Below, piece after piece: positions 1 to 64,000 of a DNA stretch of 64,000 bases (the first letter of the stretch is position 1; the number at the start of each line of letters is the position of its first letter). The notes below the pieces were generated by a model. It was given only the letters and a program-made list of their open reading frames with translations. It had not been told where the DNA came from and did no database searches. The DNA comes from Sulfuricurvum sp. (GTDB lineage Bacteria > Campylobacterota > Campylobacteria > Campylobacterales > Sulfurimonadaceae): contig NZ_JAQTNN010000001.1 of assembly GCF_028713855.1 (NCBI RefSeq), positions 124,001 through 188,000 of the forward strand, given 5' to 3'. Both the position numbers and the translations under genes were made by a program.

Positions 1-1
1 A

Positions 2-415
2 TGCGCTTACAGTGCCGCGATATTGGCAGGAAAAGATGAACAAGCCCATGCGACCTATGGTAAAAATTTAGGCTTGGCATTTCAAATTGTCGATGATATT
101 CTCGATATTACGGCAGATGAAGTGACGCTTGGTAAACCTTCTTTGAATGATTTTTCAGAAGGAAAAGTGACATTGCCGTACATTGATCTTTATGATGAGT
201 TAAATGATGATGAAAAAATTCGTCTTGTAAGCAGTCATTCCAAAGTTCTAAATGAGAACGAAAAAATGTGGATTCGTTCCAAAATGGATGACTTCAAAAT
301 TATTGAACGCTCATACGCCCATGCGAGAATGTTATGCGATGAAGCGATCAGCGCTATTGGAGAGGATGTGGCTTTACGTGCTATCATCGAAACCGTCATC
401 CAAAGAAGTCATTAA
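2..415 (+). CDS. ispB: Polyprenyl diphosphate synthase, C-terminal part (cut by window edge)
   Basis: This is the 3' end of a trans-polyprenyl diphosphate synthase, which chains isopentenyl diphosphate units to make the side chain of menaquinone. The frame is open from base 2, so the protein starts outside the window. The visible part carries the second aspartate-rich motif of the family (FQIVDDILDIT, DDxxD type), which binds the Mg-diphosphate of the incoming isopentenyl substrate, followed by a conserved GKP-x-DF-x-EGK-x-TLP stretch. The stop codon abuts the hemA start with no gap. The order polyprenyl synthase-hemA-proS matches what I recall from Campylobacter and Helicobacter, where the first gene is called ispB. 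Product chain length cannot be judged because the first DDxxD motif is missing. Confidence 0.85.
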   Translation, partial: CAYSAAILAGKDEQAHATYGKNLGLAFQIVDDILDITADEVTLGKPSLNDFSEGKVTLPYIDLYDELNDDEKIRLVSSHSKVLNENEKMWIRSKMDDFKIIERSYAHARMLCDEAISAIGEDVALRAIIETVIQRSH

Positions 416-1708
416 ATGCACTATTTGATTATCAGTTTTTCTCACAAAAACTCTACCATCGCTATTCGTGAGAAGCTTGCCTTTGTGGATGAGATGCAAC
501 AGCTTCAATCGATGGATAGACTCAACACTACTGCGGCTATCAGCGAGTCTATGATTCTATCTACCTGTAATCGCGTCGAGATTTTTTGCAGTTGTAATGA
601 TACCGATGCGGCCAGTGAATCTGTATTTGAGCTTTTAAGCAGCCGTTCAGGGATGTCTCGTGACGAATTGCATGGGCGTGCCGATATTTTCGACGATGAG
701 GGGTGTATTCATCACCTTTTCAGTGTCGCGAGTTCACTTGATTCGATGGTAGTAGGTGAGACCCAAATCGCAGGACAGCTCAAAGATGCCTTTAAACTTT
801 CCCAAGAAAACGGTTTTTCGGCGCAAAAACTTTCGCGTGCAATGAGTTACGGATTTAAGTGTGCCGCCGAAGTACGCAATGCGACCAATATCTCTTCCAA
901 GCCGGTTTCAGTGGCAAGTGTCGCCGTAGCAAAGGTTAAAGAGAGCGTAGGTGAATTGAACGGGAAAAAAGCATTAGTCATAGGTTCAGGTGAAATGTCG
1001 GTTATCACCTGCAAACACTTGATCGCGCAAGGAGTGGATGTCACCATTATGAACCGGACGTTCGAGAAAGCCGAAGCTATTGCCAGAGAGTGCAATGCAA
1101 GAGCACAATCGTTTGAAGAGATTGCGTATGCAATCAACGAAAATGAGCTTTTATTTACGGCAACCGGATCGATTCACCCTATTATTACCGAAGAGATGAT
1201 CAAACCCTGTTCGTATGATCGGTATTGGTTTGATATGGCTGTTCCAAGAGATATCGAATGCGATGCGGAAATTTGGGGGATTCATCTCTTTAGCGTTGAT
1301 GATCTCAAAGAGATTGTTAATGAGAACATTGCTCTGCGTGAGGATGAAGCAAAACTCTCCTATGTGATTATTCGACGTCATGTAGTCGGATTTTTCGAGT
1401 GGTTAAAAACCCTGTCGATTGAGCCGCTTATCAAAAATATGTATCTTAAAGCCTATCGTGCCGCAGCTCGTGAGACGGAGCGTGTTATCGAGAACGGATA
1501 TATCCCCCAAGAACATGCCGAAGCAGTGCAAAAAGCGACGGAACAAGCACTGAAACGATTTTTACACCCGTTCGCACAGCGGATGCGTGACGGTTCGGAT
1601 GCAATGCGGGTGGATGCCCTGATTGAATCGATGAGCTTTTTGATGGATCAAGATGAAGGCGAAGAGATGAGCCAAACCAGCTGTAAATATTACCCTAAAG
1701 GAAAATAA
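416..1708 (+). CDS. hemA: Glutamyl-tRNA reductase
   Basis: HemA reduces glutamyl-tRNA(Glu) with NADPH to glutamate-1-semialdehyde, the first committed step of C5-pathway tetrapyrrole synthesis. The 430-residue length is normal. The catalytic cysteine lies in the signature [10 protein letters not shown] (C51), the GETQIAGQ stretch follows near residue 114, and the NADPH-binding Rossmann loop is VIGSGEMS near 188-195. The C-terminal helical dimerisation domain follows. The ATG directly follows the upstream stop, and the gene ends in TAATG, sharing one base with proS, so it is translated within an operon. hemC lies four genes downstream, so two haem genes share this operon. Confidence 0.97.
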
Positions 1709-3411
1709 TGCGTTTTTCAAGAGCCTATATCCCTACGACAAAAGAGTCACCTAAAGATGCTCAGCTACCCAGTCATATTTATCTCTCACGAGCAGGATTT
1801 GTAGCACAGGTGGCAAGCGGTCTGTATAATTTTTTGCCGTTGGGAAAACGGGTACTTCGTAAAATTGAGAATATCATCAATGAAGAGATGGCTGTATGCG
1901 GTGCATTAGAAGTTGATTTGAGTTTTGTTACTCCGGCAGAGTTGTGGCAGGAGAGTGGACGAATCGAAAAATTTGGAAAAGAACTTCTCCGTTTCCGTGA
2001 CCGTAAAGATAATCTTTTTGTCCTCGGACCAACTCACGAAGAGATGATGGTGAGCATTGTCCGTAACCGTGTGACGAGTTACAAACAGCTTCCTTTGAAT
2101 GTCTATCAAGTGAAAACCAAATTTCGTGACGAAGCACGTCCGAGATTCGGTCTTATGCGTGCACGTGAATTCGTCATGAAAGACGGTTACAGCTTTCACT
2201 CTTCCACCGAAGATTTGGATCGCGAATTTGATGCGATGGAAGCAGCATACAAACGTATTCTAGAGCGTCTTGGTCTTGAATTCCGTATCGTTGAAGCGGA
2301 CAGTGGAGCAATCGGAGGTACAGGGTCAAAAGAGTTGATGGTATTGGCGGACAGCGGTGAAGATACGTTGGCAGTGTGTGATACATGCGAATACGGCGCT
2401 AATGTCGAAGCAGCACGCCGTGCACCTCGCACTGTAATTCCTGAAGCTCCGCAAGCTGATTTCGCCCGTTTTAAAACGCCGAATATTAAATCAATCGAGG
2501 ATTTGAGCAACTTTTTCCATGTCGATCCGTATTACACCCTTAAGGCCGTTGTGATGCGTGCCGTCTATACAGAGGGAAGTGAACCGGTATGTTTCTTTAT
2601 CCGCGGATGCGATGAGCTTCAAGAGGTAAAAGCACGAAACAGTGTCGGTGCCAATGATTTGGTCGATATCAGCGAAGCAGAGCTTATGGAAATCGGGTTG
2701 GTTCCCGGTTTTATAGGGCCGTTGGATCAGAATAAAATCCGTTTTGTGATGGATAACGATACCCGCGATGCTACGACGATGATTTGCGGTGCGAACGAAG
2801 CGGACTACCATTTCGTCGGTGTTGATTTGAATGTTATGAAAGACGTGGTATTCGCCGATTTGGTAACGGTACAAGCAGGTGACGGATGTCCTCATTGCGG
2901 TGGTAAGATGGAACATACCAAAGGGATTGAAGTAGGGCATATCTTTAAACTCGGTACCGTTTATTCCGCTCCTCTCAAAGCGGAGTATCTGGATGAAAAC
3001 GGCCGTTCACAACCGTTCATTATGGGAACGTACGGGATGGGTGTGAGCCGCCTTGTCGCTGCTGTAATCGAGCAGCACCATGATGAGAAAGGGTGTATCT
3101 GGACACATGCTACGGCTCCGTATCTCGTGAATGTTATGGTTTCGAATATCAAGGAAGAGACACACATGGCGTATGCTGAAGAACTCTATACCACCCTTCA
3201 ATCCCGCGGTATCGAAGTGATTTTGGATGATCGCAAAGAGCGATTCGGATTCAAGATGTCGGATGCGGAATTGATCGGATTCCCTTTTACTGTGATCGTC
3301 GGTAAAGAGCTTGAAAATGGATTAGTTCAAATCATGGTTCGCTCTTCGGGTGAGATGATTACCGTCGATGCAGCAAATGTTCTGGATAAAATTGAGGAAT
3401 TGCGCAGATGA
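1708..3411 (+). CDS. proS: Prolyl-tRNA synthetase (bacterial type, with editing domain)
   Basis: ProS charges tRNA(Pro). At 567 residues it has the bacterial architecture: a class II catalytic core at about 1-220, the INS editing insertion that hydrolyses Ala-tRNA(Pro) at about 225-405, the rest of the core, then the anticodon-binding domain at about 470-567. Class II motif 2 is visible as [20 protein letters not shown], and motif 3 as [13 protein letters not shown]. The start overlaps the hemA stop by one base, and the stop overlaps the next start by four bases (ATGA). The position between hemA and hemC is shared with other Campylobacterota as far as I recall and has no obvious functional meaning. 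Confidence 0.97.
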
Positions 3412-3815
3412 TCTATTTTGTGATCTACCTTTTTTTAGAGGTGATCGTGACGGTGGATATTGCCGGACGTATTGGCGGACTCGCAACGTTTTTAGAAATT
3501 GTGGCGAGTGCATTTCTAGGGATTATGATTCTGATGAATTTTCGCCATACGCTGGGTGAAAATCTATATGCGCTTCAAACGCGTCAAATCACAATGGAGA
3601 GCTTCACCAAACGGAATATGACGGCCCTTTTAGGGGCTGTTTTGCTTATTCTTCCCGGTTTTTTGGGTGATATGATCGGTGTTTTGATGCAATTTTCCCT
3701 GTTAAGTTCGTTTATTGTTAACCGTTTTTCGAGAAAATACCAACCACCAACTCAACCAAAGGATGATAATGTTATTGATGCCGAAATTATCGACGATTTT
3801 CCTTCTCTGCGCTAG
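3408..3815 (+). CDS. fxsA: FxsA-family inner-membrane protein
   Basis: A 135-residue membrane protein of the FxsA family. It has hydrophobic segments at about 2-45 and 73-102. The second ends with the family-like sequence [18 protein letters not shown], and a short charged cytoplasmic tail follows. E. coli FxsA relieves phage T7 exclusion by F plasmid PifA when overproduced; the normal role is unknown. The start overlaps proS by four bases. The 3' end overlaps the next gene by 47 bases if that gene starts at 3769. C. jejuni has a membrane protein at the same place between proS and hemC, as I recall. Confidence 0.8.
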
Positions 3816-4605
3816 TCTAATGGCGGCTACCGATGCTGAGGTAGTCTCATTTTTGAAAAAAGGGATCGGAGGTAATCCGAATGTTTCCAATCTTCAGATT
3901 GATGTGAACGGTAAACAAAATCTTGCCGCCATGAGCGGATGGCAAGCTTATTTTGTGACGATTGAGGCAGATGTAAAGCAAGGTAGCGATACGCGCCATA
4001 TTAATCAAAACGGCACCTATTTTGTAAATGGAAATGTTATCGCACCTGAATTGGTCAACCTCAAAACGGGTGAACGGTACAATGACACCATAGCTCCTAC
4101 GTTTAACGGCGCATTTTATACGAAAGTAAATCGTATCAGCGGTGATGCCAATGCTCCCCATAAAGTAGCGATCTTTTCTGATCCGCTTTGTCCGTTTTGC
4201 CGTAAGTATGTACCGGATGCTTTAGCATACATGGCAAAATATCCTAAAACATTTGCTGTCTATTATTACCATTTCCCTTTAGCCTCATTGCACCCTGCAT
4301 CCGTAACATTGACCAAAGCGGCTATTGTTGTGGATCAAAGCGGAACGGATAATGCGGTTTTAAGCCTCTATAAAGTGGATATAAGTCCTAATGAAAAAGA
4401 CGATCAAAAAATTTTGGATGCCTTTAACAAAACATTCGCAACCAAAGTGTCCGTTGCGGATATCAAACGTCCTTCGGTAATCAAGCAGTTTGAATTTGAC
4501 CAGAAGGTAGCTCAATCAGTGATGGTGGCCGGAACACCGACGGTTTTCTTTGACGGTCAAAAAGATGCTTCGAAAAACAAATACAAAGAGATTAAGGTTA
4601 AGTAA
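3769..4605 (+). CDS. Exported thiol:disulfide interchange protein (thioredoxin fold, CPFC)
   Basis: A periplasmic thioredoxin-fold redox protein of 278 residues. The chosen ATG at 3769 has an AAAGG ribosome-binding site seven bases upstream and gives a clean signal peptide (hydrophobic residues 8-20, cleavage near SLMAA). The frame is open further upstream to 3715, which has no such site. An N-terminal domain covers about 23-125. The catalytic motif CPFC sits at 141-144 after the strand KVAIFSDPL, and a cis-proline loop (AGTPTVFFDG) lies near the end. This layout resembles DsbC/DsbG-like or DsbA-like oxidoreductases. Whether it oxidises, isomerises or reduces cannot be told. It sits between fxsA and hemC, where I recall no such gene in Campylobacter. 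A link to haem handling or cytochrome c maturation is only a guess. Confidence 0.85.
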   Translation: MLLMPKLSTIFLLCASLMAATDAEVVSFLKKGIGGNPNVSNLQIDVNGKQNLAAMSGWQAYFVTIEADVKQGSDTRHINQNGTYFVNGNVIAPELVNLKTGERYNDTIAPTFNGAFYTKVNRISGDANAPHKVAIFSDPLCPFCRKYVPDALAYMAKYPKTFAVYYYHFPLASLHPASVTLTKAAIVVDQSGTDNAVLSLYKVDISPNEKDDQKILDAFNKTFATKVSVADIKRPSVIKQFEFDQKVAQSVMVAGTPTVFFDGQKDASKNKYKEIKVK

Positions 4606-4608
4606 TAC

Positions 4609-5550
4609 ATGAAAAAACTCACCATTGCAACGCGCGGAAGTAAACTGGCTCTTTGGCAGTCCCACCATATCAAATCGGTTATCGAATCACACTTTAGTGA
4701 TGTCGAAGTAGAACTTAAAATTATTATCACATCAGGGGATAAGATTTTGGATGCGCCGTTGGCAAAAATCGGTGGTAAAGGGCTGTTTCTCAAAGAGATT
4801 GAGGAGTCTATGTTACGAGGCGAAGCGCAGATGGCCGTACATTCATTGAAAGATGTTCCGACAGTAATGCCTGAGGGGCTACTCCTCTCGGCAATCACGA
4901 CACGTGAAGATGTTCGTGACGCAATGTTGAGTGAGAAATATCCTAATATTGTATCCCTTCCGCAAGGTGCTGTTGTCGGTACCTCTTCATTACGCCGTCG
5001 TATGCAGTTGATGAAACAGCGCCCCGATTTGGTGATTAAAGATTTACGCGGCAATGTCGATACCCGTATCCGTAAACTCAAAGAGGGTGAATTCGATGCG
5101 ATTATCCTCGCGGCAGCCGGAATCAACCGTCTCGGTTTTTCGACGCTTGTGGAGCATTTTTATCCGATTTCTCTTGAAGAGATGATTCCGTCTATGGGGC
5201 AGGGCGCTTTAGGCATCGAGACGGTCAATGAACCGTGGGTTTTAGAGATCGCTTCATTCTTAGAAGATCATGACAGCCGTATTGAAACAAGTATTGAGAG
5301 AGGTTTTGTTGATACCTTGCAAGGCGGTTGCCAAGTTCCTATCGGTGTCAGTGCACGAGTACAGAGTGATGGAAGTGTCGTGGTTCGTTCACTTCTCGGA
5401 CTCCCGGATGCTTCTGAAGTGATGGGCGAGATGGTAACGTTGTCTCAGGGTGAAACGATTCGAGCAGGTGAAGCGATGGCTGAGCGTTTGATCGAACAGG
5501 GAGCGATGGAACTGCTTCACCGTGCCGAAGTTATGGCAAACGAGGTTTAA
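4609..5550 (+). CDS. hemC: Porphobilinogen deaminase (hydroxymethylbilane synthase)
   Basis: HemC condenses four porphobilinogen molecules into the linear tetrapyrrole hydroxymethylbilane. The 313-residue length is typical. The dipyrromethane cofactor attaches to the cysteine of LQGGCQVPIG (C241). The catalytic aspartate is in HSLKDVPT (D82). Substrate-binding arginines lie in GTSSLRRR and DLRGNVDTR. It begins three bases after the previous stop and is followed by the GTG of the decarboxylase gene three bases after its own stop, so it is mid-operon. Confidence is very high. Confidence 0.97.
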   Translation: MKKLTIATRGSKLALWQSHHIKSVIESHFSDVEVELKIIITSGDKILDAPLAKIGGKGLFLKEIEESMLRGEAQMAVHSLKDVPTVMPEGLLLSAITTREDVRDAMLSEKYPNIVSLPQGAVVGTSSLRRRMQLMKQRPDLVIKDLRGNVDTRIRKLKEGEFDAIILAAAGINRLGFSTLVEHFYPISLEEMIPSMGQGALGIETVNEPWVLEIASFLEDHDSRIETSIERGFVDTLQGGCQVPIGVSARVQSDGSVVVRSLLGLPDASEVMGEMVTLSQGETIRAGEAMAERLIEQGAMELLHRAEVMANEV

Positions 5551-5553
5551 TCC

Positions 5554-7374
5554 GTGACATTACAAAAAACGATTGATCTGCTAAAATCCAAAGATGAATT
5601 ACGCATTATCGATACCCCTCTTGATATTTATCTTGAAATTCCCCATTTGGCGTATGCTGAAGTAAAAAAGGTTGATGGCGGTAAAGCTCTTCTCTTTACC
5701 CATCCGGTCGATAAAGCAAGCGGAAAAAAATTTGACATTCCTGTCGTGATGAATCTGTTCGGTTCCTATCGACGTACCGAATTGCTTTTCGGTCGTGAAG
5801 TGGAGGGGGTCGCAAGCGAGATCGAAAAACTGCTCCACATGAAGCCGCCGCAAGGATTCAAAGAAAAAATCGGGATGTTGGGTGACTTGTTTGCCATGAA
5901 AGACATCTTTCCTAAAAAACTCAAAACACGCGGAAGCGCTCAAGAAGTTGTAAAACAGGGGACGGAAGTTAATCTATATGATTTACCAATCCTTACCACT
6001 TGGGAAGAGGACGGCGGTCCGTTTATTACGATGGGACAAGTTTATACACAGAGTTTGGACGGTGGATTGGTCAATCTGGGAATGTATCGACTCCAAGTGT
6101 ATGATAAAAATCATTTGGGAATGCACTGGCAGATTCACAAAGACTCATCCCACTTTTTCGATCAGTATCAACGTGCCGGTAAAAAAATGCCGGTATCGAT
6201 TGCGATCGGAGGAGATCCGCTTTACACTTGGTGTGCGACAGCTCCGTTGCCTTATGGGGTCAATGAACTGCTTTTATACGGTCTTGTCAAAAAAGAGTCT
6301 CCTAAACTTGTTGAGTCACTTACGACACCACTGTATATTCCTGAAGACGTTGATTTTGTCATCGAGGGGTGGGTTGATACGGAAAAACTTCAACTCGAAG
6401 GGCCGTTTGGGGATCATACAGGATATTACACTTTGGCAGAACACTATCCGGTTATGGAAGTCAGTGCGATAACACACCGTAAAAATCCTTATTATCTTGC
6501 TACGGTTGTTGGGAAACCGCCGTTGGAAGATAAGTACATGGGATGGGCGACCGAACGGGTATTCTTGCCGTTACTCAAAACCAATGCGGCTGATCTGATC
6601 GATTACCATATGCCGGAGAATGGGGTATTCCATAATCTGATTTTGGCGAAAATGAAACCGCTTTACAAAGGGCATGCGAAGCAGTTTATGCACATTTTTT
6701 GGGGATCGGGACAAATGAGCTTCGTCAAACATGCTCTCTTCTTCGGAGAAGACGCACCGAAACTTACCAACTACGAAGCGTTGATAACATATGCGCTGAA
6801 CCGTTTTATCCCTAAATATCTCTTTATTTCTGAAGGGATCACCGATGCTCTTGATCATTCAAGTCCTGAGTCATTGGTGGGAGGCAAATTGGGAATTGAC
6901 TTTACGGCATCACATTCCCCTATCGCTCCCGAATCCATTGATAGCTCGGTATTAATGGAACAGGTTCAAAATCTTATTCCCGAAGTTACGGCAGTTACTC
7001 AATACATGCGCCATACCGCTAATCCGATCACAGTAGTGAGTGTCCGCAAAACACGTTCACTACAAGAGTGCTTCGGAGCGATCGAAAAACTCTCTCCCTT
7101 TATCCGAATCGTTGTATTTGTAGATGAGGATAAAAATGATATCCATAACCCGTATATGCTGATATGGAGGGTAACGAATAACATGGATGCGGCACGCGAT
7201 GTCTACCGCGGAGAGTCTATCGTAGCGATTGACGGGACAACGAAAACTGCACTGGATGGATTTGAACGGGAATGGCCGGGAGATGTCGAATGTACCCCTT
7301 CTGTAGTTGAACGTCTGAAAGCGCTTTCGCTCTGGGATTTAGATTCGAAATTAGAGAAGAAATATCAGCTTTGA
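5554..7374 (+). CDS. mqnL: UbiD-family prenyl-FMN decarboxylase, probably the menaquinone (futalosine) pathway enzyme
   Basis: A 606-residue member of the UbiD decarboxylase family, which uses prenylated FMN to remove an aromatic carboxylate. Typical family stretches include TMGQVYTQSLDGG-like, LGMHWQIHKDSS, SIAIGGDPLYTWCATAPLP and EGPFGDHTGYYT. The start is GTG at 5554, since it follows hemC by three bases. Campylobacterota lack ubiquinone and make menaquinone by the futalosine route, in which a UbiD homologue (MqnL) decarboxylates the dihydroxynaphthoate acid. The approximately 600-residue length fits the Helicobacter and Campylobacter homologues often labelled ubiD. The pathway assignment is therefore established knowledge plus inference, and the substrate is not proven by sequence. 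It is the last gene of the haem/quinone operon. Confidence 0.88.
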   Translation: MTLQKTIDLLKSKDELRIIDTPLDIYLEIPHLAYAEVKKVDGGKALLFTHPVDKASGKKFDIPVVMNLFGSYRRTELLFGREVEGVASEIEKLLHMKPPQGFKEKIGMLGDLFAMKDIFPKKLKTRGSAQEVVKQGTEVNLYDLPILTTWEEDGGPFITMGQVYTQSLDGGLVNLGMYRLQVYDKNHLGMHWQIHKDSSHFFDQYQRAGKKMPVSIAIGGDPLYTWCATAPLPYGVNELLLYGLVKKESPKLVESLTTPLYIPEDVDFVIEGWVDTEKLQLEGPFGDHTGYYTLAEHYPVMEVSAITHRKNPYYLATVVGKPPLEDKYMGWATERVFLPLLKTNAADLIDYHMPENGVFHNLILAKMKPLYKGHAKQFMHIFWGSGQMSFVKHALFFGEDAPKLTNYEALITYALNRFIPKYLFISEGITDALDHSSPESLVGGKLGIDFTASHSPIAPESIDSSVLMEQVQNLIPEVTAVTQYMRHTANPITVVSVRKTRSLQECFGAIEKLSPFIRIVVFVDEDKNDIHNPYMLIWRVTNNMDAARDVYRGESIVAIDGTTKTALDGFEREWPGDVECTPSVVERLKALSLWDLDSKLEKKYQL

Positions 7375-7480
7375 CGCTTTATTTTCCCTTTAATAGGGGA
7401 GTTAGCTTAAGCAATTTATTAGATTTAGTAATGTAATATAGTCGATTTAGATATTAACCAAATAGGGAAAAATAATTCCG

Positions 7481-7816
7481 ATGCGCAAGTTTTATGCTAC
7501 AGTAGCGATTACACTTTTAGCCAGTTCTACGTTTCTCAATGCCGCCACGTATAAAGGGCAAAAAATTTACATTGAGTCATGTAAAGAGTGCCATGGTGGC
7601 GGTCAAGCATTAGCGGCATCAAAGAAACAGCGTGTATGGGAAACTATCATGGCAAATAAAGGGGAAAAATTGGCCCAAATCCATCTTTCTTCGAAAAAAG
7701 CGGAAGCTTCTTGGGCTTACTTTAATGATCGGGGATATTTCAAAGATGCTCGACATCTCGAAGACTTCTTGACCGAATACGCAAAAGACAGTGGTAATGT
7801 CCCTGCCTGTAATTGA
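7481..7816 (+). CDS. Small periplasmic monohaem cytochrome c-type protein
   Basis: A 111-residue secreted protein. A signal peptide covers about 1-21 (hydrophobic ATVAITLLASSTFLNA). One haem-binding motif CKECH lies at 34-38. No obvious conserved distal methionine motif is seen, though methionine 57 (MANKG) is a candidate. After the signal peptide only about 90 residues remain, which fits a single class I cytochrome c domain. It stands alone, with 106 bases before it and a probable terminator after it. It probably shuttles electrons in the periplasm, but no partner is visible nearby. The ribosome-binding site (AGGGA) is rather far, about 12 bases from the ATG. Confidence 0.85.
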   Translation: MRKFYATVAITLLASSTFLNAATYKGQKIYIESCKECHGGGQALAASKKQRVWETIMANKGEKLAQIHLSSKKAEASWAYFNDRGYFKDARHLEDFLTEYAKDSGNVPACN

Positions 7817-7826
7817 ATTAACCTTC

Positions 7827-7847
7827 CATCCCTGAGGGGATGATTTT
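7827..7847 (+). terminator. Probable intrinsic terminator after the cytochrome gene
   Basis: A six-base-pair stem CATCCC / GGGATG with a TGAG loop is followed by ATTTTCTT. It lies 11 bases after the stop codon and ahead of the argH promoter. Confidence 0.55.
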
Positions 7848-7866
7848 CTTCTAAACCAAACTTCGC

Positions 7867-7872
7867 TAAAAT
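7867..7872 (+). promoter_or_regulatory. Probable -10 box of the argH-osmC promoter
   Basis: TAAAAT preceded by GC and a pyrimidine-rich upstream region, 30 bases before the argH ATG. It resembles Campylobacterota sigma-70 promoters, which rely on the -10 box rather than a -35 box. Confidence 0.45.
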
Positions 7873-7901
7873 ACGCAACTTTTACACACCTCGGAGATAC
7901 C

Positions 7902-9287
7902 ATGGAAAAGATGTGGTCCGGACGTTTCGCGCAAGATGCGTCAACCCTTTTAGAAAAATTTAATGCTTCAATCATGTTTGATCAAAAACTTTATCGGGAA
8001 GATATTGAAGGCTCTGTCGCACATGCGCAAATGCTTACCCATCAGGGGATTTTAACCCAGGAAGAGCTGAGTTCAATCGAATCGGGGATGGCACAAGTCT
8101 TGAGTGAAATCGAGTCCGGTGCTTTCGAATGGAAAATCGGAGATGAAGATCTGCATATGGCGATTGAAAAACGCCTTACCGCCATTATTGGTGAAGCCGG
8201 TAAAAAACTTCATACCGCGCGTAGTCGTAATGATCAGGTAGCACTCGATTTTCGCCGTTTTGTACTTCGTAAAAACCATGAAATTGTGGGGCAGATCAAA
8301 TCGTTGATGGAAGCGATTATTGATATTGCTCGAGAGCATACTACGACGTTGTTGCCGGGAATGACCCATTTACAGCATGCTCAGCCGATTAATTTCGCGT
8401 TTCATCTGCTCGCATATGTATCGATGTTTAAACGTGATTGTGAACGTTTTGAGAGCAGTGCGGCGCGTAATAATATTTCCCCGATCGGATGTGCCGCTTT
8501 GGCAGGGACTCCGCATAATATCAACCGTGAAATGACCGCAAAAGCACTCGGCTTTGAAAGTGTCAGTGTCAACTGTCTCGATACGGTCAGTGATCGTGAC
8601 TTTGCGCTGGAAATTTTGTTCAATATTTCGACATTGATGATGCATATTTCTCGCCTTGCCGAAGAGATTATCCTTTGGTCGAGTTATGAATTCCGTTTTG
8701 TGGAACTTTCCGACGCTTATTCGACGGGCTCTTCGATTATGCCGCAAAAGAAAAACCCCGATGTCCCGGAACTTCTCCGAGGAAAAACAGGTCGAGTATT
8801 TGGAAATCTGATGGGATTATTGACCGTTATGAAAGGGTTGCCTCTCGCATACAACAAAGATACTCAAGAAGATAAAGAAGGAGTGTTTGACAGTGTAGAA
8901 ACCGCTGAAATCTCTCTTGAGATTTTGCGTGAAGCCCTTAAAACGATGACGATTAAGCCTCAAAATATGGCACGTGCTTGCAAACTCGGTCATCTTAGTG
9001 CCACTGATTTGGCCGATTATTTGGTTGAACACTGCGATGTCCCGTTTCGAGAAGCACATCATATTACCGGACGTGCCGTTGCTCGTGCAGAAGCTTTGGG
9101 AATCGATTTGAGCGATATTGAATATGCAGAACTGCATGCGATTGATAATCGAATCAAAAAAGATGTTATTGCTTACTTAGCGATTGAGCATTCGATGAAT
9201 GCCCGTACGTCACAGGGCGGAACTGCCGAAGTTCGTACGCTAGAACAAATTATTTATTTTGACCATTATCTTAAGGATGTGAAATGA
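7902..9287 (+). CDS. argH: Argininosuccinate lyase
   Basis: ArgH splits argininosuccinate into arginine and fumarate, the last step of arginine synthesis. The 461-residue length is typical. The fumarase/aspartase superfamily signature [12 protein letters not shown] is present, with the catalytic serine loop. [11 protein letters not shown] and [11 protein letters not shown] contribute active-site residues. Its stop overlaps the next start by four bases (ATGA), so osmC is coupled. A probable terminator upstream and its own promoter suggest a new transcription unit starts here. Confidence 0.97.
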
Positions 9288-9748
9288 AGATCACGGTTAG
9301 CCACCAAAGTGAAATGAAATTTGAGGCCAAAACGGAAAAAAGCAGTTTTATTATCGACTGTCCGCAAATCTCCCCAATCGAGTATTTTTTAAGTGGGATT
9401 ATTACGTGCAGTGCAACCGATGTGGTGTTGCTTCCAAAGCAACAAGGGTATGAAGTAACAAACCTTGAAGTCAGTGGTGAAGTAGTGCGTAATGAGTCTG
9501 CACCGCGTAAATTTAATGCCCTGCATCTCGAATACCATTTTGATTCCAATGCGGACGATACATTGGCCGCACGTTGGGTTATGGCGAGCTTGGAGACGTA
9601 CTGCTCAACGATTAATACGATTCGTGATACCACGGCGATCAGCTATACAATTATTCATAATGGTAATGTCATTCGGGAAAACGAAAAGATGATCAGTGGC
9701 GGAGGAAGTGCCGTAGATTTCGGCTCCCTCCAAGGGTGCAATGCGTAA
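9284..9748 (+). CDS. OsmC/YhfA-family thiol peroxidase-like protein
   Basis: A 154-residue OsmC-family protein. Members with two cysteines reduce organic hydroperoxides. Both expected cysteines are present: C42 in [14 protein letters not shown] and C107 in [11 protein letters not shown]. The spacing and the context around the second cysteine resemble the YhfA-like subgroup. It starts in a four-base overlap with argH, so it is co-transcribed. The stop lies just before a 61-bp inverted repeat shared with the convergent HIT gene. Redox detoxification is the likely role; the substrate is unknown. Confidence 0.85.
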
Positions 9749-9754
9749 TAAACT

Positions 9755-9815
9755 CCGTTCGCCCTGAGCCCTGTCGAAGGGTGAGTTCATGGTTCGACAA
9801 GCTCACCACGAACGG
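9755..9815. repeat. 61-bp REP-like inverted repeat between convergent genes
   Basis: The ends are perfect inverted copies (CCGTTCG at 9755-9761 and CGAACGG at 9809-9815). Each half is a variant of the same unit. On the plus strand it reads GTTCGCCCTGAGCCCTGTCG, with AAGGG following. The second half, read on the minus strand, is GTTCGTGGTGAGCTTGTCGA, with ACC following. I recall very similar TTCG-x-TGAGC-TTGTCGAA motifs as dispersed intergenic repeats in many proteobacterial genomes. Placed between the osmC and HIT stops, it could fold as a bidirectional terminator. No second copy was noticed in this window. Confidence 0.75.
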
Positions 9816-9829
9816 GCTTGTGTTTTAAA

Positions 9830-10186
9830 TCAAAAAAAATCCTTCGGATCAGCATCCGCAAAATGTCCCCAATGGAGTTTTGCCCCTCCGACGATATGAA
9901 AATGAAGATGCCCCACCTCTTGACCGCCGTTTTCACCAATATTGCTGATGATACGGTATCCGCTTTCCTTAATTCCCAATGTTTGTGCCACCTCTTGCAT
10001 AAACGTTGACATTCTTCCCATAACATCCCCAGGAATATCATTAAAACTTTGATAATGTGCTTTGGGGATCGCTAAAACATGGACGGGAGCTTTTGGATTG
10101 ATGTCATGAAACGCGTAAAATTCATCGTTTTCAGCGACTGTATTTGAGGGGATTTCTTTACTCGCTATTTTACAGAAAAGACACAT
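9830..10186 (-). CDS. HIT-family nucleotide hydrolase (HinT-like)
   Basis: A 118-residue histidine-triad protein that probably hydrolyses nucleoside phosphoramidates such as AMP-amine conjugates. The triad HLHFH is at 93-97 (H93, H95, H97), followed by IVGG. A zinc-site-like N-terminus MCLFCKI gives a CxxC. It is transcribed away from pheS, and this divergent hit/pheS pairing also occurs in C. jejuni as I recall. A ribosome-binding site AAAGAGG sits ahead of the ATG. Its 3' end faces the osmC gene across the inverted repeat. Confidence 0.93.
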   Translation of the reverse strand: MCLFCKIASKEIPSNTVAENDEFYAFHDINPKAPVHVLAIPKAHYQSFNDIPGDVMGRMSTFMQEVAQTLGIKESGYRIISNIGENGGQEVGHLHFHIVGGAKLHWGHFADADPKDFF

Positions 10187-10208
10187 AATAAACCTCTTTT
10201 TTTCTGCT

Positions 10209-10214
10209 ATTGTA
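10209..10214 (-). promoter_or_regulatory. Possible -10 box for the HIT gene
   Basis: On the minus strand TACAAT follows GC, about 23 bases before the start codon. No -35 box is evident. Confidence 0.35.
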
Positions 10215-10258
10215 GCACATGGTTCGTCCCTTGAAGCTATTTATAAAAGAGATTTGAC

Positions 10259-10264
10259 TACAAT
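10259..10264 (+). promoter_or_regulatory. Possible -10 box for the pheS-rpsA operon
   Basis: TACAAT lies about 80 bases before the pheS TTG start. The leader between them contains a widely spaced eight-base inverted repeat (TGAAAGCT at 10276-10283 and AGCTTTCA at 10313-10320). No phenylalanine-rich leader peptide or T-box is visible. Confidence 0.3.
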
Positions 10265-10345
10265 ATCTTCTAAATTGAAAGCTGTTTCAGAAATAATGAT
10301 TACGTATTTAAAAGCTTTCAGAAAACCATCAATGGAGACTCTATT

Positions 10346-11338
10346 TTGCAAGAGTGGTATGACGCTATAAAATCGGCTGACTCGATTGATAAAATCGAAG
10401 AGATCCGAATCGCTATTTTCGGAAAAAAAGGGATAATGAACGCAGAGTTCGCCCGTATGAAAGATATTCCTGATGCAGAAAAAGGGACATTTGCTAAAGA
10501 ATTGAACATCCATAAAGAGGGATTGAACGCTTTGTTGCTCGATCGCAAACTCTTTTTGGCGATGGAACATTTGCAAGCATCTATGAAAGCGGAAGCGATT
10601 GATGTAAGCCTTTATTCTCCGATCAGTGAGCGTGGATCTTTGCACCCTGTAATGGAAACGATGGATCGAATTGTCGAATATTTCGTTGCTATGAATTTCT
10701 CGGTACAAACGGGACCGATGGTAGAAGATGATTTTCACAATTTTGAGGCGTTAAATCTTCCTAAATACCATCCTGCGCGTGATATGCAGGATACTTTTTA
10801 TTTTAAAGACTCGATGCTGTTGCGTACCCATACCTCTCCGGTACAAATTCGTACAATGCTAAGTACCAAACCTCCGATTCGGATGATTGCTCCGGGTGCC
10901 GTTTTCCGTCGTGATTACGATATTACCCATACTCCGATGTTCCACCAGGTAGAGGGATTGGTCGTTGAAGAAGCAGGAAAAGTGTCGTTTGCTAATCTTA
11001 AATTTATCCTTGAAGATTTCCTAAAAACAATGTTTGGAGAAGTTGAAGTTCGTTTTCGTCCTAGCTTTTTCCCGTTTACGGAGCCTTCCGCCGAAGTTGA
11101 TATCAGTTGTATTTTCTGCGGTGGAGAAGGGTGCCGAGTATGCTCTAAAACCGGATGGCTTGAAGTCCTCGGATGCGGTATTGTCGATCCGAATGTCTTT
11201 AAAGCGGTCGGGTATGAGAATGTTAGCGGATATGCGTTTGGTTTAGGGGTTGAGCGGTTTGCAATGCTGATTCACCGAATCGGCGATTTACGCTCTTTAT
11301 TTGAGGGAGATACGAGATTATTGGAGCAGTTTAGATGA
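10346..11338 (+). CDS. pheS: Phenylalanyl-tRNA synthetase alpha subunit
   Basis: PheS is the catalytic subunit of the alpha2-beta2 enzyme that charges tRNA(Phe). At 330 residues it matches the Campylobacter homologue in length. Motifs include [14 protein letters not shown], the class II motif 2 region [14 protein letters not shown], and [10 protein letters not shown] for motif 3. A cysteine-rich loop ([15 protein letters not shown]) is also present in relatives. The start is TTG at 10346 with GGAG nine bases upstream, because no ATG in frame matches the conserved N-terminus. The stop overlaps pheT by four bases. Confidence 0.96.
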
Positions 11339-13665
11339 TCGTTACAAAAAATTGGTTAAACGAATGGATCGATCTCTCAGGAATCAGCACAGAAACATTG
11401 CTGAAAACGTTCAATTCTATCGGTCTTGAAGTTGATCGACATGAAATAATTATGGTGCCAAACGGTGTCGTTATCGGTTATGTAGAACAATGTGAAAAAC
11501 ATCCTGATGCGGACAAGTTAAATGTATGTCAAGTCAATGTAGGCAATGAAATACGACAAATTGTTTGCGGGGCATCGAATGTCCGTCAAGGAATTCATAT
11601 TGCATTGGCTACAGTAGGTGCAGAGCTTCCCGGCGGTCTTAAGATCAAGGAAGCAAAACTTCGCGGTGTTGAATCGCTTGGAATGATCTGCTCGGCGAAA
11701 GAGATTGGATTGCCTTCTTTGGGCGAGGGGATTATGATCCTTGATACGAGCATAGGAGAGATGGTCCTCGGAAAAAATTTGAATGAATATCCTTCATTCA
11801 ATGATGATTTGATCGAGATCGAACTTACAGCAAATCGCGGTGACTGTTTGAGTATTCACGGTATCGCACGTGACTTGTGTGCAGCATTTTCCCGACCACT
11901 TAGAGAAGTGAATCAGAAAGAAAAACAAGATGGTCGATTGGGTATCGGACGTATTTTGCAGCTTCATCATAATGAAACGTTTAATACGGATCTTTTATTT
12001 GGGGCAGTCGATGTAAAAGAGCTGCAAGTTCCTTTTGCGATTGCTTTGCGTTTGGCACTTATCGAAGGGGTATACAATACCGCCGTCGATGCATTACTCC
12101 TGTATTCGACACAAAGTACGGGTGTCATTTTACGAGCGTATCCGTTTGAAAAATTTGGTGATTCGGAAACAAAAGGGATTATTACCCTCGACAATGACGA
12201 TAACGGTTTTGCTGCATTGTACGGGAAAGAGAAAGTTTCCGTGATCGGTGTATCGCAAGAAAAAGAAGCTCATTTCAGTGCTGAGGGCGGATTAGCGATT
12301 ATCGAAGCGAGTTATATCGCGCCGGATATTATTGCCAAAAAAATGGGTGAGAAAAAGGTTCCAAGCTGTCCCCATTATTATCGATCTTCACGCGGTAGTG
12401 AGCCAAAAATCGAGATGGGTATCCGATATGTGGCTGAATTATTTGAAAAATATTCACCTTCACAGGTATACGGCGGGAATATAGAGCTTCTTTCTTCGTA
12501 TGAACCTCGTATTATTAGCATGGGTGAAGAAGAGTTTGAAGCGTTTATCGGTTTAAAGATCGATAAGACAACGATTACCCAGATTTTCAAAAATTTAGGG
12601 ATGGATATCGGTAAACCGAAGGGATCGACTTTTGCGATTTCCGTTCCAAAGTTTCGTCATGATATTGTAAATAAACAAGACATAATCGAAGAGATCGTCC
12701 GTATTATCGGTATTGATAATATTCCGTCCAAGCCTCTTGTATTTGCAGAAGCAAATCAAATGGGTAATGATTTGACTGAGTATAAAAAAACACGCATGTA
12801 TCGCCATCGTTCTGCTCAAAGCGGATTTTACGAGTCTGTTCATTTTGTCTTTAATGAACGCCTTCAGGTAGAAAAATTCGGTTTTGTATGTACTGAGCCG
12901 TCCAAAGAGCTTTTAAACCCTATTACTGCAACGTTTGATACCCTTCGTCCTACGTTATTGGTAGGTCTTTTGAATTCAGCTGCGGCTAATGTTAAAGTGA
13001 ACCAAAAAAAGATTGCTCTGTTTGAGACAGGTATGGTATTTGATGCAGAACGTCATGAATCCAAGCGTCTATCGTTTATTGTTTCAGGAGCGATGGAAAA
13101 TGAAAAAATCTCCAATGCGGGGAAACCTTCCATTATCGATTTTGCTGCATTTACCAAACTGATTTCGGACGTATGCGGATCATTTGAATTGATTTCACAT
13201 ACTCCGAGCCACTCTTTGGCTCATCCGTATGTATGTGCAAAAGTGATAATCAATGGTCAGGAAGCCGGTGAACTTTTCCGTCTCCATCCACAAGTAGAAG
13301 AGGAATTTGACCTTGCACAAACGTTTATGTGCGAACTCAAAACTGATTGTCTTCCCTACGGATTGATCGAAGCACAACCGTATTCAAAATATCAGGCATC
13401 TTTTAGAGATTTAAGTATTCTTATTCCCAAAGATGTAACGTACCAAACCATCAAAGCGGTTATTGAAAAAAATATTTCCGTACAAGTTCGACGCTTTTAC
13501 CCTGTTGATCGCTATGTTTCGGAAAGTTTGGGAGATCACATGAGTTTGACGTTGCGCTTTGTATTGCAATCAGATGAAAAAACGTTGGAAGAAGAAGATA
13601 TTACTGCCGCTGTAGAAGGGATATTGAATGCTCTACGCGAAGAGCTTGGAGTAAATTTGCGATGA
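11335..13665 (+). CDS. pheT: Phenylalanyl-tRNA synthetase beta subunit
   Basis: PheT is the large subunit of phenylalanyl-tRNA synthetase. It binds tRNA(Phe) and edits misacylated Tyr-tRNA(Phe). The 776 residues contain the N-terminal EMAP/OB tRNA-binding domain (about 40-150), the B3/B4 editing domain (about 210-370), the B5 domain (about 395-465), a class II-like core, and the FDX-ACB anticodon-binding domain at the end (about 685-776). It overlaps pheS and aroA by four bases each, so it lies in a tightly coupled operon. Confidence 0.96.
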
Positions 13666-14939
13666 TGCGTGCTAAAGTTTCTCCGGCATCCCCTTTTACT
13701 TTTAAAAGTGATGCGATTGCTCCGGATAAATCGATCTCACATCGCTGTGCAATGTTTGCCGTTTTGGCAGAAGGTGAAAGCCGGATTGAAAACTTTCTCC
13801 GTGCCGAAGACACCCTAAATACCCTTAAAATAGTCGGTCATCTGGGGGCTGAGATTATCGATGACGGCTCTGTTATCACGATACGCTCACACGGTATTAA
13901 AGAAACCTCTGAAATCTTAGATTGCGGTAATTCAGGGACAGGAATGCGTCTTTTTTGCGGACTACTCAGTTCAGCAGAGGGACATTTTATCCTCACGGGA
14001 GACGAATATCTTAAACGCCGTCCGATGAAACGGGTAACTCAGCCGTTGCGCACTATCGGTGCGAAACTCGATGGACGTAATAATGGCGATCTTGCACCGC
14101 TATCCATTCGTGGTGCATCACTTAAAGCATTCGATTATGTCTCTCCGATTGCTTCGGCGCAGGTAAAAAGTGCGATGATGCTTGCTGCTCTTCGTTCCGA
14201 CGGGGTCTGTACATTCAAAGAACCGGAACTCAGTCGTGATCATACAGAGCGGATGCTTCGCGGAATGGGTGCTCGTGTTGAAATTAACGGCTTAGAAACA
14301 AAGATTTGGCCTTTGAACGCCCCGTTAAAGCCTCTTGATATTCGTGTGCCTGCCGACCCCTCAAGTGCTTTTTTCTTTGCGGTAGCAGCGGCCATTACTC
14401 CCAATTCTTCAACTATTATTGAAGGGGTTACTCTCAATCCAACTCGAATCGAAGCGTTTAAAGTCCTGGAACGCATGGGTGCCAAGATCAGCTATACTTT
14501 GACGGATGAGCGGTATGAGCCGATTGGGACGATCCGAGTAGAAAATGCACCTCTTCATGCGGTCACTGTCGAAGAAAATATTGCATGGCTCATTGATGAA
14601 CTTCCGGCGCTTTCTATTGCGATGGCATGTGCAGAGGGTAAAAGTGTTATCAAAAATGCTGAAGAGTTACGGGTAAAAGAGTCTGATCGCATTAAAACGG
14701 TTGTGGATAATCTTAACCTTTGCGGAATAGAGACGGAAGAATATCCAGATGGTTATGCCGTAGTCGGCGGAGAACTTCGCTCAGCACGTGTGAACAGTTT
14801 TGGAGATCACCGTATTGCAATGAGTTTTTTGATTGCAGGACTACGATGCGGTATGGAAGTGGAAGATATTGAGTGCATTAATACCTCGTTTCCTAACTTT
14901 TTTGAATTATTGGGCAGTTGCACAAAGGTAGAGCGATGA
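13662..14939 (+). CDS. aroA: 3-phosphoshikimate 1-carboxyvinyltransferase (EPSP synthase)
   Basis: AroA transfers the enolpyruvyl group of phosphoenolpyruvate to shikimate-3-phosphate, the sixth step of the shikimate pathway. The 425-residue length is normal. Both family signatures are present: [15 protein letters not shown] near residue 85 and [15 protein letters not shown] in the C-terminal half. The substrate-binding DKSISHR occurs near the N-terminus. It overlaps pheT and ispH by four bases each. Aromatic amino acid synthesis next to Phe charging is conserved gene order rather than a clear functional unit. Confidence 0.96.
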
Positions 14940-15769
14940 AAATTGAACTTGCGGAGAGCTACGGATTTTGTTTTGGTGTAAAACGGGCCATTAAAATTGC
15001 TGAAGAAAACCGAAATTCTGCGACATACGGCCCACTGATTCATAATGCCAATGAGATAGATCGATTAAAAAATGATTTTAATGTTGCATTGAGCGAAAAT
15101 TTAGATAGCTTCAAATTTGGTGAAACGGCGGTTATTCGTACCCATGGTATACCGAAACAAGAACTCTCTTTGTTACATGAACGACATGTAAATGTTGTTG
15201 ATGCAACCTGTCCGTACGTGACAAAACCGCAGCAGATTTGTGAAGAGATGTCGGCTCAAGGGTATGATATCGTGATATTTGGAGATGAAACACATCCGGA
15301 GATCAAAGGGGTTAAAAGTTATGCTAATGACCATGTTTACGTTGTTAACAGCCCTGATGAAATCGATGCTCTCCGTTTACGAGAAAAAGTTGCTACGGTA
15401 GCCCAAACTACTCGAAAAATTGAAGACTATCAACAAATCGTCGGAAAACTGATGTCTTCGCACAAAGAGGTACGTGTTTTCAATACGATTTGTAACGCTA
15501 CTTTTGATAACCAAGATGCCGTTCGTAAGCTTTCTCAGGAAGCTGATGTAATGATTATTATCGGTGGAAAAAACTCTTCGAATACCAAGCAGCTTCATTC
15601 GATTGCAAAAGATTATTGCAGTGACAGTTATCACATTGAAAGTCAGGATGATTTACAAATGAACTGGTTCTCAGGTAAAAATTTCTGTGGTATCAGTGCC
15701 GGAGCATCAACTCCTGACTGGATAATTGACGATGTTGTTACCAAAATAAAGACCTTGACAAACTCCTAA
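14936..15769 (+). CDS. ispH: 4-hydroxy-3-methylbut-2-enyl diphosphate reductase
   Basis: IspH is the last enzyme of the MEP isoprenoid pathway. It reduces HMBPP to isopentenyl and dimethylallyl diphosphate using a [4Fe-4S] cluster. The 277-residue form starts at the ATG at 14936, which overlaps the aroA stop by four bases; an upstream in-frame start would add only six residues. The three cluster cysteines are visible in GFCFGV (C12), DATCPYV and NTICNAT. The HGIPKQE and SSNTKQL stretches are family-typical. Confidence 0.96.
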
Positions 15770-15806
15770 ATTCTGCATCCTAAACTGAAAACAAGCATTT
15801 TTTCGC

Positions 15807-15812
15807 TATAAT
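15807..15812 (+). promoter_or_regulatory. Promoter -10 box for rpsA
   Basis: CGCTATAAT is preceded by a run of T (CATTTTTTCGC), a classic Campylobacterota sigma-70 promoter. It lies 30 bases before the rpsA ATG, which has an AAGGG ribosome-binding site. Confidence 0.6.
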
Positions 15813-15842
15813 CAGCCAATTTTTAGTTACAAGGGAATAGGC

Positions 15843-17498
15843 ATGGCTTTCGATAACGAAGCATTTGAAGAAGAAAATTTTGCTGAAATGCTGGAGGCAT
15901 CGTTCAAAGAGCAAGAATCCACACGCATTACAGAAGGTGAAGTAGTAGAGATCCAAGAGAGTGACAACCGCGCGTTGGTAGGCGTCGGTGAAAAACTCGA
16001 AGGAATTCTTTCATTGGATGAAATTCGTGATGCAGAAGGAAATCTTCTTTTTAACGTTGGCGATAAAATTATGGTAATGGTGATGGGACACTACAATGAG
16101 CGTCCAAAAATCTCCTATAAAAAAGTGCTTGAGCAAGAGAAAACACTTGCCTTTATCAATGCGCATAAAGAAGACTTTGAGTCTATCGTTATTGAAGCGT
16201 TGGTGACCAAGAAAAATAAAGGTGGATACCTATTGGAAGCGGATGATGTCCATTTCTTCCTTCCTCGTTCACTTGCTGCGTTTAAAGAGACCGATCAAGT
16301 AGTCGGTAAAACGATCAAAGCACAAGTGGTTAAAGTTGATCCGGCTGAAGCTTCAATCGTTGTTTCTCGCCGCAAACTTTTCAATGATGAGCGTAAACGC
16401 AAGAAAGAAGTGATTGACGCGTTGATGGAAGAGGATAAAGTTATCCAAGGAACCGTCAAAAAAATCACCAGTTATGGAATGTTTGTTGACGTCGGCGGGA
16501 TCGACGGGTTGGTTCATTACAATGAAATCAGCTACAAAGGGCCTGTTAACCCATCGAAACTTTACAAAGAGGGCGATATCGTCAACGTAAAAGCGATTGC
16601 GTACGATAAAGACAAGCGTCATCTTTCACTTTCAATCAAAGCGGTTCAATCTGATCCATGGCAAGAAGTTGAAGAGGCGTTGGAAGAGGGTGATACCATC
16701 ACGGTTACCGTCAGCAATATCGAGCCGTACGGTATTTTCGTTGACCTTGGTAACGATATCGAAGGATTCCTTCATATCTCTGAAATTACATGGGATAAAA
16801 ATATCAAACATCCGAAAGATTACCTCACAGTAGGTCAAGAGATCGATGTTGAAGTTATTGAAATCAACTCTAAAACCCACAAATTGCGTGTATCGTATAA
16901 ACGTCTTCAACCAAAACCGTTTGAAGAGTTCACCAAAAAATTCAAAGAAGGTGATACCGTTACCGGTACTGTTACCTCTTTGACCGATTTTGGTGCATTT
17001 GTTAAAGTTGGTGGCGTAGAGGGATTGTTGCACAATCAAGATCTTTCATGGGACAAAAATGTCAAATGTAAAGAGACTCTCAAAGTCGGTGACGAAATCG
17101 AAGTAAAAATTGCAAAAATCAATGTGGATGATGAAAAAATTTCGTTGAACCGTAAATCACTCGAAGAGAGCCCGATTGACCAATTTGCAACAAGTCATAA
17201 AATGAATGAAGTGGTTCAAGCTACCGTTCGTGATGTAAAAGATTTCGGTGTATTCGTTTCATTGGAAGGGGGCGTTGACGCTCTTATCCGTAACGAAGAC
17301 CTTTACCCTCTTATCCCTGAAGAACTTGAAATCGGACAAACCATTGAAGCTGCTATTTTAGTTATCGATGCTAAACGTGACCGTATCCGTCTTTCCGTTA
17401 AAAAGTTGGAACGTATTAAAGACCAAAAAATGTTGGATGAAATCAATGATAACGATTCACACAGTCTTGGTGATTTGATTAAAGATCAATTGAAATAA
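15843..17498 (+). CDS. rpsA: 30S ribosomal protein S1
   Basis: S1 binds mRNA at the ribosome platform and helps load structured messages. The 551 residues contain six S1 RNA-binding repeats, starting near residues 35, 118, 202, 287, 373 and 458. The middle ones are clearest, with repeated patterns such as GxVxxITxYGxFVDVGGIDGLVH and GxFVKVGGVEGLLHNQDLSW. The length is close to the 557 residues of E. coli S1. A strong promoter directly upstream suggests it is made in excess of the preceding operon genes. Confidence 0.96.
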   Translation: MAFDNEAFEEENFAEMLEASFKEQESTRITEGEVVEIQESDNRALVGVGEKLEGILSLDEIRDAEGNLLFNVGDKIMVMVMGHYNERPKISYKKVLEQEKTLAFINAHKEDFESIVIEALVTKKNKGGYLLEADDVHFFLPRSLAAFKETDQVVGKTIKAQVVKVDPAEASIVVSRRKLFNDERKRKKEVIDALMEEDKVIQGTVKKITSYGMFVDVGGIDGLVHYNEISYKGPVNPSKLYKEGDIVNVKAIAYDKDKRHLSLSIKAVQSDPWQEVEEALEEGDTITVTVSNIEPYGIFVDLGNDIEGFLHISEITWDKNIKHPKDYLTVGQEIDVEVIEINSKTHKLRVSYKRLQPKPFEEFTKKFKEGDTVTGTVTSLTDFGAFVKVGGVEGLLHNQDLSWDKNVKCKETLKVGDEIEVKIAKINVDDEKISLNRKSLEESPIDQFATSHKMNEVVQATVRDVKDFGVFVSLEGGVDALIRNEDLYPLIPEELEIGQTIEAAILVIDAKRDRIRLSVKKLERIKDQKMLDEINDNDSHSLGDLIKDQLK

Positions 17499-17503
17499 TA
17501 GTA

Positions 17504-17770
17504 ATGCGACGTGCTGCTTATTGGCTGTTTCCCCTTATAGCCTTAACCGTAGCAGTTTTTATCGTCGTTTTTATGATCCAGATTAATCCTGCAGCACCTG
17601 TTTTAAATGAGAGACCGGGTGAAGCAGAGACAGAAGTCGCATCGCATTTTAATCCGGAAATCGGAAACTGGATTGAGCGTTTCTCCACTACTGAGGAGAA
17701 AGGGTATTTTTATCCGGTAAATGAGCTCACTCTAGAGTTGGATGCGAATGATACTCATGGCCAATTCTAA
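17504..17770 (+). CDS. Small hypothetical single-pass membrane protein
   Basis: An 88-residue protein with one transmembrane segment at about 7-25 (YWLFPLIALTVAVFIVVFMI) and an acidic, presumably periplasmic domain. It starts five bases after the rpsA stop. I recognise no domain. A small gene of this kind sits between rpsA and serA in C. jejuni too as I recall, so it is probably a real conserved gene of the class. Confidence 0.7.
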   Translation: MRRAAYWLFPLIALTVAVFIVVFMIQINPAAPVLNERPGEAETEVASHFNPEIGNWIERFSTTEEKGYFYPVNELTLELDANDTHGQF

Positions 17771-17819
17771 TCATAGTGAATCTGTATCCCTTGTAACAAA
17801 ACTAAAAACCTACCAAATC

Positions 17820-17838
17820 ACGGCGACTTTTTCGCCGT
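17820..17838 (+). other. Hairpin in the serA leader
   Basis: A perfect seven-base-pair stem (ACGGCGA / TCGCCGT) with a CTTTT loop ends 16 bases before the serA ATG and just ahead of its GAGGAAAAG ribosome-binding site. No T-run follows it, so it does not look like a terminator. It may be a processing or translational control element. Confidence 0.5.
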
Positions 17839-17854
17839 TCACAGAGGAAAAGTA

Positions 17855-19441
17855 ATGGAAAAATATAAAATTGTCGTATGTGATCATATCCATGAAGAAG
17901 GGCTGAATCTTCTCCGACGTGACGATCAAGTCGAGATGATTTTTGCCGCAGACATGGATAAAACTGCACTTTTAGATGTAATCAAAGACGCCGATGTCGC
18001 AATTACTCGTAGTTCAACGGATGTGGATGATAAATTTATCCAAGCGGGACGCGGACTCAAAGCAATCGTTCGCGCCGGTGTAGGTGTTGATAATGTCGAT
18101 ATCCCGGGATGTTCTAAAGAAGGGATTATCGTGATGAATGTCCCTACTGCGAATACCATCGCTGCGGTTGAACTCACCATGACCCATATGCTCTCATGTA
18201 TGCGTATGTTCCCATATTCTCACGATCATTTGAAAAATCAGCGAGTATGGAAACGTGAAAAATGGTATGGATACGAATTAAAAGGGAAAAAACTGGGTGT
18301 GATTGGTTTCGGTAACATCGGAAGTCGTGTCGGTATTCGGTCGAAAGCATTTGAGATGGATGTAATCGCGTATGACCCATATATCCATTCATCTAAAGCA
18401 AGTGACGTTGGTGTTAAATATACCACCAATTTTGAGGATATTTTAGCCTGCGACATCATTACTATTCACACTCCGAAAAATAAAGAGACTGTTGGTATGA
18501 TCGGGGCGGATGAAATTGCTAAAATGAAAGACGGTGTGGTTTTAATCAACTGCGCACGCGGCGGTTTGTATGATGAAGATGCTCTGTATGATGGTCTTAA
18601 ATCAGGAAAAATCCGATTTGCCGGTATTGATGTATTTAACAAAGAACCTGCCATCGATAATAAACTCCTTGATTTGGACAATATTTGTGTCTCTCCGCAT
18701 TTGGGTGCCAATACGTTTGAATCTCAATTGGGTATTGCTCTTGAAGCGGCACAACAAGCGATCGAAGCGGCTAAAGGAATTGCGTATCCACATGCCTTGA
18801 ACTTACCGATCGATGAGACAAAAATTCCATCATTTGTAAAGCCGTTCTTGGAAATGAGTCAAAAAATCGGTTTCTTAGCTTCACAAATGAATAAAGCACC
18901 GATTGTTTCTATCAAAGTAAGCGGTCGCGGCGATATCGCCGAATACGTTAATTCTTTAGCAACTTTTGTGACCGTAGGGGCTTTGGCAGATATTTCAGGG
19001 GATACGATTAACTACGTTAATGCTGATTTCATAGCCAAAGAACGAGGTATAAAAATCGAGACGGAAGAACTTCCGGCAAGCACTGTTTATAAGAATCTTG
19101 TAACCGTAAAACTTACTACTGATAAAAATGTTATCGAGATCAGTACAACTATGTTTAATGACGATGTACAACGTATCGTTGATATCAACGGTTTCGGTGT
19201 CGATGTGGAGCCGAAAGGGAATATGATTCTCTTCAAAAATACTGATGTTCCAGGTGTTATCGGTCAAGTAGGGACATTACTTGCTGCGCATGAAGTTAAC
19301 ATCGCCGATTTCCGTCTCGGACGCAACAAAAGCGGTGAAGCGCTGGCCGTTATCATCGTTGATTCAGCCGTCAATGACAAAACCATTAAAGAACTTTCAG
19401 CACTCAAAGCTTGCATTAGCGTTTCTTACGCTCGTATTTAA
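17855..19441 (+). CDS. serA: D-3-phosphoglycerate dehydrogenase
   Basis: SerA oxidises 3-phosphoglycerate to 3-phosphohydroxypyruvate, the first step of serine synthesis. The 528 residues show the long form. A catalytic and NAD-binding region covers about 1-315, with VIGFGNIGSRVG as the Rossmann loop and NCARGGLYDEDAL and SPHLGANTFESQ active-site stretches. An intervening ASB domain covers about 320-450, and a C-terminal ACT domain about 455-528, which usually confers serine feedback. It is the last gene of the pheS-to-serA cluster and is followed by a probable terminator. Confidence 0.95.
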   Translation: MEKYKIVVCDHIHEEGLNLLRRDDQVEMIFAADMDKTALLDVIKDADVAITRSSTDVDDKFIQAGRGLKAIVRAGVGVDNVDIPGCSKEGIIVMNVPTANTIAAVELTMTHMLSCMRMFPYSHDHLKNQRVWKREKWYGYELKGKKLGVIGFGNIGSRVGIRSKAFEMDVIAYDPYIHSSKASDVGVKYTTNFEDILACDIITIHTPKNKETVGMIGADEIAKMKDGVVLINCARGGLYDEDALYDGLKSGKIRFAGIDVFNKEPAIDNKLLDLDNICVSPHLGANTFESQLGIALEAAQQAIEAAKGIAYPHALNLPIDETKIPSFVKPFLEMSQKIGFLASQMNKAPIVSIKVSGRGDIAEYVNSLATFVTVGALADISGDTINYVNADFIAKERGIKIETEELPASTVYKNLVTVKLTTDKNVIEISTTMFNDDVQRIVDINGFGVDVEPKGNMILFKNTDVPGVIGQVGTLLAAHEVNIADFRLGRNKSGEALAVIIVDSAVNDKTIKELSALKACISVSYARI

Positions 19442-19447
19442 TCTTTT

Positions 19448-19480
19448 TTCCCTTCGGGGAACCTTCCTTCTTCTTTTCTT
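19448..19480 (+). terminator. Probable terminator after serA
   Basis: TTCCC-TTCG-GGGAA forms a five-base-pair stem with a stable UUCG tetraloop seven bases after the serA stop. A long pyrimidine-rich T-containing stretch follows it. Confidence 0.5.
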
Positions 19481-19521
19481 GATATTTTCTTTACTATTTC
19501 CTCCTTTTATTTGAGACTTTT

Positions 19522-19550
19522 TTGACCGACTTTAGGGATATCATTATAGA
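19522..19550 (+). promoter_or_regulatory. Promoter of the kdp operon
   Basis: TTGACC (19522-19527) and TATAGA (19545-19550) are separated by exactly 17 bases, a near-consensus sigma-70 promoter about 30 bases ahead of kdpF. Kdp operons are normally activated by KdpE. I could not define a KdpE operator by eye. Confidence 0.55.
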
Positions 19551-19578
19551 TGAAATTTATTCTGTAATGGAGTCAGAG

Positions 19579-19668
19579 ATGATGATTGATATGATTGTAG
19601 GCGCTACGCTTGCGGTTTCTTTACTACTGTACTTCGTTTATACCCTTGTAAAGATTGAGGAGCTGTAA
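19579..19668 (+). CDS. kdpF: KdpF, small stabilising subunit of the potassium ATPase
   Basis: A 29-residue hydrophobic peptide in the usual kdpF position directly before kdpA. It is one membrane helix (IVGATLAVSLLLYFVYTLV) followed by KIEEL. A GGAG ribosome-binding site ends six bases before the ATG at 19579, and the stop abuts the kdpA ATG. In E. coli KdpF stabilises the KdpABC complex in the membrane. Identification rests on position, size and hydrophobicity, since the peptide is too short for firm homology. Confidence 0.8.
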   Translation: MMIDMIVGATLAVSLLLYFVYTLVKIEEL

Positions 19669-21366
19669 ATGGAAGGTTTGGATATAGGTTTGTTCGCGTT
19701 ATTCGCGTTCGCGGTAGTTGTTTTCGGATTTTTTCTCGGAAACTATGTGTATAAGATTTTTGATGAAAAGAAAACGTTTCTCGATCCCGTGATGAACCCG
19801 ATCGAAAATCTCCTCTTTCGTATCAGCGGCATCCATGCTGAAAAATCTCAGAGTTTTAAAGAATATACCATTTCGTTGATGGTTTTTAACCTATTCGGTA
19901 TTTTTATCCTCTTTTTTATCCTCTTTTTTCAAAGTGGTATGGGACTTAATCCCCAAAATTTTTCGAATTTGAGCTGGCATTTGGCGCTGAATACAGCGGT
20001 TAGTTTCGTGACCAATACGAACTGGCAAAGTTACAGTGGTGAGAGTACGATGAGCTATTTTTCACAGATGGTTGGATTAAGTGTCCAAAACTTCCTCTCT
20101 GCCGCAACGGGTGCGGCTGTGGCTGTTGCTTTGATGCGAGGACTAACCGGAAGAGGAATCGGAAATTTTTACGTCGATATGACGAAAACGACGTTGCGTC
20201 TTCTTTTACCGATTGTAGTCGTGTATGCGGTATTTTTAGTGTCGCAAGGGGTGATCCAAAATCTTTCAGCGTATGTGGATGTAACCACCATTGAAGGGGG
20301 AAAACAAACCCTTGCAATGGGACCGGTAGCGAGTCAGGAAGCGATCAAAATGTTAGGAACCAACGGAGGGGGATTTTTCAATGTCAACAGCGCACATCCG
20401 TTTGAGAACCCGAATGAATTGACCAACTTTATCCAAATTTTCTCGATCTTTTTGATCCCCATCGCATTGTTGTTTGCGTATGGTAAGTTTGCCGGAAACC
20501 GCAGAGAAGGGATTGCGATCTTTGGTGCTATGGCGCTATTGTTTGCGCTGACACTCTCGGCTACCTATTATGCCGAATCACAAGGAAACGCGATGCTGAC
20601 ACAGCTTGGTGTCGAAGCAGGCCCTAGTATGGAGGGTAAAGAGGTACGGTTTGCACTGGGAGCATCGAGTTTGTTTGCGACCGTAACGACGGCGGCATCG
20701 TGCGGTGCGGTTAATTCAATGCATGATAGTTTCTCACCGCTCTCAGGTGGGGTTTTGATGCTACAGATGATGGTTGGAGAGGTGATCTTCGGCGGTGTCG
20801 GTGCAGGATTTTACGGGATGATGATTTATGCGTTGCTCTCCATGTTTATGATCGGTTTGATGGTCGGAAAAACCCCGATGTATTTGGGCAAAAAGATCGA
20901 AGCGTATGAGATCAAAGCGGTTATCATCGCGTTGCTTCTCCCCTCGGCAGCGATTTTGGGCTTTTCAGCTATAGCGGCAAATTGCGCTGACGGATTGGCG
21001 GGTCTAAACAACGCAGGGCCGCATGGGTTGGGAGAGATACTCTATGCCTATACCTCGGCAGCGGCGAATAACGGAAGTGCGTTTGCTGGACTTACGGCCA
21101 ATACACCGTTTTACAACGTGACATTGGCTATCGCGATGTTTATCGGACGATTTGGGGTCATTATCCCGATGATCGCGATTGCTGCGAGTATGTCAAACAA
21201 AAAAACATATGCCCTCTCATCGGGTTCGGTAAAAAGTGACAATATGACCTTTACGATCTTTTTGGCATTCACCGTTCTTATTTTGGGTGCATTAACCTTT
21301 TTACCGGCGTTGACGTTTACAGCGATTGCGGAGCATGTTCTCATGTTGTCCGGCAAGCTGTTCTAA
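19669..21366 (+). CDS. kdpA: Potassium-transporting ATPase, potassium-binding subunit A
   Basis: KdpA is the channel-like subunit of the high-affinity K+ pump. The 565 residues form about ten membrane helices with four repeated pore motifs. The filter-like stretches are visible in NTAVSFVTNTNWQSYSGE, GTNGGGFFNVNSAHP, the TVTTAASCGAVNSMHD region and SAAANNGSAFAGLTAN. It starts directly at the kdpF stop and is followed by kdpB after nine bases. The protein length matches the family. Confidence 0.97.
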   Translation: MEGLDIGLFALFAFAVVVFGFFLGNYVYKIFDEKKTFLDPVMNPIENLLFRISGIHAEKSQSFKEYTISLMVFNLFGIFILFFILFFQSGMGLNPQNFSNLSWHLALNTAVSFVTNTNWQSYSGESTMSYFSQMVGLSVQNFLSAATGAAVAVALMRGLTGRGIGNFYVDMTKTTLRLLLPIVVVYAVFLVSQGVIQNLSAYVDVTTIEGGKQTLAMGPVASQEAIKMLGTNGGGFFNVNSAHPFENPNELTNFIQIFSIFLIPIALLFAYGKFAGNRREGIAIFGAMALLFALTLSATYYAESQGNAMLTQLGVEAGPSMEGKEVRFALGASSLFATVTTAASCGAVNSMHDSFSPLSGGVLMLQMMVGEVIFGGVGAGFYGMMIYALLSMFMIGLMVGKTPMYLGKKIEAYEIKAVIIALLLPSAAILGFSAIAANCADGLAGLNNAGPHGLGEILYAYTSAAANNGSAFAGLTANTPFYNVTLAIAMFIGRFGVIIPMIAIAASMSNKKTYALSSGSVKSDNMTFTIFLAFTVLILGALTFLPALTFTAIAEHVLMLSGKLF

Positions 21367-21375
21367 GGAAATAGA

Positions 21376-23397
21376 ATGAAAAAAGCAATTGAAATTAATA
21401 ACAATGAAATATTTAAAGAAGCATTGAAAGAGTCGTTTATTCGTCTCAATCCGAAACACCAGATTAAAAATCCGGTGATCTTTGCCGTGACGCTGAGTTC
21501 AGCATTTTGTACGGTTTTATTTTTAAGCGGAAGTTTTGACCCTGCGGACTTTTGGTTTAATCTACAGCTTCTTTTTTGGCTGTGGTTTACTGTCTTGTTT
21601 GCCAACTTCGCCGAAGCATTGGCAGAGGGGCGCGGGAAAGCACAAGCATCGAGTTTACGTCAAACTCAAAGCAATCTAAAAGCCAATCGTTTGGTAGGTG
21701 ATAAAACAGAATACATCGATGCATCATTGCTCTTAAAGGGTGATGTGGTTATCGTCAAAGCGGGTGAGTTAATCCCGATTGATGGTGAAGTGATCGAAGG
21801 TGTTGCCAGTGTCAATGAGAGTGCGATTACCGGAGAATCCGCTCCCGTCATCCGTGAGAGCGGTGGGGATCGCAGTTCTGTGACCGGAGGAACGACGGTA
21901 CTATCGGATTGGATCAAAGTGCGTGTTACGGCGGCGAAGGGGGAGAGCTTCTTAGATAAGATGATTATGCTCGTAGAGGGGGCAAAACGTCAAAAAACGC
22001 CTAATGAGATTGCGCTAAGTCTGATTCTCATCGGATTTAGTTTGATCTTCTTGCTTGCGGTAGCGACACTTCAGCCGATAGTAGGTTATTTTCACAGCTC
22101 GTTTTCACTCCTCGTACTGGTGGCACTGTTTGTCTGTCTGATTCCTACCACGATTGGCGGATTACTCAGTGCAATCGGTATTGCGGGAATGGATCGACTG
22201 CTTCGTAAAAACGTCATTGCCACCAGCGGTAAAGCGGTTGAGACAGCAGGGGATATTTCCGTATTGCTTCTCGATAAAACAGGGACGATTACCTTCGGAA
22301 ACCGTATGGCTAGCGAATTTTTCACCCTAAAGGGTGTCAGTAAAAGCGAACTCCTCTCGTATGCAATACTCTCATCTCAAGCGGATGAAACTCCTGAGGG
22401 GCGTAGTATCGTTGCGCTTGCGGAGAGCATGGATGCCAAGAGTGTATCGTTAATCGGAGAAAAGACATGGATCTCTTTTAGTGCCGATACCAGATTGAGC
22501 GGTGTGAATGTAGAGGATATTCATATCCGAAAAGGGGCGATGGATTCGGTCGCTAAATTTGTCGAACTATATGGTGGAATGCTCGATGAGGAGTGTCGAG
22601 GAATTTGTGAAAAAATCGCCAAAGAGGGGGCTACTCCTCTCGTCATAGCGGTTAATGGCGGAGTTCTTGGTGTTGTGATGCTCAAAGATATCGTTAAACC
22701 CGGTATCAAAGATAAATTTGCCGAGTTGCGATTGATGGGGATTAAAACAGTCATGATTACTGGAGACAACCCTCTCACGGCTGCGGCGATTGCGGCAGAA
22801 GCGGGTGTGGATGATTTCGTCGCCGAAGCGACACCGGAGACCAAAATCCGCCTTATTCAAAAATATCAACAAGAGGGGTATCTCGTCGCTATGACAGGGG
22901 ATGGTACCAACGACGCTCCCGCATTGGCGCAAGCTGATGTTGGGCTGGCAATGAACAGCGGGACGCAGTCGGCAAAAGAGGCGGCGAATATGATCGACCT
23001 CGACAGCTCTCCGACGAAACTGCTCGAAATCGTCGAAGTGGGTAAACAGCTCCTATCGACACGCGGAGCGTTAACGACGTTTAGTATCGCCAATGACGTC
23101 GCGAAATATTTTGCCGTCATTCCGGCAATGGCGGTCATTATTTTTCCATCCCTTGCGGTGCTCAATATTATGGATTTGGCGAGTCCGAAAAGTGCGATCC
23201 TCTCGGCGGTTATTTTTAATGCCTTGATTATTGTGGCGTTGATTCCGGTTGCGTTGCGCGGAGCGGCGTTTAAAGCTCAAAGCGAAGAGGCTGCATTGCG
23301 CCGTAATCTCGCTATTTACGGATTAGGGGGGATTATTACCCCATTTATCGGGATTAAACTCATCGATATGGTGATTAGCGCCCTTGGTTTGGCATAA
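21376..23397 (+). CDS. kdpB: Potassium-transporting ATPase, ATP-binding subunit B
   Basis: KdpB is the P-type ATPase subunit that powers K+ import. At 673 residues it is full length. The phosphorylated aspartate is D300 in [14 protein letters not shown]. The actuator-domain motif is [12 protein letters not shown], and the hinge motif is [18 protein letters not shown]. Membrane helices lie near 35-85, 215-270 and at the C-terminus. It has its own ribosome-binding site (AAGGAAATAG) and is followed closely by kdpC. Confidence 0.97.
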
Positions 23398-23407
23398 GGA
23401 GAAAAAG

Positions 23408-23998
23408 ATGTTTAAAGAGATAGAAAAATCGGTACTGTTATTTAGCGGTTTAACCTTGATCTGCGCCCTTGCTTATCCATTTGCGATAAATGCAATCGGA
23501 GCGGGTGCATTTGCAGACAAAGCGGATGGTTCTTTGGTGTATAAGGGGAAAACCCCTATAGCTTCGACCTTAATCGCCCAAAATTTTACCCAACCGTATT
23601 ACTTTCACCCGCGCCCATCAGCGGCGGGGGCAGACGGATATGACGGTACATCATCAAGCGGATCGAATCTGGGCTATACCAGTCAAAAATTGCATGATGC
23701 CATCAAAGGGCGAGTTGAAACGTATCGCACCGAAAATAATCTAAGTGCCACACAAAAAGTCCCTATGGATGCGGTAACGACGAGCGCTAGCGGACTTGAT
23801 CCCCATATCACCGTGGCTAATGCACTAATACAAGCAAAACGAGTCGCTATAGCACGTGGTATTGATGAGACTCAAGTGATCAATATCCTTCACAAAAACA
23901 TTCAACAGCCATATTGGGGTATCATAGGAAAAGAGAAAGTGAATGTACTCAATCTCAATTTAATATTAGATAGAAAATTTGGAAAAGTTAAAATCTAA
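23408..23998 (+). CDS. kdpC: Potassium-transporting ATPase, subunit C
   Basis: KdpC is the single-span subunit that helps ATP binding and complex assembly. The ATG at 23408 follows AAGGAGA and gives a 196-residue protein with one membrane helix at about 9-30. An upstream in-frame start at 23384 would lie inside kdpB and is less likely. Family stretches include YFHPRPSAAG, SGSNLGYTSQKL, SGLDPHITVANA and NILHKNIQQPYWGIIG. The end overlaps the predicted kdpD start by 20 bases. Confidence 0.95.
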   Translation: MFKEIEKSVLLFSGLTLICALAYPFAINAIGAGAFADKADGSLVYKGKTPIASTLIAQNFTQPYYFHPRPSAAGADGYDGTSSSGSNLGYTSQKLHDAIKGRVETYRTENNLSATQKVPMDAVTTSASGLDPHITVANALIQAKRVAIARGIDETQVINILHKNIQQPYWGIIGKEKVNVLNLNLILDRKFGKVKI

Positions 23999-26660
23999 GG
24001 CCGAGAGGCTCCTCGAAGAGGTACAACAAGCCGAAGAGGGAAATTTTATCCTCTATCTCGGCGCGGCGGCCGGAGTCGGTAAAACCTATGCTATGCTCTT
24101 AAAAGGGCGTCAGCTCCAACAAAGCGGTATTGATGTGGTCGTTGGGTATCTCGAAGCGCACGGACGTGTAGAAACCGAATCCTTGGTCGAAGGGCTGGAA
24201 ATCATTCCCACCAAAAAGATCCGTTACGGCGGAGCAGAATTTGGTGAAGTGGATATCGATGCCATCCTCAAACGCGACCCAGAAGTGGTGCTGATCGATG
24301 AACTCGCCCACACCAATACGCAAGGCTCCAGTTACGAAAAGCGCTATCAGGATGTCCTCGAAATTCTCTCTCACGGTATTGATGTTATTGCCACGATGAA
24401 CATTCAGCACATCGAGAGTCTCAACGACATTGTTTATTCGCTGACAAATGTTCGAGTGATCGAAACAGTGCCCGATAGCATATTGGAGCGGGTCGATAGT
24501 TTTCGGCTCATCGATACACCGCCGGATGAGCTGATCGAGCGGCTTAAAAACGGAAAAATCTATCCCCAAAACCGTGTCGAATCAGCTCTCAATAATTTTT
24601 TTACCGAACAAAATCTCAGCAAACTGCGTGAACTTACCTTACGTAAAGCGGCTCTCAAAGTAAGCGATGAACTCAACGAATATTCAGTTGCCAAACGTGA
24701 CGGTAGACGTTCTCAAACCAACACGGTAATGGTCTGTATCGATCATCATGAAGAGTCGATGGATGCGGTGCGCTATGCCAAACGGCTTAGTGATTCACTC
24801 AAAGCGCCATTGATAGCATTGCAAATTACTTCTGATGCTCCCGGAAATTCCCAAAAAAGTATTCAGATACGTAAACACATCAAACTGGCTGAGAGGCTTG
24901 GCGCAACCATCGTTTCAAAAATTTCGGGAGATAAAACCGATGCAGTAATCGAATCAATCGAAGAGTACGGCATCACAGAGTTGGTGATGACCCGTCCGAA
25001 AAGCCGCTTTTTCGGGTTATTGTTTCCAAATTTGACGAAAAGTGTGATGGATCGGAAACCACAATGCATTATCGATGTTGTCCCATTTGAGAAAAAACAT
25101 CCCAACTTTTTTGAGCAGATCAAACCCTTTGAGCAAACACCAACGAATCTTAAATATTATTTGGCCTGTTTGGCACTCTTAGCCGGTATTACCGGATTCG
25201 CCTTTGTCGCAAAAGAGGCACTGGGTATCGTTAATATCACATTGATCTATTTGCTCGTAACACTGTTTTCAGCTGTCCGGTATGGAGTAACCTACTCCTT
25301 TTTTACGGCATTGGTCGGGGTATTGCTCTTCGACTTTTTATTTATCGAACCCTACTACACGTTTAGCGTACATGACCTTCGCTATACCCTCTCCTTTATT
25401 ATCTTTTTGATTGTCGGCTATACGGCGGGTAAACTCTCCGATGGGATCAAAGCGAAAAACAAAGCAATCAAAAGCGAAGAGACACGCTTTAGACGACTGT
25501 ATGAACTCAGTTCTGGGTTAGGGGATTTTGAAAATGAGCAAGATGCTTCGGCGTTTGCGGTTGGAAAATTGTATTCCATTTTTAATTCGAAAACGGTTGT
25601 CTTTATCCCTGATGAATCTGATAAACTTAAAGTTGTTTCAGCAATTATAAACGGCGATATGCTAAGCAATCGTGAATGCGAGGTGTATCGTATCCATCCT
25701 AACGATCAAGCGTGTGCGCAGTGGGTTTACCGTAATGGCGAGAGTGCCGGAAAGTTCACCAATACGCTTCCTAATGTCGAAATGACTTATTTCCCATCCA
25801 AAGCGTTTGATAAAACAGTCGCAGTGGTTGCAGTAGAGCTTCCCGTATTGGATGGTCCGACGTATGAATTACTCTCTGCATTTATGAATACATTCGCGGT
25901 TTCGCTATGGCGGATCGGTCTTTCACGCCAAAATAATCATATCAAACTGATCGAAGCGTCGGAGAAATTGACCTCGGTGCTATTTAACTCGGTTTATCAT
26001 GAGCTAAAAACCCCTTTGGCAGCTATTTTAGGCTCCGTGAGCACGATCAACAGCCCCGATGTGACTGTTTCTGAATCATCCGAAAAACAGTTATTGGAGA
26101 ACATTGAGGAGAGCGCATTGGGGATGGAGCGTATTCTTAAAAATCTTTTGGATTTTGCACGAATTGAGAACGGATTGATACATCTCAAAAAAGATTGGTG
26201 CGATATTGGAGATATCCTCAGCAACGCCTATCAAAAAGCGTTAAAACAACATCCACGTGAGGATATAACGTTTAATTTTGAGGTCGATGCACCTCCTATC
26301 AAAGTGGATTTCTCACTGTTAGAGCAGGCGATGCTCAATGTGTTTGATAATGCGTTAAAATACTCAAAACCCGGAGAAATAAAAGTCAGCGTTGCGAAAC
26401 GGGGTCCTAATCTTTTTATTATCGTTTCCAATCCGAGTGATATCGACTCCTCAGAACTGGATAATATTTTTGAGAAATTTTATCGGGCGGAAATTTCGGC
26501 CAAAATTAAAGGCTCAGGTTTAGGGCTGTCTATTATTAAAGGGATTGTTCACGCACACAAAGGGAATATCAATGCGACAAAACGACACGGTGAATTAGTG
26601 TTGACGATCATCCTACCCATCGAGTCAAATGATGGGCAAATGAATTCGGAAGAGGGATAA
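23979..26660 (+). CDS. kdpD: Sensor histidine kinase KdpD, full length
   Basis: KdpD senses potassium limitation and phosphorylates KdpE. The 893 residues match full-length KdpD. The N-terminal KdpD domain has a Walker A motif, GAAAGVGKT, at 28-36. A universal-stress-type domain lies at about 246-365, four membrane helices at about 385-480, a GAF-like region at about 500-650, and a HisKA domain with the phosphorylated histidine in SVYHELKTPLA near 673. The HATPase domain ends with GSGLGLSIIKGIVHAH. The only possible start in this frame is TTG at 23979, inside kdpC, because a stop lies just upstream. It abuts kdpE. Confidence 0.95.
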   Translation: MEKLKSKAERLLEEVQQAEEGNFILYLGAAAGVGKTYAMLLKGRQLQQSGIDVVVGYLEAHGRVETESLVEGLEIIPTKKIRYGGAEFGEVDIDAILKRDPEVVLIDELAHTNTQGSSYEKRYQDVLEILSHGIDVIATMNIQHIESLNDIVYSLTNVRVIETVPDSILERVDSFRLIDTPPDELIERLKNGKIYPQNRVESALNNFFTEQNLSKLRELTLRKAALKVSDELNEYSVAKRDGRRSQTNTVMVCIDHHEESMDAVRYAKRLSDSLKAPLIALQITSDAPGNSQKSIQIRKHIKLAERLGATIVSKISGDKTDAVIESIEEYGITELVMTRPKSRFFGLLFPNLTKSVMDRKPQCIIDVVPFEKKHPNFFEQIKPFEQTPTNLKYYLACLALLAGITGFAFVAKEALGIVNITLIYLLVTLFSAVRYGVTYSFFTALVGVLLFDFLFIEPYYTFSVHDLRYTLSFIIFLIVGYTAGKLSDGIKAKNKAIKSEETRFRRLYELSSGLGDFENEQDASAFAVGKLYSIFNSKTVVFIPDESDKLKVVSAIINGDMLSNRECEVYRIHPNDQACAQWVYRNGESAGKFTNTLPNVEMTYFPSKAFDKTVAVVAVELPVLDGPTYELLSAFMNTFAVSLWRIGLSRQNNHIKLIEASEKLTSVLFNSVYHELKTPLAAILGSVSTINSPDVTVSESSEKQLLENIEESALGMERILKNLLDFARIENGLIHLKKDWCDIGDILSNAYQKALKQHPREDITFNFEVDAPPIKVDFSLLEQAMLNVFDNALKYSKPGEIKVSVAKRGPNLFIIVSNPSDIDSSELDNIFEKFYRAEISAKIKGSGLGLSIIKGIVHAHKGNINATKRHGELVLTIILPIESNDGQMNSEEG

Positions 26661-26662
26661 CG

Positions 26663-27355
26663 ATGGCAAATATTTTATTGGTCGAGGATGACAGCGGTAT
26701 CCAAAAAATGTTGTCTATTTCGCTCGGGGCGGCTGGATATGAATTGGTAAAGGCAGACTCTATCAAATCAGGTCTTGTAGCACTTACTCAAAACCCTGTC
26801 TCCTTGGTGCTTCTTGATCTCGGTCTCCCCGATGGCGACGGCAAAAAATTTATCCAAGAGGCGAAGATGTTCAGTGATGTACCGATCATTGTCGTCAGTG
26901 CACGTGATATTGAGTCTGAAAAAATCGAAGCGTTGGAGATGGGGGCGGACGACTATCTCACCAAACCTTTCAGTATCGGCGAATTGATCGCACGGATCAA
27001 AGCATTATCACGTCGTGTCAGAGAAAAAGATGAATCCATCCATAATGAGATTAGCATCGGAAAACTCACGATTAATCTCGTGAATAAGACGGTTACACTT
27101 GATTCCAAGCCGGTGAAGTTGACGAAAAAAGAGTTCGAACTCTTAGCACTGTTTGCAAAAAACAGGGGGAAAGTATTGACCCATACCTTTGTCCTTGAAA
27201 ACGTGTGGGGAAGAGGCTATGGAAAAGAGACCCATTATTTGCGAGTATTTATGGGGCAACTTCGGAAAAAAATTGAAGAGAATCCCTCGATGCCGCAATA
27301 CATTGTTACCGAATCTGGGATGGGGTATCGGATGAATGAACCAACGATAGAGTAA
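26663..27355 (+). CDS. kdpE: Response regulator KdpE (OmpR/PhoB family)
   Basis: KdpE activates kdp transcription after phosphorylation by KdpD. The 230-residue protein has a receiver domain (about 1-115) with acidic pocket ED at 8-9 and phosphoacceptor D52 in LVLLDLGLPDGDG. It also has a C-terminal winged-helix domain (about 128-225) with KLTKKEFELLALFAKNRGKV and the VTESGMGYRMN end. It starts two bases after kdpD. No homologous repressor or second regulator is seen. Confidence 0.95.
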   Translation: MANILLVEDDSGIQKMLSISLGAAGYELVKADSIKSGLVALTQNPVSLVLLDLGLPDGDGKKFIQEAKMFSDVPIIVVSARDIESEKIEALEMGADDYLTKPFSIGELIARIKALSRRVREKDESIHNEISIGKLTINLVNKTVTLDSKPVKLTKKEFELLALFAKNRGKVLTHTFVLENVWGRGYGKETHYLRVFMGQLRKKIEENPSMPQYIVTESGMGYRMNEPTIE

Positions 27356-27413
27356 TCATTTCACCCCTCTTGGATACATCGTTAAGGTTTAAATTTTTTA
27401 ACATAGGAAAATT

Positions 27414-27839
27414 ATGGAAAATGTAAAATTGTTTTTTCAAAATAGATTGAATTTAGAGGTTTTTTTAGCCGCTGTACTACTTCTGATAGCTTCTATTTTT
27501 GGCTTTATTATGGAAGTTGTTATTTATGCGCTCTATTTTATGATATTTTTAGAAATTGTAAGGGTTTTGAGAGGTTTTATATATGAAAACAGAGTAAAAC
27601 TAAGAATTTTAATAGATATTTTTATTATTTTGGCTCTTAGAGAATTTATCGTAAATGTAGTGAAAATAAACAAAGAAGAGTTCAACAGTATTTTTGATGT
27701 ATTTGCAAGTAGTACCAATTATCATATACTTATTTTTAGTGGTGTTTTGGTATTTTTGTTTGTCCTTAGATTTTTGGCAAAAGTTACATCTCCAGATGAA
27801 TACTACAATAAAAATTGCGAAAAAACCAATGAAGTATAA
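27414..27839 (+). CDS. PsiE-like four-helix membrane protein
   Basis: A 141-residue very hydrophobic protein with about four membrane segments (near 16-33, 34-51, 66-84 and 103-121). The pattern, with ILIDIFIILALREFIVNVV in the middle, resembles the phosphate-starvation-inducible PsiE family, whose function is unknown. The family call is by pattern only. The ribosome-binding site is AGGAAAATT before the ATG. The codons are far richer in A and T (ttt, ata, aaa) than those of kdpE or the MutS gene on each side, which suggests separate acquisition. It lies 58 bases after kdpE and could be read from the kdp promoter. Confidence 0.6.
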   Translation: MENVKLFFQNRLNLEVFLAAVLLLIASIFGFIMEVVIYALYFMIFLEIVRVLRGFIYENRVKLRILIDIFIILALREFIVNVVKINKEEFNSIFDVFASSTNYHILIFSGVLVFLFVLRFLAKVTSPDEYYNKNCEKTNEV

Positions 27840-27894
27840 GCTCACTTCTATGTTAATATTTGAATGATATAGCCTCCTTTTAGCACCCCTAAGT

Positions 27895-27900
27895 TATAAT
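27895..27900 (+). promoter_or_regulatory. -10 box for the MutS-HNH gene
   Basis: TATAAT preceded by a T-containing region, 29 bases before the ATG. A GGAG ribosome-binding site sits six bases before the start. Confidence 0.5.
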
Positions 27901-27928
27901 CAATTACTTTATTTTGTGTGGAGTTTGA

Positions 27929-30859
27929 ATGAGTACAGAAGAGATCGGGGCACTGCTAAGCGACAAATCAAAGCTCCTTTCCGAAATCTATTTCGAACTT
28001 CAATCGGTATGTGAAGCCAAATACGGTCCTGATACTCTTGTTATTATCGAAGTAGGCTCGTTTTTCGAGGTTTATGAGGTCAACAACGAAGCAATGAAAA
28101 TCGGTAAGGCCAAAGAAGTTGCCGAATTTCTCAATATCCAGCTCACCCGTAAAAATAAAACAATACTTGAAAACTCCATCCAAAACCCTCTCCTCGCCGG
28201 TGTTCCTACCGTTTCCATCGAGCGGTATCTCAGCCGTTTGGTGCAGTCGAAAAAATACACGATCGTCCTTGTCCGTCAGCAGGGTGAAGTTCCCCATATC
28301 CGCCGCTACATCTCCAACATTATCTCTCCGGGGACGAATTTCGACTATATTGCCGAAGCGAGCGAGAACTATATTGCCTCGCTGTTGATCGATCAAAATA
28401 ACGGTGTCTATTCCGTAGGGTATTCGGCGATTGATGTGGGAACAGGGAAAACGCTCATCAACGAGATCCACGGAACTCGCGAAGACAAAACCTATGCTCT
28501 GGATGAAGTGTTTACGCTACTCCAAAGCTACCAAACCTCCGAAGTGGTGGTGACGTTTTGTGCCGGAGATATCGATCGGGATGAAGTAACCCGTTATCTG
28601 GAGATCAAAAATCACCATCGAACGTCGATGAATGAGAAGCGTCTGCGGATTGATTACCAAAACGAACTGTTCGAGCGGATTTATCAGATACGCTCACTCC
28701 TTAGCCCCATCGAGTACCTCGATCTGGAGCGTTATCCCTACGCTTCGGAATCGCTTTGTATCCTTATCAACGTCATTATCGATCACGATGCGGGGATTAT
28801 TGAAAAGATGAACCGTCCTACCTTTTTGGGGACGAATCGCTATATGTATCTGGGAAATAATGCGGCAGAGCAGTTGGGGATCATTTCACGCGATCATGAT
28901 GAAATGACACTCCTCAAACTCATCGATAAAACCTCCACGGCAATGGGAAAACGGCTACTGCGTGAGCGGCTTCTCAATCCTATCTGTGATGTTAAACTCC
29001 TCGAAGAGCGGTACGATTTAATCGATAAGATGAGTGATCACATTGCACCGTTTGAGACGAAACTCAAAGAAGTGTATGATCTGGAACGGATTTTACGCCG
29101 TCTGAAACTCGGAAAGCTCCACCCGTTTGAGCTTGCCTATTTTTACGCATCGCTTAGTGCGGCGGAGAGTTTATTTGAGGATGCCGCACGTTTGGGTGTT
29201 GCTTACGATAAAGCGAGTGCGCAGGAGTGTGCTCATTGTGCCTCTGAGCTTCGGCGAGTATTTAATATCGAAGCGTGCGCTAAATTTCGGCGTGACCAGA
29301 TTGATGAGAACCTATTCAAGGAGGGGATCGATCCCTCTATCGATGCTTTGGAACAACTTCAAAGCAACAACCTTTCGAAATTGAATACGATTATCGGACA
29401 TATTGATACGTTTTTTGAATCCGGGGGATCGTATGCCTCTATCGGATGGTTAGAGAGTGAGGGGTACCATCTTTTAATGACCCGTAACCGTTATGTGAGT
29501 GTCGAAGAGGCACTCCATAACAGCTTCTTTACGCTGGACAATCAGCATTACTTTTTTCGCGATTTTCAGGTTCGTAAACTTAAAACAGCGGTGAAACTCT
29601 CTTCGACCCTTTTGGATGAACTCTCTATCGAAAATGCGGGAGCCAAGTCACGTATGATCGCTCAGGTAAAAGAGCGCTACCGTGAACATCTCGAAGAGAT
29701 TGAACGACGCTTTTCCCATGCGATCGAACATCTGATCTCGTTTCTCGCTGTCGTGGATGTGAGTTTAAGCGGCGCGAAGTGTGCAAAGCAATACCGCTAT
29801 ATCCGTCCGTCCATCGTCCCCTCCCCAAAAGCGTTTATCGAGACGGTGGGATTGCGCCATCCCCTCATCGAATCGCGAGAAGAGAACGGGATATTTATCC
29901 CCAATGATCTTTTTTTAGGTTCACTCGATCAGCACACCTATGAAGAACACCCGACGATTGAAAACGGCGAGGATGTCAAAGGGGTGCTTTTGTACGGCAT
30001 CAACTCCAGCGGGAAATCTTCCTTGATGAAGAGTATCGGACTCTCGGTCGTGATGGCGCAGGGGGGATTTTTCGTTCCGTGCGCCATGATGCGCTTCTCT
30101 CCCGTCGATAAGCTCCTTACCCGTATCGTTTCCAAAGACAACCTTTACAAAGGGCTTTCGACGTTTGCCGTAGAGATGCTTGAGCTGCGCAATATCTTTA
30201 ACCGTGCAACCGAAAATACCCTTATTCTAGGTGATGAGATCAGCCACGGGACGGAGACCGAATCGGCTCTCGCCATCGTCGCGAGTGCGATTCTCAAGCT
30301 TCGAGAGATCGGGAGTATGTTTATCTTTGCTACCCATCTGCATCAGCTCTCATCCCTCGAAGAGATTAAAAAAGCGCGTGAGATCGTGCTGCTTCATTTG
30401 GGTGTTTATTACGATGAGGCGAGCGATAAGCTGGTGTATGACCGTAAGCTCAAAAGCGGAAGCGGCTCAACACTGTACGGATTGGAATTTGCCAAATCGC
30501 TCCACATGGATGAGACTTTTCTGAAAAAGGCGTATGAGATCCGAGGACGGATCACCGATAAAACCCATGAAGCTTCGATGCTGAAGCGGGAGAAAAAGAG
30601 CCGTTATAACAACAAGCTCTTTTTGACCAAATGTGCATTGTGTGATGAAGCGGTTGATGAGGTGCACCACATCGTCCCTCAGGCGAACGCGGATGATGGC
30701 GGTTCTATCGGGCACTATGGGATGAATCACCGCTACAATCTTATTCCTTTGTGTGCTAAGCACCATCGCCTTGTCCATGAGGGAAAAATTTCCATCCATG
30801 GCTTTGTAATGGGTGAGGACGGTTTACGGCTCAGTTATACTGAGAGTAGTGAAAAATAA
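27929..30859 (+). CDS. MutS7-type mismatch-repair ATPase fused to an HNH nuclease
   Basis: A 976-residue MutS homologue. A mismatch-recognition-like N-terminus (about 20-130) has an F-x-E motif in GSFFEVYE (F45, E47). A connector and lever/core region covers about 140-600. The ABC ATPase has Walker [10 protein letters not shown] near 690 and Walker [13 protein letters not shown] near 765. From about 905 to the end there is an HNH endonuclease with a probable zinc site: CALC, then DEVHHIVPQ, a conserved N in RYNLIPL, and CAKHHRLVH. This MutS-HNH layout defines the MutS7 subgroup known from octocoral mitochondria, giant viruses and Epsilonproteobacteria. Fusing recognition and nicking could replace MutL and MutH, which Campylobacterota lack. 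That role is inference. The gene shows no frameshift and has the base composition of the core genome. Confidence 0.92.
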
Positions 30860-30865
30860 AAGTGG

Positions 30866-30871
30866 TATAAT
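30866..30871 (+). promoter_or_regulatory. Possible -10 box for the HepT/MNT pair
   Basis: TATAAT seven bases after the MutS stop and 21 bases before the hepT ATG. The upstream region lacks T-runs, so this is a moderate call. GAGGAG serves as the ribosome-binding site. Confidence 0.35.
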
Positions 30872-30891
30872 CACTAAAAAGAGGAGATGGC

Positions 30892-31368
30892 ATGACAAAC
30901 GTTCAATCTGTTTTACACAAACGGTTTGAGAAGGCAGAAAAGCATTACGAAGCATTCCGTGATTATTGTCATTTGATCGAAAAACTCTCCTCCGTGAAAA
31001 ATATTTTTACTATCGATGTTTTTATTCAGATGCCCCCAGAAGAAAAAGCGATTCTCGACGCCTATCTCAAACGATTTGCGTCATTGCAGGATTTTTTAGG
31101 GGCGAAAATATTTCCTCTTTTGATCGAAATTAGCGGTATGGGAACGGTCAAAATGTCCGAAGTCCTGTTTATGATGGAAAAAGAGGGAATTATCGACAGT
31201 TTTGATAATTGGATGGAGTTGCGCGAAATCCGAAACGAACTCGAACATGATTATCCTGATGAGCTCCAAGAGGCACTGGATGATCTGAAATTTTGCGTCG
31301 ATCATTTCGGGCGGTTGGAGAGCTATTATCTAAATTCCAAAGCGTTTGCGGAGAGGTTTACTTCATGA
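30892..31368 (+). CDS. hepT: HepT-like HEPN-domain toxin
   Basis: A 158-residue, mostly helical HEPN protein of the HepT (DUF86) type. These are RNases that act as toxins in type VII toxin-antitoxin systems. The catalytic R-x4-H-x-Y motif is intact: R114, H119 and Y121 in REIRNELEHDYP. In the characterised Shewanella system the antitoxin nucleotidyltransferase blocks the toxin by adding AMPs to this tyrosine. Its stop overlaps the next start by four bases (ATGA), and the toxin-first order matches known hepT-mntA pairs. It sits directly behind the MutS-HNH gene. Identity is well supported by motif plus partner; activity is inferred. Confidence 0.85.
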   Translation: MTNVQSVLHKRFEKAEKHYEAFRDYCHLIEKLSSVKNIFTIDVFIQMPPEEKAILDAYLKRFASLQDFLGAKIFPLLIEISGMGTVKMSEVLFMMEKEGIIDSFDNWMELREIRNELEHDYPDELQEALDDLKFCVDHFGRLESYYLNSKAFAERFTS

Positions 31369-31658
31369 GACTCCCTGAAACACTCAAATCTTCTATACTC
31401 AAAGCGATAGAGGAGTCTTTCGGGAATGTCGAAATCTATCTTTTTGGCAGTCGTACCGATGATACGAAGCGTGGCGGTGATATCGATATCGCAATTCGAA
31501 CGGATATGACCCGTGAACACTTCCGCAAACACAAGATAGCGTTTGTATCGTTGCTGATGCGGATGGGGTTTGATCTGAAAATTGATTTGGTTCAGTACCA
31601 CGATTCGATGGATGCACTGCTCAAAAGCGAGATTTGCTCCAATGGAATCAAACTCTAA
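31365..31658 (+). CDS. mntA: MNT-type nucleotidyltransferase antitoxin
   Basis: A 97-residue minimal nucleotidyltransferase, the likely antitoxin partner of the HepT protein. The start at 31365 overlaps the hepT stop by four bases and has a GGAGAGG ribosome-binding site; the frame is open upstream but inside hepT. The active-site motif is FGSRTDDTKRGGDIDIAI, that is GS, nine residues, then DxD. The spacing is one shorter than the commonly quoted ten. A third acidic residue is likely D in KIDLVQY. The protein probably AMPylates the toxin's tyrosine. The gene ends ten bases before the convergent Cache-CheW gene. Confidence 0.85.
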   Translation: MRLPETLKSSILKAIEESFGNVEIYLFGSRTDDTKRGGDIDIAIRTDMTREHFRKHKIAFVSLLMRMGFDLKIDLVQYHDSMDALLKSEICSNGIKL

Positions 31659-31668
31659 TTCCTCTCTA

Positions 31669-34248
31669 TTAGGCCATTACTTTATGCATCGGGTGTGAAT
31701 AGGGCTGGATAAGCTGCAAATAAATTTTTGGAATGTCGAGGATTGAAATCATCTCATTTCCGAAATCCTCGGCACGATCAGGAATAATGACCGCTTTGGT
31801 CAGTGAATTCTCATTTTTCAAAATATTGCTGTAGTGACTGATAGAGCGGATCGGAATTTCAGGGCTGCTGTAGATGGCATCCACAGCCAATCCCAGATAA
31901 ACGACTTGTCTTTCTATTACGGCTTTTACCAGAATGATGGTATCACGCTCTTTGTCGTACTTTTTCTCCATCCCAAGCAATTTAGCGAGCGATATAACAC
32001 TCACCATCCGTTTCTCATAGCTGATGACGCCCAGATTGTATTCGCTGGCATGGAGTATTGAGGTAAGCTCTTGATGAACCAGAGAACAGACAACATTTTT
32101 TGATTCGATTGCAAAGAGCGATCCTCCCACAAAAAAGGTTGATATTTCGGAAGTCTCTTCGGTTCCGTTGGCTTTAGGATACGTATAGACACGTTGCGTA
32201 GGAGCTTCACTTTCAATGGCTTGAATCTCACCGATAGGCCGGTAGAGGAGTGCGATAATGTCATTATCGTATCCGTCGCTTTGTTTGTATTCTCGGTATC
32301 CGTTTGAGCAGGTTGCGCCGAGTGTGTAATAGGTTCCGTTATAAGGAAGGATCTGTGCATCGCTTTGTCCCGGGGTGAGTTCTAAGATCGATACCGGAAG
32401 ATGGAGTATCTCTCCTACTTTGATGGTTGCGGTTGTGGTAGAAATGACACGGCCGCTTCGATCGATAAAGAGGGCAAACATCCCCTCAGGAATTACATGA
32501 TTGTCATCTTTGGGGAGGGTATCGTGCAACATCGCTTCGAACTGAGATTCGGCATCAAAGACGATGCCTATTCCGCCAACATTTTCCTCATTAAAATTGC
32601 GGATACAGGCATTATAGATATAAGTTGAACGATTGGAATAATAGGGACTCGATTCGAATGCTGATACGACATATTCTTGGGTGGTTTTAAGTTCTAGCGT
32701 TTCCAGTGCCCATGAATATCCTACTTTTTTCCCGATTACAGCATTGTCGCCCGGATTGGAGACAGCTATAATTGTCCCTTCACGATCGTAAATGAACATT
32801 GCGCTGTAGACGGTATAGAGACCATTGATATAACCTAAAATGGTATTCATTTTTTCACGATTTTCTTCACTTACATTGATATTCGATAAACATTCGCGGA
32901 AGGTTGTTGTCAGCGCCCACCATCGGCAATCATTGGCTCTCTCATACAGGTTCCGATCCATGATATCAATCGCGAGGGAGGATTGGAACTTTAAATCTTC
33001 AAGATACTGGATCAGCATCGCCGTGTTGAGATTGGCGACAGTATGATCAAAAACTCGTTTCGTCTCTTCACCTGTTTTCGATATTTCTGAGAGGAGCGCT
33101 TTGGTAAAGGGGCTTTCATGACCGACTGAGTTGGCTATTTGGACATTTCCGTTCCATACGGTAATATCGAGTTCGCTTTGAATTTTTTTTGCTTTATCCA
33201 AGATATCTTGAAGCTCTTGCGGATAGTAGGTTTTTGCATTGGCAACCCTATCAAACAAATCATTTTTTAGAAATGAGGATCGTGAAGAGGAACGAAATGC
33301 TAAGTGAAGGGGAACCATCGCATGCCCGATCCATCCTGAACCGTTGTATCCTTGATATCCGGTTGTTTTTACCGCTTTGTAGAGGTATTCGAAACCGGTA
33401 TAATAGGTTTGATGATCCTCATTATTACGCGGTGGAAGATTTGAGCCGATCGGAACATGATGGGCAGAGGATGAGGCAATAACCTCTCCGTATGGACTGA
33501 GAAGTTCGAGAGCGATATAGGGATTATCGCGGGTAAGTTTGTGAAAAATACTTTTTAGCTCATTTTCAAATCGGAAAATCAGACACAATACTCCCAACGG
33601 TTCATCATTCTTAGGATTACAGACACGGTAGGAATAAATAAGTGAGGGTTTATGGTGGGTGAGATCACTTGCACGATAGGTTTCGACATAGCCTTGATAG
33701 GTTCGCAGTGATTCTTGCAGTAGTGGATCTTTTGAAACGGTGATCGGATTGCTATGATCGAGCTGTACGAGCACTTTGCCTTTTGTATCGAGGAGAATGA
33801 TATTTTCATAGACACTGTATTTTGAGACGTATTCGGCAAAGCGTTCCGTTAGGGCTTCTTTTTTCTTTATTTTAATTTCGCGTTTTTCGTCTGAAGCAGA
33901 CATATCGGTTGAGTGTAAAAAGAGAAGGTAATCGCGGATGTCATCATCGGTAGCGAGAAATCCGATATCGGCAGTACGTTCAAAAAGGTTTCGGATCAGA
34001 ATATCTATCGCTGTTTGAGCTTTGGACTCGAGTTCATTGAGACTTTTATTGAATGTCTCTTCTATCAGACGTTTAAGTGGTTCGTCGAGTAAGTCCTCGA
34101 ACGCTTTACGCGTTTCACTTGTGTCCATTCCGATATTGGACATAGAACCAAGGAGCGTGAGTAAATCCCATTTTCCTGAGAGATTATTCATATTTTTTTC
34201 AAAATTTTGAACATCGGACATATAACTGATGAGATGACTGCGTTGCAT
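31669..34248 (-). CDS. Soluble double-Cache protein with C-terminal CheW domain
   Basis: An 859-residue protein starting at the ATG at 34248, which has GGAG eight bases upstream. A longer frame uses a TTG without a site. It has no membrane segment or signal peptide. Two Cache-like sensor modules each begin with a related helix, AIDILIRNLFERTADIGFLA near 79 and AIDIMDRNLYERANDCRWWA near 434, so the sensor part is duplicated. The C-terminus (about 700-850) is a CheW-like coupling domain (FFVGGSLFAIES, GVISYEKRMVSVISLAKLLG, GLAVDAIYSSPEI). There is no receptor signalling domain, kinase or cyclase. It probably binds the CheA/receptor array and reports a cytoplasmic ligand. That is inference, since Cache domains normally lie outside the membrane. 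Confidence 0.75.
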   Translation of the reverse strand: MQRSHLISYMSDVQNFEKNMNNLSGKWDLLTLLGSMSNIGMDTSETRKAFEDLLDEPLKRLIEETFNKSLNELESKAQTAIDILIRNLFERTADIGFLATDDDIRDYLLFLHSTDMSASDEKREIKIKKKEALTERFAEYVSKYSVYENIILLDTKGKVLVQLDHSNPITVSKDPLLQESLRTYQGYVETYRASDLTHHKPSLIYSYRVCNPKNDEPLGVLCLIFRFENELKSIFHKLTRDNPYIALELLSPYGEVIASSSAHHVPIGSNLPPRNNEDHQTYYTGFEYLYKAVKTTGYQGYNGSGWIGHAMVPLHLAFRSSSRSSFLKNDLFDRVANAKTYYPQELQDILDKAKKIQSELDITVWNGNVQIANSVGHESPFTKALLSEISKTGEETKRVFDHTVANLNTAMLIQYLEDLKFQSSLAIDIMDRNLYERANDCRWWALTTTFRECLSNINVSEENREKMNTILGYINGLYTVYSAMFIYDREGTIIAVSNPGDNAVIGKKVGYSWALETLELKTTQEYVVSAFESSPYYSNRSTYIYNACIRNFNEENVGGIGIVFDAESQFEAMLHDTLPKDDNHVIPEGMFALFIDRSGRVISTTTATIKVGEILHLPVSILELTPGQSDAQILPYNGTYYTLGATCSNGYREYKQSDGYDNDIIALLYRPIGEIQAIESEAPTQRVYTYPKANGTEETSEISTFFVGGSLFAIESKNVVCSLVHQELTSILHASEYNLGVISYEKRMVSVISLAKLLGMEKKYDKERDTIILVKAVIERQVVYLGLAVDAIYSSPEIPIRSISHYSNILKNENSLTKAVIIPDRAEDFGNEMISILDIPKIYLQLIQPYSHPMHKVMA

Positions 34249-34291
34249 AAGTGCTCCTGTACAAAAATGATATGGATTGATTTGTGATGAC

Positions 34292-34297
34292 AGTATA
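34292..34297 (-). promoter_or_regulatory. Possible -10 box for the Cache-CheW gene
   Basis: On the minus strand TATACT lies about 44 bases before the ATG, following a T-rich region (CTATTTTTTTTCATTGCTCT). The gap between selO and this gene otherwise holds only short hairpins. Confidence 0.4.
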
Positions 34298-34413
34298 AAG
34301 AGCAATGAAAAAAAAATAGAAGGATGATTGATCAAAAAATAATCACTTTTTAGTGAGTTACATTTTGATTACAATCTATATGATTAAGAAACAAGCTTTT
34401 TGGAATAGAGCAA

Positions 34414-34437
34414 AGTTGTTCGCTAGGAGGAACAACT
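34414..34437 (-). terminator. Possible terminator overlapping the end of selO
   Basis: AGTTGTTC (34414-34421) and GAACAACT (34430-34437) form an eight-base-pair stem whose loop contains the selO stop codon. On the minus strand it is followed by TTTGCTCTATT. Confidence 0.45.
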
Positions 34438-35859
34438 CAGTTTTAGATTCGTGTGCTGTTGCGGGGTAACTCCGGCATAACGCTCAAACTTATTATGCTC
34501 ATCATACGGATTTTGTGCCAACATAAGCAGATCGTTAACGAGGGTAAAATCATCTTTTTCCGCCGCATCAATCGCTTCTTGAAGAATATAATTTTTGAGA
34601 ACATATTTTGGATTCGTGCGAAGCATGTGTTTATGCCGTTCCTCTACCGATGAGGTATTCAAATTCAATCTCTCATCATATCGATCACACCATTCGTTGA
34701 GCTGATTCGGTGCAAGAGTCATAGAAAGCAGCGTTTCTCGATTTCCATCGTATCGGCTCAATATACGGAAAAATGGGGTCATATCGATGCGCCCGTTTTC
34801 CATGACCGTAAATAAAGATCGCAGCAGATCGCTGTCATTTTCATTCGGTATATCAAGACCAAGTTTATCACGTAAAAGTTCCATAAGACGGGTCGTGAAA
34901 TAATCGCCGTATTTGTCCAGTTCTAACTGGAGCTTCTCTGTAGGGATGAGAGGTGAGAGGGCATGGGCAAGACGCTCTAGGTTCCAGTATCCGATTCGGG
35001 GCTGATTGTCATAGCTGTATCTGCCTTGCGCATCGGTATGGTTACAGATATAACCGCTCTCGAAGGTATCCATAAAGGCGAAGGGACCGTAATCGATGGT
35101 GATACCTATCGCAGACATGTTATCGGTGTTCATGACGCCGTGGTTAAAGCCGACCGATTGCCACTGTGCTATCATTTGTGCTGTTCGTTGCACGATTTCT
35201 GCGTACATTTTGAGATAGGCGTTTTCACTTCCTACAAACTGCGGGAACGATTCTTGGAGTAAAAAATCGGCTAAACGTTCGAGTTCTTTGTGTTTATTGG
35301 TATGGAAAAAATACTCAAAACTTCCAAATCGTATCCATGAGGGTGAGAGACGTAGAACGATTGCTCCGCGCTCCCACTTCTCACGCGCTACGCTCTCATC
35401 GGAACTAATGATCGCCAATGCACGACTGGTTGGAATTCCCAGACCATGCATCGCTTCACTTATCAAATATTCACGGATGGAAGAACGCAGTACCGCACGA
35501 CCATCGCCTTGACGGGAGTAGAGGGTTTGTCCGGAACCTTTGAGTTGGAGATTCCATCCGTTAGCACAGCCTAAATTGATAGCGCGACCGTCTCCGAGGC
35601 GTTGTACATAATACCCAAACTGATGACCGGCATAACACATAGCATAGGGGCGTGAACCTTTTAACAAGAGTGTCCCGTTGAGAAGTTTTTCGAGCTCTGC
35701 ATCGGTGAGATGAGAAGGGTCAATTCCCAAAAGTTTGGCTGCTTCAGGGTTGAGACTGACAAGTTTCGGATTTTTGAGAGGTGTGGGTGCGACTTCATGG
35801 TAGAAGATCGGATCGAGTGACAAATAGGGAGTGCTAAGGGTTAGGTTGGATAATTTCAT
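34423..35859 (-). CDS. selO: Protein adenylyltransferase SelO
   Basis: SelO is a pseudokinase-fold enzyme that transfers AMP from ATP to serine, threonine or tyrosine of target proteins, tied to redox stress. The 478-residue length is the same as E. coli SelO. Family stretches are clear: YAMCYAGHQFGYYVQRLGDG, GSGQTLYSRQGDGRAVLRSS, EYLISEAMHGLGIPTSRALA, and the catalytic metal-binding NTDNMSAIGITIDYGPFAF. The C-terminus ends in LKLSCSS, keeping a single cysteine where many members have a CxxC or selenocysteine. It appears to be a single-gene unit. Confidence 0.94.
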   Translation of the reverse strand: MKLSNLTLSTPYLSLDPIFYHEVAPTPLKNPKLVSLNPEAAKLLGIDPSHLTDAELEKLLNGTLLLKGSRPYAMCYAGHQFGYYVQRLGDGRAINLGCANGWNLQLKGSGQTLYSRQGDGRAVLRSSIREYLISEAMHGLGIPTSRALAIISSDESVAREKWERGAIVLRLSPSWIRFGSFEYFFHTNKHKELERLADFLLQESFPQFVGSENAYLKMYAEIVQRTAQMIAQWQSVGFNHGVMNTDNMSAIGITIDYGPFAFMDTFESGYICNHTDAQGRYSYDNQPRIGYWNLERLAHALSPLIPTEKLQLELDKYGDYFTTRLMELLRDKLGLDIPNENDSDLLRSLFTVMENGRIDMTPFFRILSRYDGNRETLLSMTLAPNQLNEWCDRYDERLNLNTSSVEERHKHMLRTNPKYVLKNYILQEAIDAAEKDDFTLVNDLLMLAQNPYDEHNKFERYAGVTPQQHTNLKLSCSS

Positions 35860-35920
35860 ATCAGAGTTTTACCGTAAGAAGTTAAAACCCAACGAGGGGA
35901 ATAAAAGGAGTTTTATTTTT

Positions 35921-37726
35921 TTAGGATTCTAAGAGAAGTTTTTTCTCATCACCCTCTTGTCGCAGTCGAATATGGGTTACTTTTCCCTTGGGTGAGATAG
36001 CATATTCTTGATGGGTTTTAGGATCGATAAATAGAACCCGATTATGTCCGTTATAAATATTGTTGTGGGTTACTACTGCATGTATATCAGCTGCATAGAG
36101 TTTTTCGAGTTCTTCACACAAGGTATGAAGAGAAAGTTCATCTTCTTTTAGTTTTCCAGAAAAATCTTTGAGCGCATTTACTTCTGCTTTGTATTGTATC
36201 AAACGGACAATATCTCCTTTTGCCGGCTCGGTACCATTTTTTTGTGCTTCCAAGACACGTTTCTGAAATTGTTTGATGCGGCTGTTTTTTTCTTTGAATG
36301 AGAGTTGTTTTGCACTGAATTCTTTGCTTTGCTCTTGTAAACGCGATGTTTTATCCCGTATATCGATCTCTAATGACGCGATTTTTTCGTGATAGCTCTC
36401 AATAGCGTCAGGATTAATGATGAGGTTATTTCCCTCACCTTCGATGTTCTGGATTTCAATAAGTTCCAACGCTGTGATTTTAGCATTGGAATGAAGCGTA
36501 TCGATATAGACTTTGTTGGCAATAATTTCTCCTCCTGCCATCGTTTTGATACGAACGATTTCCGCTTCGATTTTCCCTGCTTCCAATATATCGATATTGG
36601 CTTCTTTGGCTTTTAGATTACCGCGATGGAGGTGGATATTGGCAACTTCAGTGACATTGATTTGCGATTTTTTATGGGTTTGAGCCCCGATATTCAGTTT
36701 ACATGCTTGAATTTTGGCATTCCCACCGACAGTACCGCTGACATCAAGCTTTTGTACATCGATATTGACCCCTGAACCGATAGAGTCCTCATTGGAAATT
36801 TTCTTTTTGATTTTAAGTGAAATTTCTTTATCAATTCCGGCTTCAATGGAACCGGTTTTTTTGAAGCTGGCAGATTCGATTTGGAGTTCTTGAGAAATAG
36901 TAAAAATCCCTTTATGTCGTTGCACGTAGCCGGATACGCCAGCGTAAAAACGGATACTGCCGGAATCTTCATCACTGGTAATCGTTTTTTCATCAATGAG
37001 AATATATTTAGCATATTTGACGGAAGGTTCGGGAACCTGAATATGATTTCCGTCACAAGCACGTCCGTCACGTCCGTGTTTAGGAAAAATATATTCTAAA
37101 ATCAGATCACCAGGCTGAACTCCCTGAATAAGGCTATTCGTGTTACTGAGTTCTTTATAGTGGAGCAAAACCTTATCATTGATCGGTTGAACCGGAGGGA
37201 AACATTCGGCAATAGGAAGACGATAGGGCTCTTTCAGCGGCCCTTCTTTTTGGATTTTAAGGAGTAGACGATTGATCTCTAGATCTAAATTAACATCAAA
37301 TATTCCAATCATTAATCCATGTCGAAGTTCTCTTTTTACGATAGCTTCTTTGATCCACTCTTGAACCCCTTTTTTGAGAGGGATAGTTGATTTCGGATCG
37401 ATGATAGCGACCGCTTTGCTCTTGTATTTATCGGTGGCAATAGAGAAGTATAGATTGAGATAAGGATGTGGTTTGAATTCTCGTATACGGATTTGATACT
37501 CTTGACGAAGTGAAAAAAGATTGGAACGTATTTCGATTTCGGTGGTGTTTTCTAAAAGATTATTTCCTCTGAGATACTGCCACTCTTCATCTACCGTCCC
37601 TTTGAAATAGGTTTCGTATGAGAGCAGATCGAAATCAAATCCATCAGCAGATATCCCTTGCTTATTTGCCGCATTCAGCAAATCACTCATAATATTGGTT
37701 GATAGCTGAATGATCGGGGTTATCAC
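35921..37726 (-). CDS. FapA-like DUF342 protein
   Basis: A 601-residue protein of the DUF342/FapA family, which has a beta-helix-like repeat core and a coiled coil. The signature region PGDLILEYIFPKHGRDGRAC is at about 210-230. Beta-repeat stretches (about 300-430) are followed by a long coiled coil (about 440-545). Vibrio FapA takes part in flagellar assembly and signalling; the function here is unknown. The frame begins with GTG at 37726, six bases after the RND gene, without a good ribosome-binding site. A shorter start at 37690 (MSDLL) is possible. It is the last gene of the efflux operon by position. Confidence 0.8.
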   Translation of the reverse strand: MITPIIQLSTNIMSDLLNAANKQGISADGFDFDLLSYETYFKGTVDEEWQYLRGNNLLENTTEIEIRSNLFSLRQEYQIRIREFKPHPYLNLYFSIATDKYKSKAVAIIDPKSTIPLKKGVQEWIKEAIVKRELRHGLMIGIFDVNLDLEINRLLLKIQKEGPLKEPYRLPIAECFPPVQPINDKVLLHYKELSNTNSLIQGVQPGDLILEYIFPKHGRDGRACDGNHIQVPEPSVKYAKYILIDEKTITSDEDSGSIRFYAGVSGYVQRHKGIFTISQELQIESASFKKTGSIEAGIDKEISLKIKKKISNEDSIGSGVNIDVQKLDVSGTVGGNAKIQACKLNIGAQTHKKSQINVTEVANIHLHRGNLKAKEANIDILEAGKIEAEIVRIKTMAGGEIIANKVYIDTLHSNAKITALELIEIQNIEGEGNNLIINPDAIESYHEKIASLEIDIRDKTSRLQEQSKEFSAKQLSFKEKNSRIKQFQKRVLEAQKNGTEPAKGDIVRLIQYKAEVNALKDFSGKLKEDELSLHTLCEELEKLYAADIHAVVTHNNIYNGHNRVLFIDPKTHQEYAISPKGKVTHIRLRQEGDEKKLLLES

Positions 37727-37732
37727 GGCGGG

Positions 37733-39442
37733 TTATGGCTCCATTATCGATACCGCTTTGCGTTCATGGAAGTTGAAATGACGTTCCAAATCAGAATTGT
37801 CGATTAGAACAGGCACAACCAAGAGCGACGCGATGACGGCTGCTATTGTACCAAAAATCAGTGATACTCCAAGCCCTCCGAATACGGCGTCACTTGCCAA
37901 AAGAGTGGAGGCGAGGATAATTGCCGCAGCGGTGAGAAAAATCGGTTTTGCACGGGTAGCGGTCGCATAGGCAATTGCCTCTTTTTTGTGCATCCCTTTG
38001 TCCAGCATCAACGATTTGGTAAAGTCGATTAGTAGAAGTGAGTTGCGCGAACTGATTCCTATCAAGGCGATAAATCCGATCAATGATGTTGCGGTCAGGA
38101 AGAACGTATCGGCAGTAAAGATATTCATAATGAAATGGCCGAAAATAACCCCGATGATGGAAAGGAAACTTCCCAACAATACAATACCGCTGATGACAAA
38201 ACTTTTGTAGTAAATAACCATGAGTAAGAAAATAAGGATCAGTGCCGCGATAAAGGCACCTCCGAGATCGACGAAGGTGTCGAGTGTCACTTTCATCTCG
38301 CCGTCCCATTTGAGATCATAAATTTCTTTGGTCTTTTTATCAACGAGTTGCAGGTTGAACAATCCCGTTTTGGTAATTTCGTATTCATCGTTGAAGGTAT
38401 CGAGAATAACGTTGCGTGCCGCCATTAATGGATAAACCTGTGAAACCATATCGGTTTCGGCTACAACATTGCTCATTTGATGAAGATCTTTAGTCATAAT
38501 CATCGGATTGGATTTGACCGCTATGATATCGACGATCTCAGTGATGGGAACCATCATCCCCATTTGGTTGAGTAGTTTGAGGGAAGAGAGTTTCATCTCA
38601 ATCGCGGTTTTATCTTTGGAAGCGAACTTTTTCCCTTCAGGGGTCAATGTTAAGAAAATTGGGATTTGATCAGTTGCGCTTTGGGAGTTTTTAACGGCAA
38701 TCCCCATCCCCTCAAACGCAAGGTACAAAATATCGTTGACGTGTTTAACATCAAGACCTGATCTTGAAATTTTATCGGTGTTAACACGAACTTCGAATTT
38801 ATCATAAATCTCATCTTGCATGATATCGATATCGACAAGACCGTCTGTTTTACGGAAAACTCCCTCGACACGTTCGCTCAAATGACGAATCCCTTCGGCT
38901 TTATTTCCGTAGACTTCGGCAACAATCGCCGCCATGGTAGGAGGACCGGCAGGGGGTTCAATAAATTTGATATTGGTTTGCGCGTATAAGCTCTCACATT
39001 GTTTGAGGATAACAGGACGAAGACGTTGCACCATCATATAAGACGGTTCGTCACGGTTATGCTTTTTGGTCAGATTAATGACCACTTCGGCGACGTTTTC
39101 GTTGTTTTTAAAATGGCTTCCTTTGATCAGCCCGGCAAAATCAAGGGGTGAACCGCTCCCTAAAAAGACCTCAGTATCCAATGCCTCTTTTTCATGCTGT
39201 AAAATTCCGACGACACATTCGCTCACTTGACGGGTTTGTTCGATGGAACTTCCATTCGCAAGATCAATGTAGACGCTGTAGGTATCGTTGTTTTTTCCCG
39301 GAAGCATTTTAGCCAAAACGAGTTTGGTCGGAATGAGGGCTACCGATAAAATAAAGGCAATCAGTGTTCCCCATAACACCATTCTTTTTTTGGAGGGTGT
39401 GTTGAGAATCAGGAGTAAATAGTTTTCAAATTTTTTGTACAT
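37733..39442 (-). CDS. RND efflux permease, C-terminal half as a separate gene
   Basis: A 569-residue protein equal to the second half of an AcrB-type RND permease. One membrane helix lies near the N-terminus (about 21-48, TM7), then comes a large periplasmic porter/docking region (about 50-400), then five helices (TM8-12, about 410-550). TM10 carries LIGISSRNSLLLIDFTKS, where R replaces the lysine of AcrB, as in related RND subfamilies. Its ATG overlaps the stop of the preceding half by one base (TGATG), with GGAG 12 bases upstream, so the halves are translationally coupled. Together they make 1099 residues, the length of a normal pump. The substrate is unknown. Confidence 0.88.
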   Translation of the reverse strand: MYKKFENYLLLILNTPSKKRMVLWGTLIAFILSVALIPTKLVLAKMLPGKNNDTYSVYIDLANGSSIEQTRQVSECVVGILQHEKEALDTEVFLGSGSPLDFAGLIKGSHFKNNENVAEVVINLTKKHNRDEPSYMMVQRLRPVILKQCESLYAQTNIKFIEPPAGPPTMAAIVAEVYGNKAEGIRHLSERVEGVFRKTDGLVDIDIMQDEIYDKFEVRVNTDKISRSGLDVKHVNDILYLAFEGMGIAVKNSQSATDQIPIFLTLTPEGKKFASKDKTAIEMKLSSLKLLNQMGMMVPITEIVDIIAVKSNPMIMTKDLHQMSNVVAETDMVSQVYPLMAARNVILDTFNDEYEITKTGLFNLQLVDKKTKEIYDLKWDGEMKVTLDTFVDLGGAFIAALILIFLLMVIYYKSFVISGIVLLGSFLSIIGVIFGHFIMNIFTADTFFLTATSLIGFIALIGISSRNSLLLIDFTKSLMLDKGMHKKEAIAYATATRAKPIFLTAAAIILASTLLASDAVFGGLGVSLIFGTIAAVIASLLVVPVLIDNSDLERHFNFHERKAVSIMEP

Positions 39443-41034
39443 CAGTGAGAATCTCCGTGGTGTTCGGGTTTTTTAAGCAACCGTATCGCCAAATACGGGG
39501 TGAAGATATAAGCGACAAACAGGGATGCCACAAGTGCAACGGGGACGTTGGCAGGGATCGGTTTCATAAACTGTCCCATCATTTGACCGACAAATGCCAT
39601 CGGAACCATCGTGAGAATAATGGCCAAGGTCGCGATATTGGTCGGTGCGCCGATCTCATCGGTTGCTTCGATCATTAGCTCATCGGCATCTCGATCGGCT
39701 GCCCCGGGTGCGTGGAAGTGACGGTGAATATTTTCGATAACGATAATCGCCGCATCCACTAGCAGTCCCAGACTGAGAAGGAAGGCAAAAAGGGTGATAC
39801 GATTAATGGTTTGCCCCGTTAGATAAGCGATAAAGAGGGTGATTGCCAAAATCGCCGGAACGGTGAAGGTAACGATCAGCGATTCGCGCCAGCCCAAAAC
39901 AAAAACAAGCAAGATAGCGATGATAACGATAGAGAGGAGCAAGTGGAATACCAGCTCATTGACCGCTTCGTTTGCCCGTTCTCCGTCATTACGAGTGATA
40001 ACGTAGCTGATTCCCTCGCTTTTCATCTGTTCTTTGTACTTTTCAAGTTCTGTTTTTACCGCTTCGGCAATGATAACGGCATTCGTCCCTTGGAGTTTGG
40101 ATACCGTAAGGGTGATTTGATCTTTCAGCGGTGAGAATTTTCCATCTTCACCCTTGACACTCACAAGCGCTGATTTGAAGTTTTGGATATCTTGTCCTGC
40201 GCTGATAGTTGCAACGTCACGAAGGTAGATCGCTGATCCGCCGTATTGGGCGACGATGATGTTTCCGACGTCTTCGACACTGTCGATGGCATTACGAACC
40301 CCGATCATCACGATTTGGTTATCTTGTGTTTTTCCTTTAATCTCAGGAACGTTATAGGCCAATGATTGGGTAGCCATCACGATTTGTCCAAGAGAGAGGT
40401 TGTATCCCGCTAGGCGGTTTATATCCACAAGGACATTATATTGATGTTTTTTAGCACCCTTGATATCGGTAACAGCGACGTTAGGAAGGCCGTTGATATG
40501 ATGTTGAATCTCTTTGACATGGTCGTAGAGCAGGGTAGGATCCATTTTCGGATTATTGGAATAAAACGCGACCGAAACGATCGGGATATCGACATCGATA
40601 TCGAGGGGTTTGATAATCGGCTGCATAGCACCTTTGGGGAGGATACTCATGTTTTGCATGATTTTGTCGTATATTTTGAGGTTGGAATCCTCTTTGGCCT
40701 CACCGATAAAAAAGGCGGCATTGATGACGGCAACATTGTCCATCGCCATGCCGTGGATATGTTCAATCCCTTTGACCTCTTTTAGTTTTCGCTCCAAGGG
40801 TTTGACGATAACGTTTTCAACTTCGTTAGCGGTTGCTCCGGGGAGGGCAATAATGACGGTAGAGCCGCTGACAACCATTTGAGGATTCTCTTCACGGGGC
40901 ATAAGCATAAGTGCCATGTAACCGATGAGAAGGAGAAAAATTCCCAAGATTGGAGTGAGGGGATTGCGTAAAAACCCTTTTGCAAGTTTTCCGGCAGAAT
41001 CTTTAGGCTGATAGGCTTGTGGTGTATGCATCAT
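39442..41034 (-). CDS. RND efflux permease, N-terminal half as a separate gene
   Basis: A 530-residue protein equal to the first half of an RND permease. TM1 lies near 30-47, the first periplasmic loop at about 50-375, and TM2-6 at about 380-520. It ends in the cytoplasmic linker (RLLKKPEHHGDSH), exactly where the second half begins. TM4 contains LLVDAAIIVIENI. Only the first of the two proton-relay aspartates of AcrB (D407/D408) is kept; the second is alanine. GGAGTT precedes the ATG pair. It lies five bases after the adaptor gene in a tolC-adaptor-RND-RND-fapA operon. Confidence 0.9.
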   Translation of the reverse strand: MMHTPQAYQPKDSAGKLAKGFLRNPLTPILGIFLLLIGYMALMLMPREENPQMVVSGSTVIIALPGATANEVENVIVKPLERKLKEVKGIEHIHGMAMDNVAVINAAFFIGEAKEDSNLKIYDKIMQNMSILPKGAMQPIIKPLDIDVDIPIVSVAFYSNNPKMDPTLLYDHVKEIQHHINGLPNVAVTDIKGAKKHQYNVLVDINRLAGYNLSLGQIVMATQSLAYNVPEIKGKTQDNQIVMIGVRNAIDSVEDVGNIIVAQYGGSAIYLRDVATISAGQDIQNFKSALVSVKGEDGKFSPLKDQITLTVSKLQGTNAVIIAEAVKTELEKYKEQMKSEGISYVITRNDGERANEAVNELVFHLLLSIVIIAILLVFVLGWRESLIVTFTVPAILAITLFIAYLTGQTINRITLFAFLLSLGLLVDAAIIVIENIHRHFHAPGAADRDADELMIEATDEIGAPTNIATLAIILTMVPMAFVGQMMGQFMKPIPANVPVALVASLFVAYIFTPYLAIRLLKKPEHHGDSH

Positions 41035-41039
41035 AACTC

Positions 41040-41825
41040 CTACTCGATATCAACAGTAGCATACATGCCGGGATAAACGGTTTGTTTAGCGTTAAATGAG
41101 ACTTTGATTCTAAAGCTATGGGTCATAGGATTGGAACTAGGGATAATAGCACTTACCCGTCCGCTACCGTTAAATCCGACCGATGGGATAGATATTTTGA
41201 CCGCTTTTCCGACCGGTACGAGGCGTAAATTATTTTCAGCTACTTCCACTTCGATTTTGAGAGCGTTCAAATCGGAGAGAACGATTGCCGGCATCCCCGG
41301 CATTGCCATTTCACCTACTTTGATATTTTTTGCAACAACAACACCGCTATTTGGTGCCGTGATACGGAGGTAGTTGTACTGGTTGTTAACCTCTTTGAGA
41401 CGTGCTTTGGCTTGGCTGACTTGTCGTTCACCGATTGAGATCATATTCTGGAGGTTCTTTTTTGAAAGTTCGAGATTTTCAACTTCGAATTTAGAGACCA
41501 TGTCTTGAGCCAAGAGACGTTTATTACGCTCTAGATTGAGTTCAAGGTTCGCATATTGATTTTGATACATTTGGAGTGAGAGTTCGGCTTGAGCGATTCC
41601 TAATTCCACTTGGGTTTTAGCTGAGTCGATCTCTTTAGAATCGATCGTATATAAAAGCTGCCCTTTGCTGACACGGGAACCCTCGGAAACATTGACACTG
41701 GTGACAAATCCCATATTGCGGCTGGTGATCATTTTTTGGTTATCGCTGATAACACTTCCTGAGAGGCTGAGTCCTGCGGCACTGAGCGTTGATGCAAGGG
41801 CGAGTGAGGTGATCCAAAATTTCAT
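41040..41825 (-). CDS. Periplasmic adaptor (membrane-fusion) protein of the RND pump
   Basis: A 261-residue HlyD/AcrA-like adaptor with a cleavable signal peptide (about 1-18, ITSLALASTLSAAG). Next come a lipoyl half-motif (GFVTSVNVSEGSRVSKGQLL), an alpha-helical hairpin (about 65-145), the second lipoyl half (YLRITAPNSGVVVAKNIKVG) and a beta-barrel domain. At 261 residues it is shorter than AcrA (about 397) and lacks most of the membrane-proximal domain. No lipobox is seen. Its ATG shares one base with the tolC stop. It should link the inner-membrane pump to the TolC channel encoded beside it. Confidence 0.9.
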   Translation of the reverse strand: MKFWITSLALASTLSAAGLSLSGSVISDNQKMITSRNMGFVTSVNVSEGSRVSKGQLLYTIDSKEIDSAKTQVELGIAQAELSLQMYQNQYANLELNLERNKRLLAQDMVSKFEVENLELSKKNLQNMISIGERQVSQAKARLKEVNNQYNYLRITAPNSGVVVAKNIKVGEMAMPGMPAIVLSDLNALKIEVEVAENNLRLVPVGKAVKISIPSVGFNGSGRVSAIIPSSNPMTHSFRIKVSFNAKQTVYPGMYATVDIE

Positions 41826-43180
41826 TATTTGACTCCGTTACTAAGTTTTTCAAGAGCGAAAATACGCTCGTTTCGTTGATTTTTAACCATTTGAAGGTTG
41901 AGGACTTTTTCGATTTGTTGTGATTGCTTGATAATAACATCGCTCATCGATGCGAGGTGCTCATGATAACGCCCCTCATAGTTTTTATAGATTTGATCCG
42001 CTAAATCCCGCTCTTTTTCCAAGCTGTTAACCTGAGAATTCAAGCTATCGATTTCAGTGCGGATTTTATCAAACTGCAATGCAATCCCTTTTTTGGCCAA
42101 TTCTACCTGAGTCGTTGTTTTGAGCTTTTCGATACGGGCTTTTTCAAGGCTGTTTTTATCGACTCCTCCGTTAAAGAGGTTCCAGCTGAGTTTTGCACCG
42201 ATGGTAAACGCTTTATGATCGTTAAAATCTCCTAAAAAGCTATTGTCTGCACTCGAAGCTTCGGCGAATGCACCAATTTGAGGAAGAAAAGGAGCATAGG
42301 CTAAATCGACCATTTTTTCGCGAATTTCCAGTCCAGTGGAAGCTTTTTGCAGATCGGTATTGCTCGCTAACACTTCAGTCTCTGATAGTGCAGAAGCGGG
42401 ATAGTCTTTTTTAGGGAGTTCAATTTCAGTAACGTTTTCGTTTAGAAGAAAACTGAGGTAATGGTAGAGGAGCTTTTTATTGGCTTCCATCTCAGTGATA
42501 CTGCGTTGCACGTTTGCCTTTCGAGCTTCAACTTCGAGAAGATCGACTTTTTTGGCATACCCTTCTTGAATCATCATTTGGGTGGTATGTTCAAGTGTCA
42601 CAATATTTTTATGGATGGTTTTCATTTGATCGATACTGCTTTGAAGAAGCGCCATATCGTAATAGCTTTTACGCAGTTCGTAGCGCTTTTCGGTTTTCAT
42701 GTGATCGGCGTCGAGTTTTTTGATTTTTTCCATCTTCTCACTGATATTTCCATAAGCGCTTAATTTGCCGCCGGTATAAAGGGGAACCATATAGGTCAGT
42801 TTACTTTGGAAATAGTTTTGGTAGCCGGGATAGTTTAGGTCTTTGGGTTGCACAGAGAGAATATTGGGGTTGGTATTATCAAATTGTGCAAATCCAAAAT
42901 CTCCAAATGTCGCTTCTCGTGAGCTGAGTTTAAATCCGAATACATTTCCCGCATCATTTGAACGGCTTGCTGTTTCGGTAAAATCGAGTGAGCCGTACTT
43001 GTAGCCCTTTGCAATTTCGGTATCGCTCTGCGCACTTTGAAGATCGAGATTAGCGGAACGGATTTCAAGGTTGTTGTTTTCTAAAATTTCCAATGCTGCG
43101 GGCAGTGAAAGGCCCGATGCCATGAGCTGAGCGGAACCGATCAGGAGCGTTGCACCGAAGATACGTGAAAGGGTATTCAT
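41825..43180 (-). CDS. TolC-family outer-membrane efflux protein
   Basis: A 451-residue outer-membrane factor that would form the exit duct of the pump. The signal peptide covers about 1-22 (FGATLLIGSAQLMASG). The two OEP repeats are visible as long helical stretches at about 130-240 and 345-440, with a membrane strand region in between. Typical features include PLYTGGKLSAYGN and LSWNLFNGGVDKNSLEKARI. It is the first gene of the minus-strand efflux operon. It overlaps the adaptor gene by one base, and its upstream region carries palindromic sites. Confidence 0.9.
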   Translation of the reverse strand: MNTLSRIFGATLLIGSAQLMASGLSLPAALEILENNNLEIRSANLDLQSAQSDTEIAKGYKYGSLDFTETASRSNDAGNVFGFKLSSREATFGDFGFAQFDNTNPNILSVQPKDLNYPGYQNYFQSKLTYMVPLYTGGKLSAYGNISEKMEKIKKLDADHMKTEKRYELRKSYYDMALLQSSIDQMKTIHKNIVTLEHTTQMMIQEGYAKKVDLLEVEARKANVQRSITEMEANKKLLYHYLSFLLNENVTEIELPKKDYPASALSETEVLASNTDLQKASTGLEIREKMVDLAYAPFLPQIGAFAEASSADNSFLGDFNDHKAFTIGAKLSWNLFNGGVDKNSLEKARIEKLKTTTQVELAKKGIALQFDKIRTEIDSLNSQVNSLEKERDLADQIYKNYEGRYHEHLASMSDVIIKQSQQIEKVLNLQMVKNQRNERIFALEKLSNGVK

Positions 43181-43205
43181 CTAATGAATCCTTGTAATGT
43201 ATTTG

Positions 43206-43238
43206 TGATTATAATCAATCGTATAAGGAATATTATAC
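43206..43238 (-). promoter_or_regulatory. Promoter/operator region of the efflux operon
   Basis: On the minus strand a TATAAT box (43237-43232) lies inside a short inverted repeat (GTATAA at 43221-43226, TTATAC at 43233-43238). Just downstream is a perfect 12-base palindrome, TGATTATAATCA (43206-43217). This arrangement is typical of a repressor site over the transcription start. No regulator gene is adjacent. Confidence 0.4.
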
Positions 43239-43344
43239 ACGTTAACGAATTTAATAGAGCTAAAAACACTCAAAACAAGGAAGTGTTAATAGGTAAGATA
43301 ATACCATAAGTTACATCGGGTTTGAAATTCGGCGCAGTTTCGGG

Positions 43345-43350
43345 TAAAAT
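43345..43350 (+). promoter_or_regulatory. Possible -10 box for efp
   Basis: GGGTAAAAT lies 33 bases before the efp ATG, with AAAAGG as the ribosome-binding site. Confidence 0.4.
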
Positions 43351-43382
43351 TCGGACAAATAAAGATACAAAAAGGTTTCCTG

Positions 43383-43949
43383 ATGGCAACAATCGGTATG
43401 GGTGATATCAAAAAAGGTGTACGTTTGGAGATTACGGGTGTTCCGTATAAAGTAGTCGAATTCCAACACGTTAAACCGGGTAAAGGGGCGGCATTCGTCC
43501 GTTGTAAAGTAAAGAGTTTCTTGAACGGTAAAGTGATCGAAAAAACGATCCATGCGGGAGACAAATTCGAAGTACCTAATTTGGTTCATACCACGATGCA
43601 ATTTTTGTATGACGATGGCGAAATGCTTCAGTTTATGGATAACGAAAGCTACGAGCAACTCGGTCTTACGTACGATCAATGTGAAGATGCGATGAAATGG
43701 ATCAAAGACGGCACCAGCGTTCAAATGATCTTCCATAACGGAAATGCAATCAGCGTTGAAGCACCGGAAATCATGGAACTCAAAATTGTTGAAACTCCGC
43801 CAAACTTCAAAGGGGACACGTCAAGCGGTTCTAAAAAACCGGCTACACTTGAAACCGGTGCGGTTGTACAAGTACCTTACCATGTTCTTGAAGGCGATAT
43901 TATCCGTGTTAACACCGTTGAGGGTGAATACATGGAGAAAGTTAAATAA
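43383..43949 (+). CDS. efp: Elongation factor P
   Basis: EF-P rescues ribosomes stalled at polyproline stretches. The 188-residue protein has the usual three domains: a KOW-like N-terminal domain with the tip lysine K34 in [10 protein letters not shown], then two OB folds ending with [21 protein letters not shown]. The tip lysine suggests modification, but no modifying enzyme is encoded nearby. It has its own promoter and a clear terminator, so it is a single-gene unit, divergent from the efflux operon. Confidence 0.97.
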
Positions 43950-43958
43950 TCTCTTCTC

Positions 43959-43992
43959 CTCCCGATTTTTCGGGAGTACACTTCACTTTTTT
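43959..43992 (+). terminator. Intrinsic terminator of efp
   Basis: CTCCCGA-TTTT-TCGGGAG forms a seven-base-pair GC-rich stem nine bases after the stop. It is followed by TACACTTCACTTTTTTTCTC. Confidence 0.7.
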
Positions 43993-44039
43993 TCTCTTTT
44001 CTAAATCAAATCATTAATTCTTATTTTTATATTTGAGAG

Positions 44040-44045
44040 TACAAT
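44040..44045 (+). promoter_or_regulatory. Possible -10 box for the DJ-1/PfpI gene
   Basis: TACAAT follows a T-rich stretch (TTATTTTTATATTTGAGAG), 34 bases before the start codon. Confidence 0.45.
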
Positions 44046-44078
44046 AATGACATTAATCCTTATGATCCGGAGTTACCT

Positions 44079-44642
44079 ATGCCTAAAGTTTTAGTTCCTA
44101 TCGCAACAGGTTTTGAAGAAATCGAAGCCGTTTGTATCATCGATGTTTTGCGTCGTGGGGGGATCGAAGTTATTATAGGATCACTCGATGAATCGCTGAT
44201 GATCAAAGGGGCTCACGGCATTACGCTTCAAGCTGACCGTCCGATCGATGGATTGAGTTCCGATGAACTAGACATGATCATTCTACCCGGAGGGTGGGGA
44301 AATACCAAAATACTGGCCACTAATTTGGCTGTTCAGTCCCTTTTAAAACTAATGGATTCAAAAGGGAAAGCTATCGGTGCAATTTGTGCCGCTCCGTATG
44401 CTCTTTATACCGCAGGTGTTCTCAAAGAGGGGTACACCTGTTATCCGAGCATCGAAGAGAAAATTGACGTGGCCGGATTTCACGGTGAAGCTTCGGTTGT
44501 CGAAACGGATAATATTATGACATCACGCGGTCCCGGGACGGCAATTTGCTTTGGTTTGGCTATTGTCAAAAAACTTGTGGGCAAGGATGTTTATGAGGAT
44601 CTTCGAACTGATTTGTTAGCCGAATATTGTGCGGCTTTATAA
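44079..44642 (+). CDS. DJ-1/PfpI-family protein
   Basis: A 187-residue DJ-1/YajL-like protein. The nucleophile-elbow cysteine is C103 in AIGAICAAPYAL, and the conserved acidic residue is in GFEEIEA near 13-14. LDMIILPGGWGN and TSRGPGTAICFGLAIV are typical of the DJ-1 branch (often labelled ThiJ or YajL). Members act as protein or metabolite deglycases or chaperones; the activity here is undetermined. Its last 14 bases overlap the next gene. Confidence 0.92.
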   Translation: MPKVLVPIATGFEEIEAVCIIDVLRRGGIEVIIGSLDESLMIKGAHGITLQADRPIDGLSSDELDMIILPGGWGNTKILATNLAVQSLLKLMDSKGKAIGAICAAPYALYTAGVLKEGYTCYPSIEEKIDVAGFHGEASVVETDNIMTSRGPGTAICFGLAIVKKLVGKDVYEDLRTDLLAEYCAAL

Positions 44643-45375
44643 CTTCCTTTTTCTCTTTTTAATCTCTCCCTCCGTATGGGGAGAGGTTCATTTAGCTTCA
44701 AGTGAAAGTTACTCACAAGAAAATGCCGCCGAGTATTGCCGTACTTTGGGCAATGGATGGCGTCTAATGAGTATTTCTGAAATCTATCTTCTCCCTAAAA
44801 CCACCCCTTTTAATCTAACCTATAGTTATTGGTCATCGGATCAAACCGCTGCTGATAACACTGAAATCGGTACGGGGAGTCAGGGGGATGGCGGTATTAT
44901 TCCGATGCTTGGATACAGCTTTTTCCCAAAAGAACGCAATATTACTCTCTCTCCGGGGTGGAAACGGATATCTGCCGCTTGTAGTAATGAGGTAAAGAAT
45001 AAACGAGTACAGGAGTATAGTCTCATTCCAGAAGGGACTAGAGATCCGTTCTCCGGAATTATCTGGCTTTCACTGGATGCCATCGATAAACGGCTTAAAT
45101 ACACGCATGATGATGCCAAAGAGATGTGCGAAAACCTCACCCTTTATGGCCGTTCTTGGCGTTTGCCGACGGTGGAAGAACTGTATGGGATTGTCGATTA
45201 TGCGTTTACCCGCCCGAGCGTAGATATGAAGTTTTTCGGGGTAATGATGCAGCGATATTATTGGACAAGTGATTCTTTAAACGATAAAGAGGCGTATGTC
45301 GTCGGATTTAAACTCGGAGGGATTGCGACCGCTCCGAAAAGTGAAGCGGTATATGCACGGTGCGTGAGTGAATAA
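44629..45375 (+). CDS. Exported protein with two Lcl/DUF1566-like domains
   Basis: A 248-residue protein whose GTG start lies inside the end of the DJ-1 gene. It starts with a signal peptide (about 1-18, LYNFLFLFLISPSVWG). Two related modules follow, at about 25-115 and 130-247. Each has a W-R-L signature (GNGWRLMSISEIYLLP and GRSWRLPTVEELYGIV), a YW-x-SD stretch and a late cysteine. This pattern is typical of Lcl C-terminal/DUF1566 domains found in surface or secreted proteins, some of which bind sugars. The function is unknown. The overlap and lack of its own ribosome-binding site suggest coupling to the DJ-1 gene. Confidence 0.75.
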   Translation: MRLYNFLFLFLISPSVWGEVHLASSESYSQENAAEYCRTLGNGWRLMSISEIYLLPKTTPFNLTYSYWSSDQTAADNTEIGTGSQGDGGIIPMLGYSFFPKERNITLSPGWKRISAACSNEVKNKRVQEYSLIPEGTRDPFSGIIWLSLDAIDKRLKYTHDDAKEMCENLTLYGRSWRLPTVEELYGIVDYAFTRPSVDMKFFGVMMQRYYWTSDSLNDKEAYVVGFKLGGIATAPKSEAVYARCVSE

Positions 45376-45376
45376 T

Positions 45377-45403
45377 TATTCTGAATGCTAGTGATTCAGA
45401 ATA
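45377..45403. terminator. Possible bidirectional terminator between convergent genes
   Basis: A ten-base-pair stem (TATTCTGAAT / ATTCAGAATA) with a seven-base loop lies between the Lcl gene and the FIST receptor gene. It covers the receptor's last codons. Neither side has a strong T-run. Confidence 0.4.
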
Positions 45404-47391
45404 TCCAGTGTTTTTTCATAGGTTTGTAATTTTGATAACTCATCATTGAGATTTTCGGTTAGCAACGACTGAGAACGCAATTCTTGTGAAACAACTTGGC
45501 TCTCATGGGATAAACTTTCCATTTCATGAGATAGTTTTGAACTTTTAGAGGCCATATCGATAAGTCCGCTGCTGACACCACCCATGGTATCACTGATACT
45601 TTCTACTGCTTGGATAATAGTGCTGACGGATGCGTTCGTTTCAGAGAGACTTTTCTGGGTTCGTTCAGCCAGTTTTCGTACTTCATCGGCAACAACGGCA
45701 AATCCGCGGCCGTGTTCACCTGCACGTGCTGCTTCTATTGCGGCGTTGAGGGCGAGGAGATTGGTTTGATCGGCAATATCAGAGATAACACTAAGAACGG
45801 TACGTATTTCACGTACGTTACCGGTTAAACTTTCTACTTCTGAGGAGAGATTACTGTTATCTGCACTGCTTTTTTCCATATTGTTTGCGAAAATGGTGAA
45901 TTGATCTTTGACATTTGTGAGTTGTGTCCCGATCGTATCAATCGAATCAACGGCATTGCGGATGGAGTTACCGATGGTTTGTATCACGGGCATACTCTCT
46001 TTCATTTGAGTGAGCATTGCTTTATTGATATTATCGATCATGTTTTGTCGATTGATTTTACGTAGAAGGAAATAGCTTTTAAATCCGGCATATTTTTGGA
46101 CAAAACTATCAATATACTCATCATTAAACGATCTATTCTCAACATGGTAAAAGAAAATTGCCGTTAGCGTTTGGTTGATATTAACCCCCAAAAGTTCACC
46201 AAATGTTGAGAATCCGGCTACGGGGATATCGTTAAAAGCACGGAGATTATTGAGCTCTTTGGTATTGAATAAACGTCGTAAAATACAATCGTTGAAGATG
46301 GCTCCGATTGCTTTGGGCTTGTTGCGGCTAAAATCAGAATAATTCTCAGATGTTGTTTGGACAAAATCCGTTTTTTCAAGGAGAATCAGTTCTTCTCCGG
46401 CCTCAATATCACAATAAAAATGGATGGCATTGGAAGCTATGTCTATCGAAGCAATGGAACGAACATATATCTCACCGTCGATTTCGATACCGAAGGTGAA
46501 GTTTGCCAGTTTGACATCCAATTGTTCTGGTGAACACTTAAAATGCGCTGTCAGTGCATCAACGGCACTGATTTGCGTATTGGTTTTTAAATCCAAAAAT
46601 GCATTGACAATTCGTTTGATAGGATTGGCATCCAATACCGTAAATTTTGTCATTGATTTTCGGAAGTTTTGACTTTTGAAAATTCCGAATCGATAGGCAG
46701 GATTAAATTTGATAAAAGTAATGAGTGCATGGTGACGTAATGCACGTGTTCCATCAAATAAGTAGGTGTTTTGAAAATCGAGTTTTCCTCCTGCACTCCC
46801 TCCTACGAGAAGACAGGGAAAGCTGCCGACATTGTAGACCGCTTCCATAAAGAAACTCTCGCTGGCAGATAGACCGTCGATGAGTGTATATCCGAGCGTA
46901 TCTTCATGATTCATTTTAAACGGGACACGAACACGTCGTAGCTCATCAGAGATTGCCGCAACTCTGTCTGCTGCATTTTTTGAGCTGCTTCCGATGTCTT
47001 CACTTTTGAGAGGGATCGATGCTACATAAACATTACTAATCATCTCTTTTGCAAACAGCATCAAAACGATATTGTCACCGGTTCCGGCATCGGTTTGAGA
47101 ATAGAGGTGAGAGAGGGGTGTTGATTTGTCAAAACTGCATAACTCACCGGCGCTAGTGGAAAGGATGAGGGTTGTATCACTGGGTAGTGTTTGTTTGAGT
47201 CGTGAAGATACGGTGGTAAAATCGAGGGAAGGAGAGACAAATCCGATAACCACTTTAGGGATAAGAGGGAGGCGTTCAAGTTTACCGCTGCTAATTTCCG
47301 ATTCTCGTAATGTTATAGACATCATAGCATTGTCAATCTGATTCACAATTTTTTCTTGCGTATCAGCAGTTTTAAAAAGACCAAACATCAT
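45388..47391 (-). CDS. Soluble methyl-accepting chemotaxis protein with FIST sensor domain
   Basis: A 667-residue chemoreceptor without membrane segments. The N-terminal FIST_N/FIST_C sensor region covers about 35-430 (family-like stretches [32 protein letters not shown] and [11 protein letters not shown] near its end). FIST domains are thought to bind amino acids or other small molecules. The signalling domain (about 440-665) has the conserved tip [20 protein letters not shown] and [20 protein letters not shown] ribosome-binding site AAAGGA favours the second of two adjacent ATGs (47388). No CheR/CheB docking pentapeptide is seen at the C-terminus. It lies 22 bases after the next receptor gene and is probably co-transcribed. 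Confidence 0.92.
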
Positions 47392-47413
47392 ATTTCCTTT
47401 ATATTAATTTTAG

Positions 47414-49042
47414 TTAAGCATGAAATCGGCTGAGTTGGTTGTTTAGACCTTCTACAACATGGGATAAATGTTCCGCAGTACTGGCAATTTCTTCGATACT
47501 TCGAGCATTGGTACGCGTTAACTCATTAATATTGGCTAGACCGGATGCCATGGTTTCGACTTCAGACATATTTTTATCGGCATCTATAACCAGTTTTTTG
47601 ATAGCTTCGGTCGTTTGTTGTACAACAGTGACAGCCTGAGCAATGCTATCACCAACAAAGTGGGATTTCTTTTCGATTTGTTGAATCTGTTTAACATTTT
47701 GTCCCATTTGCACAGTTGCTTCTTCGATAGAGCCGACAATCAGTGAAATGGTGGCGTTGGTCTGTGTCAAGCTCCCCTGTGTCCGTTCCGCAAGCTTTCT
47801 GACTTCATCGGCAACAACGGCAAATCCGCGTCCGTGTTCACCCGCCCGCGCTGCTTCGATGGCCGCATTGAGTGCGAGTAGATTGGTTTGATTGGCTATA
47901 TCACCAATAACGGAGAGTACTTCACTGATTTGGTGTGCAGTAGTGGTCAATTCATGCAGTTTGTCGGCAAAAATTGTTTCGACTTCTGCACTGCTGCGAA
48001 TCATCAAAATCATATCATCAAGTTCACGTTGGGAAAGGATGAGCGTCTCATTGGCGGATATGATTTCGTTGCGGGTTTGTTCATTATCCTGTTTACTACG
48101 ATTGAGTTGGGTAATGAGATGTTCGGTATTAAAATGGATATGTTGAACCAATTGGGCTTCATCTTCCATTCGGTGTCCGATATTAAGCGATGTCTGTGAC
48201 AGCTCTATGGAGACGGAAGCATTTTCCTCGGATGAGCGTTTAGCACTTTGTACCATGTGTTGTGTCGCTTCAATAAACGCGTTAATGGAAGCTGCAGTTT
48301 TCCCGGGTTCATCGTCTCCGGGGATATTTAACCGCTTGGTAAGATCACCATTACCGGTGGCAAGTTCTTGAGCCATGGTTTGCATCATGAAAAGTTTGGT
48401 CGTGATTGAACGGCGAAGACCTATAATGGAAAAGAGCAAGATTACGATAAGGAGAAATGAAATTCCAATCATGCGAGTAGCAATCACCGTAAATTCATTT
48501 TCAACATCGTCAACATAGACTCCGGTGCCGATAATCCATCCCCATTGATTAAAAAGACGGACATAAGAGAGTTTTGGCAGAGGGGTATCATTACCCGGTT
48601 TGGCCCACATGTAATCAACATATCCTTCGCTATGCTCCTTTGCAACTTTTCCGAATTCAACAAAAAGGTTTTTTCCGTTTGGATCTTTTATATTTGATAA
48701 ATCTGTATTGTCCAGCTTGGGTTTGATCGGATGCATGATTCCGCGGATATCGGTATCAAGGATGAAAAAATACTCTTCTCCACTGTAGCGGAGATTTTTG
48801 ATGGCGTTTTTAGCAGCCTCTTGAGCTGCTGCCTGTGTCATTTTTCCCTCAGAAATCTCTTTATCATAGTAGGACATTAATGTGCATGCCGTATCGATTT
48901 GCGTTTTCAACATGTTTTTTTTGGAATCCAATAACTCATTTTTAACGGTCGAGAGTGAAAAGGCGACTAAAATGATCAAAATTACGGGAATTACTACCGC
49001 TAAAACGGTTAGTTTCGTCTTGATTGTTATATTATCCGTCAT
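47414..49042 (-). CDS. Membrane methyl-accepting chemotaxis protein with single Cache domain
   Basis: A 542-residue transmembrane chemoreceptor. The ATG at 49042 has AAGGA eight bases upstream; a longer frame to 49087 lacks a site. TM1 is at about 11-32 and TM2 at about 189-208. The periplasmic part is a single Cache domain (sCache_2 type; [37 protein letters not shown]). A HAMP domain follows at about 210-265, and the cytoplasmic signalling helices share the [20 protein letters not shown]-like tip (here NQTNLL) with the FIST receptor next door. sCache_2 receptors often bind short organic acids; the ligand here is unknown. Confidence 0.92.
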
Positions 49043-49179
49043 GTTGTATCCTTTAAGGATGAAATTTCTTTCCCCTATTGTATACAAAATATTTCAAATT
49101 AGACGAATAAAATAATTATAAGTCAGTCATCTTATATTAAATACTACAGGAGAATGAACCTCTTAGAGAGAGTGTGGTG

Positions 49180-49185
49180 TATAAT
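49180..49185 (+). promoter_or_regulatory. Possible -10 box for the malic enzyme gene
   Basis: GTGTATAAT lies 27 bases before the ATG. The ribosome-binding site is AGAGG. Confidence 0.4.
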
Positions 49186-49211
49186 CACAAATATTTTTCA
49201 TAGAGGTACTT

Positions 49212-50477
49212 ATGAGCCACGATTCTTCCCTAAATCAGCAGGCCCTGCGCTATCATGAACAGCCGTTTCCCGGTAAAATAGCGACTCTTATTACAAAATC
49301 TTTTACGACGCAGAGCGATTTGAGTTTGGCCTATTCTCCCGGGGTAGCCGCTCCGTGTCTGGAGATCCAAAAAAATCCCGATGATGCGTATCGCTATACC
49401 GCAAAAGGGAATTTGGTTGCGGTTATCTCAAACGGGACGGCAGTACTAGGATTGGGAAATTTAGGGGCACTGGCTTCCAAGCCGGTAATGGAAGGCAAAG
49501 TGATCCTCTTTAAAAAATTTAGTGATTTGGATGCGTATGATATCGAGGTGGATGAAACCGATATCGAGCGCTTTTGCGATACCGTGGCGGCGATTTCTCC
49601 GACGTTCGGAGGGATTAACCTCGAAGATATCAAGGCCCCTGAGTGTTTTGAGATTGAACGTCGTCTTATCGAGCGTCTCGATATTCCGGTCATGCATGAC
49701 GATCAGCACGGTACGGCGGTAATCTCCTCGGCAGGGATCATCAATGCGGCACATATCACCGGACGCTCTTTGGAAACGATGAAAATTGTTATCGTCGGAG
49801 CGGGAGCGGCCGCGATTAGCTGCGGGCGAATTTACCGCTTTATGGGAGTGCGTGAAATCTATATGTCCGATTCCAAAGGGCTGATTCATGCAGGGCGAAG
49901 TGATCTAAACGCGCAAAAACTCGAATTTGTGGCAGCTGAGGGGATGAACCTTTCGCAGGCATTTGAGAATGCGGATGTTGTTGTCGGGCTATCGGCTCCG
50001 GGAAGTTTTACGGTTGCGGATGTAAAACGTATGGCTCCAAATCCTATCATTTTTACCCTCGCGAATCCGACTCCTGAACTTTTTCCTGAAGAGGTTCGCG
50101 CCGTACGTTCTGATGCGATTATCGCGACCGGACGGAGCGATTATCCTAATCAGGTGAATAACGTCCTCGGTTTCCCATTTATCTTTCGCGGAGCGATGGA
50201 TGTGCTAGCCAAAACGATTAACATGGAGATGAAAGTGGCGGCGTCTCATGCTTTGGCATCCCTGACACGTCAAGAGATTCCGGAATATTTGAATGATCTG
50301 TATGGAACACAATTGGAATTTGGTGCTGAGTACATTATCCCCAAACCGTTCGATAAGAGGCTTATCGTCGAAGTTTCTGCCAGCGTTGCGGAAGCGGCGG
50401 TCAAAAGCGGTGTGGCACGGGTAAAAGAGTTTGATCTTGAAACGTATCGAATCCAACTGGCTAAGCGGTTGGACTAA
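49212..50477 (+). CDS. maeB: Malic enzyme (oxaloacetate-decarboxylating malate dehydrogenase)
   Basis: This enzyme decarboxylates malate to pyruvate with reduction of NAD(P). The 421-residue protein is the short bacterial form that matches the catalytic part of MaeB without the C-terminal phosphotransacetylase-like domain. Family stretches include YSPGVAAPCLEI, GNGTAVLGLGNLGALASKPV-like, the metal site INLEDIKAPECFEIE, IPVMHDDQHGTA and the Rossmann loop IVGAGAAAISC. The cofactor preference (NAD or NADP) cannot be read reliably. It stands between two unrelated units and is followed closely by the membrane-protein gene. Confidence 0.93.
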   Translation: MSHDSSLNQQALRYHEQPFPGKIATLITKSFTTQSDLSLAYSPGVAAPCLEIQKNPDDAYRYTAKGNLVAVISNGTAVLGLGNLGALASKPVMEGKVILFKKFSDLDAYDIEVDETDIERFCDTVAAISPTFGGINLEDIKAPECFEIERRLIERLDIPVMHDDQHGTAVISSAGIINAAHITGRSLETMKIVIVGAGAAAISCGRIYRFMGVREIYMSDSKGLIHAGRSDLNAQKLEFVAAEGMNLSQAFENADVVVGLSAPGSFTVADVKRMAPNPIIFTLANPTPELFPEEVRAVRSDAIIATGRSDYPNQVNNVLGFPFIFRGAMDVLAKTINMEMKVAASHALASLTRQEIPEYLNDLYGTQLEFGAEYIIPKPFDKRLIVEVSASVAEAAVKSGVARVKEFDLETYRIQLAKRLD

Positions 50478-50488
50478 AGTGAACAAAG

Positions 50489-51130
50489 ATGTCTAAAGGG
50501 GGGCATATACGTCTGAATCTCATCAGTTTAGGCGGTTTTTTTCTGCTTGCTTTATTGGGTTATACGGGTTTTCATGCGTATGATACTTTGACATGGTTTA
50601 TGGAAGTTCTTCCCGTATTGATTGCGTTGCCTGTTATGTTGTTCACGTATCGCCGTTTTCCTCTAACATCACTCCTTTATGCCGTGATTTTATTCCATTC
50701 CATTGTTCTTATATTCGGAGGAATGTATACGTATGCCCGTGTCCCATTCGGATTTGAGATCGCACAATGGTTCGATCTTACTCGAAATCCGTACGATAAA
50801 ATCGGCCATTTTATGCAGGGTTTCGCTCCGGCTTTGATTGCACGTGAAATCTTGATTCGCGGAAACTATGTCAACGGACGCCGTATGTTGAACTTCATTG
50901 TGATATGTATTGTACTTGCGATCAGTGCGTCGTATGAGCTGATCGAGTGGGGTGCGGCACTTTGGATGGGGCAGGGCGCGGATGAGTTTTTAGGGACACA
51001 AGGTGATATTTGGGATACGCAATCGGATATGTTTTTTGCTTTGATAGGAAGCAGTGTTGCTATCAGTTTTTTCTCTCGTTTTCACGATAAATTGATTACA
51101 AAAGTGGGTGATAATGAAAATTCTTGTTGA
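50489..51130 (+). CDS. YjdF-like (DUF2238) integral membrane protein
   Basis: A 213-residue membrane protein with about six membrane helices (near 10-28, 35-52, 55-75, 105-120, 130-148 and 170-190). The sequence EIAQWFDLTRNPYDKIGHFMQGFAPALIAREI and the later YELIEWGAALWMGQGADEFLGTQGDIWDTQSD are typical of the DUF2238/YjdF family, whose function is unknown. The conserved H, E and D residues in the membrane are notable. Its end overlaps the next gene by 17 bases, and it starts 11 bases after malic enzyme. Confidence 0.85.
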   Translation: MSKGGHIRLNLISLGGFFLLALLGYTGFHAYDTLTWFMEVLPVLIALPVMLFTYRRFPLTSLLYAVILFHSIVLIFGGMYTYARVPFGFEIAQWFDLTRNPYDKIGHFMQGFAPALIAREILIRGNYVNGRRMLNFIVICIVLAISASYELIEWGAALWMGQGADEFLGTQGDIWDTQSDMFFALIGSSVAISFFSRFHDKLITKVGDNENSC

Positions 51131-51560
51131 TGCGGATGCCTTTCCAAATGCACTCAAAGAAATTTTGCTTCGAGCTGTACTAAAGCGCAAGATTACGACG
51201 ATTTTTATTGCCAATAAGCAAATCGGAATTCCGAATGTTCCTTTTGTCTCGATGGAAGTAGTGGCGCAAGGCCCCGATGAAGCGGATCATCGTATCGCCG
51301 AGCTGTGTGAAGCGTGTGATTTAGTAATAACGGCGGACATTCCTTTGGCTGATCGGATCGTGACAATCGGAGCAGTCGGTCTCGATCCGCGAGGGACGAT
51401 ATACGATGAGAACAACATCAAACACCTCCTCGCAATGCGTAATCTGATGGAGGAGCTGCGCAATAATGGAGAAATCACGGGTGGCCCCAGTGCTATCGGA
51501 GAAAAAACGGTGAGAATGTTTGCGGACGGGTTGAATAAACTGCTTTCGAAACGATTGTAA
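51114..51560 (+). CDS. YaiI/YqxD-family (UPF0178) protein
   Basis: A 148-residue member of the YaiI/YqxD family (UPF0178), which has a PIN-like nuclease fold. The signature start MKILVDADAFPN and the later ADIPLADRIV and YDENNIKHLL carry the clustered acidic residues of the fold. Nuclease activity is predicted for the family but not established. The ATG at 51114 fits the conserved N-terminus; a GTG six bases upstream is possible. It overlaps the preceding gene by 17 bases, so coupling is likely. Confidence 0.88.
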   Translation: MKILVDADAFPNALKEILLRAVLKRKITTIFIANKQIGIPNVPFVSMEVVAQGPDEADHRIAELCEACDLVITADIPLADRIVTIGAVGLDPRGTIYDENNIKHLLAMRNLMEELRNNGEITGGPSAIGEKTVRMFADGLNKLLSKRL

Positions 51561-51585
51561 AAGCTCCCCTTTACCCACGAAACAC

Positions 51586-51591
51586 TATAAT
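51586..51591 (+). promoter_or_regulatory. Possible -10 box for dnaE
   Basis: CACTATAAT lies 30 bases before the dnaE ATG. The ribosome-binding site is CAAGG. Confidence 0.45.
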
Positions 51592-51620
51592 CGTTTTACT
51601 TTTTTTCAAGGCATTTTTTC

Positions 51621-54600
51621 ATGAGCACAATCCCTCCGTTTACCCACCTTCATCTCCATACCGAATATTCTCTTCTCGATGGCGCGAACAAGATTTCAGC
51701 TTTAGCGGCGCGAGTCAAAGAACTGGGGATGACTTCGGTCGCGATGAGCGATCACGGGAATATGTTCGGGGCGATTGATTTTTATCAACAGATGAGAGGG
51801 GCAGGACTCAAACCGATCATCGGGATGGAAGCCTACATCCATAACGGTGAAGATTTGGGAGACAAGACGATCAAACAACGTTTTCACGTTTGTTTGTTTG
51901 CCAAAAACGAAGCGGGTTATAAAAACCTCATGTACCTCTCGTCTCAAGCCTATATCAACGGCTTTTACTACTTTCCCCGCATTAACAAACAGCTCCTTCG
52001 TGAGAACTGTGAGGGGATTATCTGCACCTCGGCGTGTTTGCAGGGAGAAGTGAACTGGCATCTCAATACCAACAGCGAACGTAACGTTAAAAACGGGGCG
52101 TTAGGGTACGATGAGGCGAAGCGGATCGCGTTAGAGTACAAAGAGATTTTCGGGGATGATTTTTACATGGAGATCATGCGCCACGGGATAGCCGATCAGC
52201 TCTTTATCGACGAGCAGGTGATCCGTATCTCTCAAGAGACCAATATCAAACTGATCGCCACCAATGACACCCACTACACCTATGCGGGTGATGCTCAGTA
52301 TCACGAAGCATTTATGTGTATCGGGATGAATAAACTCTACGACGACCCGAAGCGGATGCGCCACTCCGTTCATGAGTTTTACATCAAATCCCCCGAGCAG
52401 ATGGCACGATTGTTTGCCGACATCCCCGAAGCGCTCTATAACACCCAAGAGATCGTGGATAAGTGCCAGCTCGAACTCAAACTCGGAAACCCGACACCGC
52501 CGAATTTCAAATTTACAACCGAATATGCCCTCGAAGAGGGGCTAACTATCGAGGAAGATTCGGAGTACTTTATCCACCGTTGCCGAATCGGTTTGGATAT
52601 ACGCCTCGAACATGTCCCCGCTGAACGCCATCAGGAGTATCGTGAGCGGCTAGAGTTTGAGATGCAGGTGATCAACCAGATGAAATTCCCCGGCTATATG
52701 CTGATCGTTTGGGATTTCGTCCGTGAAGCCAAACGGATGGGGATTGCCGTAGGACCGGGGCGGGGATCGGCGGCGGGGAGCCTCGTAGCCTATAGTCTTG
52801 AGATTACCGATATTGACCCGATGAAATATGATTTGCTTTTTGAGCGTTTTCTTAATCCTGAACGGGTATCGATGCCCGATATCGATATGGACTTCATGCA
52901 AGCGCGTCGCGGCGAGATTATTGACTACGTGGTGCGTAAATACGGGCGAGAGCAGGTGGCGCAGATCATCACGTTTGGTTCACTGTTAGCCAAAGGGGTT
53001 ATCCGCGACGTTGCGCGTGTTTTAGAGATGCCTCTCTCCCAAGCCGACATGATGGCGAAACTGATCCCCGATGAACTGGGGATTACCCTCAACGGTAAAA
53101 CCAAAGGGGGAGAGTTTAAACCCGGAGCATTCCAAAAAGAGCCGAAAATTTCCGAACTGATCGATAGCGATCCTCAGATAGCGCGTGTGTGGGAGTTTTC
53201 GAAAAAGCTTGAAGGGCTTAAACGCAATGCGGGGATGCACGCGGCGGGAGTCGTTATTTCCAACGAACCGCTTTGGAAGAAAACCCCGATCTACAAACCC
53301 TCAGGCGAGGAGACGTTTGTTACTCAGTATTCGCTCAACTATCTCGAAGACATCGACCTGATCAAATTCGACTTCTTGGGACTTAAAACGCTTGATGTTA
53401 TCGATAACGCGATCAAACTGATCAAAAAACGGTACGACGTCGAGGTAAACTGGCACACGATCGATGAGAACGATCCGAAAGTGTACGAAGTTATCCAAAG
53501 CGGTGACACCATCGGGATGTTCCAGATCGAGAGTTCGGGGATGCAGGATTTGAACAAACGGCTCAAGCCCAGCGTGTTCGAGGACTTGATTGCGGTACTC
53601 GCCCTTTACCGTCCGGGACCGATGGAATCGGGGATGTTGGATGACTTTATCGAGCGTAAACACGGTCGTCAGGCGATCACGTACGTATTCGCCGCACTGG
53701 AGCCGATCCTAAAACCGACCTATGGGGTTATCGTTTACCAAGAGCAGGTTATGCAGATCGTTCAAACCATCGGGGGGATGAGTCTCGGCGGTGCGGACAT
53801 CGTTCGTCGTGCGATGGGGAAAAAGAAACTCGAAGAGATGCAAAAATACAACCGTGAGTTTAGTGAAGGGGCGCAACAGCAGGGGCTAGACTACCAAAAA
53901 GCCTCCGAGCTCTTCGACTTGATCGAAAAATTCGCCGGATACGGATTCAACAAATCCCACTCAGCGGCGTACGCGATGGTTACGTTCCAAACGGCGTGGC
54001 TTAAAACCTACTACCCGCAAGAGTTTATGGCGGCACTCCTCACCTCTGAAAAAGACAACACCGACAAAGTCGTCAAATACATCGACGAAGCCAAACGGAT
54101 GAAAATCTTTCTCGGTGCTCCCGATATCAACCACTCACAGCTTGAATTCTCCGCGATTACCAAAGACGGTCAGGATCAAATCCTCTTCGGTTTGGGAGCG
54201 ATCAAAGGGGTCGGGGAAGCGGCGGTCGAGTCGATCCTCGAAGCCAGAGCTGAGGGGGAGTTCAAAGATATTCAAGACTTCACCAACCGTATCGAACCGC
54301 AAAAAGTGAACAAGCGAGTGATCGAGTGTATTATCAAAGCGGGGGGCTTGGATCATTTTGGATACTCTCGCCGTGCACTCTTGGAGCAGGTCGAAACCCT
54401 CGTCGAGACGGCAAAAAAAGGTTCGTCTTTGAAAAAAGATGCCCAATTTAGCCTTTTCGGGGATGATGAAGAGGTGACGGCAGTCGAGTTGAGCCTCAAA
54501 AATATGGACGAGTTCGACCTCAAAACGCTGCTGGATTTCGAGAAAGACACCCTCGGATTCTACGTCTCCGGTCATCCGCTCGATAACTTCCGCGAACAGA

Positions 54601-55160
54601 TCGACGCGATCAACTATACCCTCTCTAGTGAGGTTGAGAATATCGAGGACGGTTCCACTGCCATCTTTATCGGAAAAGTCGAAACGATCACGAAAAAGAT
54701 GTCGAAAAAAGGGTCTATGTTCGGACTGGTGAGCCTCATGGACTTCCACGGCAATATCGAAGTGATGCTCTTCAGCGACAGAGTTGATCAGCTCGAAGCG
54801 ATGGATCTCGATGAGCCGATTGCATTCAAGGTCAAAGTAACCCACACTGAGATGTTCACCCGCATCAGCGTCACGAAGATTATGACCCTTAATGAAGCGA
54901 AAAAAGAGGCGAAAAAGGTAGAGACGAAGATCGTCGAAAACCTCCCGCCACAGGAGCCGTTGCTGTTGCGTATCCGCCTCAGTGACAACTTAGAGACATT
55001 AGAGAAACTCTATACCCTTATTCGTCGTCATCCGGGACGCCGTGAGATCAAACTGACCATCGTTTCGAAACTTGCCGATGTCGTCATCGATTCGGCGATA
55101 CGGGTGGATAATAAGGTGATCGAAGAGTTAAGTGTTTTAGAAGATGTGGATGTAATATAA
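51621..55160 (+). CDS. dnaE: DNA polymerase III alpha subunit
   Basis: DnaE is the catalytic subunit of the chromosomal replicase. The 1179 residues show a PHP domain (about 5-280) with HLHTEYSLLDGA and MSDHGNMFGAIDFYQQ. The polymerase core has GPGRGSAAGSLVAYSLEI and the catalytic PDIDMDF, with a third aspartate in the palm. A beta-binding and helix-hairpin-helix region covers about 830-930, and an OB domain about 1020-1095. The PHP histidines look intact. The gene appears to be a single-gene unit followed by the HEPN-RhuM-DinD region. Confidence 0.97.
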   Translation: MSTIPPFTHLHLHTEYSLLDGANKISALAARVKELGMTSVAMSDHGNMFGAIDFYQQMRGAGLKPIIGMEAYIHNGEDLGDKTIKQRFHVCLFAKNEAGYKNLMYLSSQAYINGFYYFPRINKQLLRENCEGIICTSACLQGEVNWHLNTNSERNVKNGALGYDEAKRIALEYKEIFGDDFYMEIMRHGIADQLFIDEQVIRISQETNIKLIATNDTHYTYAGDAQYHEAFMCIGMNKLYDDPKRMRHSVHEFYIKSPEQMARLFADIPEALYNTQEIVDKCQLELKLGNPTPPNFKFTTEYALEEGLTIEEDSEYFIHRCRIGLDIRLEHVPAERHQEYRERLEFEMQVINQMKFPGYMLIVWDFVREAKRMGIAVGPGRGSAAGSLVAYSLEITDIDPMKYDLLFERFLNPERVSMPDIDMDFMQARRGEIIDYVVRKYGREQVAQIITFGSLLAKGVIRDVARVLEMPLSQADMMAKLIPDELGITLNGKTKGGEFKPGAFQKEPKISELIDSDPQIARVWEFSKKLEGLKRNAGMHAAGVVISNEPLWKKTPIYKPSGEETFVTQYSLNYLEDIDLIKFDFLGLKTLDVIDNAIKLIKKRYDVEVNWHTIDENDPKVYEVIQSGDTIGMFQIESSGMQDLNKRLKPSVFEDLIAVLALYRPGPMESGMLDDFIERKHGRQAITYVFAALEPILKPTYGVIVYQEQVMQIVQTIGGMSLGGADIVRRAMGKKKLEEMQKYNREFSEGAQQQGLDYQKASELFDLIEKFAGYGFNKSHSAAYAMVTFQTAWLKTYYPQEFMAALLTSEKDNTDKVVKYIDEAKRMKIFLGAPDINHSQLEFSAITKDGQDQILFGLGAIKGVGEAAVESILEARAEGEFKDIQDFTNRIEPQKVNKRVIECIIKAGGLDHFGYSRRALLEQVETLVETAKKGSSLKKDAQFSLFGDDEEVTAVELSLKNMDEFDLKTLLDFEKDTLGFYVSGHPLDNFREQIDAINYTLSSEVENIEDGSTAIFIGKVETITKKMSKKGSMFGLVSLMDFHGNIEVMLFSDRVDQLEAMDLDEPIAFKVKVTHTEMFTRISVTKIMTLNEAKKEAKKVETKIVENLPPQEPLLLRIRLSDNLETLEKLYTLIRRHPGRREIKLTIVSKLADVVIDSAIRVDNKVIEELSVLEDVDVI

Positions 55161-55183
55161 AAATATCAAAAGAGCTTTTCGTT

Positions 55184-55189
55184 TATAAT
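55184..55189 (+). promoter_or_regulatory. -10 box for the HEPN-RhuM operon
   Basis: GTTTATAAT is preceded by a T-rich stretch (AGCTTTTC), 23 bases before the HEPN gene ATG and 24 bases after dnaE. Confidence 0.5.
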
Positions 55190-55211
55190 CTAGTATTCTT
55201 AAGAGGTGGAT

Positions 55212-55745
55212 ATGAGTACTTATCAAATAGCAATTAATGAGTATAACCCAGAAGATGATGATGGTAAACATAAGCTAATCTATGCTTATTTTGGGCTTGC
55301 AGTTTATATTGGTCAATGCTTGGAAGAAACTTTTTCTATGATGCTGTTCACTGATAGAATAATTAAAAATAAAGTCAAAACAAATAAAGAAGTTAACGAA
55401 ATTATTGATTTAATAGATAGTTCAAAAAAAACAATGGGTGCCTTTATCAATGAAGTGAAACAAAGCTATTTATTATCTGATGAACTTAGAGATAAATTGG
55501 CTGAAATACTTGAACGTAGAAATTATTTGGTACATAAGTATTTTAAGTCTGAAATACAGAAATTTGCTTCAGAATTGGGTCAAAAAGAAATGTTAAATTA
55601 TTTTAGTAATTTTATAGATGATTCAAAGAATATTGATAATGAATTGAAGCCGTACTATTCGGAACATCTTAAATATCTTGGAATAACCGAGGAAATGGTT
55701 AACAAGATGATAGATGAAATAAAAAGTGGTAAAGGCGAAGTATGA
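55212..55745 (+). CDS. HEPN-domain protein, putative RNase toxin
   Basis: A 177-residue, mostly helical protein that I do not recognise as a named family. It carries a HEPN-type motif, R103-x4-H108-x-Y110 (ERRNYLVHKYFK), in the position expected for the fourth helix of HEPN RNases, preceded by a long acidic helical region. The ATG at 55212 follows AAGAGG; a GTG two codons earlier lies inside that site. The DNA is clearly more AT-rich than dnaE upstream, suggesting acquisition. Its stop overlaps the RhuM start by four bases (ATGA), so the two are co-translated. A HEPN toxin regulated by its partner is plausible. That is inference from the motif and the coupling. Confidence 0.6.
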   Translation: MSTYQIAINEYNPEDDDGKHKLIYAYFGLAVYIGQCLEETFSMMLFTDRIIKNKVKTNKEVNEIIDLIDSSKKTMGAFINEVKQSYLLSDELRDKLAEILERRNYLVHKYFKSEIQKFASELGQKEMLNYFSNFIDDSKNIDNELKPYYSEHLKYLGITEEMVNKMIDEIKSGKGEV

Positions 55746-56740
55746 GTCAAGTTATTTTTTATACTACCGAGGACGGAGCTACTAAGATTGATTTGCGCTT
55801 GGAAAATGGTACGATTTGGCTCTCTCAATTAGAAATAGCCGAACTTTTTCAAACCACCAAACAAAATATCAGCAAGCATATTCAAGCTATTTATGATGAA
55901 AATGAGTTAGAAGAAAAAGCAACTGTCAACCATCAGTTGACAGTTCAAAATGAAGGAAATCGAGAAGTTTCACGCAATATCGCACTCTATAATCTTGATG
56001 TAATTTTGGCAGTTGGCTATCGTGTACGTTCGGTTCGTGGGGTGCAGTTTAGGCGATATGCTTCCACTGTGTTGAAAGAGTATCTTCAAAAAGGATTCGT
56101 ACTTAATGACGAGCGATTAAAAAACCTCGGTGGCGGTAACTACTGGAAAGAGTTACTTGATCGTATTCGAGACATTCGTTCCAGTGAAAAAGTGATGTAC
56201 CGTCAAGTGTTGGAGTTGTACGCTACAGCAACAGACTATGACCCTAAAAGTGAGAATAGTCTCACTTTTTTTAAAATCGTACAAAATAAACTGCACTACG
56301 CCGCCCACGGACATACCGCCAGTGAGGTGATTTATCTGCGTGTGGACAGTGACAAACCCTTTGCAGGTGTGACAAACTTCAAAGGGAGCCAACCGACACA
56401 AGCCGAAGCGATGGTTGCCAAAAACTACCTTAGTGAGCAAGAACTCCGCGTACTCAATAACCTCGTTTCGGCGTATTTTGACTTGGCGGAACTAAACGCT
56501 ATCGAAGAGCGGGAAATGCGGATGGAAGATTATGTACGGGAACTGGATAATATCCTCTCATCTACGGGGCGAAAATTACTCACCAATGCGGGAACCATAG
56601 GGCACACCCAAGCCCAAATCAAAGCCAAAGTGGAGTTTAAAAAATACAAAGCCAAAACGCTGGAACAGGTCGAAGAAGAGTACCTAGAAACTATCAACAC
56701 CCTAGAGAAAACAGCCAAAGCAGAGAGCCGTAAAGCATGA
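55742..56740 (+). CDS. RhuM-family protein
   Basis: A 332-residue RhuM-family protein. RhuM was named from a Salmonella pathogenicity island; its function is unknown. The N-terminal half looks like a DNA-binding domain (TKQNISKHIQAIYDENEL, NIALYNLDVILAVGYRVRSV). A middle region (ASEVIYLRVDSDKPFAGVTN) and a helical C-terminal domain follow. It begins in a four-base overlap with the HEPN gene. RhuM proteins are frequent in mobile or defence islands. A role as antitoxin or sensor for the HEPN protein is a guess. Composition is closer to the genome average than that of the HEPN gene. Confidence 0.88.
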   Translation: MSQVIFYTTEDGATKIDLRLENGTIWLSQLEIAELFQTTKQNISKHIQAIYDENELEEKATVNHQLTVQNEGNREVSRNIALYNLDVILAVGYRVRSVRGVQFRRYASTVLKEYLQKGFVLNDERLKNLGGGNYWKELLDRIRDIRSSEKVMYRQVLELYATATDYDPKSENSLTFFKIVQNKLHYAAHGHTASEVIYLRVDSDKPFAGVTNFKGSQPTQAEAMVAKNYLSEQELRVLNNLVSAYFDLAELNAIEEREMRMEDYVRELDNILSSTGRKLLTNAGTIGHTQAQIKAKVEFKKYKAKTLEQVEEEYLETINTLEKTAKAESRKA

Positions 56741-56830
56741 GTCGCATAATGGAATTGCTTCAAGTCAGCGGAGCCATTATGGGGAATAATAACAATCTGT
56801 CATATTTTGGAGTGAATTCTCGTCCAAAGC

Positions 56831-56836
56831 TATAAT
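56831..56836 (+). promoter_or_regulatory. -10 box for dinD
   Basis: AGCTATAAT lies 30 bases before the dinD ATG in the 125-base gap after RhuM. The ribosome-binding site is AAGGA. No LexA-type operator is seen, and Campylobacterota generally lack LexA. Confidence 0.5.
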
Positions 56837-56865
56837 ATTTATAGATTTGCGCGAAGGAAAATGCA

Positions 56866-57720
56866 ATGGAAAAACAATTGATAACCTCTCTCCATAAAAG
56901 CTTCGAAGATGCGGTGCATGAACAAGAGGGTGTAGAATTTTGGTATGCTAGAGAATTGATGCGGCTTTTGGAATATACCAAATGGGACAACTTTAAACAA
57001 GTTATCGAAAAAGCGAAAACGGCATGTCAAAATTCAGGACAATCGGTAGTAGACCATTTTCCCGACGTCGGGAAAATGGTAGAGATCGGAAGTGGTGCAC
57101 AAAAAACGGTTGATGATTATATGCTCACCCGCTACGCTTGCTATCTCATCGCTCAAAACGGTGATCCGCGAAAAGAGCGTATTGCGTTTGCCCAAAGCTA
57201 TTTTGCCCTCCAAACCCGCAAACAAGAACTTCTCGAAGAGCGTATTTCCCTCTCCGAACGGCTCGAAGCCCGTCAAAAACTTACCGCTACCGAAACGGAA
57301 CTCTCTAAAAACATATATGAACGGGGAGTTGATAATCAAGGGTTCGGACGTATCTGCAGTAAAGGGGATAATGCACTATTCGATGGATATAATACGCAAG
57401 AGATGAAAGCAAAGATGGGGATACCCGAAAATCGTCCTATCGCTGATTTTCTCCCGACGATTACGATCAAGGCAAAAGACCTCGCAACTGAGATTACCAA
57501 CTATAATGTCAAAGCGCGTGATTTGTATGGTGAACAACCGATTACGAGCGAGCATATTAAAAATAATAGTGAAGTTCGGGAACTGTTGGGCAAAAGCGGG
57601 ATTAAACCCGAAGAGCTATCCCCCGAAGAGGATATTAAAAAGCTCGAACGCAGAGTGAAAATGAATGACAAAAAACTAGCACAAAACACTCAAAAAATAG
57701 AGAGTAAGGATAAAGGGTAA
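56866..57720 (+). CDS. dinD: DNA damage-inducible protein D (DinD)
   Basis: A 284-residue DinD homologue. E. coli DinD (about 274 residues) is an SOS protein that inhibits RecA filament function. The N-terminal BRO-like region includes EFWYARELMRLLEYTKWDNF. The most conserved stretch is GSGAQKTVDDYMLTRYACYL, with IAQNGDPRKERIAFAQSYFA following. The C-terminus is a charged, probably coiled tail (KKLERRVKMNDKKLAQ). It has its own promoter, and its stop shares one base with the aminopeptidase start. A perfect 28-base palindrome lies inside the gene. DinD in a class without LexA must be regulated differently or be part of the neighbouring accessory module. Confidence 0.9.
   Translation: MEKQLITSLHKSFEDAVHEQEGVEFWYARELMRLLEYTKWDNFKQVIEKAKTACQNSGQSVVDHFPDVGKMVEIGSGAQKTVDDYMLTRYACYLIAQNGDPRKERIAFAQSYFALQTRKQELLEERISLSERLEARQKLTATETELSKNIYERGVDNQGFGRICSKGDNALFDGYNTQEMKAKMGIPENRPIADFLPTITIKAKDLATEITNYNVKARDLYGEQPITSEHIKNNSEVRELLGKSGIKPEELSPEEDIKKLERRVKMNDKKLAQNTQKIESKDKG
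57053..57080. repeat. Perfect 28-base palindrome inside dinD
   Basis: Arms ACCATTTTCCCGAC and GTCGGGAAAATGGT meet without a loop. All 14 base pairs match and the next pair fails. It encodes the HFPDVGKMV part of DinD. See findings. Confidence 0.9.
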
Positions 57721-58958
57721 TGCGCGAATTTAACGAAGAACTGATCCAATTTATCGATGCTTCCCCGACACCGTTTCATGCGGTAGCATGGTTGGCGAAG
57801 ATGTTGGAATGTCATGGGTTTATCCGTCTTGAGGAAGATCAAGTCTGGAACCTCGAAGAAGATAAGGATTATTATGTAACCCGAAATGATTCTTCGATTA
57901 TCGCGTTTACCTATCCGCCGTGTAATGAAAAAGGGTATACCATTGTCGGTGCCCATACCGACTCGCCTCATTTGCGTCTCAAACCTAATCCTCTGACGAC
58001 GGTAGCAGGTGTCAAACGGCTCGGTGTCGAGCCGTATGGCGGAGTATTGCTCAATCCGTGGTTTGATCGTGATCTGGCGCTTGCTGGTCGTGTTGTTTAT
58101 TTGGAAGGCGATGTGCGCCGTGAAGCGCTCATAAATATCCTTTCTCCCATCGCCGTTATCCCCTCATTAGCGATCCATCTCGATCGTGAGGCTAACTCTT
58201 CCCGATCGATCAACGCACAAACTGATATTGTTCCGATCATAGCAACCGGTGATGTTGATTTTGATAAATTTATCCTCTCCCAAATCCAAGAAGATATAAG
58301 CGGATTGACTCTGCTGGCACATGAACTTAGTTTCTATGATGTTCAAAAAGGCTCTTTTATCGGAATAAACCAAGAATTTATAACATCGGCACGTTTGGAC
58401 AATCTCCTCAGCTGTTACATTGGGATGAGTGCTCTGATGGAAACCTCTTATCCGATGATGGTCGCCTGTTTGGATCATGAAGAGGTGGGAAGTGATTCTC
58501 ATGTCGGAGCAGGGGGGACGTTTGTGGAAGAGATACTCCGCCGTATTTCCGGAGATAAATTCACAACGTTGATGCGCCGTTCGCTGATGGTATCGTGTGA
58601 TAATGCTCATGCCCAACATCCGAATTTCCCGAGTAAACATGATTCTGAACATGCTCCGCTTTTGAATCAAGGGGTTGCCGTGAAGATTAATTCGAACCAA
58701 CGTTATGCGACTTCTGCCCGGACACAGGGACGGTTCGTTCAATGTGCCAGATCGCTGCATATCCCTATTCAAACCTTTGTGACGCGCAGCGATATGGGAT
58801 GCGGTTCGACGATCGGACCGATCAGTGCAACCCGTCTGGGGATAGAGACAATCGATGTCGGCGTTCCGACACTCGCCATGCATTCGATTCGTGAGCTTTC
58901 CGGTGTCAGTGACGCCTACGGACTTTATCGTATCTTAGTGCATCTGGGTGATTTCTAA
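57720..58958 (+). CDS. M18-family aminopeptidase
   Basis: A 412-residue M18 metallo-aminopeptidase of the ApeB (aspartyl aminopeptidase-like) group that removes N-terminal residues from peptides in the cytoplasm. Zinc-binding motifs are HTDSPHLRLKPNP, CLDHEEVGSDSHVGAGG and a late SIRELSGVSDAYG containing the final histidine just before it (AMHS). SCDNAHAQHPNFPSKHD is family-typical. Its ATG shares one base with the dinD stop, and its stop shares one base with the kinase start. It is probably read through from upstream. Confidence 0.93.
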   Translation: MREFNEELIQFIDASPTPFHAVAWLAKMLECHGFIRLEEDQVWNLEEDKDYYVTRNDSSIIAFTYPPCNEKGYTIVGAHTDSPHLRLKPNPLTTVAGVKRLGVEPYGGVLLNPWFDRDLALAGRVVYLEGDVRREALINILSPIAVIPSLAIHLDREANSSRSINAQTDIVPIIATGDVDFDKFILSQIQEDISGLTLLAHELSFYDVQKGSFIGINQEFITSARLDNLLSCYIGMSALMETSYPMMVACLDHEEVGSDSHVGAGGTFVEEILRRISGDKFTTLMRRSLMVSCDNAHAQHPNFPSKHDSEHAPLLNQGVAVKINSNQRYATSARTQGRFVQCARSLHIPIQTFVTRSDMGCGSTIGPISATRLGIETIDVGVPTLAMHSIRELSGVSDAYGLYRILVHLGDF

Positions 58959-59944
58959 TGTCTGATGCCATTTCCCCCTCCGAACTTAAGGCCCTTATCG
59001 ATCAAACGTACAAAGTTGAAGAAGAGTACGTGGCATTGCGCCAGTCGTACGAATATCTTCAAAGTACCATCGAGCAGGTGATTGAGTTTCTTCCCAATGC
59101 GATTTGGATTGTTGAACAAGACGGTTCAATTTTTTTGCAAAACTCTCAAGCCAAAGAGCTTGATTCTTTATTGGAGACACTTCGTTTCGGGGAAGAAGAT
59201 TACGAAGTGAATTTCAAAGAGAGGTCGTATCTGATCAAATCAGCGCACCACAACGAAAAGCATTTACTCAGTGCAACCGATATCACCGAACAAAAGCGCA
59301 AAGAAAATCTCGCCACTATGGGTCAAATGGCGGCTCATCTCTCCCATGAGATCCGAAATCCGATCGGTTCTATTGCACTGCTGGCATCAACATTGATCAA
59401 ACGGGTTATCCCTGAAAACCGACCTATCGTAGAAGAGATCCAAAAATCGCTCTATCGGATCGAGCGGATTATTAAAGCGACATTGATGTTCTCCAAGGGG
59501 GTAAGCGCTCAAAAAAACCGACTTCGATGGTCTCAGTTACGTGAAGCGCTCACGAGTGCTATCGGCTATTACAGCTATGGAAAACCGATCGAGTTTATTT
59601 TTCCGGAGGAGGATTTTGAACTTATAGGTGATTTGGATCTCCTCTCGATGCTCTTTAGTAATTTTGTCTTTAATGCGATCGATGCGATTGAATTGGATGA
59701 TGAAGAGGAAGGGCAAATAGAGATTACTTATCGAAAAGAGAATGATATGCATACCTTCGAGATTTATGATACCGGAATTGCTATCGAGAATAAAAAGTGG
59801 CTTTTCGAGGCGTTTAAAAGTACGAAAGAGCGTGGTAACGGTTTGGGGCTGGTATTGGCAAAAAATATTGCCGAATCTCACGGTGGAGAGATTGCGCTAT
59901 GCGAAGGGGAACGTAAGGGGTTCCGTATTACTCTCTTATCCTAG
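58958..59944 (+). CDS. flgS: Sensor histidine kinase, FlgS-like
   Basis: A 328-residue soluble histidine kinase. It has an N-terminal PAS-like region (about 40-108), a HisKA domain with phosphoacceptor H130 in AAHLSHEIRNPIGSIALLA, and an HATPase domain (NFVFNAIDAIE, then GNGLGLVLAKNIAESHGGEI). No membrane segment is present. Size, lack of membrane helices and sequence resemble FlgS of Campylobacterota, which phosphorylates the NtrC-type regulator FlgR to turn on sigma-54 flagellar genes. The FlgR gene is not in the window, so the name is probable rather than certain. The gene runs 9 bases into the convergent EAL gene. Confidence 0.82.
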   Translation: MSDAISPSELKALIDQTYKVEEEYVALRQSYEYLQSTIEQVIEFLPNAIWIVEQDGSIFLQNSQAKELDSLLETLRFGEEDYEVNFKERSYLIKSAHHNEKHLLSATDITEQKRKENLATMGQMAAHLSHEIRNPIGSIALLASTLIKRVIPENRPIVEEIQKSLYRIERIIKATLMFSKGVSAQKNRLRWSQLREALTSAIGYYSYGKPIEFIFPEEDFELIGDLDLLSMLFSNFVFNAIDAIELDDEEEGQIEITYRKENDMHTFEIYDTGIAIENKKWLFEAFKSTKERGNGLGLVLAKNIAESHGGEIALCEGERKGFRITLLS

Positions 59945-62158
59945 AGGCTTCGGCTCGCTGATGTAATATCCCTGTAAATAGTCGACTCCTAATTCTGTAC
60001 ACTTCTCATAAACCGCTTTTGAATGGACAAACTCCGCTACGGTTTTAAGTCCCAAACGTTTTGAAAATTCGGTGACGGCCGAAAGTACGGTTTGGGCGTT
60101 AGTGTCGCTATCAATATTTCGGATTAATGAGCCATCGATTTTTAAGATATCTACATCAAGACGTAAAATATGGGCGAAATTCGAATAACCCGTACCGAAA
60201 TCATCGATAGCGATACGGCAACCGAACTGTTTGACCTCGGCAATAAATGAAGAAACTTCTTGATAATTCTCAATCCCTTCACTCTCTAAGAGCTCAAAAA
60301 TAATCCGGTTACTGTGGAGTGACGTTTGGATTTTATGCATTAAAAATTCTTTGGTAGGTTTATCGAAAATATCATCAACTGAAAGATTAATTGAATAACG
60401 GTGAGGTGTAGTCTCCACCATTTTAAATACTTCATCAATTACGAATTGCGAAATCATCGGATACAAACGTGATTGTTTCGCAGCAGGGAGAAAATAGCTC
60501 GGAGCAATGATCGATCCGTTGGCATCGATCATTCGGATCAGGGCTTCATACTCGACTATTTCTCCATTTATCGGATCGATAATCGGCTGATAATGGAGGC
60601 AAAAACGTTTTTCTTCAATCGCTTCTTTGACTTTTTTACTCCATAAAATATTATTTTGATATTCCTGTTTGATTTGCATAGTCTCATCGTAAAGCATATA
60701 GCTGAGATGTCTTTTTTTAGCGGCTTTAAGTGCCATATCGGCATTGGACAGAAGGCTGATAATGTTTGTTCCCCGAATGCGCAGGGCAATATCCATTCCC
60801 ATGGTTAGGGTAACGTAGATACTGGCACCGTGCACGTCATAATATTTAGACTGCAGGTGATGAACGATTGAAAGACGCGATGCTTCGAGCTGCGATGAAC
60901 TCATCGGTTCTGTGACCGCGATAGCGTATTCATCAGAAGGCATTTTATACAGCTTCATCGGCAGTGTTTGAATCGCTTCTTTTATGGATCGACTCAATGC
61001 CAAGAGTGTGTCATCGCCGATTGCATGCCCGTAAAAGTCATTGATCTCTTTAAAATTATCGATATTTAAAAGAATAAGAGCATAAAAACGGCTGGCATGA
61101 ATATCTCGAATAAGGGCATTTCGATTAGGCAGGGAGGTGAGATGGTCGCTGTGGAGCTGGTGCTCAAGTTTTTGATTTAGTTCCCGGGTGATTCTGGCAT
61201 CACGATCGATGCGGCGAATCAAAATCCTAAATCCGTAATGGAGTACTACAGCTACGATTGTGAGGAGTAAAAAGCTGATGATTAGAAGATTGCGTATTTC
61301 TTTGTGATATTCATTGACATCATTGGTGACATCGAATGCGCAGATCATCATCGCAATGGTCTCATTTTGGTAATTGGTCAGTGGCCGTGATGCAATGACA
61401 TAATTCAGATGATCGATTTCATAGCGATTGCTTTGTTTAAAAGTAAAAGTAGCCGGAAGTTTCTCGAAAAGAGGATTATTAGAGGATACGAGCGAATAGC
61501 CGTGGTAACTTATTTTTTCATCATTTGGCAATACCATTTTAAGTTTTTTGGTATCGAATGCAATGGCACTTTTGATTCCCGAATGGGCATTAAGCCGTTT
61601 TTGAACACGATCGATTCTTGCAACTGTTTGGATAATTCCAATGAATGTATTGTCTTTAAAAATAGGGATGATTGTCACCAGTGCAACATCGTAGAGAGTG
61701 ACGTCCAAAGAGCTAATCTGCTTTTTATTTTTAATTGCATACGCTAATAATGGGCGTTTATTGAGGATATTATCCCCATATTTATGAGGGTCTTGTAGAC
61801 GTAAAAAATGGATGCCATCTGCACCGACAAATCCACTTACATCTACTTCTCCACGTCTTTTTGCCTCTAGAAAATAAGGGAGAGTGAGTTGATAGAGCTT
61901 ATTGCGGTCATGTGCTGCAAACGCATCAACAATATCACGATTCGAAGAAATTTTACAGGCTAATTCGCTAAGTCCCTTTTGGGTATCAAACAGTGATAAA
62001 TCAAAAGAATTACGAAGCAAAGAGCGGTGGGCGGCAGTTTTTTCATCCAAGACTTTTTTTTTGTCTTGAACAATGGTGCTTATAAAAATTACAACGAGAA
62101 GGACAACCAGCGTCATAGCATAGAATATCGCCCGTTGTTTGATCTTCTTCACCCTCAC
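59936..62158 (-). CDS. Membrane Cache-like sensor with degenerate GGDEF and intact EAL domain
   Basis: A 740-residue cyclic-di-GMP signalling protein. TM1 is at about 13-30, the periplasmic sensor at about 35-285 (Cache-like), and TM2 at about 290-312. The GGDEF domain (about 335-490) has PSDEY in place of the catalytic GGDEF, so it is probably not a cyclase. The EAL domain (about 500-735) keeps EALIRM, NLSVDDIF, IAIDDFGTGYSNF and KIDGSLI, and so is probably a c-di-GMP phosphodiesterase. The frame begins with GTG at 62158. A second GTG at 62152 has better spacing from AAAGG. The promoter is inside a perfect inverted repeat. Confidence 0.9.
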   Translation of the reverse strand: MRVKKIKQRAIFYAMTLVVLLVVIFISTIVQDKKKVLDEKTAAHRSLLRNSFDLSLFDTQKGLSELACKISSNRDIVDAFAAHDRNKLYQLTLPYFLEAKRRGEVDVSGFVGADGIHFLRLQDPHKYGDNILNKRPLLAYAIKNKKQISSLDVTLYDVALVTIIPIFKDNTFIGIIQTVARIDRVQKRLNAHSGIKSAIAFDTKKLKMVLPNDEKISYHGYSLVSSNNPLFEKLPATFTFKQSNRYEIDHLNYVIASRPLTNYQNETIAMMICAFDVTNDVNEYHKEIRNLLIISFLLLTIVAVVLHYGFRILIRRIDRDARITRELNQKLEHQLHSDHLTSLPNRNALIRDIHASRFYALILLNIDNFKEINDFYGHAIGDDTLLALSRSIKEAIQTLPMKLYKMPSDEYAIAVTEPMSSSQLEASRLSIVHHLQSKYYDVHGASIYVTLTMGMDIALRIRGTNIISLLSNADMALKAAKKRHLSYMLYDETMQIKQEYQNNILWSKKVKEAIEEKRFCLHYQPIIDPINGEIVEYEALIRMIDANGSIIAPSYFLPAAKQSRLYPMISQFVIDEVFKMVETTPHRYSINLSVDDIFDKPTKEFLMHKIQTSLHSNRIIFELLESEGIENYQEVSSFIAEVKQFGCRIAIDDFGTGYSNFAHILRLDVDILKIDGSLIRNIDSDTNAQTVLSAVTEFSKRLGLKTVAEFVHSKAVYEKCTELGVDYLQGYYISEPKPLG

Positions 62159-62164
62159 CCTTTA

Positions 62165-62200
62165 TCACCTATGTGTCATGAAAGATTATAACATAGGTGA
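62165..62200 (-). promoter_or_regulatory. Promoter with flanking inverted repeat (putative operator) for the EAL gene
   Basis: On the minus strand the arm TCACCTATGT is followed directly by the -10 box TATAAT (62190-62185), then 10 bases, then the second arm ACATAGGTGA. The ten-base arms are perfect inverted copies. The transcript would start inside the repeat, so the symmetry fits a DNA operator better than an RNA hairpin. Confidence 0.6.
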
Positions 62201-62242
62201 GTGGCGATTGTGATGAAAAAGTGTCTAAAAAGAGCAAGTTAT

Positions 62243-62920
62243 CTAGAATTTTGGGAAGAGAATAGAACCTAAACGAATCATGTTGGAACCGCATTCGATC
62301 GCAAGCTCAAAATCACCGCTCATCCCCATGGAACAGATGGTTGCAGTCGGTAGAGTATCAAAAATACGTCGGGTTGTTTCAAAACTTTTACGTACAGTTG
62401 TTGGATCATCGACGTGTGCTCCGATACTCATAATCCCTTGTAAATGGAGTCTTGGGCACTCCTCGCTGATGCGTGCATAGTGATCTGTAAACTCTTCCGG
62501 AGTAAAACCGCTTTTAGTCTCTTCGTAGGCAGAATTTACTTGCACCAATGCACGAAGGATCTGATTCTCCCTTTCTAAACGTTCATTCAATGCGTATGCA
62601 AGATCCAAAGAGTCGATAGAATGGAGCAGATGAGGACGAACACTTAAAAGATGGTTGATTTTATTTTTTTGTAACGTACCGATGAAATGCCATTCGATAG
62701 GGAGCTCATCCAAGGCTTCACTTTTAGTTACGAGGTCTTGAACTTTGTTTTCTCCGAATGCCCGTTGCCCGATTTCATAAAGCGATTTAATTGCATCCGC
62801 ATCGACGTATTTACTGGCGGCAACAATTTTGACGATGTGATGATCGTTTACGCGTAAACGGGCTTTTTCAACCCGCTCGATGATGTGGTCAAAATGAAGT
62901 TTTTGTTCCAGTGTTGTCAT
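62243..62920 (-). CDS. YggS-family PLP homeostasis protein
   Basis: A 225-residue YggS/PROSC family protein, a pyridoxal-phosphate-binding protein involved in PLP balance. The PLP lysine is K37 in VKIVAASKYVD, and FGENKVQD, EWHFIGTLQKNK, SIDSLDLA and CSMGMSGDFELAIECGSNMIRLGS are conserved. The fold resembles alanine racemase, but no racemase activity is expected. It starts in a four-base overlap with rseP, so it is second in this minus-strand operon. Confidence 0.95.
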   Translation of the reverse strand: MTTLEQKLHFDHIIERVEKARLRVNDHHIVKIVAASKYVDADAIKSLYEIGQRAFGENKVQDLVTKSEALDELPIEWHFIGTLQKNKINHLLSVRPHLLHSIDSLDLAYALNERLERENQILRALVQVNSAYEETKSGFTPEEFTDHYARISEECPRLHLQGIMSIGAHVDDPTTVRKSFETTRRIFDTLPTATICSMGMSGDFELAIECGSNMIRLGSILFPKF

Positions 62921-63969
62921 TGCATTAACCTCGTAATGTCGTTATAGAGCCCCAGACTCATAAGCCCGAGCAACAGTACCCATCCACCGATAGTAAGCTG
63001 CGTAATGACTGCTTCACTAGGAGCTTTACGACGGATCATTTCATAGAGATTAAACATAATATGTCCTCCATCGAGTGCCGGAATCGGAAGGAGATTGAGA
63101 ACTCCCAGATTTACCGAAATAAGTGCAGAGAAAAACAACAGACTCATCCATCCATATTCTGCCGCATCGGCAGTGATTTTAGCGATGCTGACAACTCCGC
63201 CGACCTCTTTGGCAGGTACGATGCCGGTGAGGAGTTTTTGGACACTTTGAAAGATCATAAGCGAAGAGTTATACGTTTCTCTACTGGCATAGGATACTGC
63301 GCTAATAGGGGTGAGTTCTAACGTATGAAAATCACCGGATGGGGCGATCCCAACCATTGGCTGATAAATCGTCTCTTTGAAAATATTATGAGTTTGGGTT
63401 ACTCTGGGGGTTACTATGACACTTAAAAGCGTATGGTTTCGTTCGATTTCAAACGTAACGGAGTGTATGGAGGATTTGATTGTATCGGAGAGTTCATTCC
63501 ACTCTTGAATACTCTCTCCGTTGACTTTTCGGACGATGTCCCCTTTTTGGAGTCCGGCTATGTGTGCGGGGGAATTTTTGACTACTTGTCCGATGATAGG
63601 CGAGAGAGTTTTTGGCCCCCCTAACGCTATTGCGTATAAAAAGAACCATGCAAGGACGAAATTAGCCAGAGGTCCTGCGAGGAGGATGATGATACGCTGC
63701 CACGGCTTTTTACTGTTATAGCTGTCGTTGTCATTGCTGATGGCGCTCGGATCGAGATCATCCTGCCCTTTCATTTTGACGTAACCGCCCAAGGGTATCG
63801 CAGAAATTTGCCATTGGGTATTTAGCCAACGAAAAGAGGCCAGTTTTTTACCGAAGCCGATACTAAATACTTCGACGTAAACACCGAAAAATTTTGCGGC
63901 AGAATAGTGTCCGAACTCATGGAAAAAAATCAAAACAGAGAGGACGAGAAGGGCTAAAATCCAAGACAT
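62917..63969 (-). CDS. rseP: RseP-family site-2 membrane metalloprotease
   Basis: A 350-residue M50 intramembrane zinc protease. The zinc motif HEFGH is at 17-21 in the first helix, a PDZ domain spans about 120-185 (GLQKGDIVRKVNGESIQEW), and the third zinc ligand is in LNLLPIPALDGGHIMFN near 300. Three to four membrane helices are visible. RseP-type enzymes cut anti-sigma factors or leftover signal peptides; no anti-sigma factor is encoded nearby. It is followed by yggS with a four-base overlap. Its ATG lies one base after the stop of the gene at the window edge. Confidence 0.95.
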   Translation of the reverse strand: MSWILALLVLSVLIFFHEFGHYSAAKFFGVYVEVFSIGFGKKLASFRWLNTQWQISAIPLGGYVKMKGQDDLDPSAISNDNDSYNSKKPWQRIIILLAGPLANFVLAWFFLYAIALGGPKTLSPIIGQVVKNSPAHIAGLQKGDIVRKVNGESIQEWNELSDTIKSSIHSVTFEIERNHTLLSVIVTPRVTQTHNIFKETIYQPMVGIAPSGDFHTLELTPISAVSYASRETYNSSLMIFQSVQKLLTGIVPAKEVGGVVSIAKITADAAEYGWMSLLFFSALISVNLGVLNLLPIPALDGGHIMFNLYEMIRRKAPSEAVITQLTIGGWVLLLGLMSLGLYNDITRLMQ

Positions 63970-63970
63970 A

Positions 63971-64000
63971 TTATATTTTTCCTTTATAGGCTTTACTAAA
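63971..64000 (-). CDS. C-terminal nine codons of an upstream gene (cut by window edge)
   Basis: The minus strand reads FSKAYKGKI and stop, one base before the rseP start, so an upstream gene in the same operon ends here. In other Campylobacterota pgsA (phosphatidylglycerophosphate synthase) often precedes rseP, but nine residues are too few to confirm it. Confidence 0.4.
   Translation of the reverse strand, partial: FSKAYKGKI

Follow-up and report, generated by a model that had tools for sequence, protein, structure and literature searches.

Can a Cache sensor act from within the cell, joined to CheW instead of to a receptor? The question is raised by an 859-codon open reading frame in a 64,000-nucleotide stretch of Sulfuricurvum DNA, referred to here as the window. 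An initial annotation had described its product as a cytosolic Cache-Cache-CheW protein with no receptor signalling domain, which could be a coupling protein that feeds cytoplasmic information into the CheA array. The gene and its parts are as follows.

34292..34297, minus strand: TATACT, a -10-like box that is conserved, some 45 nt 5' of the ATG, within a supposed TTG extension (orthologue comparison)
34253..34258, minus strand: ribosome-binding site AGGAGC, 5' of the ATG (sequence and orthologue comparison)
31669..34248, minus strand: coding sequence, 859 amino acids, hairpin-dCache-hairpin-dCache-CheW (open reading frame list, Pfam and AlphaFold2 model; ATG conserved in orthologues)
33952..34218, minus strand: helical hairpin 1, residues 11-99, formed by helix 11-35 and helix 44-99, the second of which continues into the long helix of the Cache module (AlphaFold2 model)
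33286..33951, minus strand: dCache module 1, residues 100-321 (AlphaFold2 model; VIA-align to the KinD sensor domain, 4jgp_B)
32917..33219, minus strand: helical hairpin 2, residues 344-444, with helices 344-373 and 380-444 (AlphaFold2 model)
32914..32973, minus strand: family signature AIDIMDRNLYERANDCRWWA, residues 426-445, common to the single-unit relatives from Pseudomonadota (sequence comparison)
32227..32916, minus strand: dCache module 2, residues 445-674 (Pfam dCache_1; VIA-align to DctB, 3by9_B)
31699..32160, minus strand: CheW domain, residues 697-850 (Pfam CheW; separate structure model)
32086..32088, minus strand: codon of Cys721, at the position of E. coli CheW Glu38 (alignment)
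32014..32016, minus strand: codon of Glu745, at the position of E. coli CheW Arg62 (alignment)

As annotated, the protein ends in CheW: Pfam CheW (PF01584) matched residues 704-842 with an E-value of 2.3e-16 (60.1 bits, against a curated cut-off of 23.5). dCache_1 (PF02743) matched two stretches, the better of which spans residues 471-608 (E=3.7e-14; 53.3 bits, cut-off 45), and Pfam gave no match to MCPsignal (PF00015) in the 859-residue protein, in agreement with the proposed absence of a receptor signalling domain. Two helices had been put forward as signs of internal duplication. Both were present, AIDILIRNLFER at residue 80 and AIDIMDRNLYER at residue 426, and the homology extends to whole repeats of about 300 residues, which aligned profile to profile (hhalign) with a probability of 99.55 (E=2e-23, 299 columns).

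A full-length AlphaFold2 model (29-row alignment; mean pLDDT 74.9, pTM 0.66) was weak at residues 794-859, and the CheW domain was therefore refolded alone from the last 190 residues (pLDDT 81). The Cache cores comprised residues 147-313 of module 1 and 481-674 of module 2 in the full-length model. By VIA-align, module 1 (model residues 62-321) matched KinD (4jgp_B; Z 13.9, 202 of 206 residues aligned) and module 2 (model residues 410-674) matched DctB (3by9_B; Z 18.5, rmsd 2.8, 226 residues aligned), with other dCache receptors and kinases matching the modelled protein at Z 13-18. The sensor region is predicted to comprise four PAS-like subdomains, which make up two full dCache modules, each following a helical hairpin. 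The label Cache-Cache was right as to the folds, but understated them, each repeat being a full double Cache. No amino-acid-binding motif of a known type was seen. The separate CheW model superposed on TtCheW (2qdl_B) at Z 17.6 (rmsd 2.5, 140 of 146 residues aligned), against a Z of about 4 for unrelated rows; as modelled, this domain is a complete two-subdomain CheW fold.

Cache domains had been called almost always extracytoplasmic, which is true in the main but not without exception: 78% are confidently predicted to be extracellular, and two small families are intracellular (PMC4822843). The 859-residue protein departs from the extracytoplasmic placement that is usual, not strict, for dCache_1. 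Neither a transmembrane helix nor a signal peptide was found in it by a 19-residue Kyte-Doolittle scan and comparison of start sites. The highest mean, 1.71 at residue 771, falls in the CheW strands, and the first 60 residues reach 0.59 at most, whereas the four Sulfuricurvum MCPs with membrane segments that served as the comparison set gave 2.1-3.15. The annotated lack of a membrane helix was thus borne out, and the protein is predicted to be soluble and cytosolic. Elsewhere in the window (45388-47391), a cytosolic FIST chemoreceptor seems to be encoded: an MCP whose sensor domains are FIST_N and FIST_C and in which no membrane helix is evident.

A start at an upstream TTG, followed by export of a periplasmic Cache protein, was one of the outcomes that the initial annotation had named as contradicting its proposal. 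The TTG-started frame has 888 codons and a mildly hydrophobic start; however, hydrophobicity in the extended N-terminus reaches just 1.30, and export would put CheW outside the cell. Orthologues share the ATG (GTG in one), preceded by an AGGA-type ribosome-binding site, whereas the reading frame 5' of it is not conserved. A TATACT-type box is also common to the orthologues and, like the ribosome-binding site, falls within the putative TTG extension; the Sulfuricurvum gene has its own conserved promoter-like box. From the orthologue comparison and the hydrophobicity values, we treated export from the TTG as refuted, and give it next to no credence.

Sulfuricurvum orthologues share 74-92% identity along their whole length, the CheW domain being no exception, and occur in most genomes of the genus that were tested. 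The search for homologues in other Campylobacterota that the annotation had suggested placed the Cache-Cache family in 77 of 397 genomes, many with frames of about 860 amino acids, and found fused forms beyond Sulfuricurvum. Such long frames ended in CheW in all members read of families f1, f9 (presumably Arcobacteraceae) and f19 (presumably Sulfurospirillaceae), and CheW was present in every one of the 34 fused proteins compared. Frames of 640-700 amino acids, in f14 (which we take to be Helicobacteraceae), f15 and others, are CheW-less; CheW-less homologues of about 640-670 residues are found in what are probably Helicobacter/Wolinella-type genomes. We assume that Sulfurospirillum barnesii and Wolinella succinogenes are among the bearers of the family. 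In a tree of the Cache-Cache part alone, all 34 fused proteins formed one clade (support 100/100), with a single change in 100% of bootstrap trees. Because the fused forms make one clade, the CheW fusion probably arose once; under another root, there would be a single loss instead.

Among 41 relatives, ordinary CheW-family proteins occur in each genome that has a protein of the 859-residue type, and no protein of this type occurs in the four genomes without any CheW-family match. One bearer (G014) has, as its other CheW-domain proteins, those of a cheV-cheA-cheW cluster and one more protein of CheV length. Another (G153), which we take to be Arcobacter nitrofigilis, has the fused protein and just one ordinary protein each of CheW, CheA and CheV length. 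The genus Arcobacter is without the F3 class that is retained in other parts of the phylum (PMC9321776), and the fused protein is probably present there; judging from this co-occurrence, the fusion would seem to suit arrays of more than one class.

No che genes adjoin the fused gene; in Sulfuricurvum loci it comes after a split RND pump and a FapA_N protein, and in most cases after SelO as well. Chemotaxis genes are scattered in Campylobacterota. The pump, of AcrB type, is encoded at window positions 37733-41034 by two overlapping open reading frames (530 and 569 amino acids), each corresponding to half of ACR_tran, and the split is conserved in other Sulfuricurvum genomes. The window also contains a MutS protein whose C-terminal domain is an HNH_2 endonuclease (27929-30859) and a possible HEPN/MNT-like pair (30892-31658), in which a 158-residue protein without a Pfam match adjoins a Polbeta nucleotidyltransferase; those orthologous loci that were read showed no such pair at the corresponding place.

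The fused CheW domain is altered at a position on which coupling depends in E. coli. In E. coli CheW, a salt bridge holds the two binding sites in alignment; without it, the R62A variant still binds receptors and CheA with its usual affinity, yet the cells are impaired in chemotaxis (PMC3828127). In the Sulfuricurvum protein, Glu745 and Cys721 stand in place of the conserved Arg62-Glu38 pair linking the two sites. With positions equated by alignment, the arginine, whose near-absolute conservation is documented for CheW of class F7, was absent from all 34 fused domains (K, E, D, N, M or Y instead) and present in 26 of 26 ordinary CheW, CheV and CheA domains drawn from nine genomes, that of the window and eight others. 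The Glu38 equivalent was kept in 14 of the fused domains and lost in 20; in the group to which the window's protein belongs, most have Cys there. That a whole clade lacks Arg62 argues against plain coupling and for docking with altered coupling.

The window's own genome also encodes a soluble, CheW-less double-dCache paralogue (L041, 8274-10169). Its frame has a start-to-stop overlap with that of an MCP with CZB, and the MCP in turn overlaps a PAS protein (the row spanning 8274-12059). The same order of PAS protein, CZB MCP and CheW-less Cache protein was found at L047 (6553-10374), and in some other genomes the CheW-less protein stands alone. The row resembles a three-part split receptor. Its gene order hints that the Cache protein may act as a separate sensor for a receptor and that the fused form reached the array by a different path. 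A probable Wolinella genome has a 192-residue MCP fragment that lies directly 5' of the CheW-less Cache protein and adjoins an open reading frame resembling a transposase (L105, 5342-5920 and 4111-5301).

Outside the phylum, a search that covered plasmids found soluble proteins of about 340-345 residues in nine Pseudomonadota plasmid records. Each is a single unit, an MCP signalling tip followed by a dCache domain with the signature RNLYER..D.RWWA. The tip matched PF00015 at 1.7e-15 and 9.7e-17 in the two proteins scanned, and each repeat of the 859-residue protein aligned with the single-unit relatives by hhalign at probabilities of 99.57-99.78. Two plasmid proteins of about 345 residues (L112, 2168-3208; L113, 2267-3292), with a minimal N-terminal MCP tip and a dCache domain, look like very short cytosolic chemoreceptors.

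The claim that the protein has no receptor domain, correct as to Pfam MCPsignal, must be qualified in that these relatives carry a genuine MCP tip at the place of the hairpin. Because the unit homologous to each repeat has a real tip in the relatives, the hairpins could be degenerate receptor tips. The protein would then derive from a mini-receptor, its hairpins still touching CheA or CheW and its CheW domain a later acquisition. The shared signature, unit alignments that put the hairpin turns on the MCP tip, and an anchored global alignment of the full set, which scored above 40 of 40 column shuffles, speak for this descent. By eye, too, the alignment of hairpin and tip looked good; however, isolated hairpins compared profile to profile with MCP tips gave probabilities below 10% and, save for a marginal difference, did not exceed the controls, whether shuffled or reversed. 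With anchoring, too, reversed hairpins scored nearly as high and subsets were mixed, and the residues of the MCP tip are not kept. We regard descent from a mini-receptor as possible but on the doubtful side; it is compatible with the explanation of function that we prefer.

That explanation, to which we give an even chance, is that the protein is a cytosolic sensor that docks onto the chemosensory array and modulates coupling rather than replacing CheW. The CheW domain would bind CheA-P5 and/or receptor tips, which would place both dCache modules at the array, and a cytoplasmic small molecule would bind a dCache module and alter the effect of the docked protein on kinase control. Since Arg62, the link between the receptor and kinase sites, is lost, the inserted domain would most likely modulate or damp coupling locally, and not substitute for CheW as an activating coupler. 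That the effect is a brake is our guess, with about one chance in three of being right. The architecture, the folds, the soluble form, the conservation, the co-occurrence with CheW, the loss of Arg62 and the precedent of CheWS, described below, all support the docking sensor. Against it, the domain, having lost Arg62, could have ceased to act in arrays at all, the fused gene is not linked to chemotaxis genes, and the search for a known amino-acid-binding motif was negative.

If the fused domain instead replaced CheW in the array and actively relayed the Cache signal to CheA, the protein would be the true coupler that had been suggested. What stands of that suggestion is a soluble Cache-CheW protein with a complete CheW fold, conserved alongside chemosensory genes and preceded by CheWS. 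However, the loss of the Arg62 equivalent in all 34 fused domains and of its Glu38 partner in 20 of them, together with an R62A protein that binds while chemotaxis fails (PMC3828127), make true coupling distinctly improbable. Degradation of the interface, the missing che linkage and the persistence of CheW-less paralogues would also suit a protein-binding module that works off arrays, for example by holding CheA, CheV or a receptor in the cytosol or by serving another partner; but the fold is well kept, the domain is conserved in Sulfuricurvum and the presence of the protein tracks chemosensory systems, and we consider such a role rather unlikely. The docking sensor remains our preferred reading. 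It might even represent a second type of cytosolic sensor embedded in the array, independent in design, in which a receptor-derived hairpin-dCache pair is joined to a CheW domain that binds without coupling and a ligand switches kinase control off or on at the occupied sites, in F3 and non-F3 arrays alike; as a whole, this is an unlikely conjecture.

The family would bring dCache modules into the cytosol, a rare place for them, and is a candidate for a component still missing from the picture of chemotaxis in Campylobacterota. Its CheW domains, which lack the coupling arginine, also form a natural set in which the split between binding and coupling in E. coli R62A becomes testable in evolution. 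Identity with CheO of C. jejuni was not supported, CheO being reported to have no known sensory domain (PMC9665402).

Both modules share the dCache fold of DctB, PctA, Tlp3 and TlpA, whose sensors are extracytoplasmic and carried on membrane helices, whereas those here are soluble and duplicated. The soluble plasmid proteins (e.g. WP_060148510.1) share the hairpin-dCache unit and its signature, but have one unit, a real MCPsignal tip and no CheW, compared with two units plus CheW here. The CheW-less paralogue of the window's genome is encoded next to a PAS protein and an MCP in an operon-like arrangement, as is usual for split receptors such as the energy-taxis pair CetA/CetB; the sensor domains differ. 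From CheW and CheV, whose CheW fold it shares, the protein differs in lacking the Arg62 equivalent and a receiver domain and in being fused to a sensor. One study counts 30 undescribed CheW architectures, 12 of them with input domains (PMC10653840); full-text literature searches found no cytoplasmic Cache-CheW protein, although those 30 may include one. The closest parallel is CheWS of Treponema denticola, described in 2023 as the first CheW-fused sensor to be characterised, which is anchored in the array (PMC10653840). In both proteins, CheW is covalently joined to a cytosolic sensor without a receptor signalling domain; the sensor of CheWS is C-terminal, CheR-like and SAM-binding, whereas here it is N-terminal and made of paired dCache modules. 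CheW-fused sensors are thus already known in outline, and the paired-dCache family of free-living Campylobacterota would be their second type.

Follow-up and report, generated by a model that had tools for sequence, protein, structure and literature searches.

The protein encoded directly upstream of rhuM in this Sulfuricurvum genome is very likely a HEPN protein. The locus probably holds a horizontally acquired stand-alone HEPN ribonuclease of an abortive infection-like kind, which lies beside an independent and promiscuous RhuM. From the sequence alone, the two genes had been put forward as a candidate toxin-antitoxin or defence module; no recurrent linkage was seen from either side in the loci examined, and they were probably brought together by chance, through the exchange of cassettes in a cargo hotspot between dnaE and an aminopeptidase gene.

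Organization of the locus

The window, i.e., the whole stretch of 64,000 nucleotides analysed here, is part of a 2.8 Mb genome. Three open reading frames (ORFs) separate dnaE from the aminopeptidase gene, namely a HEPN-type ORF, rhuM and dinD. The features of the region are:

51621..55160, plus strand: dnaE, left edge of the hotspot (named by eye)
55161..56768, no strand: exchanged HEPN-rhuM segment, approximate (blastn against same-genus loci)
55212..55745, plus strand: HEPN-type protein of 177 amino acids with the putative RNase site R103-N104-x3-H108-x-Y110; unnamed family with mostly stand-alone members (translation, motif conservation in relatives, Pfam matches below cut-off, AlphaFold2 model)
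55742..55745, plus strand: ATGA, four-base overlap of the HEPN ORF and rhuM (sequence)
55742..56740, plus strand: RhuM family protein (PF13310) of 332 amino acids, PADLOC candidate family PDC-S05
56770..56789, plus strand: probable remnant of a yoeB toxin gene that was lost except for its final codons (RSHYGE and two stops)
56866..57720, plus strand: DinD (DNA damage-inducible protein D), PADLOC PDC-S13; separate cargo, present in L219 without HEPN and RhuM
57720..58958, plus strand: aminopeptidase gene, right edge of the hotspot (M18 type by eye)

The gene boundaries and the four-base overlap are as the sequence-only reading had given them; an in-frame GTG at 55206 lies upstream of the start of the HEPN-type ORF. 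RhuM covers positions 1-249 of the 252 positions of PF13310 (2.3e-100; 335.5 bits, cut-off 33.7) and is thus of full length, and DinD was identified by NCBIfam (3.1e-108). Both of these neighbours are covered by candidate defence families of PADLOC. The PADLOC model PDLC04871 (468 positions) matches DinD with its first part (7.2e-28) and RhuM with a later part (1.7e-93), which implies natural fusions of a DinD-type N-terminus with RhuM. Within dinD, a perfect palindrome of 20 bases is located at 57057-57076, and similar pieces are found shortly before the aminopeptidase gene in the loci L196 and L194/L223 (one genome); as a dispersed repeat, the palindrome was rejected, since it occurs only once in its own genome at up to two mismatches.

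The AT-richness previously noted for the first gene is pronounced: its GC content of 27.9% (28.1% from the GTG) is the lowest among the 44 window ORFs of at least 150 amino acids, whose mean is 43.4% (sd 3.5), and compares with 42.7% for rhuM. This gap argues for separate origins of the two genes, but does not prove them. Both genes had also been placed under one promoter, a claim which the scan does not bear out: among sites of the sigma-70 consensus type, searched from 55100 to 57000, none was found on the plus strand before 55212, and the seven sites detected in this region are no excess over the 6.1 expected from shuffled sequences. Shared transcription of the HEPN gene and rhuM is only inferred from their overlap.

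Probable HEPN identity of the first gene product

The first gene had been described as encoding a helical protein with a canonical HEPN motif. The numbering of R103, H108 and Y110 is right and the HEPN type is supported, but the motif alone is weak evidence, because R-x4-H is found in 15 of the 44 window ORFs of at least 150 amino acids, the HEPN-type ORF being one of the 15. The extended pattern R-x4-H-x-[YFH] is present in four of these ORFs, again including the HEPN-type ORF. The motif gains weight because it is conserved in relatives and because the protein is modelled as helical. In an alignment of 62 members, made up of the window protein and sequences from 61 of the loci L010-L078 (of these 69 loci, six were left out because of their length, and L070 and the duplicate L075 were also omitted), R103 is present in 62/62 and H108 in 54/62 sequences, both residues occur together in 54/62, and Tyr or Phe stands at position 110 in 61/62.

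Seven of the eight sequences without H108 belong to Hymenobacter/Solirubrum (L017, L020, L024, L025, L032, L041 and L042). In this clade, the arginine is retained and the motif histidine is replaced by Asp (six sequences) or Gly (one sequence); the eighth sequence, L069, carries Asn at this position. These replacements suggest that the Hymenobacter/Solirubrum members are naturally non-catalytic or possess an altered site, and with 8 of 62 relatives lacking H108, part of the family may not function as a catalytic RNase.

All Pfam matches of the window protein stay below the curated cut-offs. The best Pfam match is DUF3644 (PF12358) with 8.2e-5 and 22.7 bits (curated cut-off 27.6); the HepT-like family PF01934 scores 20.5 bits (4.1e-4; curated cut-off 23.5) and the NCBIfam HepT model NF047751 19.1 bits (curated cut-off 60). 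In PADLOC, the protein scores best with LeoB, but weakly so (2.3e-4), and LeoB is not a HEPN model. Searches of the PDB by sequence, using either the single protein or the 62-member profile, matched no HEPN structure. The AlphaFold2 model built on the 62-member alignment is all helical (pLDDT 90, pTM 0.82). Rows 1-13 of the VIA comparison with this model have Z scores of 7.1-8.0 and an rmsd of 3.1-4.7 over 104-127 residues; nine of them are titled HEPN, MntA-HepT or toxin-antitoxin (7bxo), two are titled nucleotidyltransferase and two carry other titles (1ylm, 1wwp). Unrelated helical proteins appear from Z 7.0 downwards, just below the HepT-type rows (Z 8 at most), and the fold match to HepT-type toxins is therefore supportive, not decisive. 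Foldseek returned no match to the model at E 0.001, and its first weak match was a HEPN protein (E 0.25).

Distribution and neighbours of the HEPN family

The HEPN family is widespread. A scan with one peptide pattern, which makes the counts lower bounds, found members in at least 64 genome-contig loci and five viral-contig loci, and seven plasmid records match as well. Among the taxa of the genome-contig loci are Sulfuricurvum, Bacteroidota, Pseudomonadota, Paenibacillus, Planctomycetota and Chloroflexi. The set of 75 other loci consists of the 64 genomic and five viral loci, five of the seven plasmid records and the same-genus copy L002 from genome G176; with the window included, the 76 loci contain 73 distinct sequences. 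In the phylum sample, 4 of 397 genomes matched, of which the window's own genome and G176 were kept, while L003 and L004 were dropped as they did not match the family profile.

The closest full-length relatives found are a copy on an Emticicia plasmid (62% identity) and a Tenacibaculum copy (59%), whereas the same-genus copy L002 shares only 29% identity with the window protein. Together with the GC gap described above, the greater similarity to relatives from distant taxa points to different histories of the HEPN gene and rhuM. L002 shares a run of ORFs with L052, which is also from Sulfuricurvum; the genes beside the Emticicia and Tenacibaculum copies differ from those in the window.

In 40 of the 76 loci, the strand changes between the HEPN gene and the next ORF; a same-strand ORF follows within 50 bp in 12 loci and at a greater distance in 24. 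When at most three ORFs to either side of the HEPN gene were compared, no partner recurred across the family in the 15 largest neighbour clusters. These clusters are mainly made up of close relatives (Paenibacillus, Hymenobacter/Solirubrum and two Sulfuricurvum-type copies); the others are a reverse transcriptase/SLATT pair, one mixed cluster of 10 members and three clusters of two members. Individual copies have defence genes as well as other genes in their surroundings: an RloB gene lies near the Emticicia plasmid copy, with kwaB further off, QatC/QatD are neighbours of a Vibrio plasmid copy, HsdM is found near the HEPN gene of L074, and one family member is located inside a DUF3265-rich cassette-like array of Vibrio. 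In L021, L075, L076 and L077, the HEPN gene adjoins a convergent pair of reverse transcriptase (RVT_1) and SLATT_5 genes, which were assigned by Pfam in L076 and by similarity in the other three loci; the HEPN sequences of L021 and L075 are identical. By eye, the HEPN slot of L076 and L077 resembles cargo among P2-like baseplate genes.

Genes preceding rhuM

RhuM had been regarded as a gene common in mobile regions, and the view of it as an accessory, mobile gene with defence-type surroundings is supported. A RhuM match is present in at least 155 of the 397 genomes of the phylum. From these, 110 loci with higher-scoring, mostly full-length matches were read with about 1.3-2.3 kb on either side (30 loci from the search output and 80 picked by hand); the window's own locus is not among them. 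A same-strand ORF is located upstream of rhuM in 104 of the 110 loci, and in 73 of these 104 it overlaps rhuM or ends within 30 bases of it. An overlap of exactly four bases is found in 15 of the 104 cases and is thus nothing special for rhuM. The upstream proteins were chosen mechanically as ORFs, and some are truncated where the DNA ends; at 1e-4 they have matches to 55 Pfam families, which overlap in part. Among these are Methylase_S (type I specificity; 11), N6_Mtase (7), SLFN_AlbA_2 (4), ParE (4), SMODS (3), Fic (3), RhuM itself (3), Abi_2 (2), DUF4145 (2) and PemK (2), but also neighbours unrelated to defence such as a class I tRNA synthetase match. Among the 110, the rhuM gene most similar to that of the window (L185, 70% identical) is preceded by a Fic gene. 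In L103, L135 and L188, RhuM directly follows a gene for a SMODS-type nucleotidyltransferase (assigned by Pfam in L103, by eye in L135 and L188), an order which is reminiscent of second-messenger defence systems.

RhuM could be a general add-on, acting as sensor, regulator or second effector with whichever effector precedes it, and the HEPN protein would then be one of its clients. The regular presence and close spacing of a same-strand upstream gene, together with the many defence or toxin families among these genes, are in line with this idea; however, the same pattern would be expected of any hitchhiker in compact defence operons, the counts are for rhuM alone, and some neighbours plainly have no connection to defence. 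We consider this explanation unlikely. It is rather improbable that many defence effectors share RhuM as an exchangeable partner, which would control the preceding effector or sense for it. If this were the case, the window locus would be a natural minimal example, in which one small RNase is combined with RhuM and no restriction system adjoins. Irrespective of its function, the survey provides a first map, for one phylum, of the genes that precede rhuM, a gene long labelled only as "virulence protein".

Linkage between HEPN genes and rhuM

In the sequence-only reading, RhuM would control a HEPN RNase; in a dedicated module of this kind, be it a toxin-antitoxin pair or a defence system of two genes, the HEPN protein would cut RNA and RhuM would restrain or activate it. 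The four-base overlap would fit such a module, as would the four loci out of 104 in which an Abi_2 or DUF4145 gene immediately precedes rhuM (two each, each confirmed singly) and the association of RhuM with PrrC-like HEPN genes reported in PMC3710099. It is opposed by the neighbourhoods on both sides: RhuM was found by tblastn in 0 of the 75 other HEPN-family loci, 73 of which had at least 1.1 kb of downstream DNA read, and the HEPN family was found in 0 of the 110 RhuM loci of the phylum, using the window protein and the family profile. It was absent from six viral RhuM loci, too. The RhuM search was sensitive enough, because RhuM proteins of 38-40% identity were recovered in 2 of 30 Abi_2 control loci, which had been taken from some 70 places listed. 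These two finds (L239 and L249) are the same genome places as L165 and L157 of the RhuM survey and do not represent extra cases. The differing GC contents, the lack of a fixed HEPN partner elsewhere and a congener that carries RhuM and YefM-YoeB without HEPN at the same site (L225) also speak against a dedicated module, which we regard as very unlikely.

The HEPN-RhuM combination was therefore rejected as a conserved module, no linkage having been seen from either side in the loci examined, an outcome which the sequence-only reading had itself named as a refutation. The overlap was likewise rejected as a sign of pairing, because genes of many different kinds overlap or adjoin rhuM. The search for HEPN genes upstream of rhuM, which the sequence-only reading had recommended, did recover HEPN families in the form of Abi_2 and DUF4145, but not the family of the window. 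HEPN genes before rhuM thus occur, but not as one conserved pair: three HEPN families precede rhuM, i.e., the window family, Abi_2 and DUF4145, and they appear as part of a broad client range. The four Abi_2 and DUF4145 cases leave room for some functional affinity between HEPN proteins and RhuM.

A cargo hotspot between dnaE and the aminopeptidase gene

The site between dnaE and the aminopeptidase gene is a cargo hotspot. Of 41 genus genomes searched, 36 have the aminopeptidase, and 30 loci were surveyed. The site is empty in six of the 30 loci, in which dnaE ends 8-9 bp before the aminopeptidase gene; ORFs lie between the two genes in the window and in 12 other loci, and in the remaining 11 loci, dnaE was not seen within the DNA read. 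The cargo of congeners includes YefM-YoeB, DUF433, DUF5615, a SIR2-NB-ARC-TPR protein, and RhuM or DinD without HEPN. The large SIR2-NB-ARC-TPR protein fills the hotspot in L221 (assigned by Pfam), and a similar gene, recognized by eye, lies before the aminopeptidase gene in L223.

In blastn comparisons, same-genus loci match the window up to about 55160, the end of dnaE, and the match resumes at about 56770 or 56789. L219 is 87% identical to the window up to 55160 and 90% identical from 56789 onward, with different DNA between; it encodes a DinD that is 95% identical and two short ORFs on the opposite strand, but neither HEPN nor RhuM. L225 contains RhuM (42-43% identical), YefM-YoeB and several other genes at the same site, again without HEPN. 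These comparisons indicate that HEPN-rhuM is a segment which can be replaced independently of dinD, whether it came as one piece or was put together from parts. A probable yoeB remnant lies between rhuM and dinD: at 56770-56789, 18/18 and 20/21 bases match the yoeB ends in L220 and L222, and a stretch of 70 bases is 76% identical to L225, where it aligns with the end of yoeB and the DNA following it. YoeB in the genome of L225 was confirmed by Pfam (L109).

The fast turnover of the site and scars such as the yoeB remnant could also mean that the HEPN gene and rhuM are decaying passengers of the hotspot without a present function. Both reading frames are, however, intact and of full length, and the HEPN protein has retained its motif; decay is very unlikely.

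A model for the HEPN-rhuM locus

According to the explanation that we favour, i.e., a stand-alone HEPN RNase beside an independent RhuM, cassette exchange in the dnaE/aminopeptidase hotspot would have brought the two genes together. The HEPN protein would stay silent until it is triggered by stress or phage and would then act alone as an RNase of the abortive infection kind. By analogy with the superfamily, two R-x4-H sites of a HEPN dimer may form one composite active site that cuts RNA; HEPN proteins are typically dimeric ribonucleases according to PMC13092281, and PMC3710099 describes solitary HEPN genes in defence islands as often coding for abortive infection proteins. RhuM would not be required for this activity: it is probably an independent accessory gene, found in this phylum behind a wide range of unrelated genes that include defence and toxin genes, and the ATGA overlap would provide co-expression without an obligate partnership. 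The family, which is unnamed, mostly stand-alone and apparently distantly related to HepT/DUF3644, would then be a candidate single-gene defence RNase whose window member lies below the cut-offs of all Pfam models.

Comparison with known systems

The window protein resembles HepT (PF01934), the toxin of the type VII toxin-antitoxin system HepT-MntA, in its R-x4-H-x-Y motif and its helical build. HepT-MntA, however, has a nucleotidyltransferase antitoxin, whereas the neighbours in the window are dnaE (by eye), RhuM and DinD, and a Pfam scan of RhuM and DinD detected no nucleotidyltransferase. The DUF3644/EC042_2821 group, described in PMC3710099 as HEPN proteins in R-M operons, provides the best Pfam match of the window protein, although below the cut-off, and only one of the 62 window-family members matches PF12358 at E 0.01. 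Stand-alone Abi-type HEPN genes (Abi_2/AbiD/AbiF, ApeA) likewise occur in defence surroundings, and the same source names Abi_2 and DUF4145 as HEPN families; the ApeA and AbiD profiles gave a few weak matches among relatives of the window protein, and by sequence, the window family is not a member of these groups. A HEPN protein from an integron cassette (PDB 3jrt, mentioned in PMC3710099) is not among the PDB matches of the 62-member profile at E 10, but the window family also has a member in a cassette-like array of Vibrio. For RhuM, PMC1626090 reports nine proteins that are homologous to the Doc-type toxin TasB and whose N-termini resemble RhuM.

It had been noted that no described HEPN-RhuM system is known. 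This holds for a dedicated pair, none of which was found among the matches listed in the open-access literature, but not for any association of the two: PrrC-like HEPN genes in R-M loci are associated with RhuM, which was proposed to be a toxin and not an antitoxin, as reported in PMC3710099. The PrrC-like loci thus resemble the window locus in having HEPN and RhuM in one neighbourhood. They differ from it in that PrrC contains an ABC ATPase and is surrounded by R-M genes, while the window protein is without an ATPase part and has dnaE, RhuM and DinD as its neighbours.
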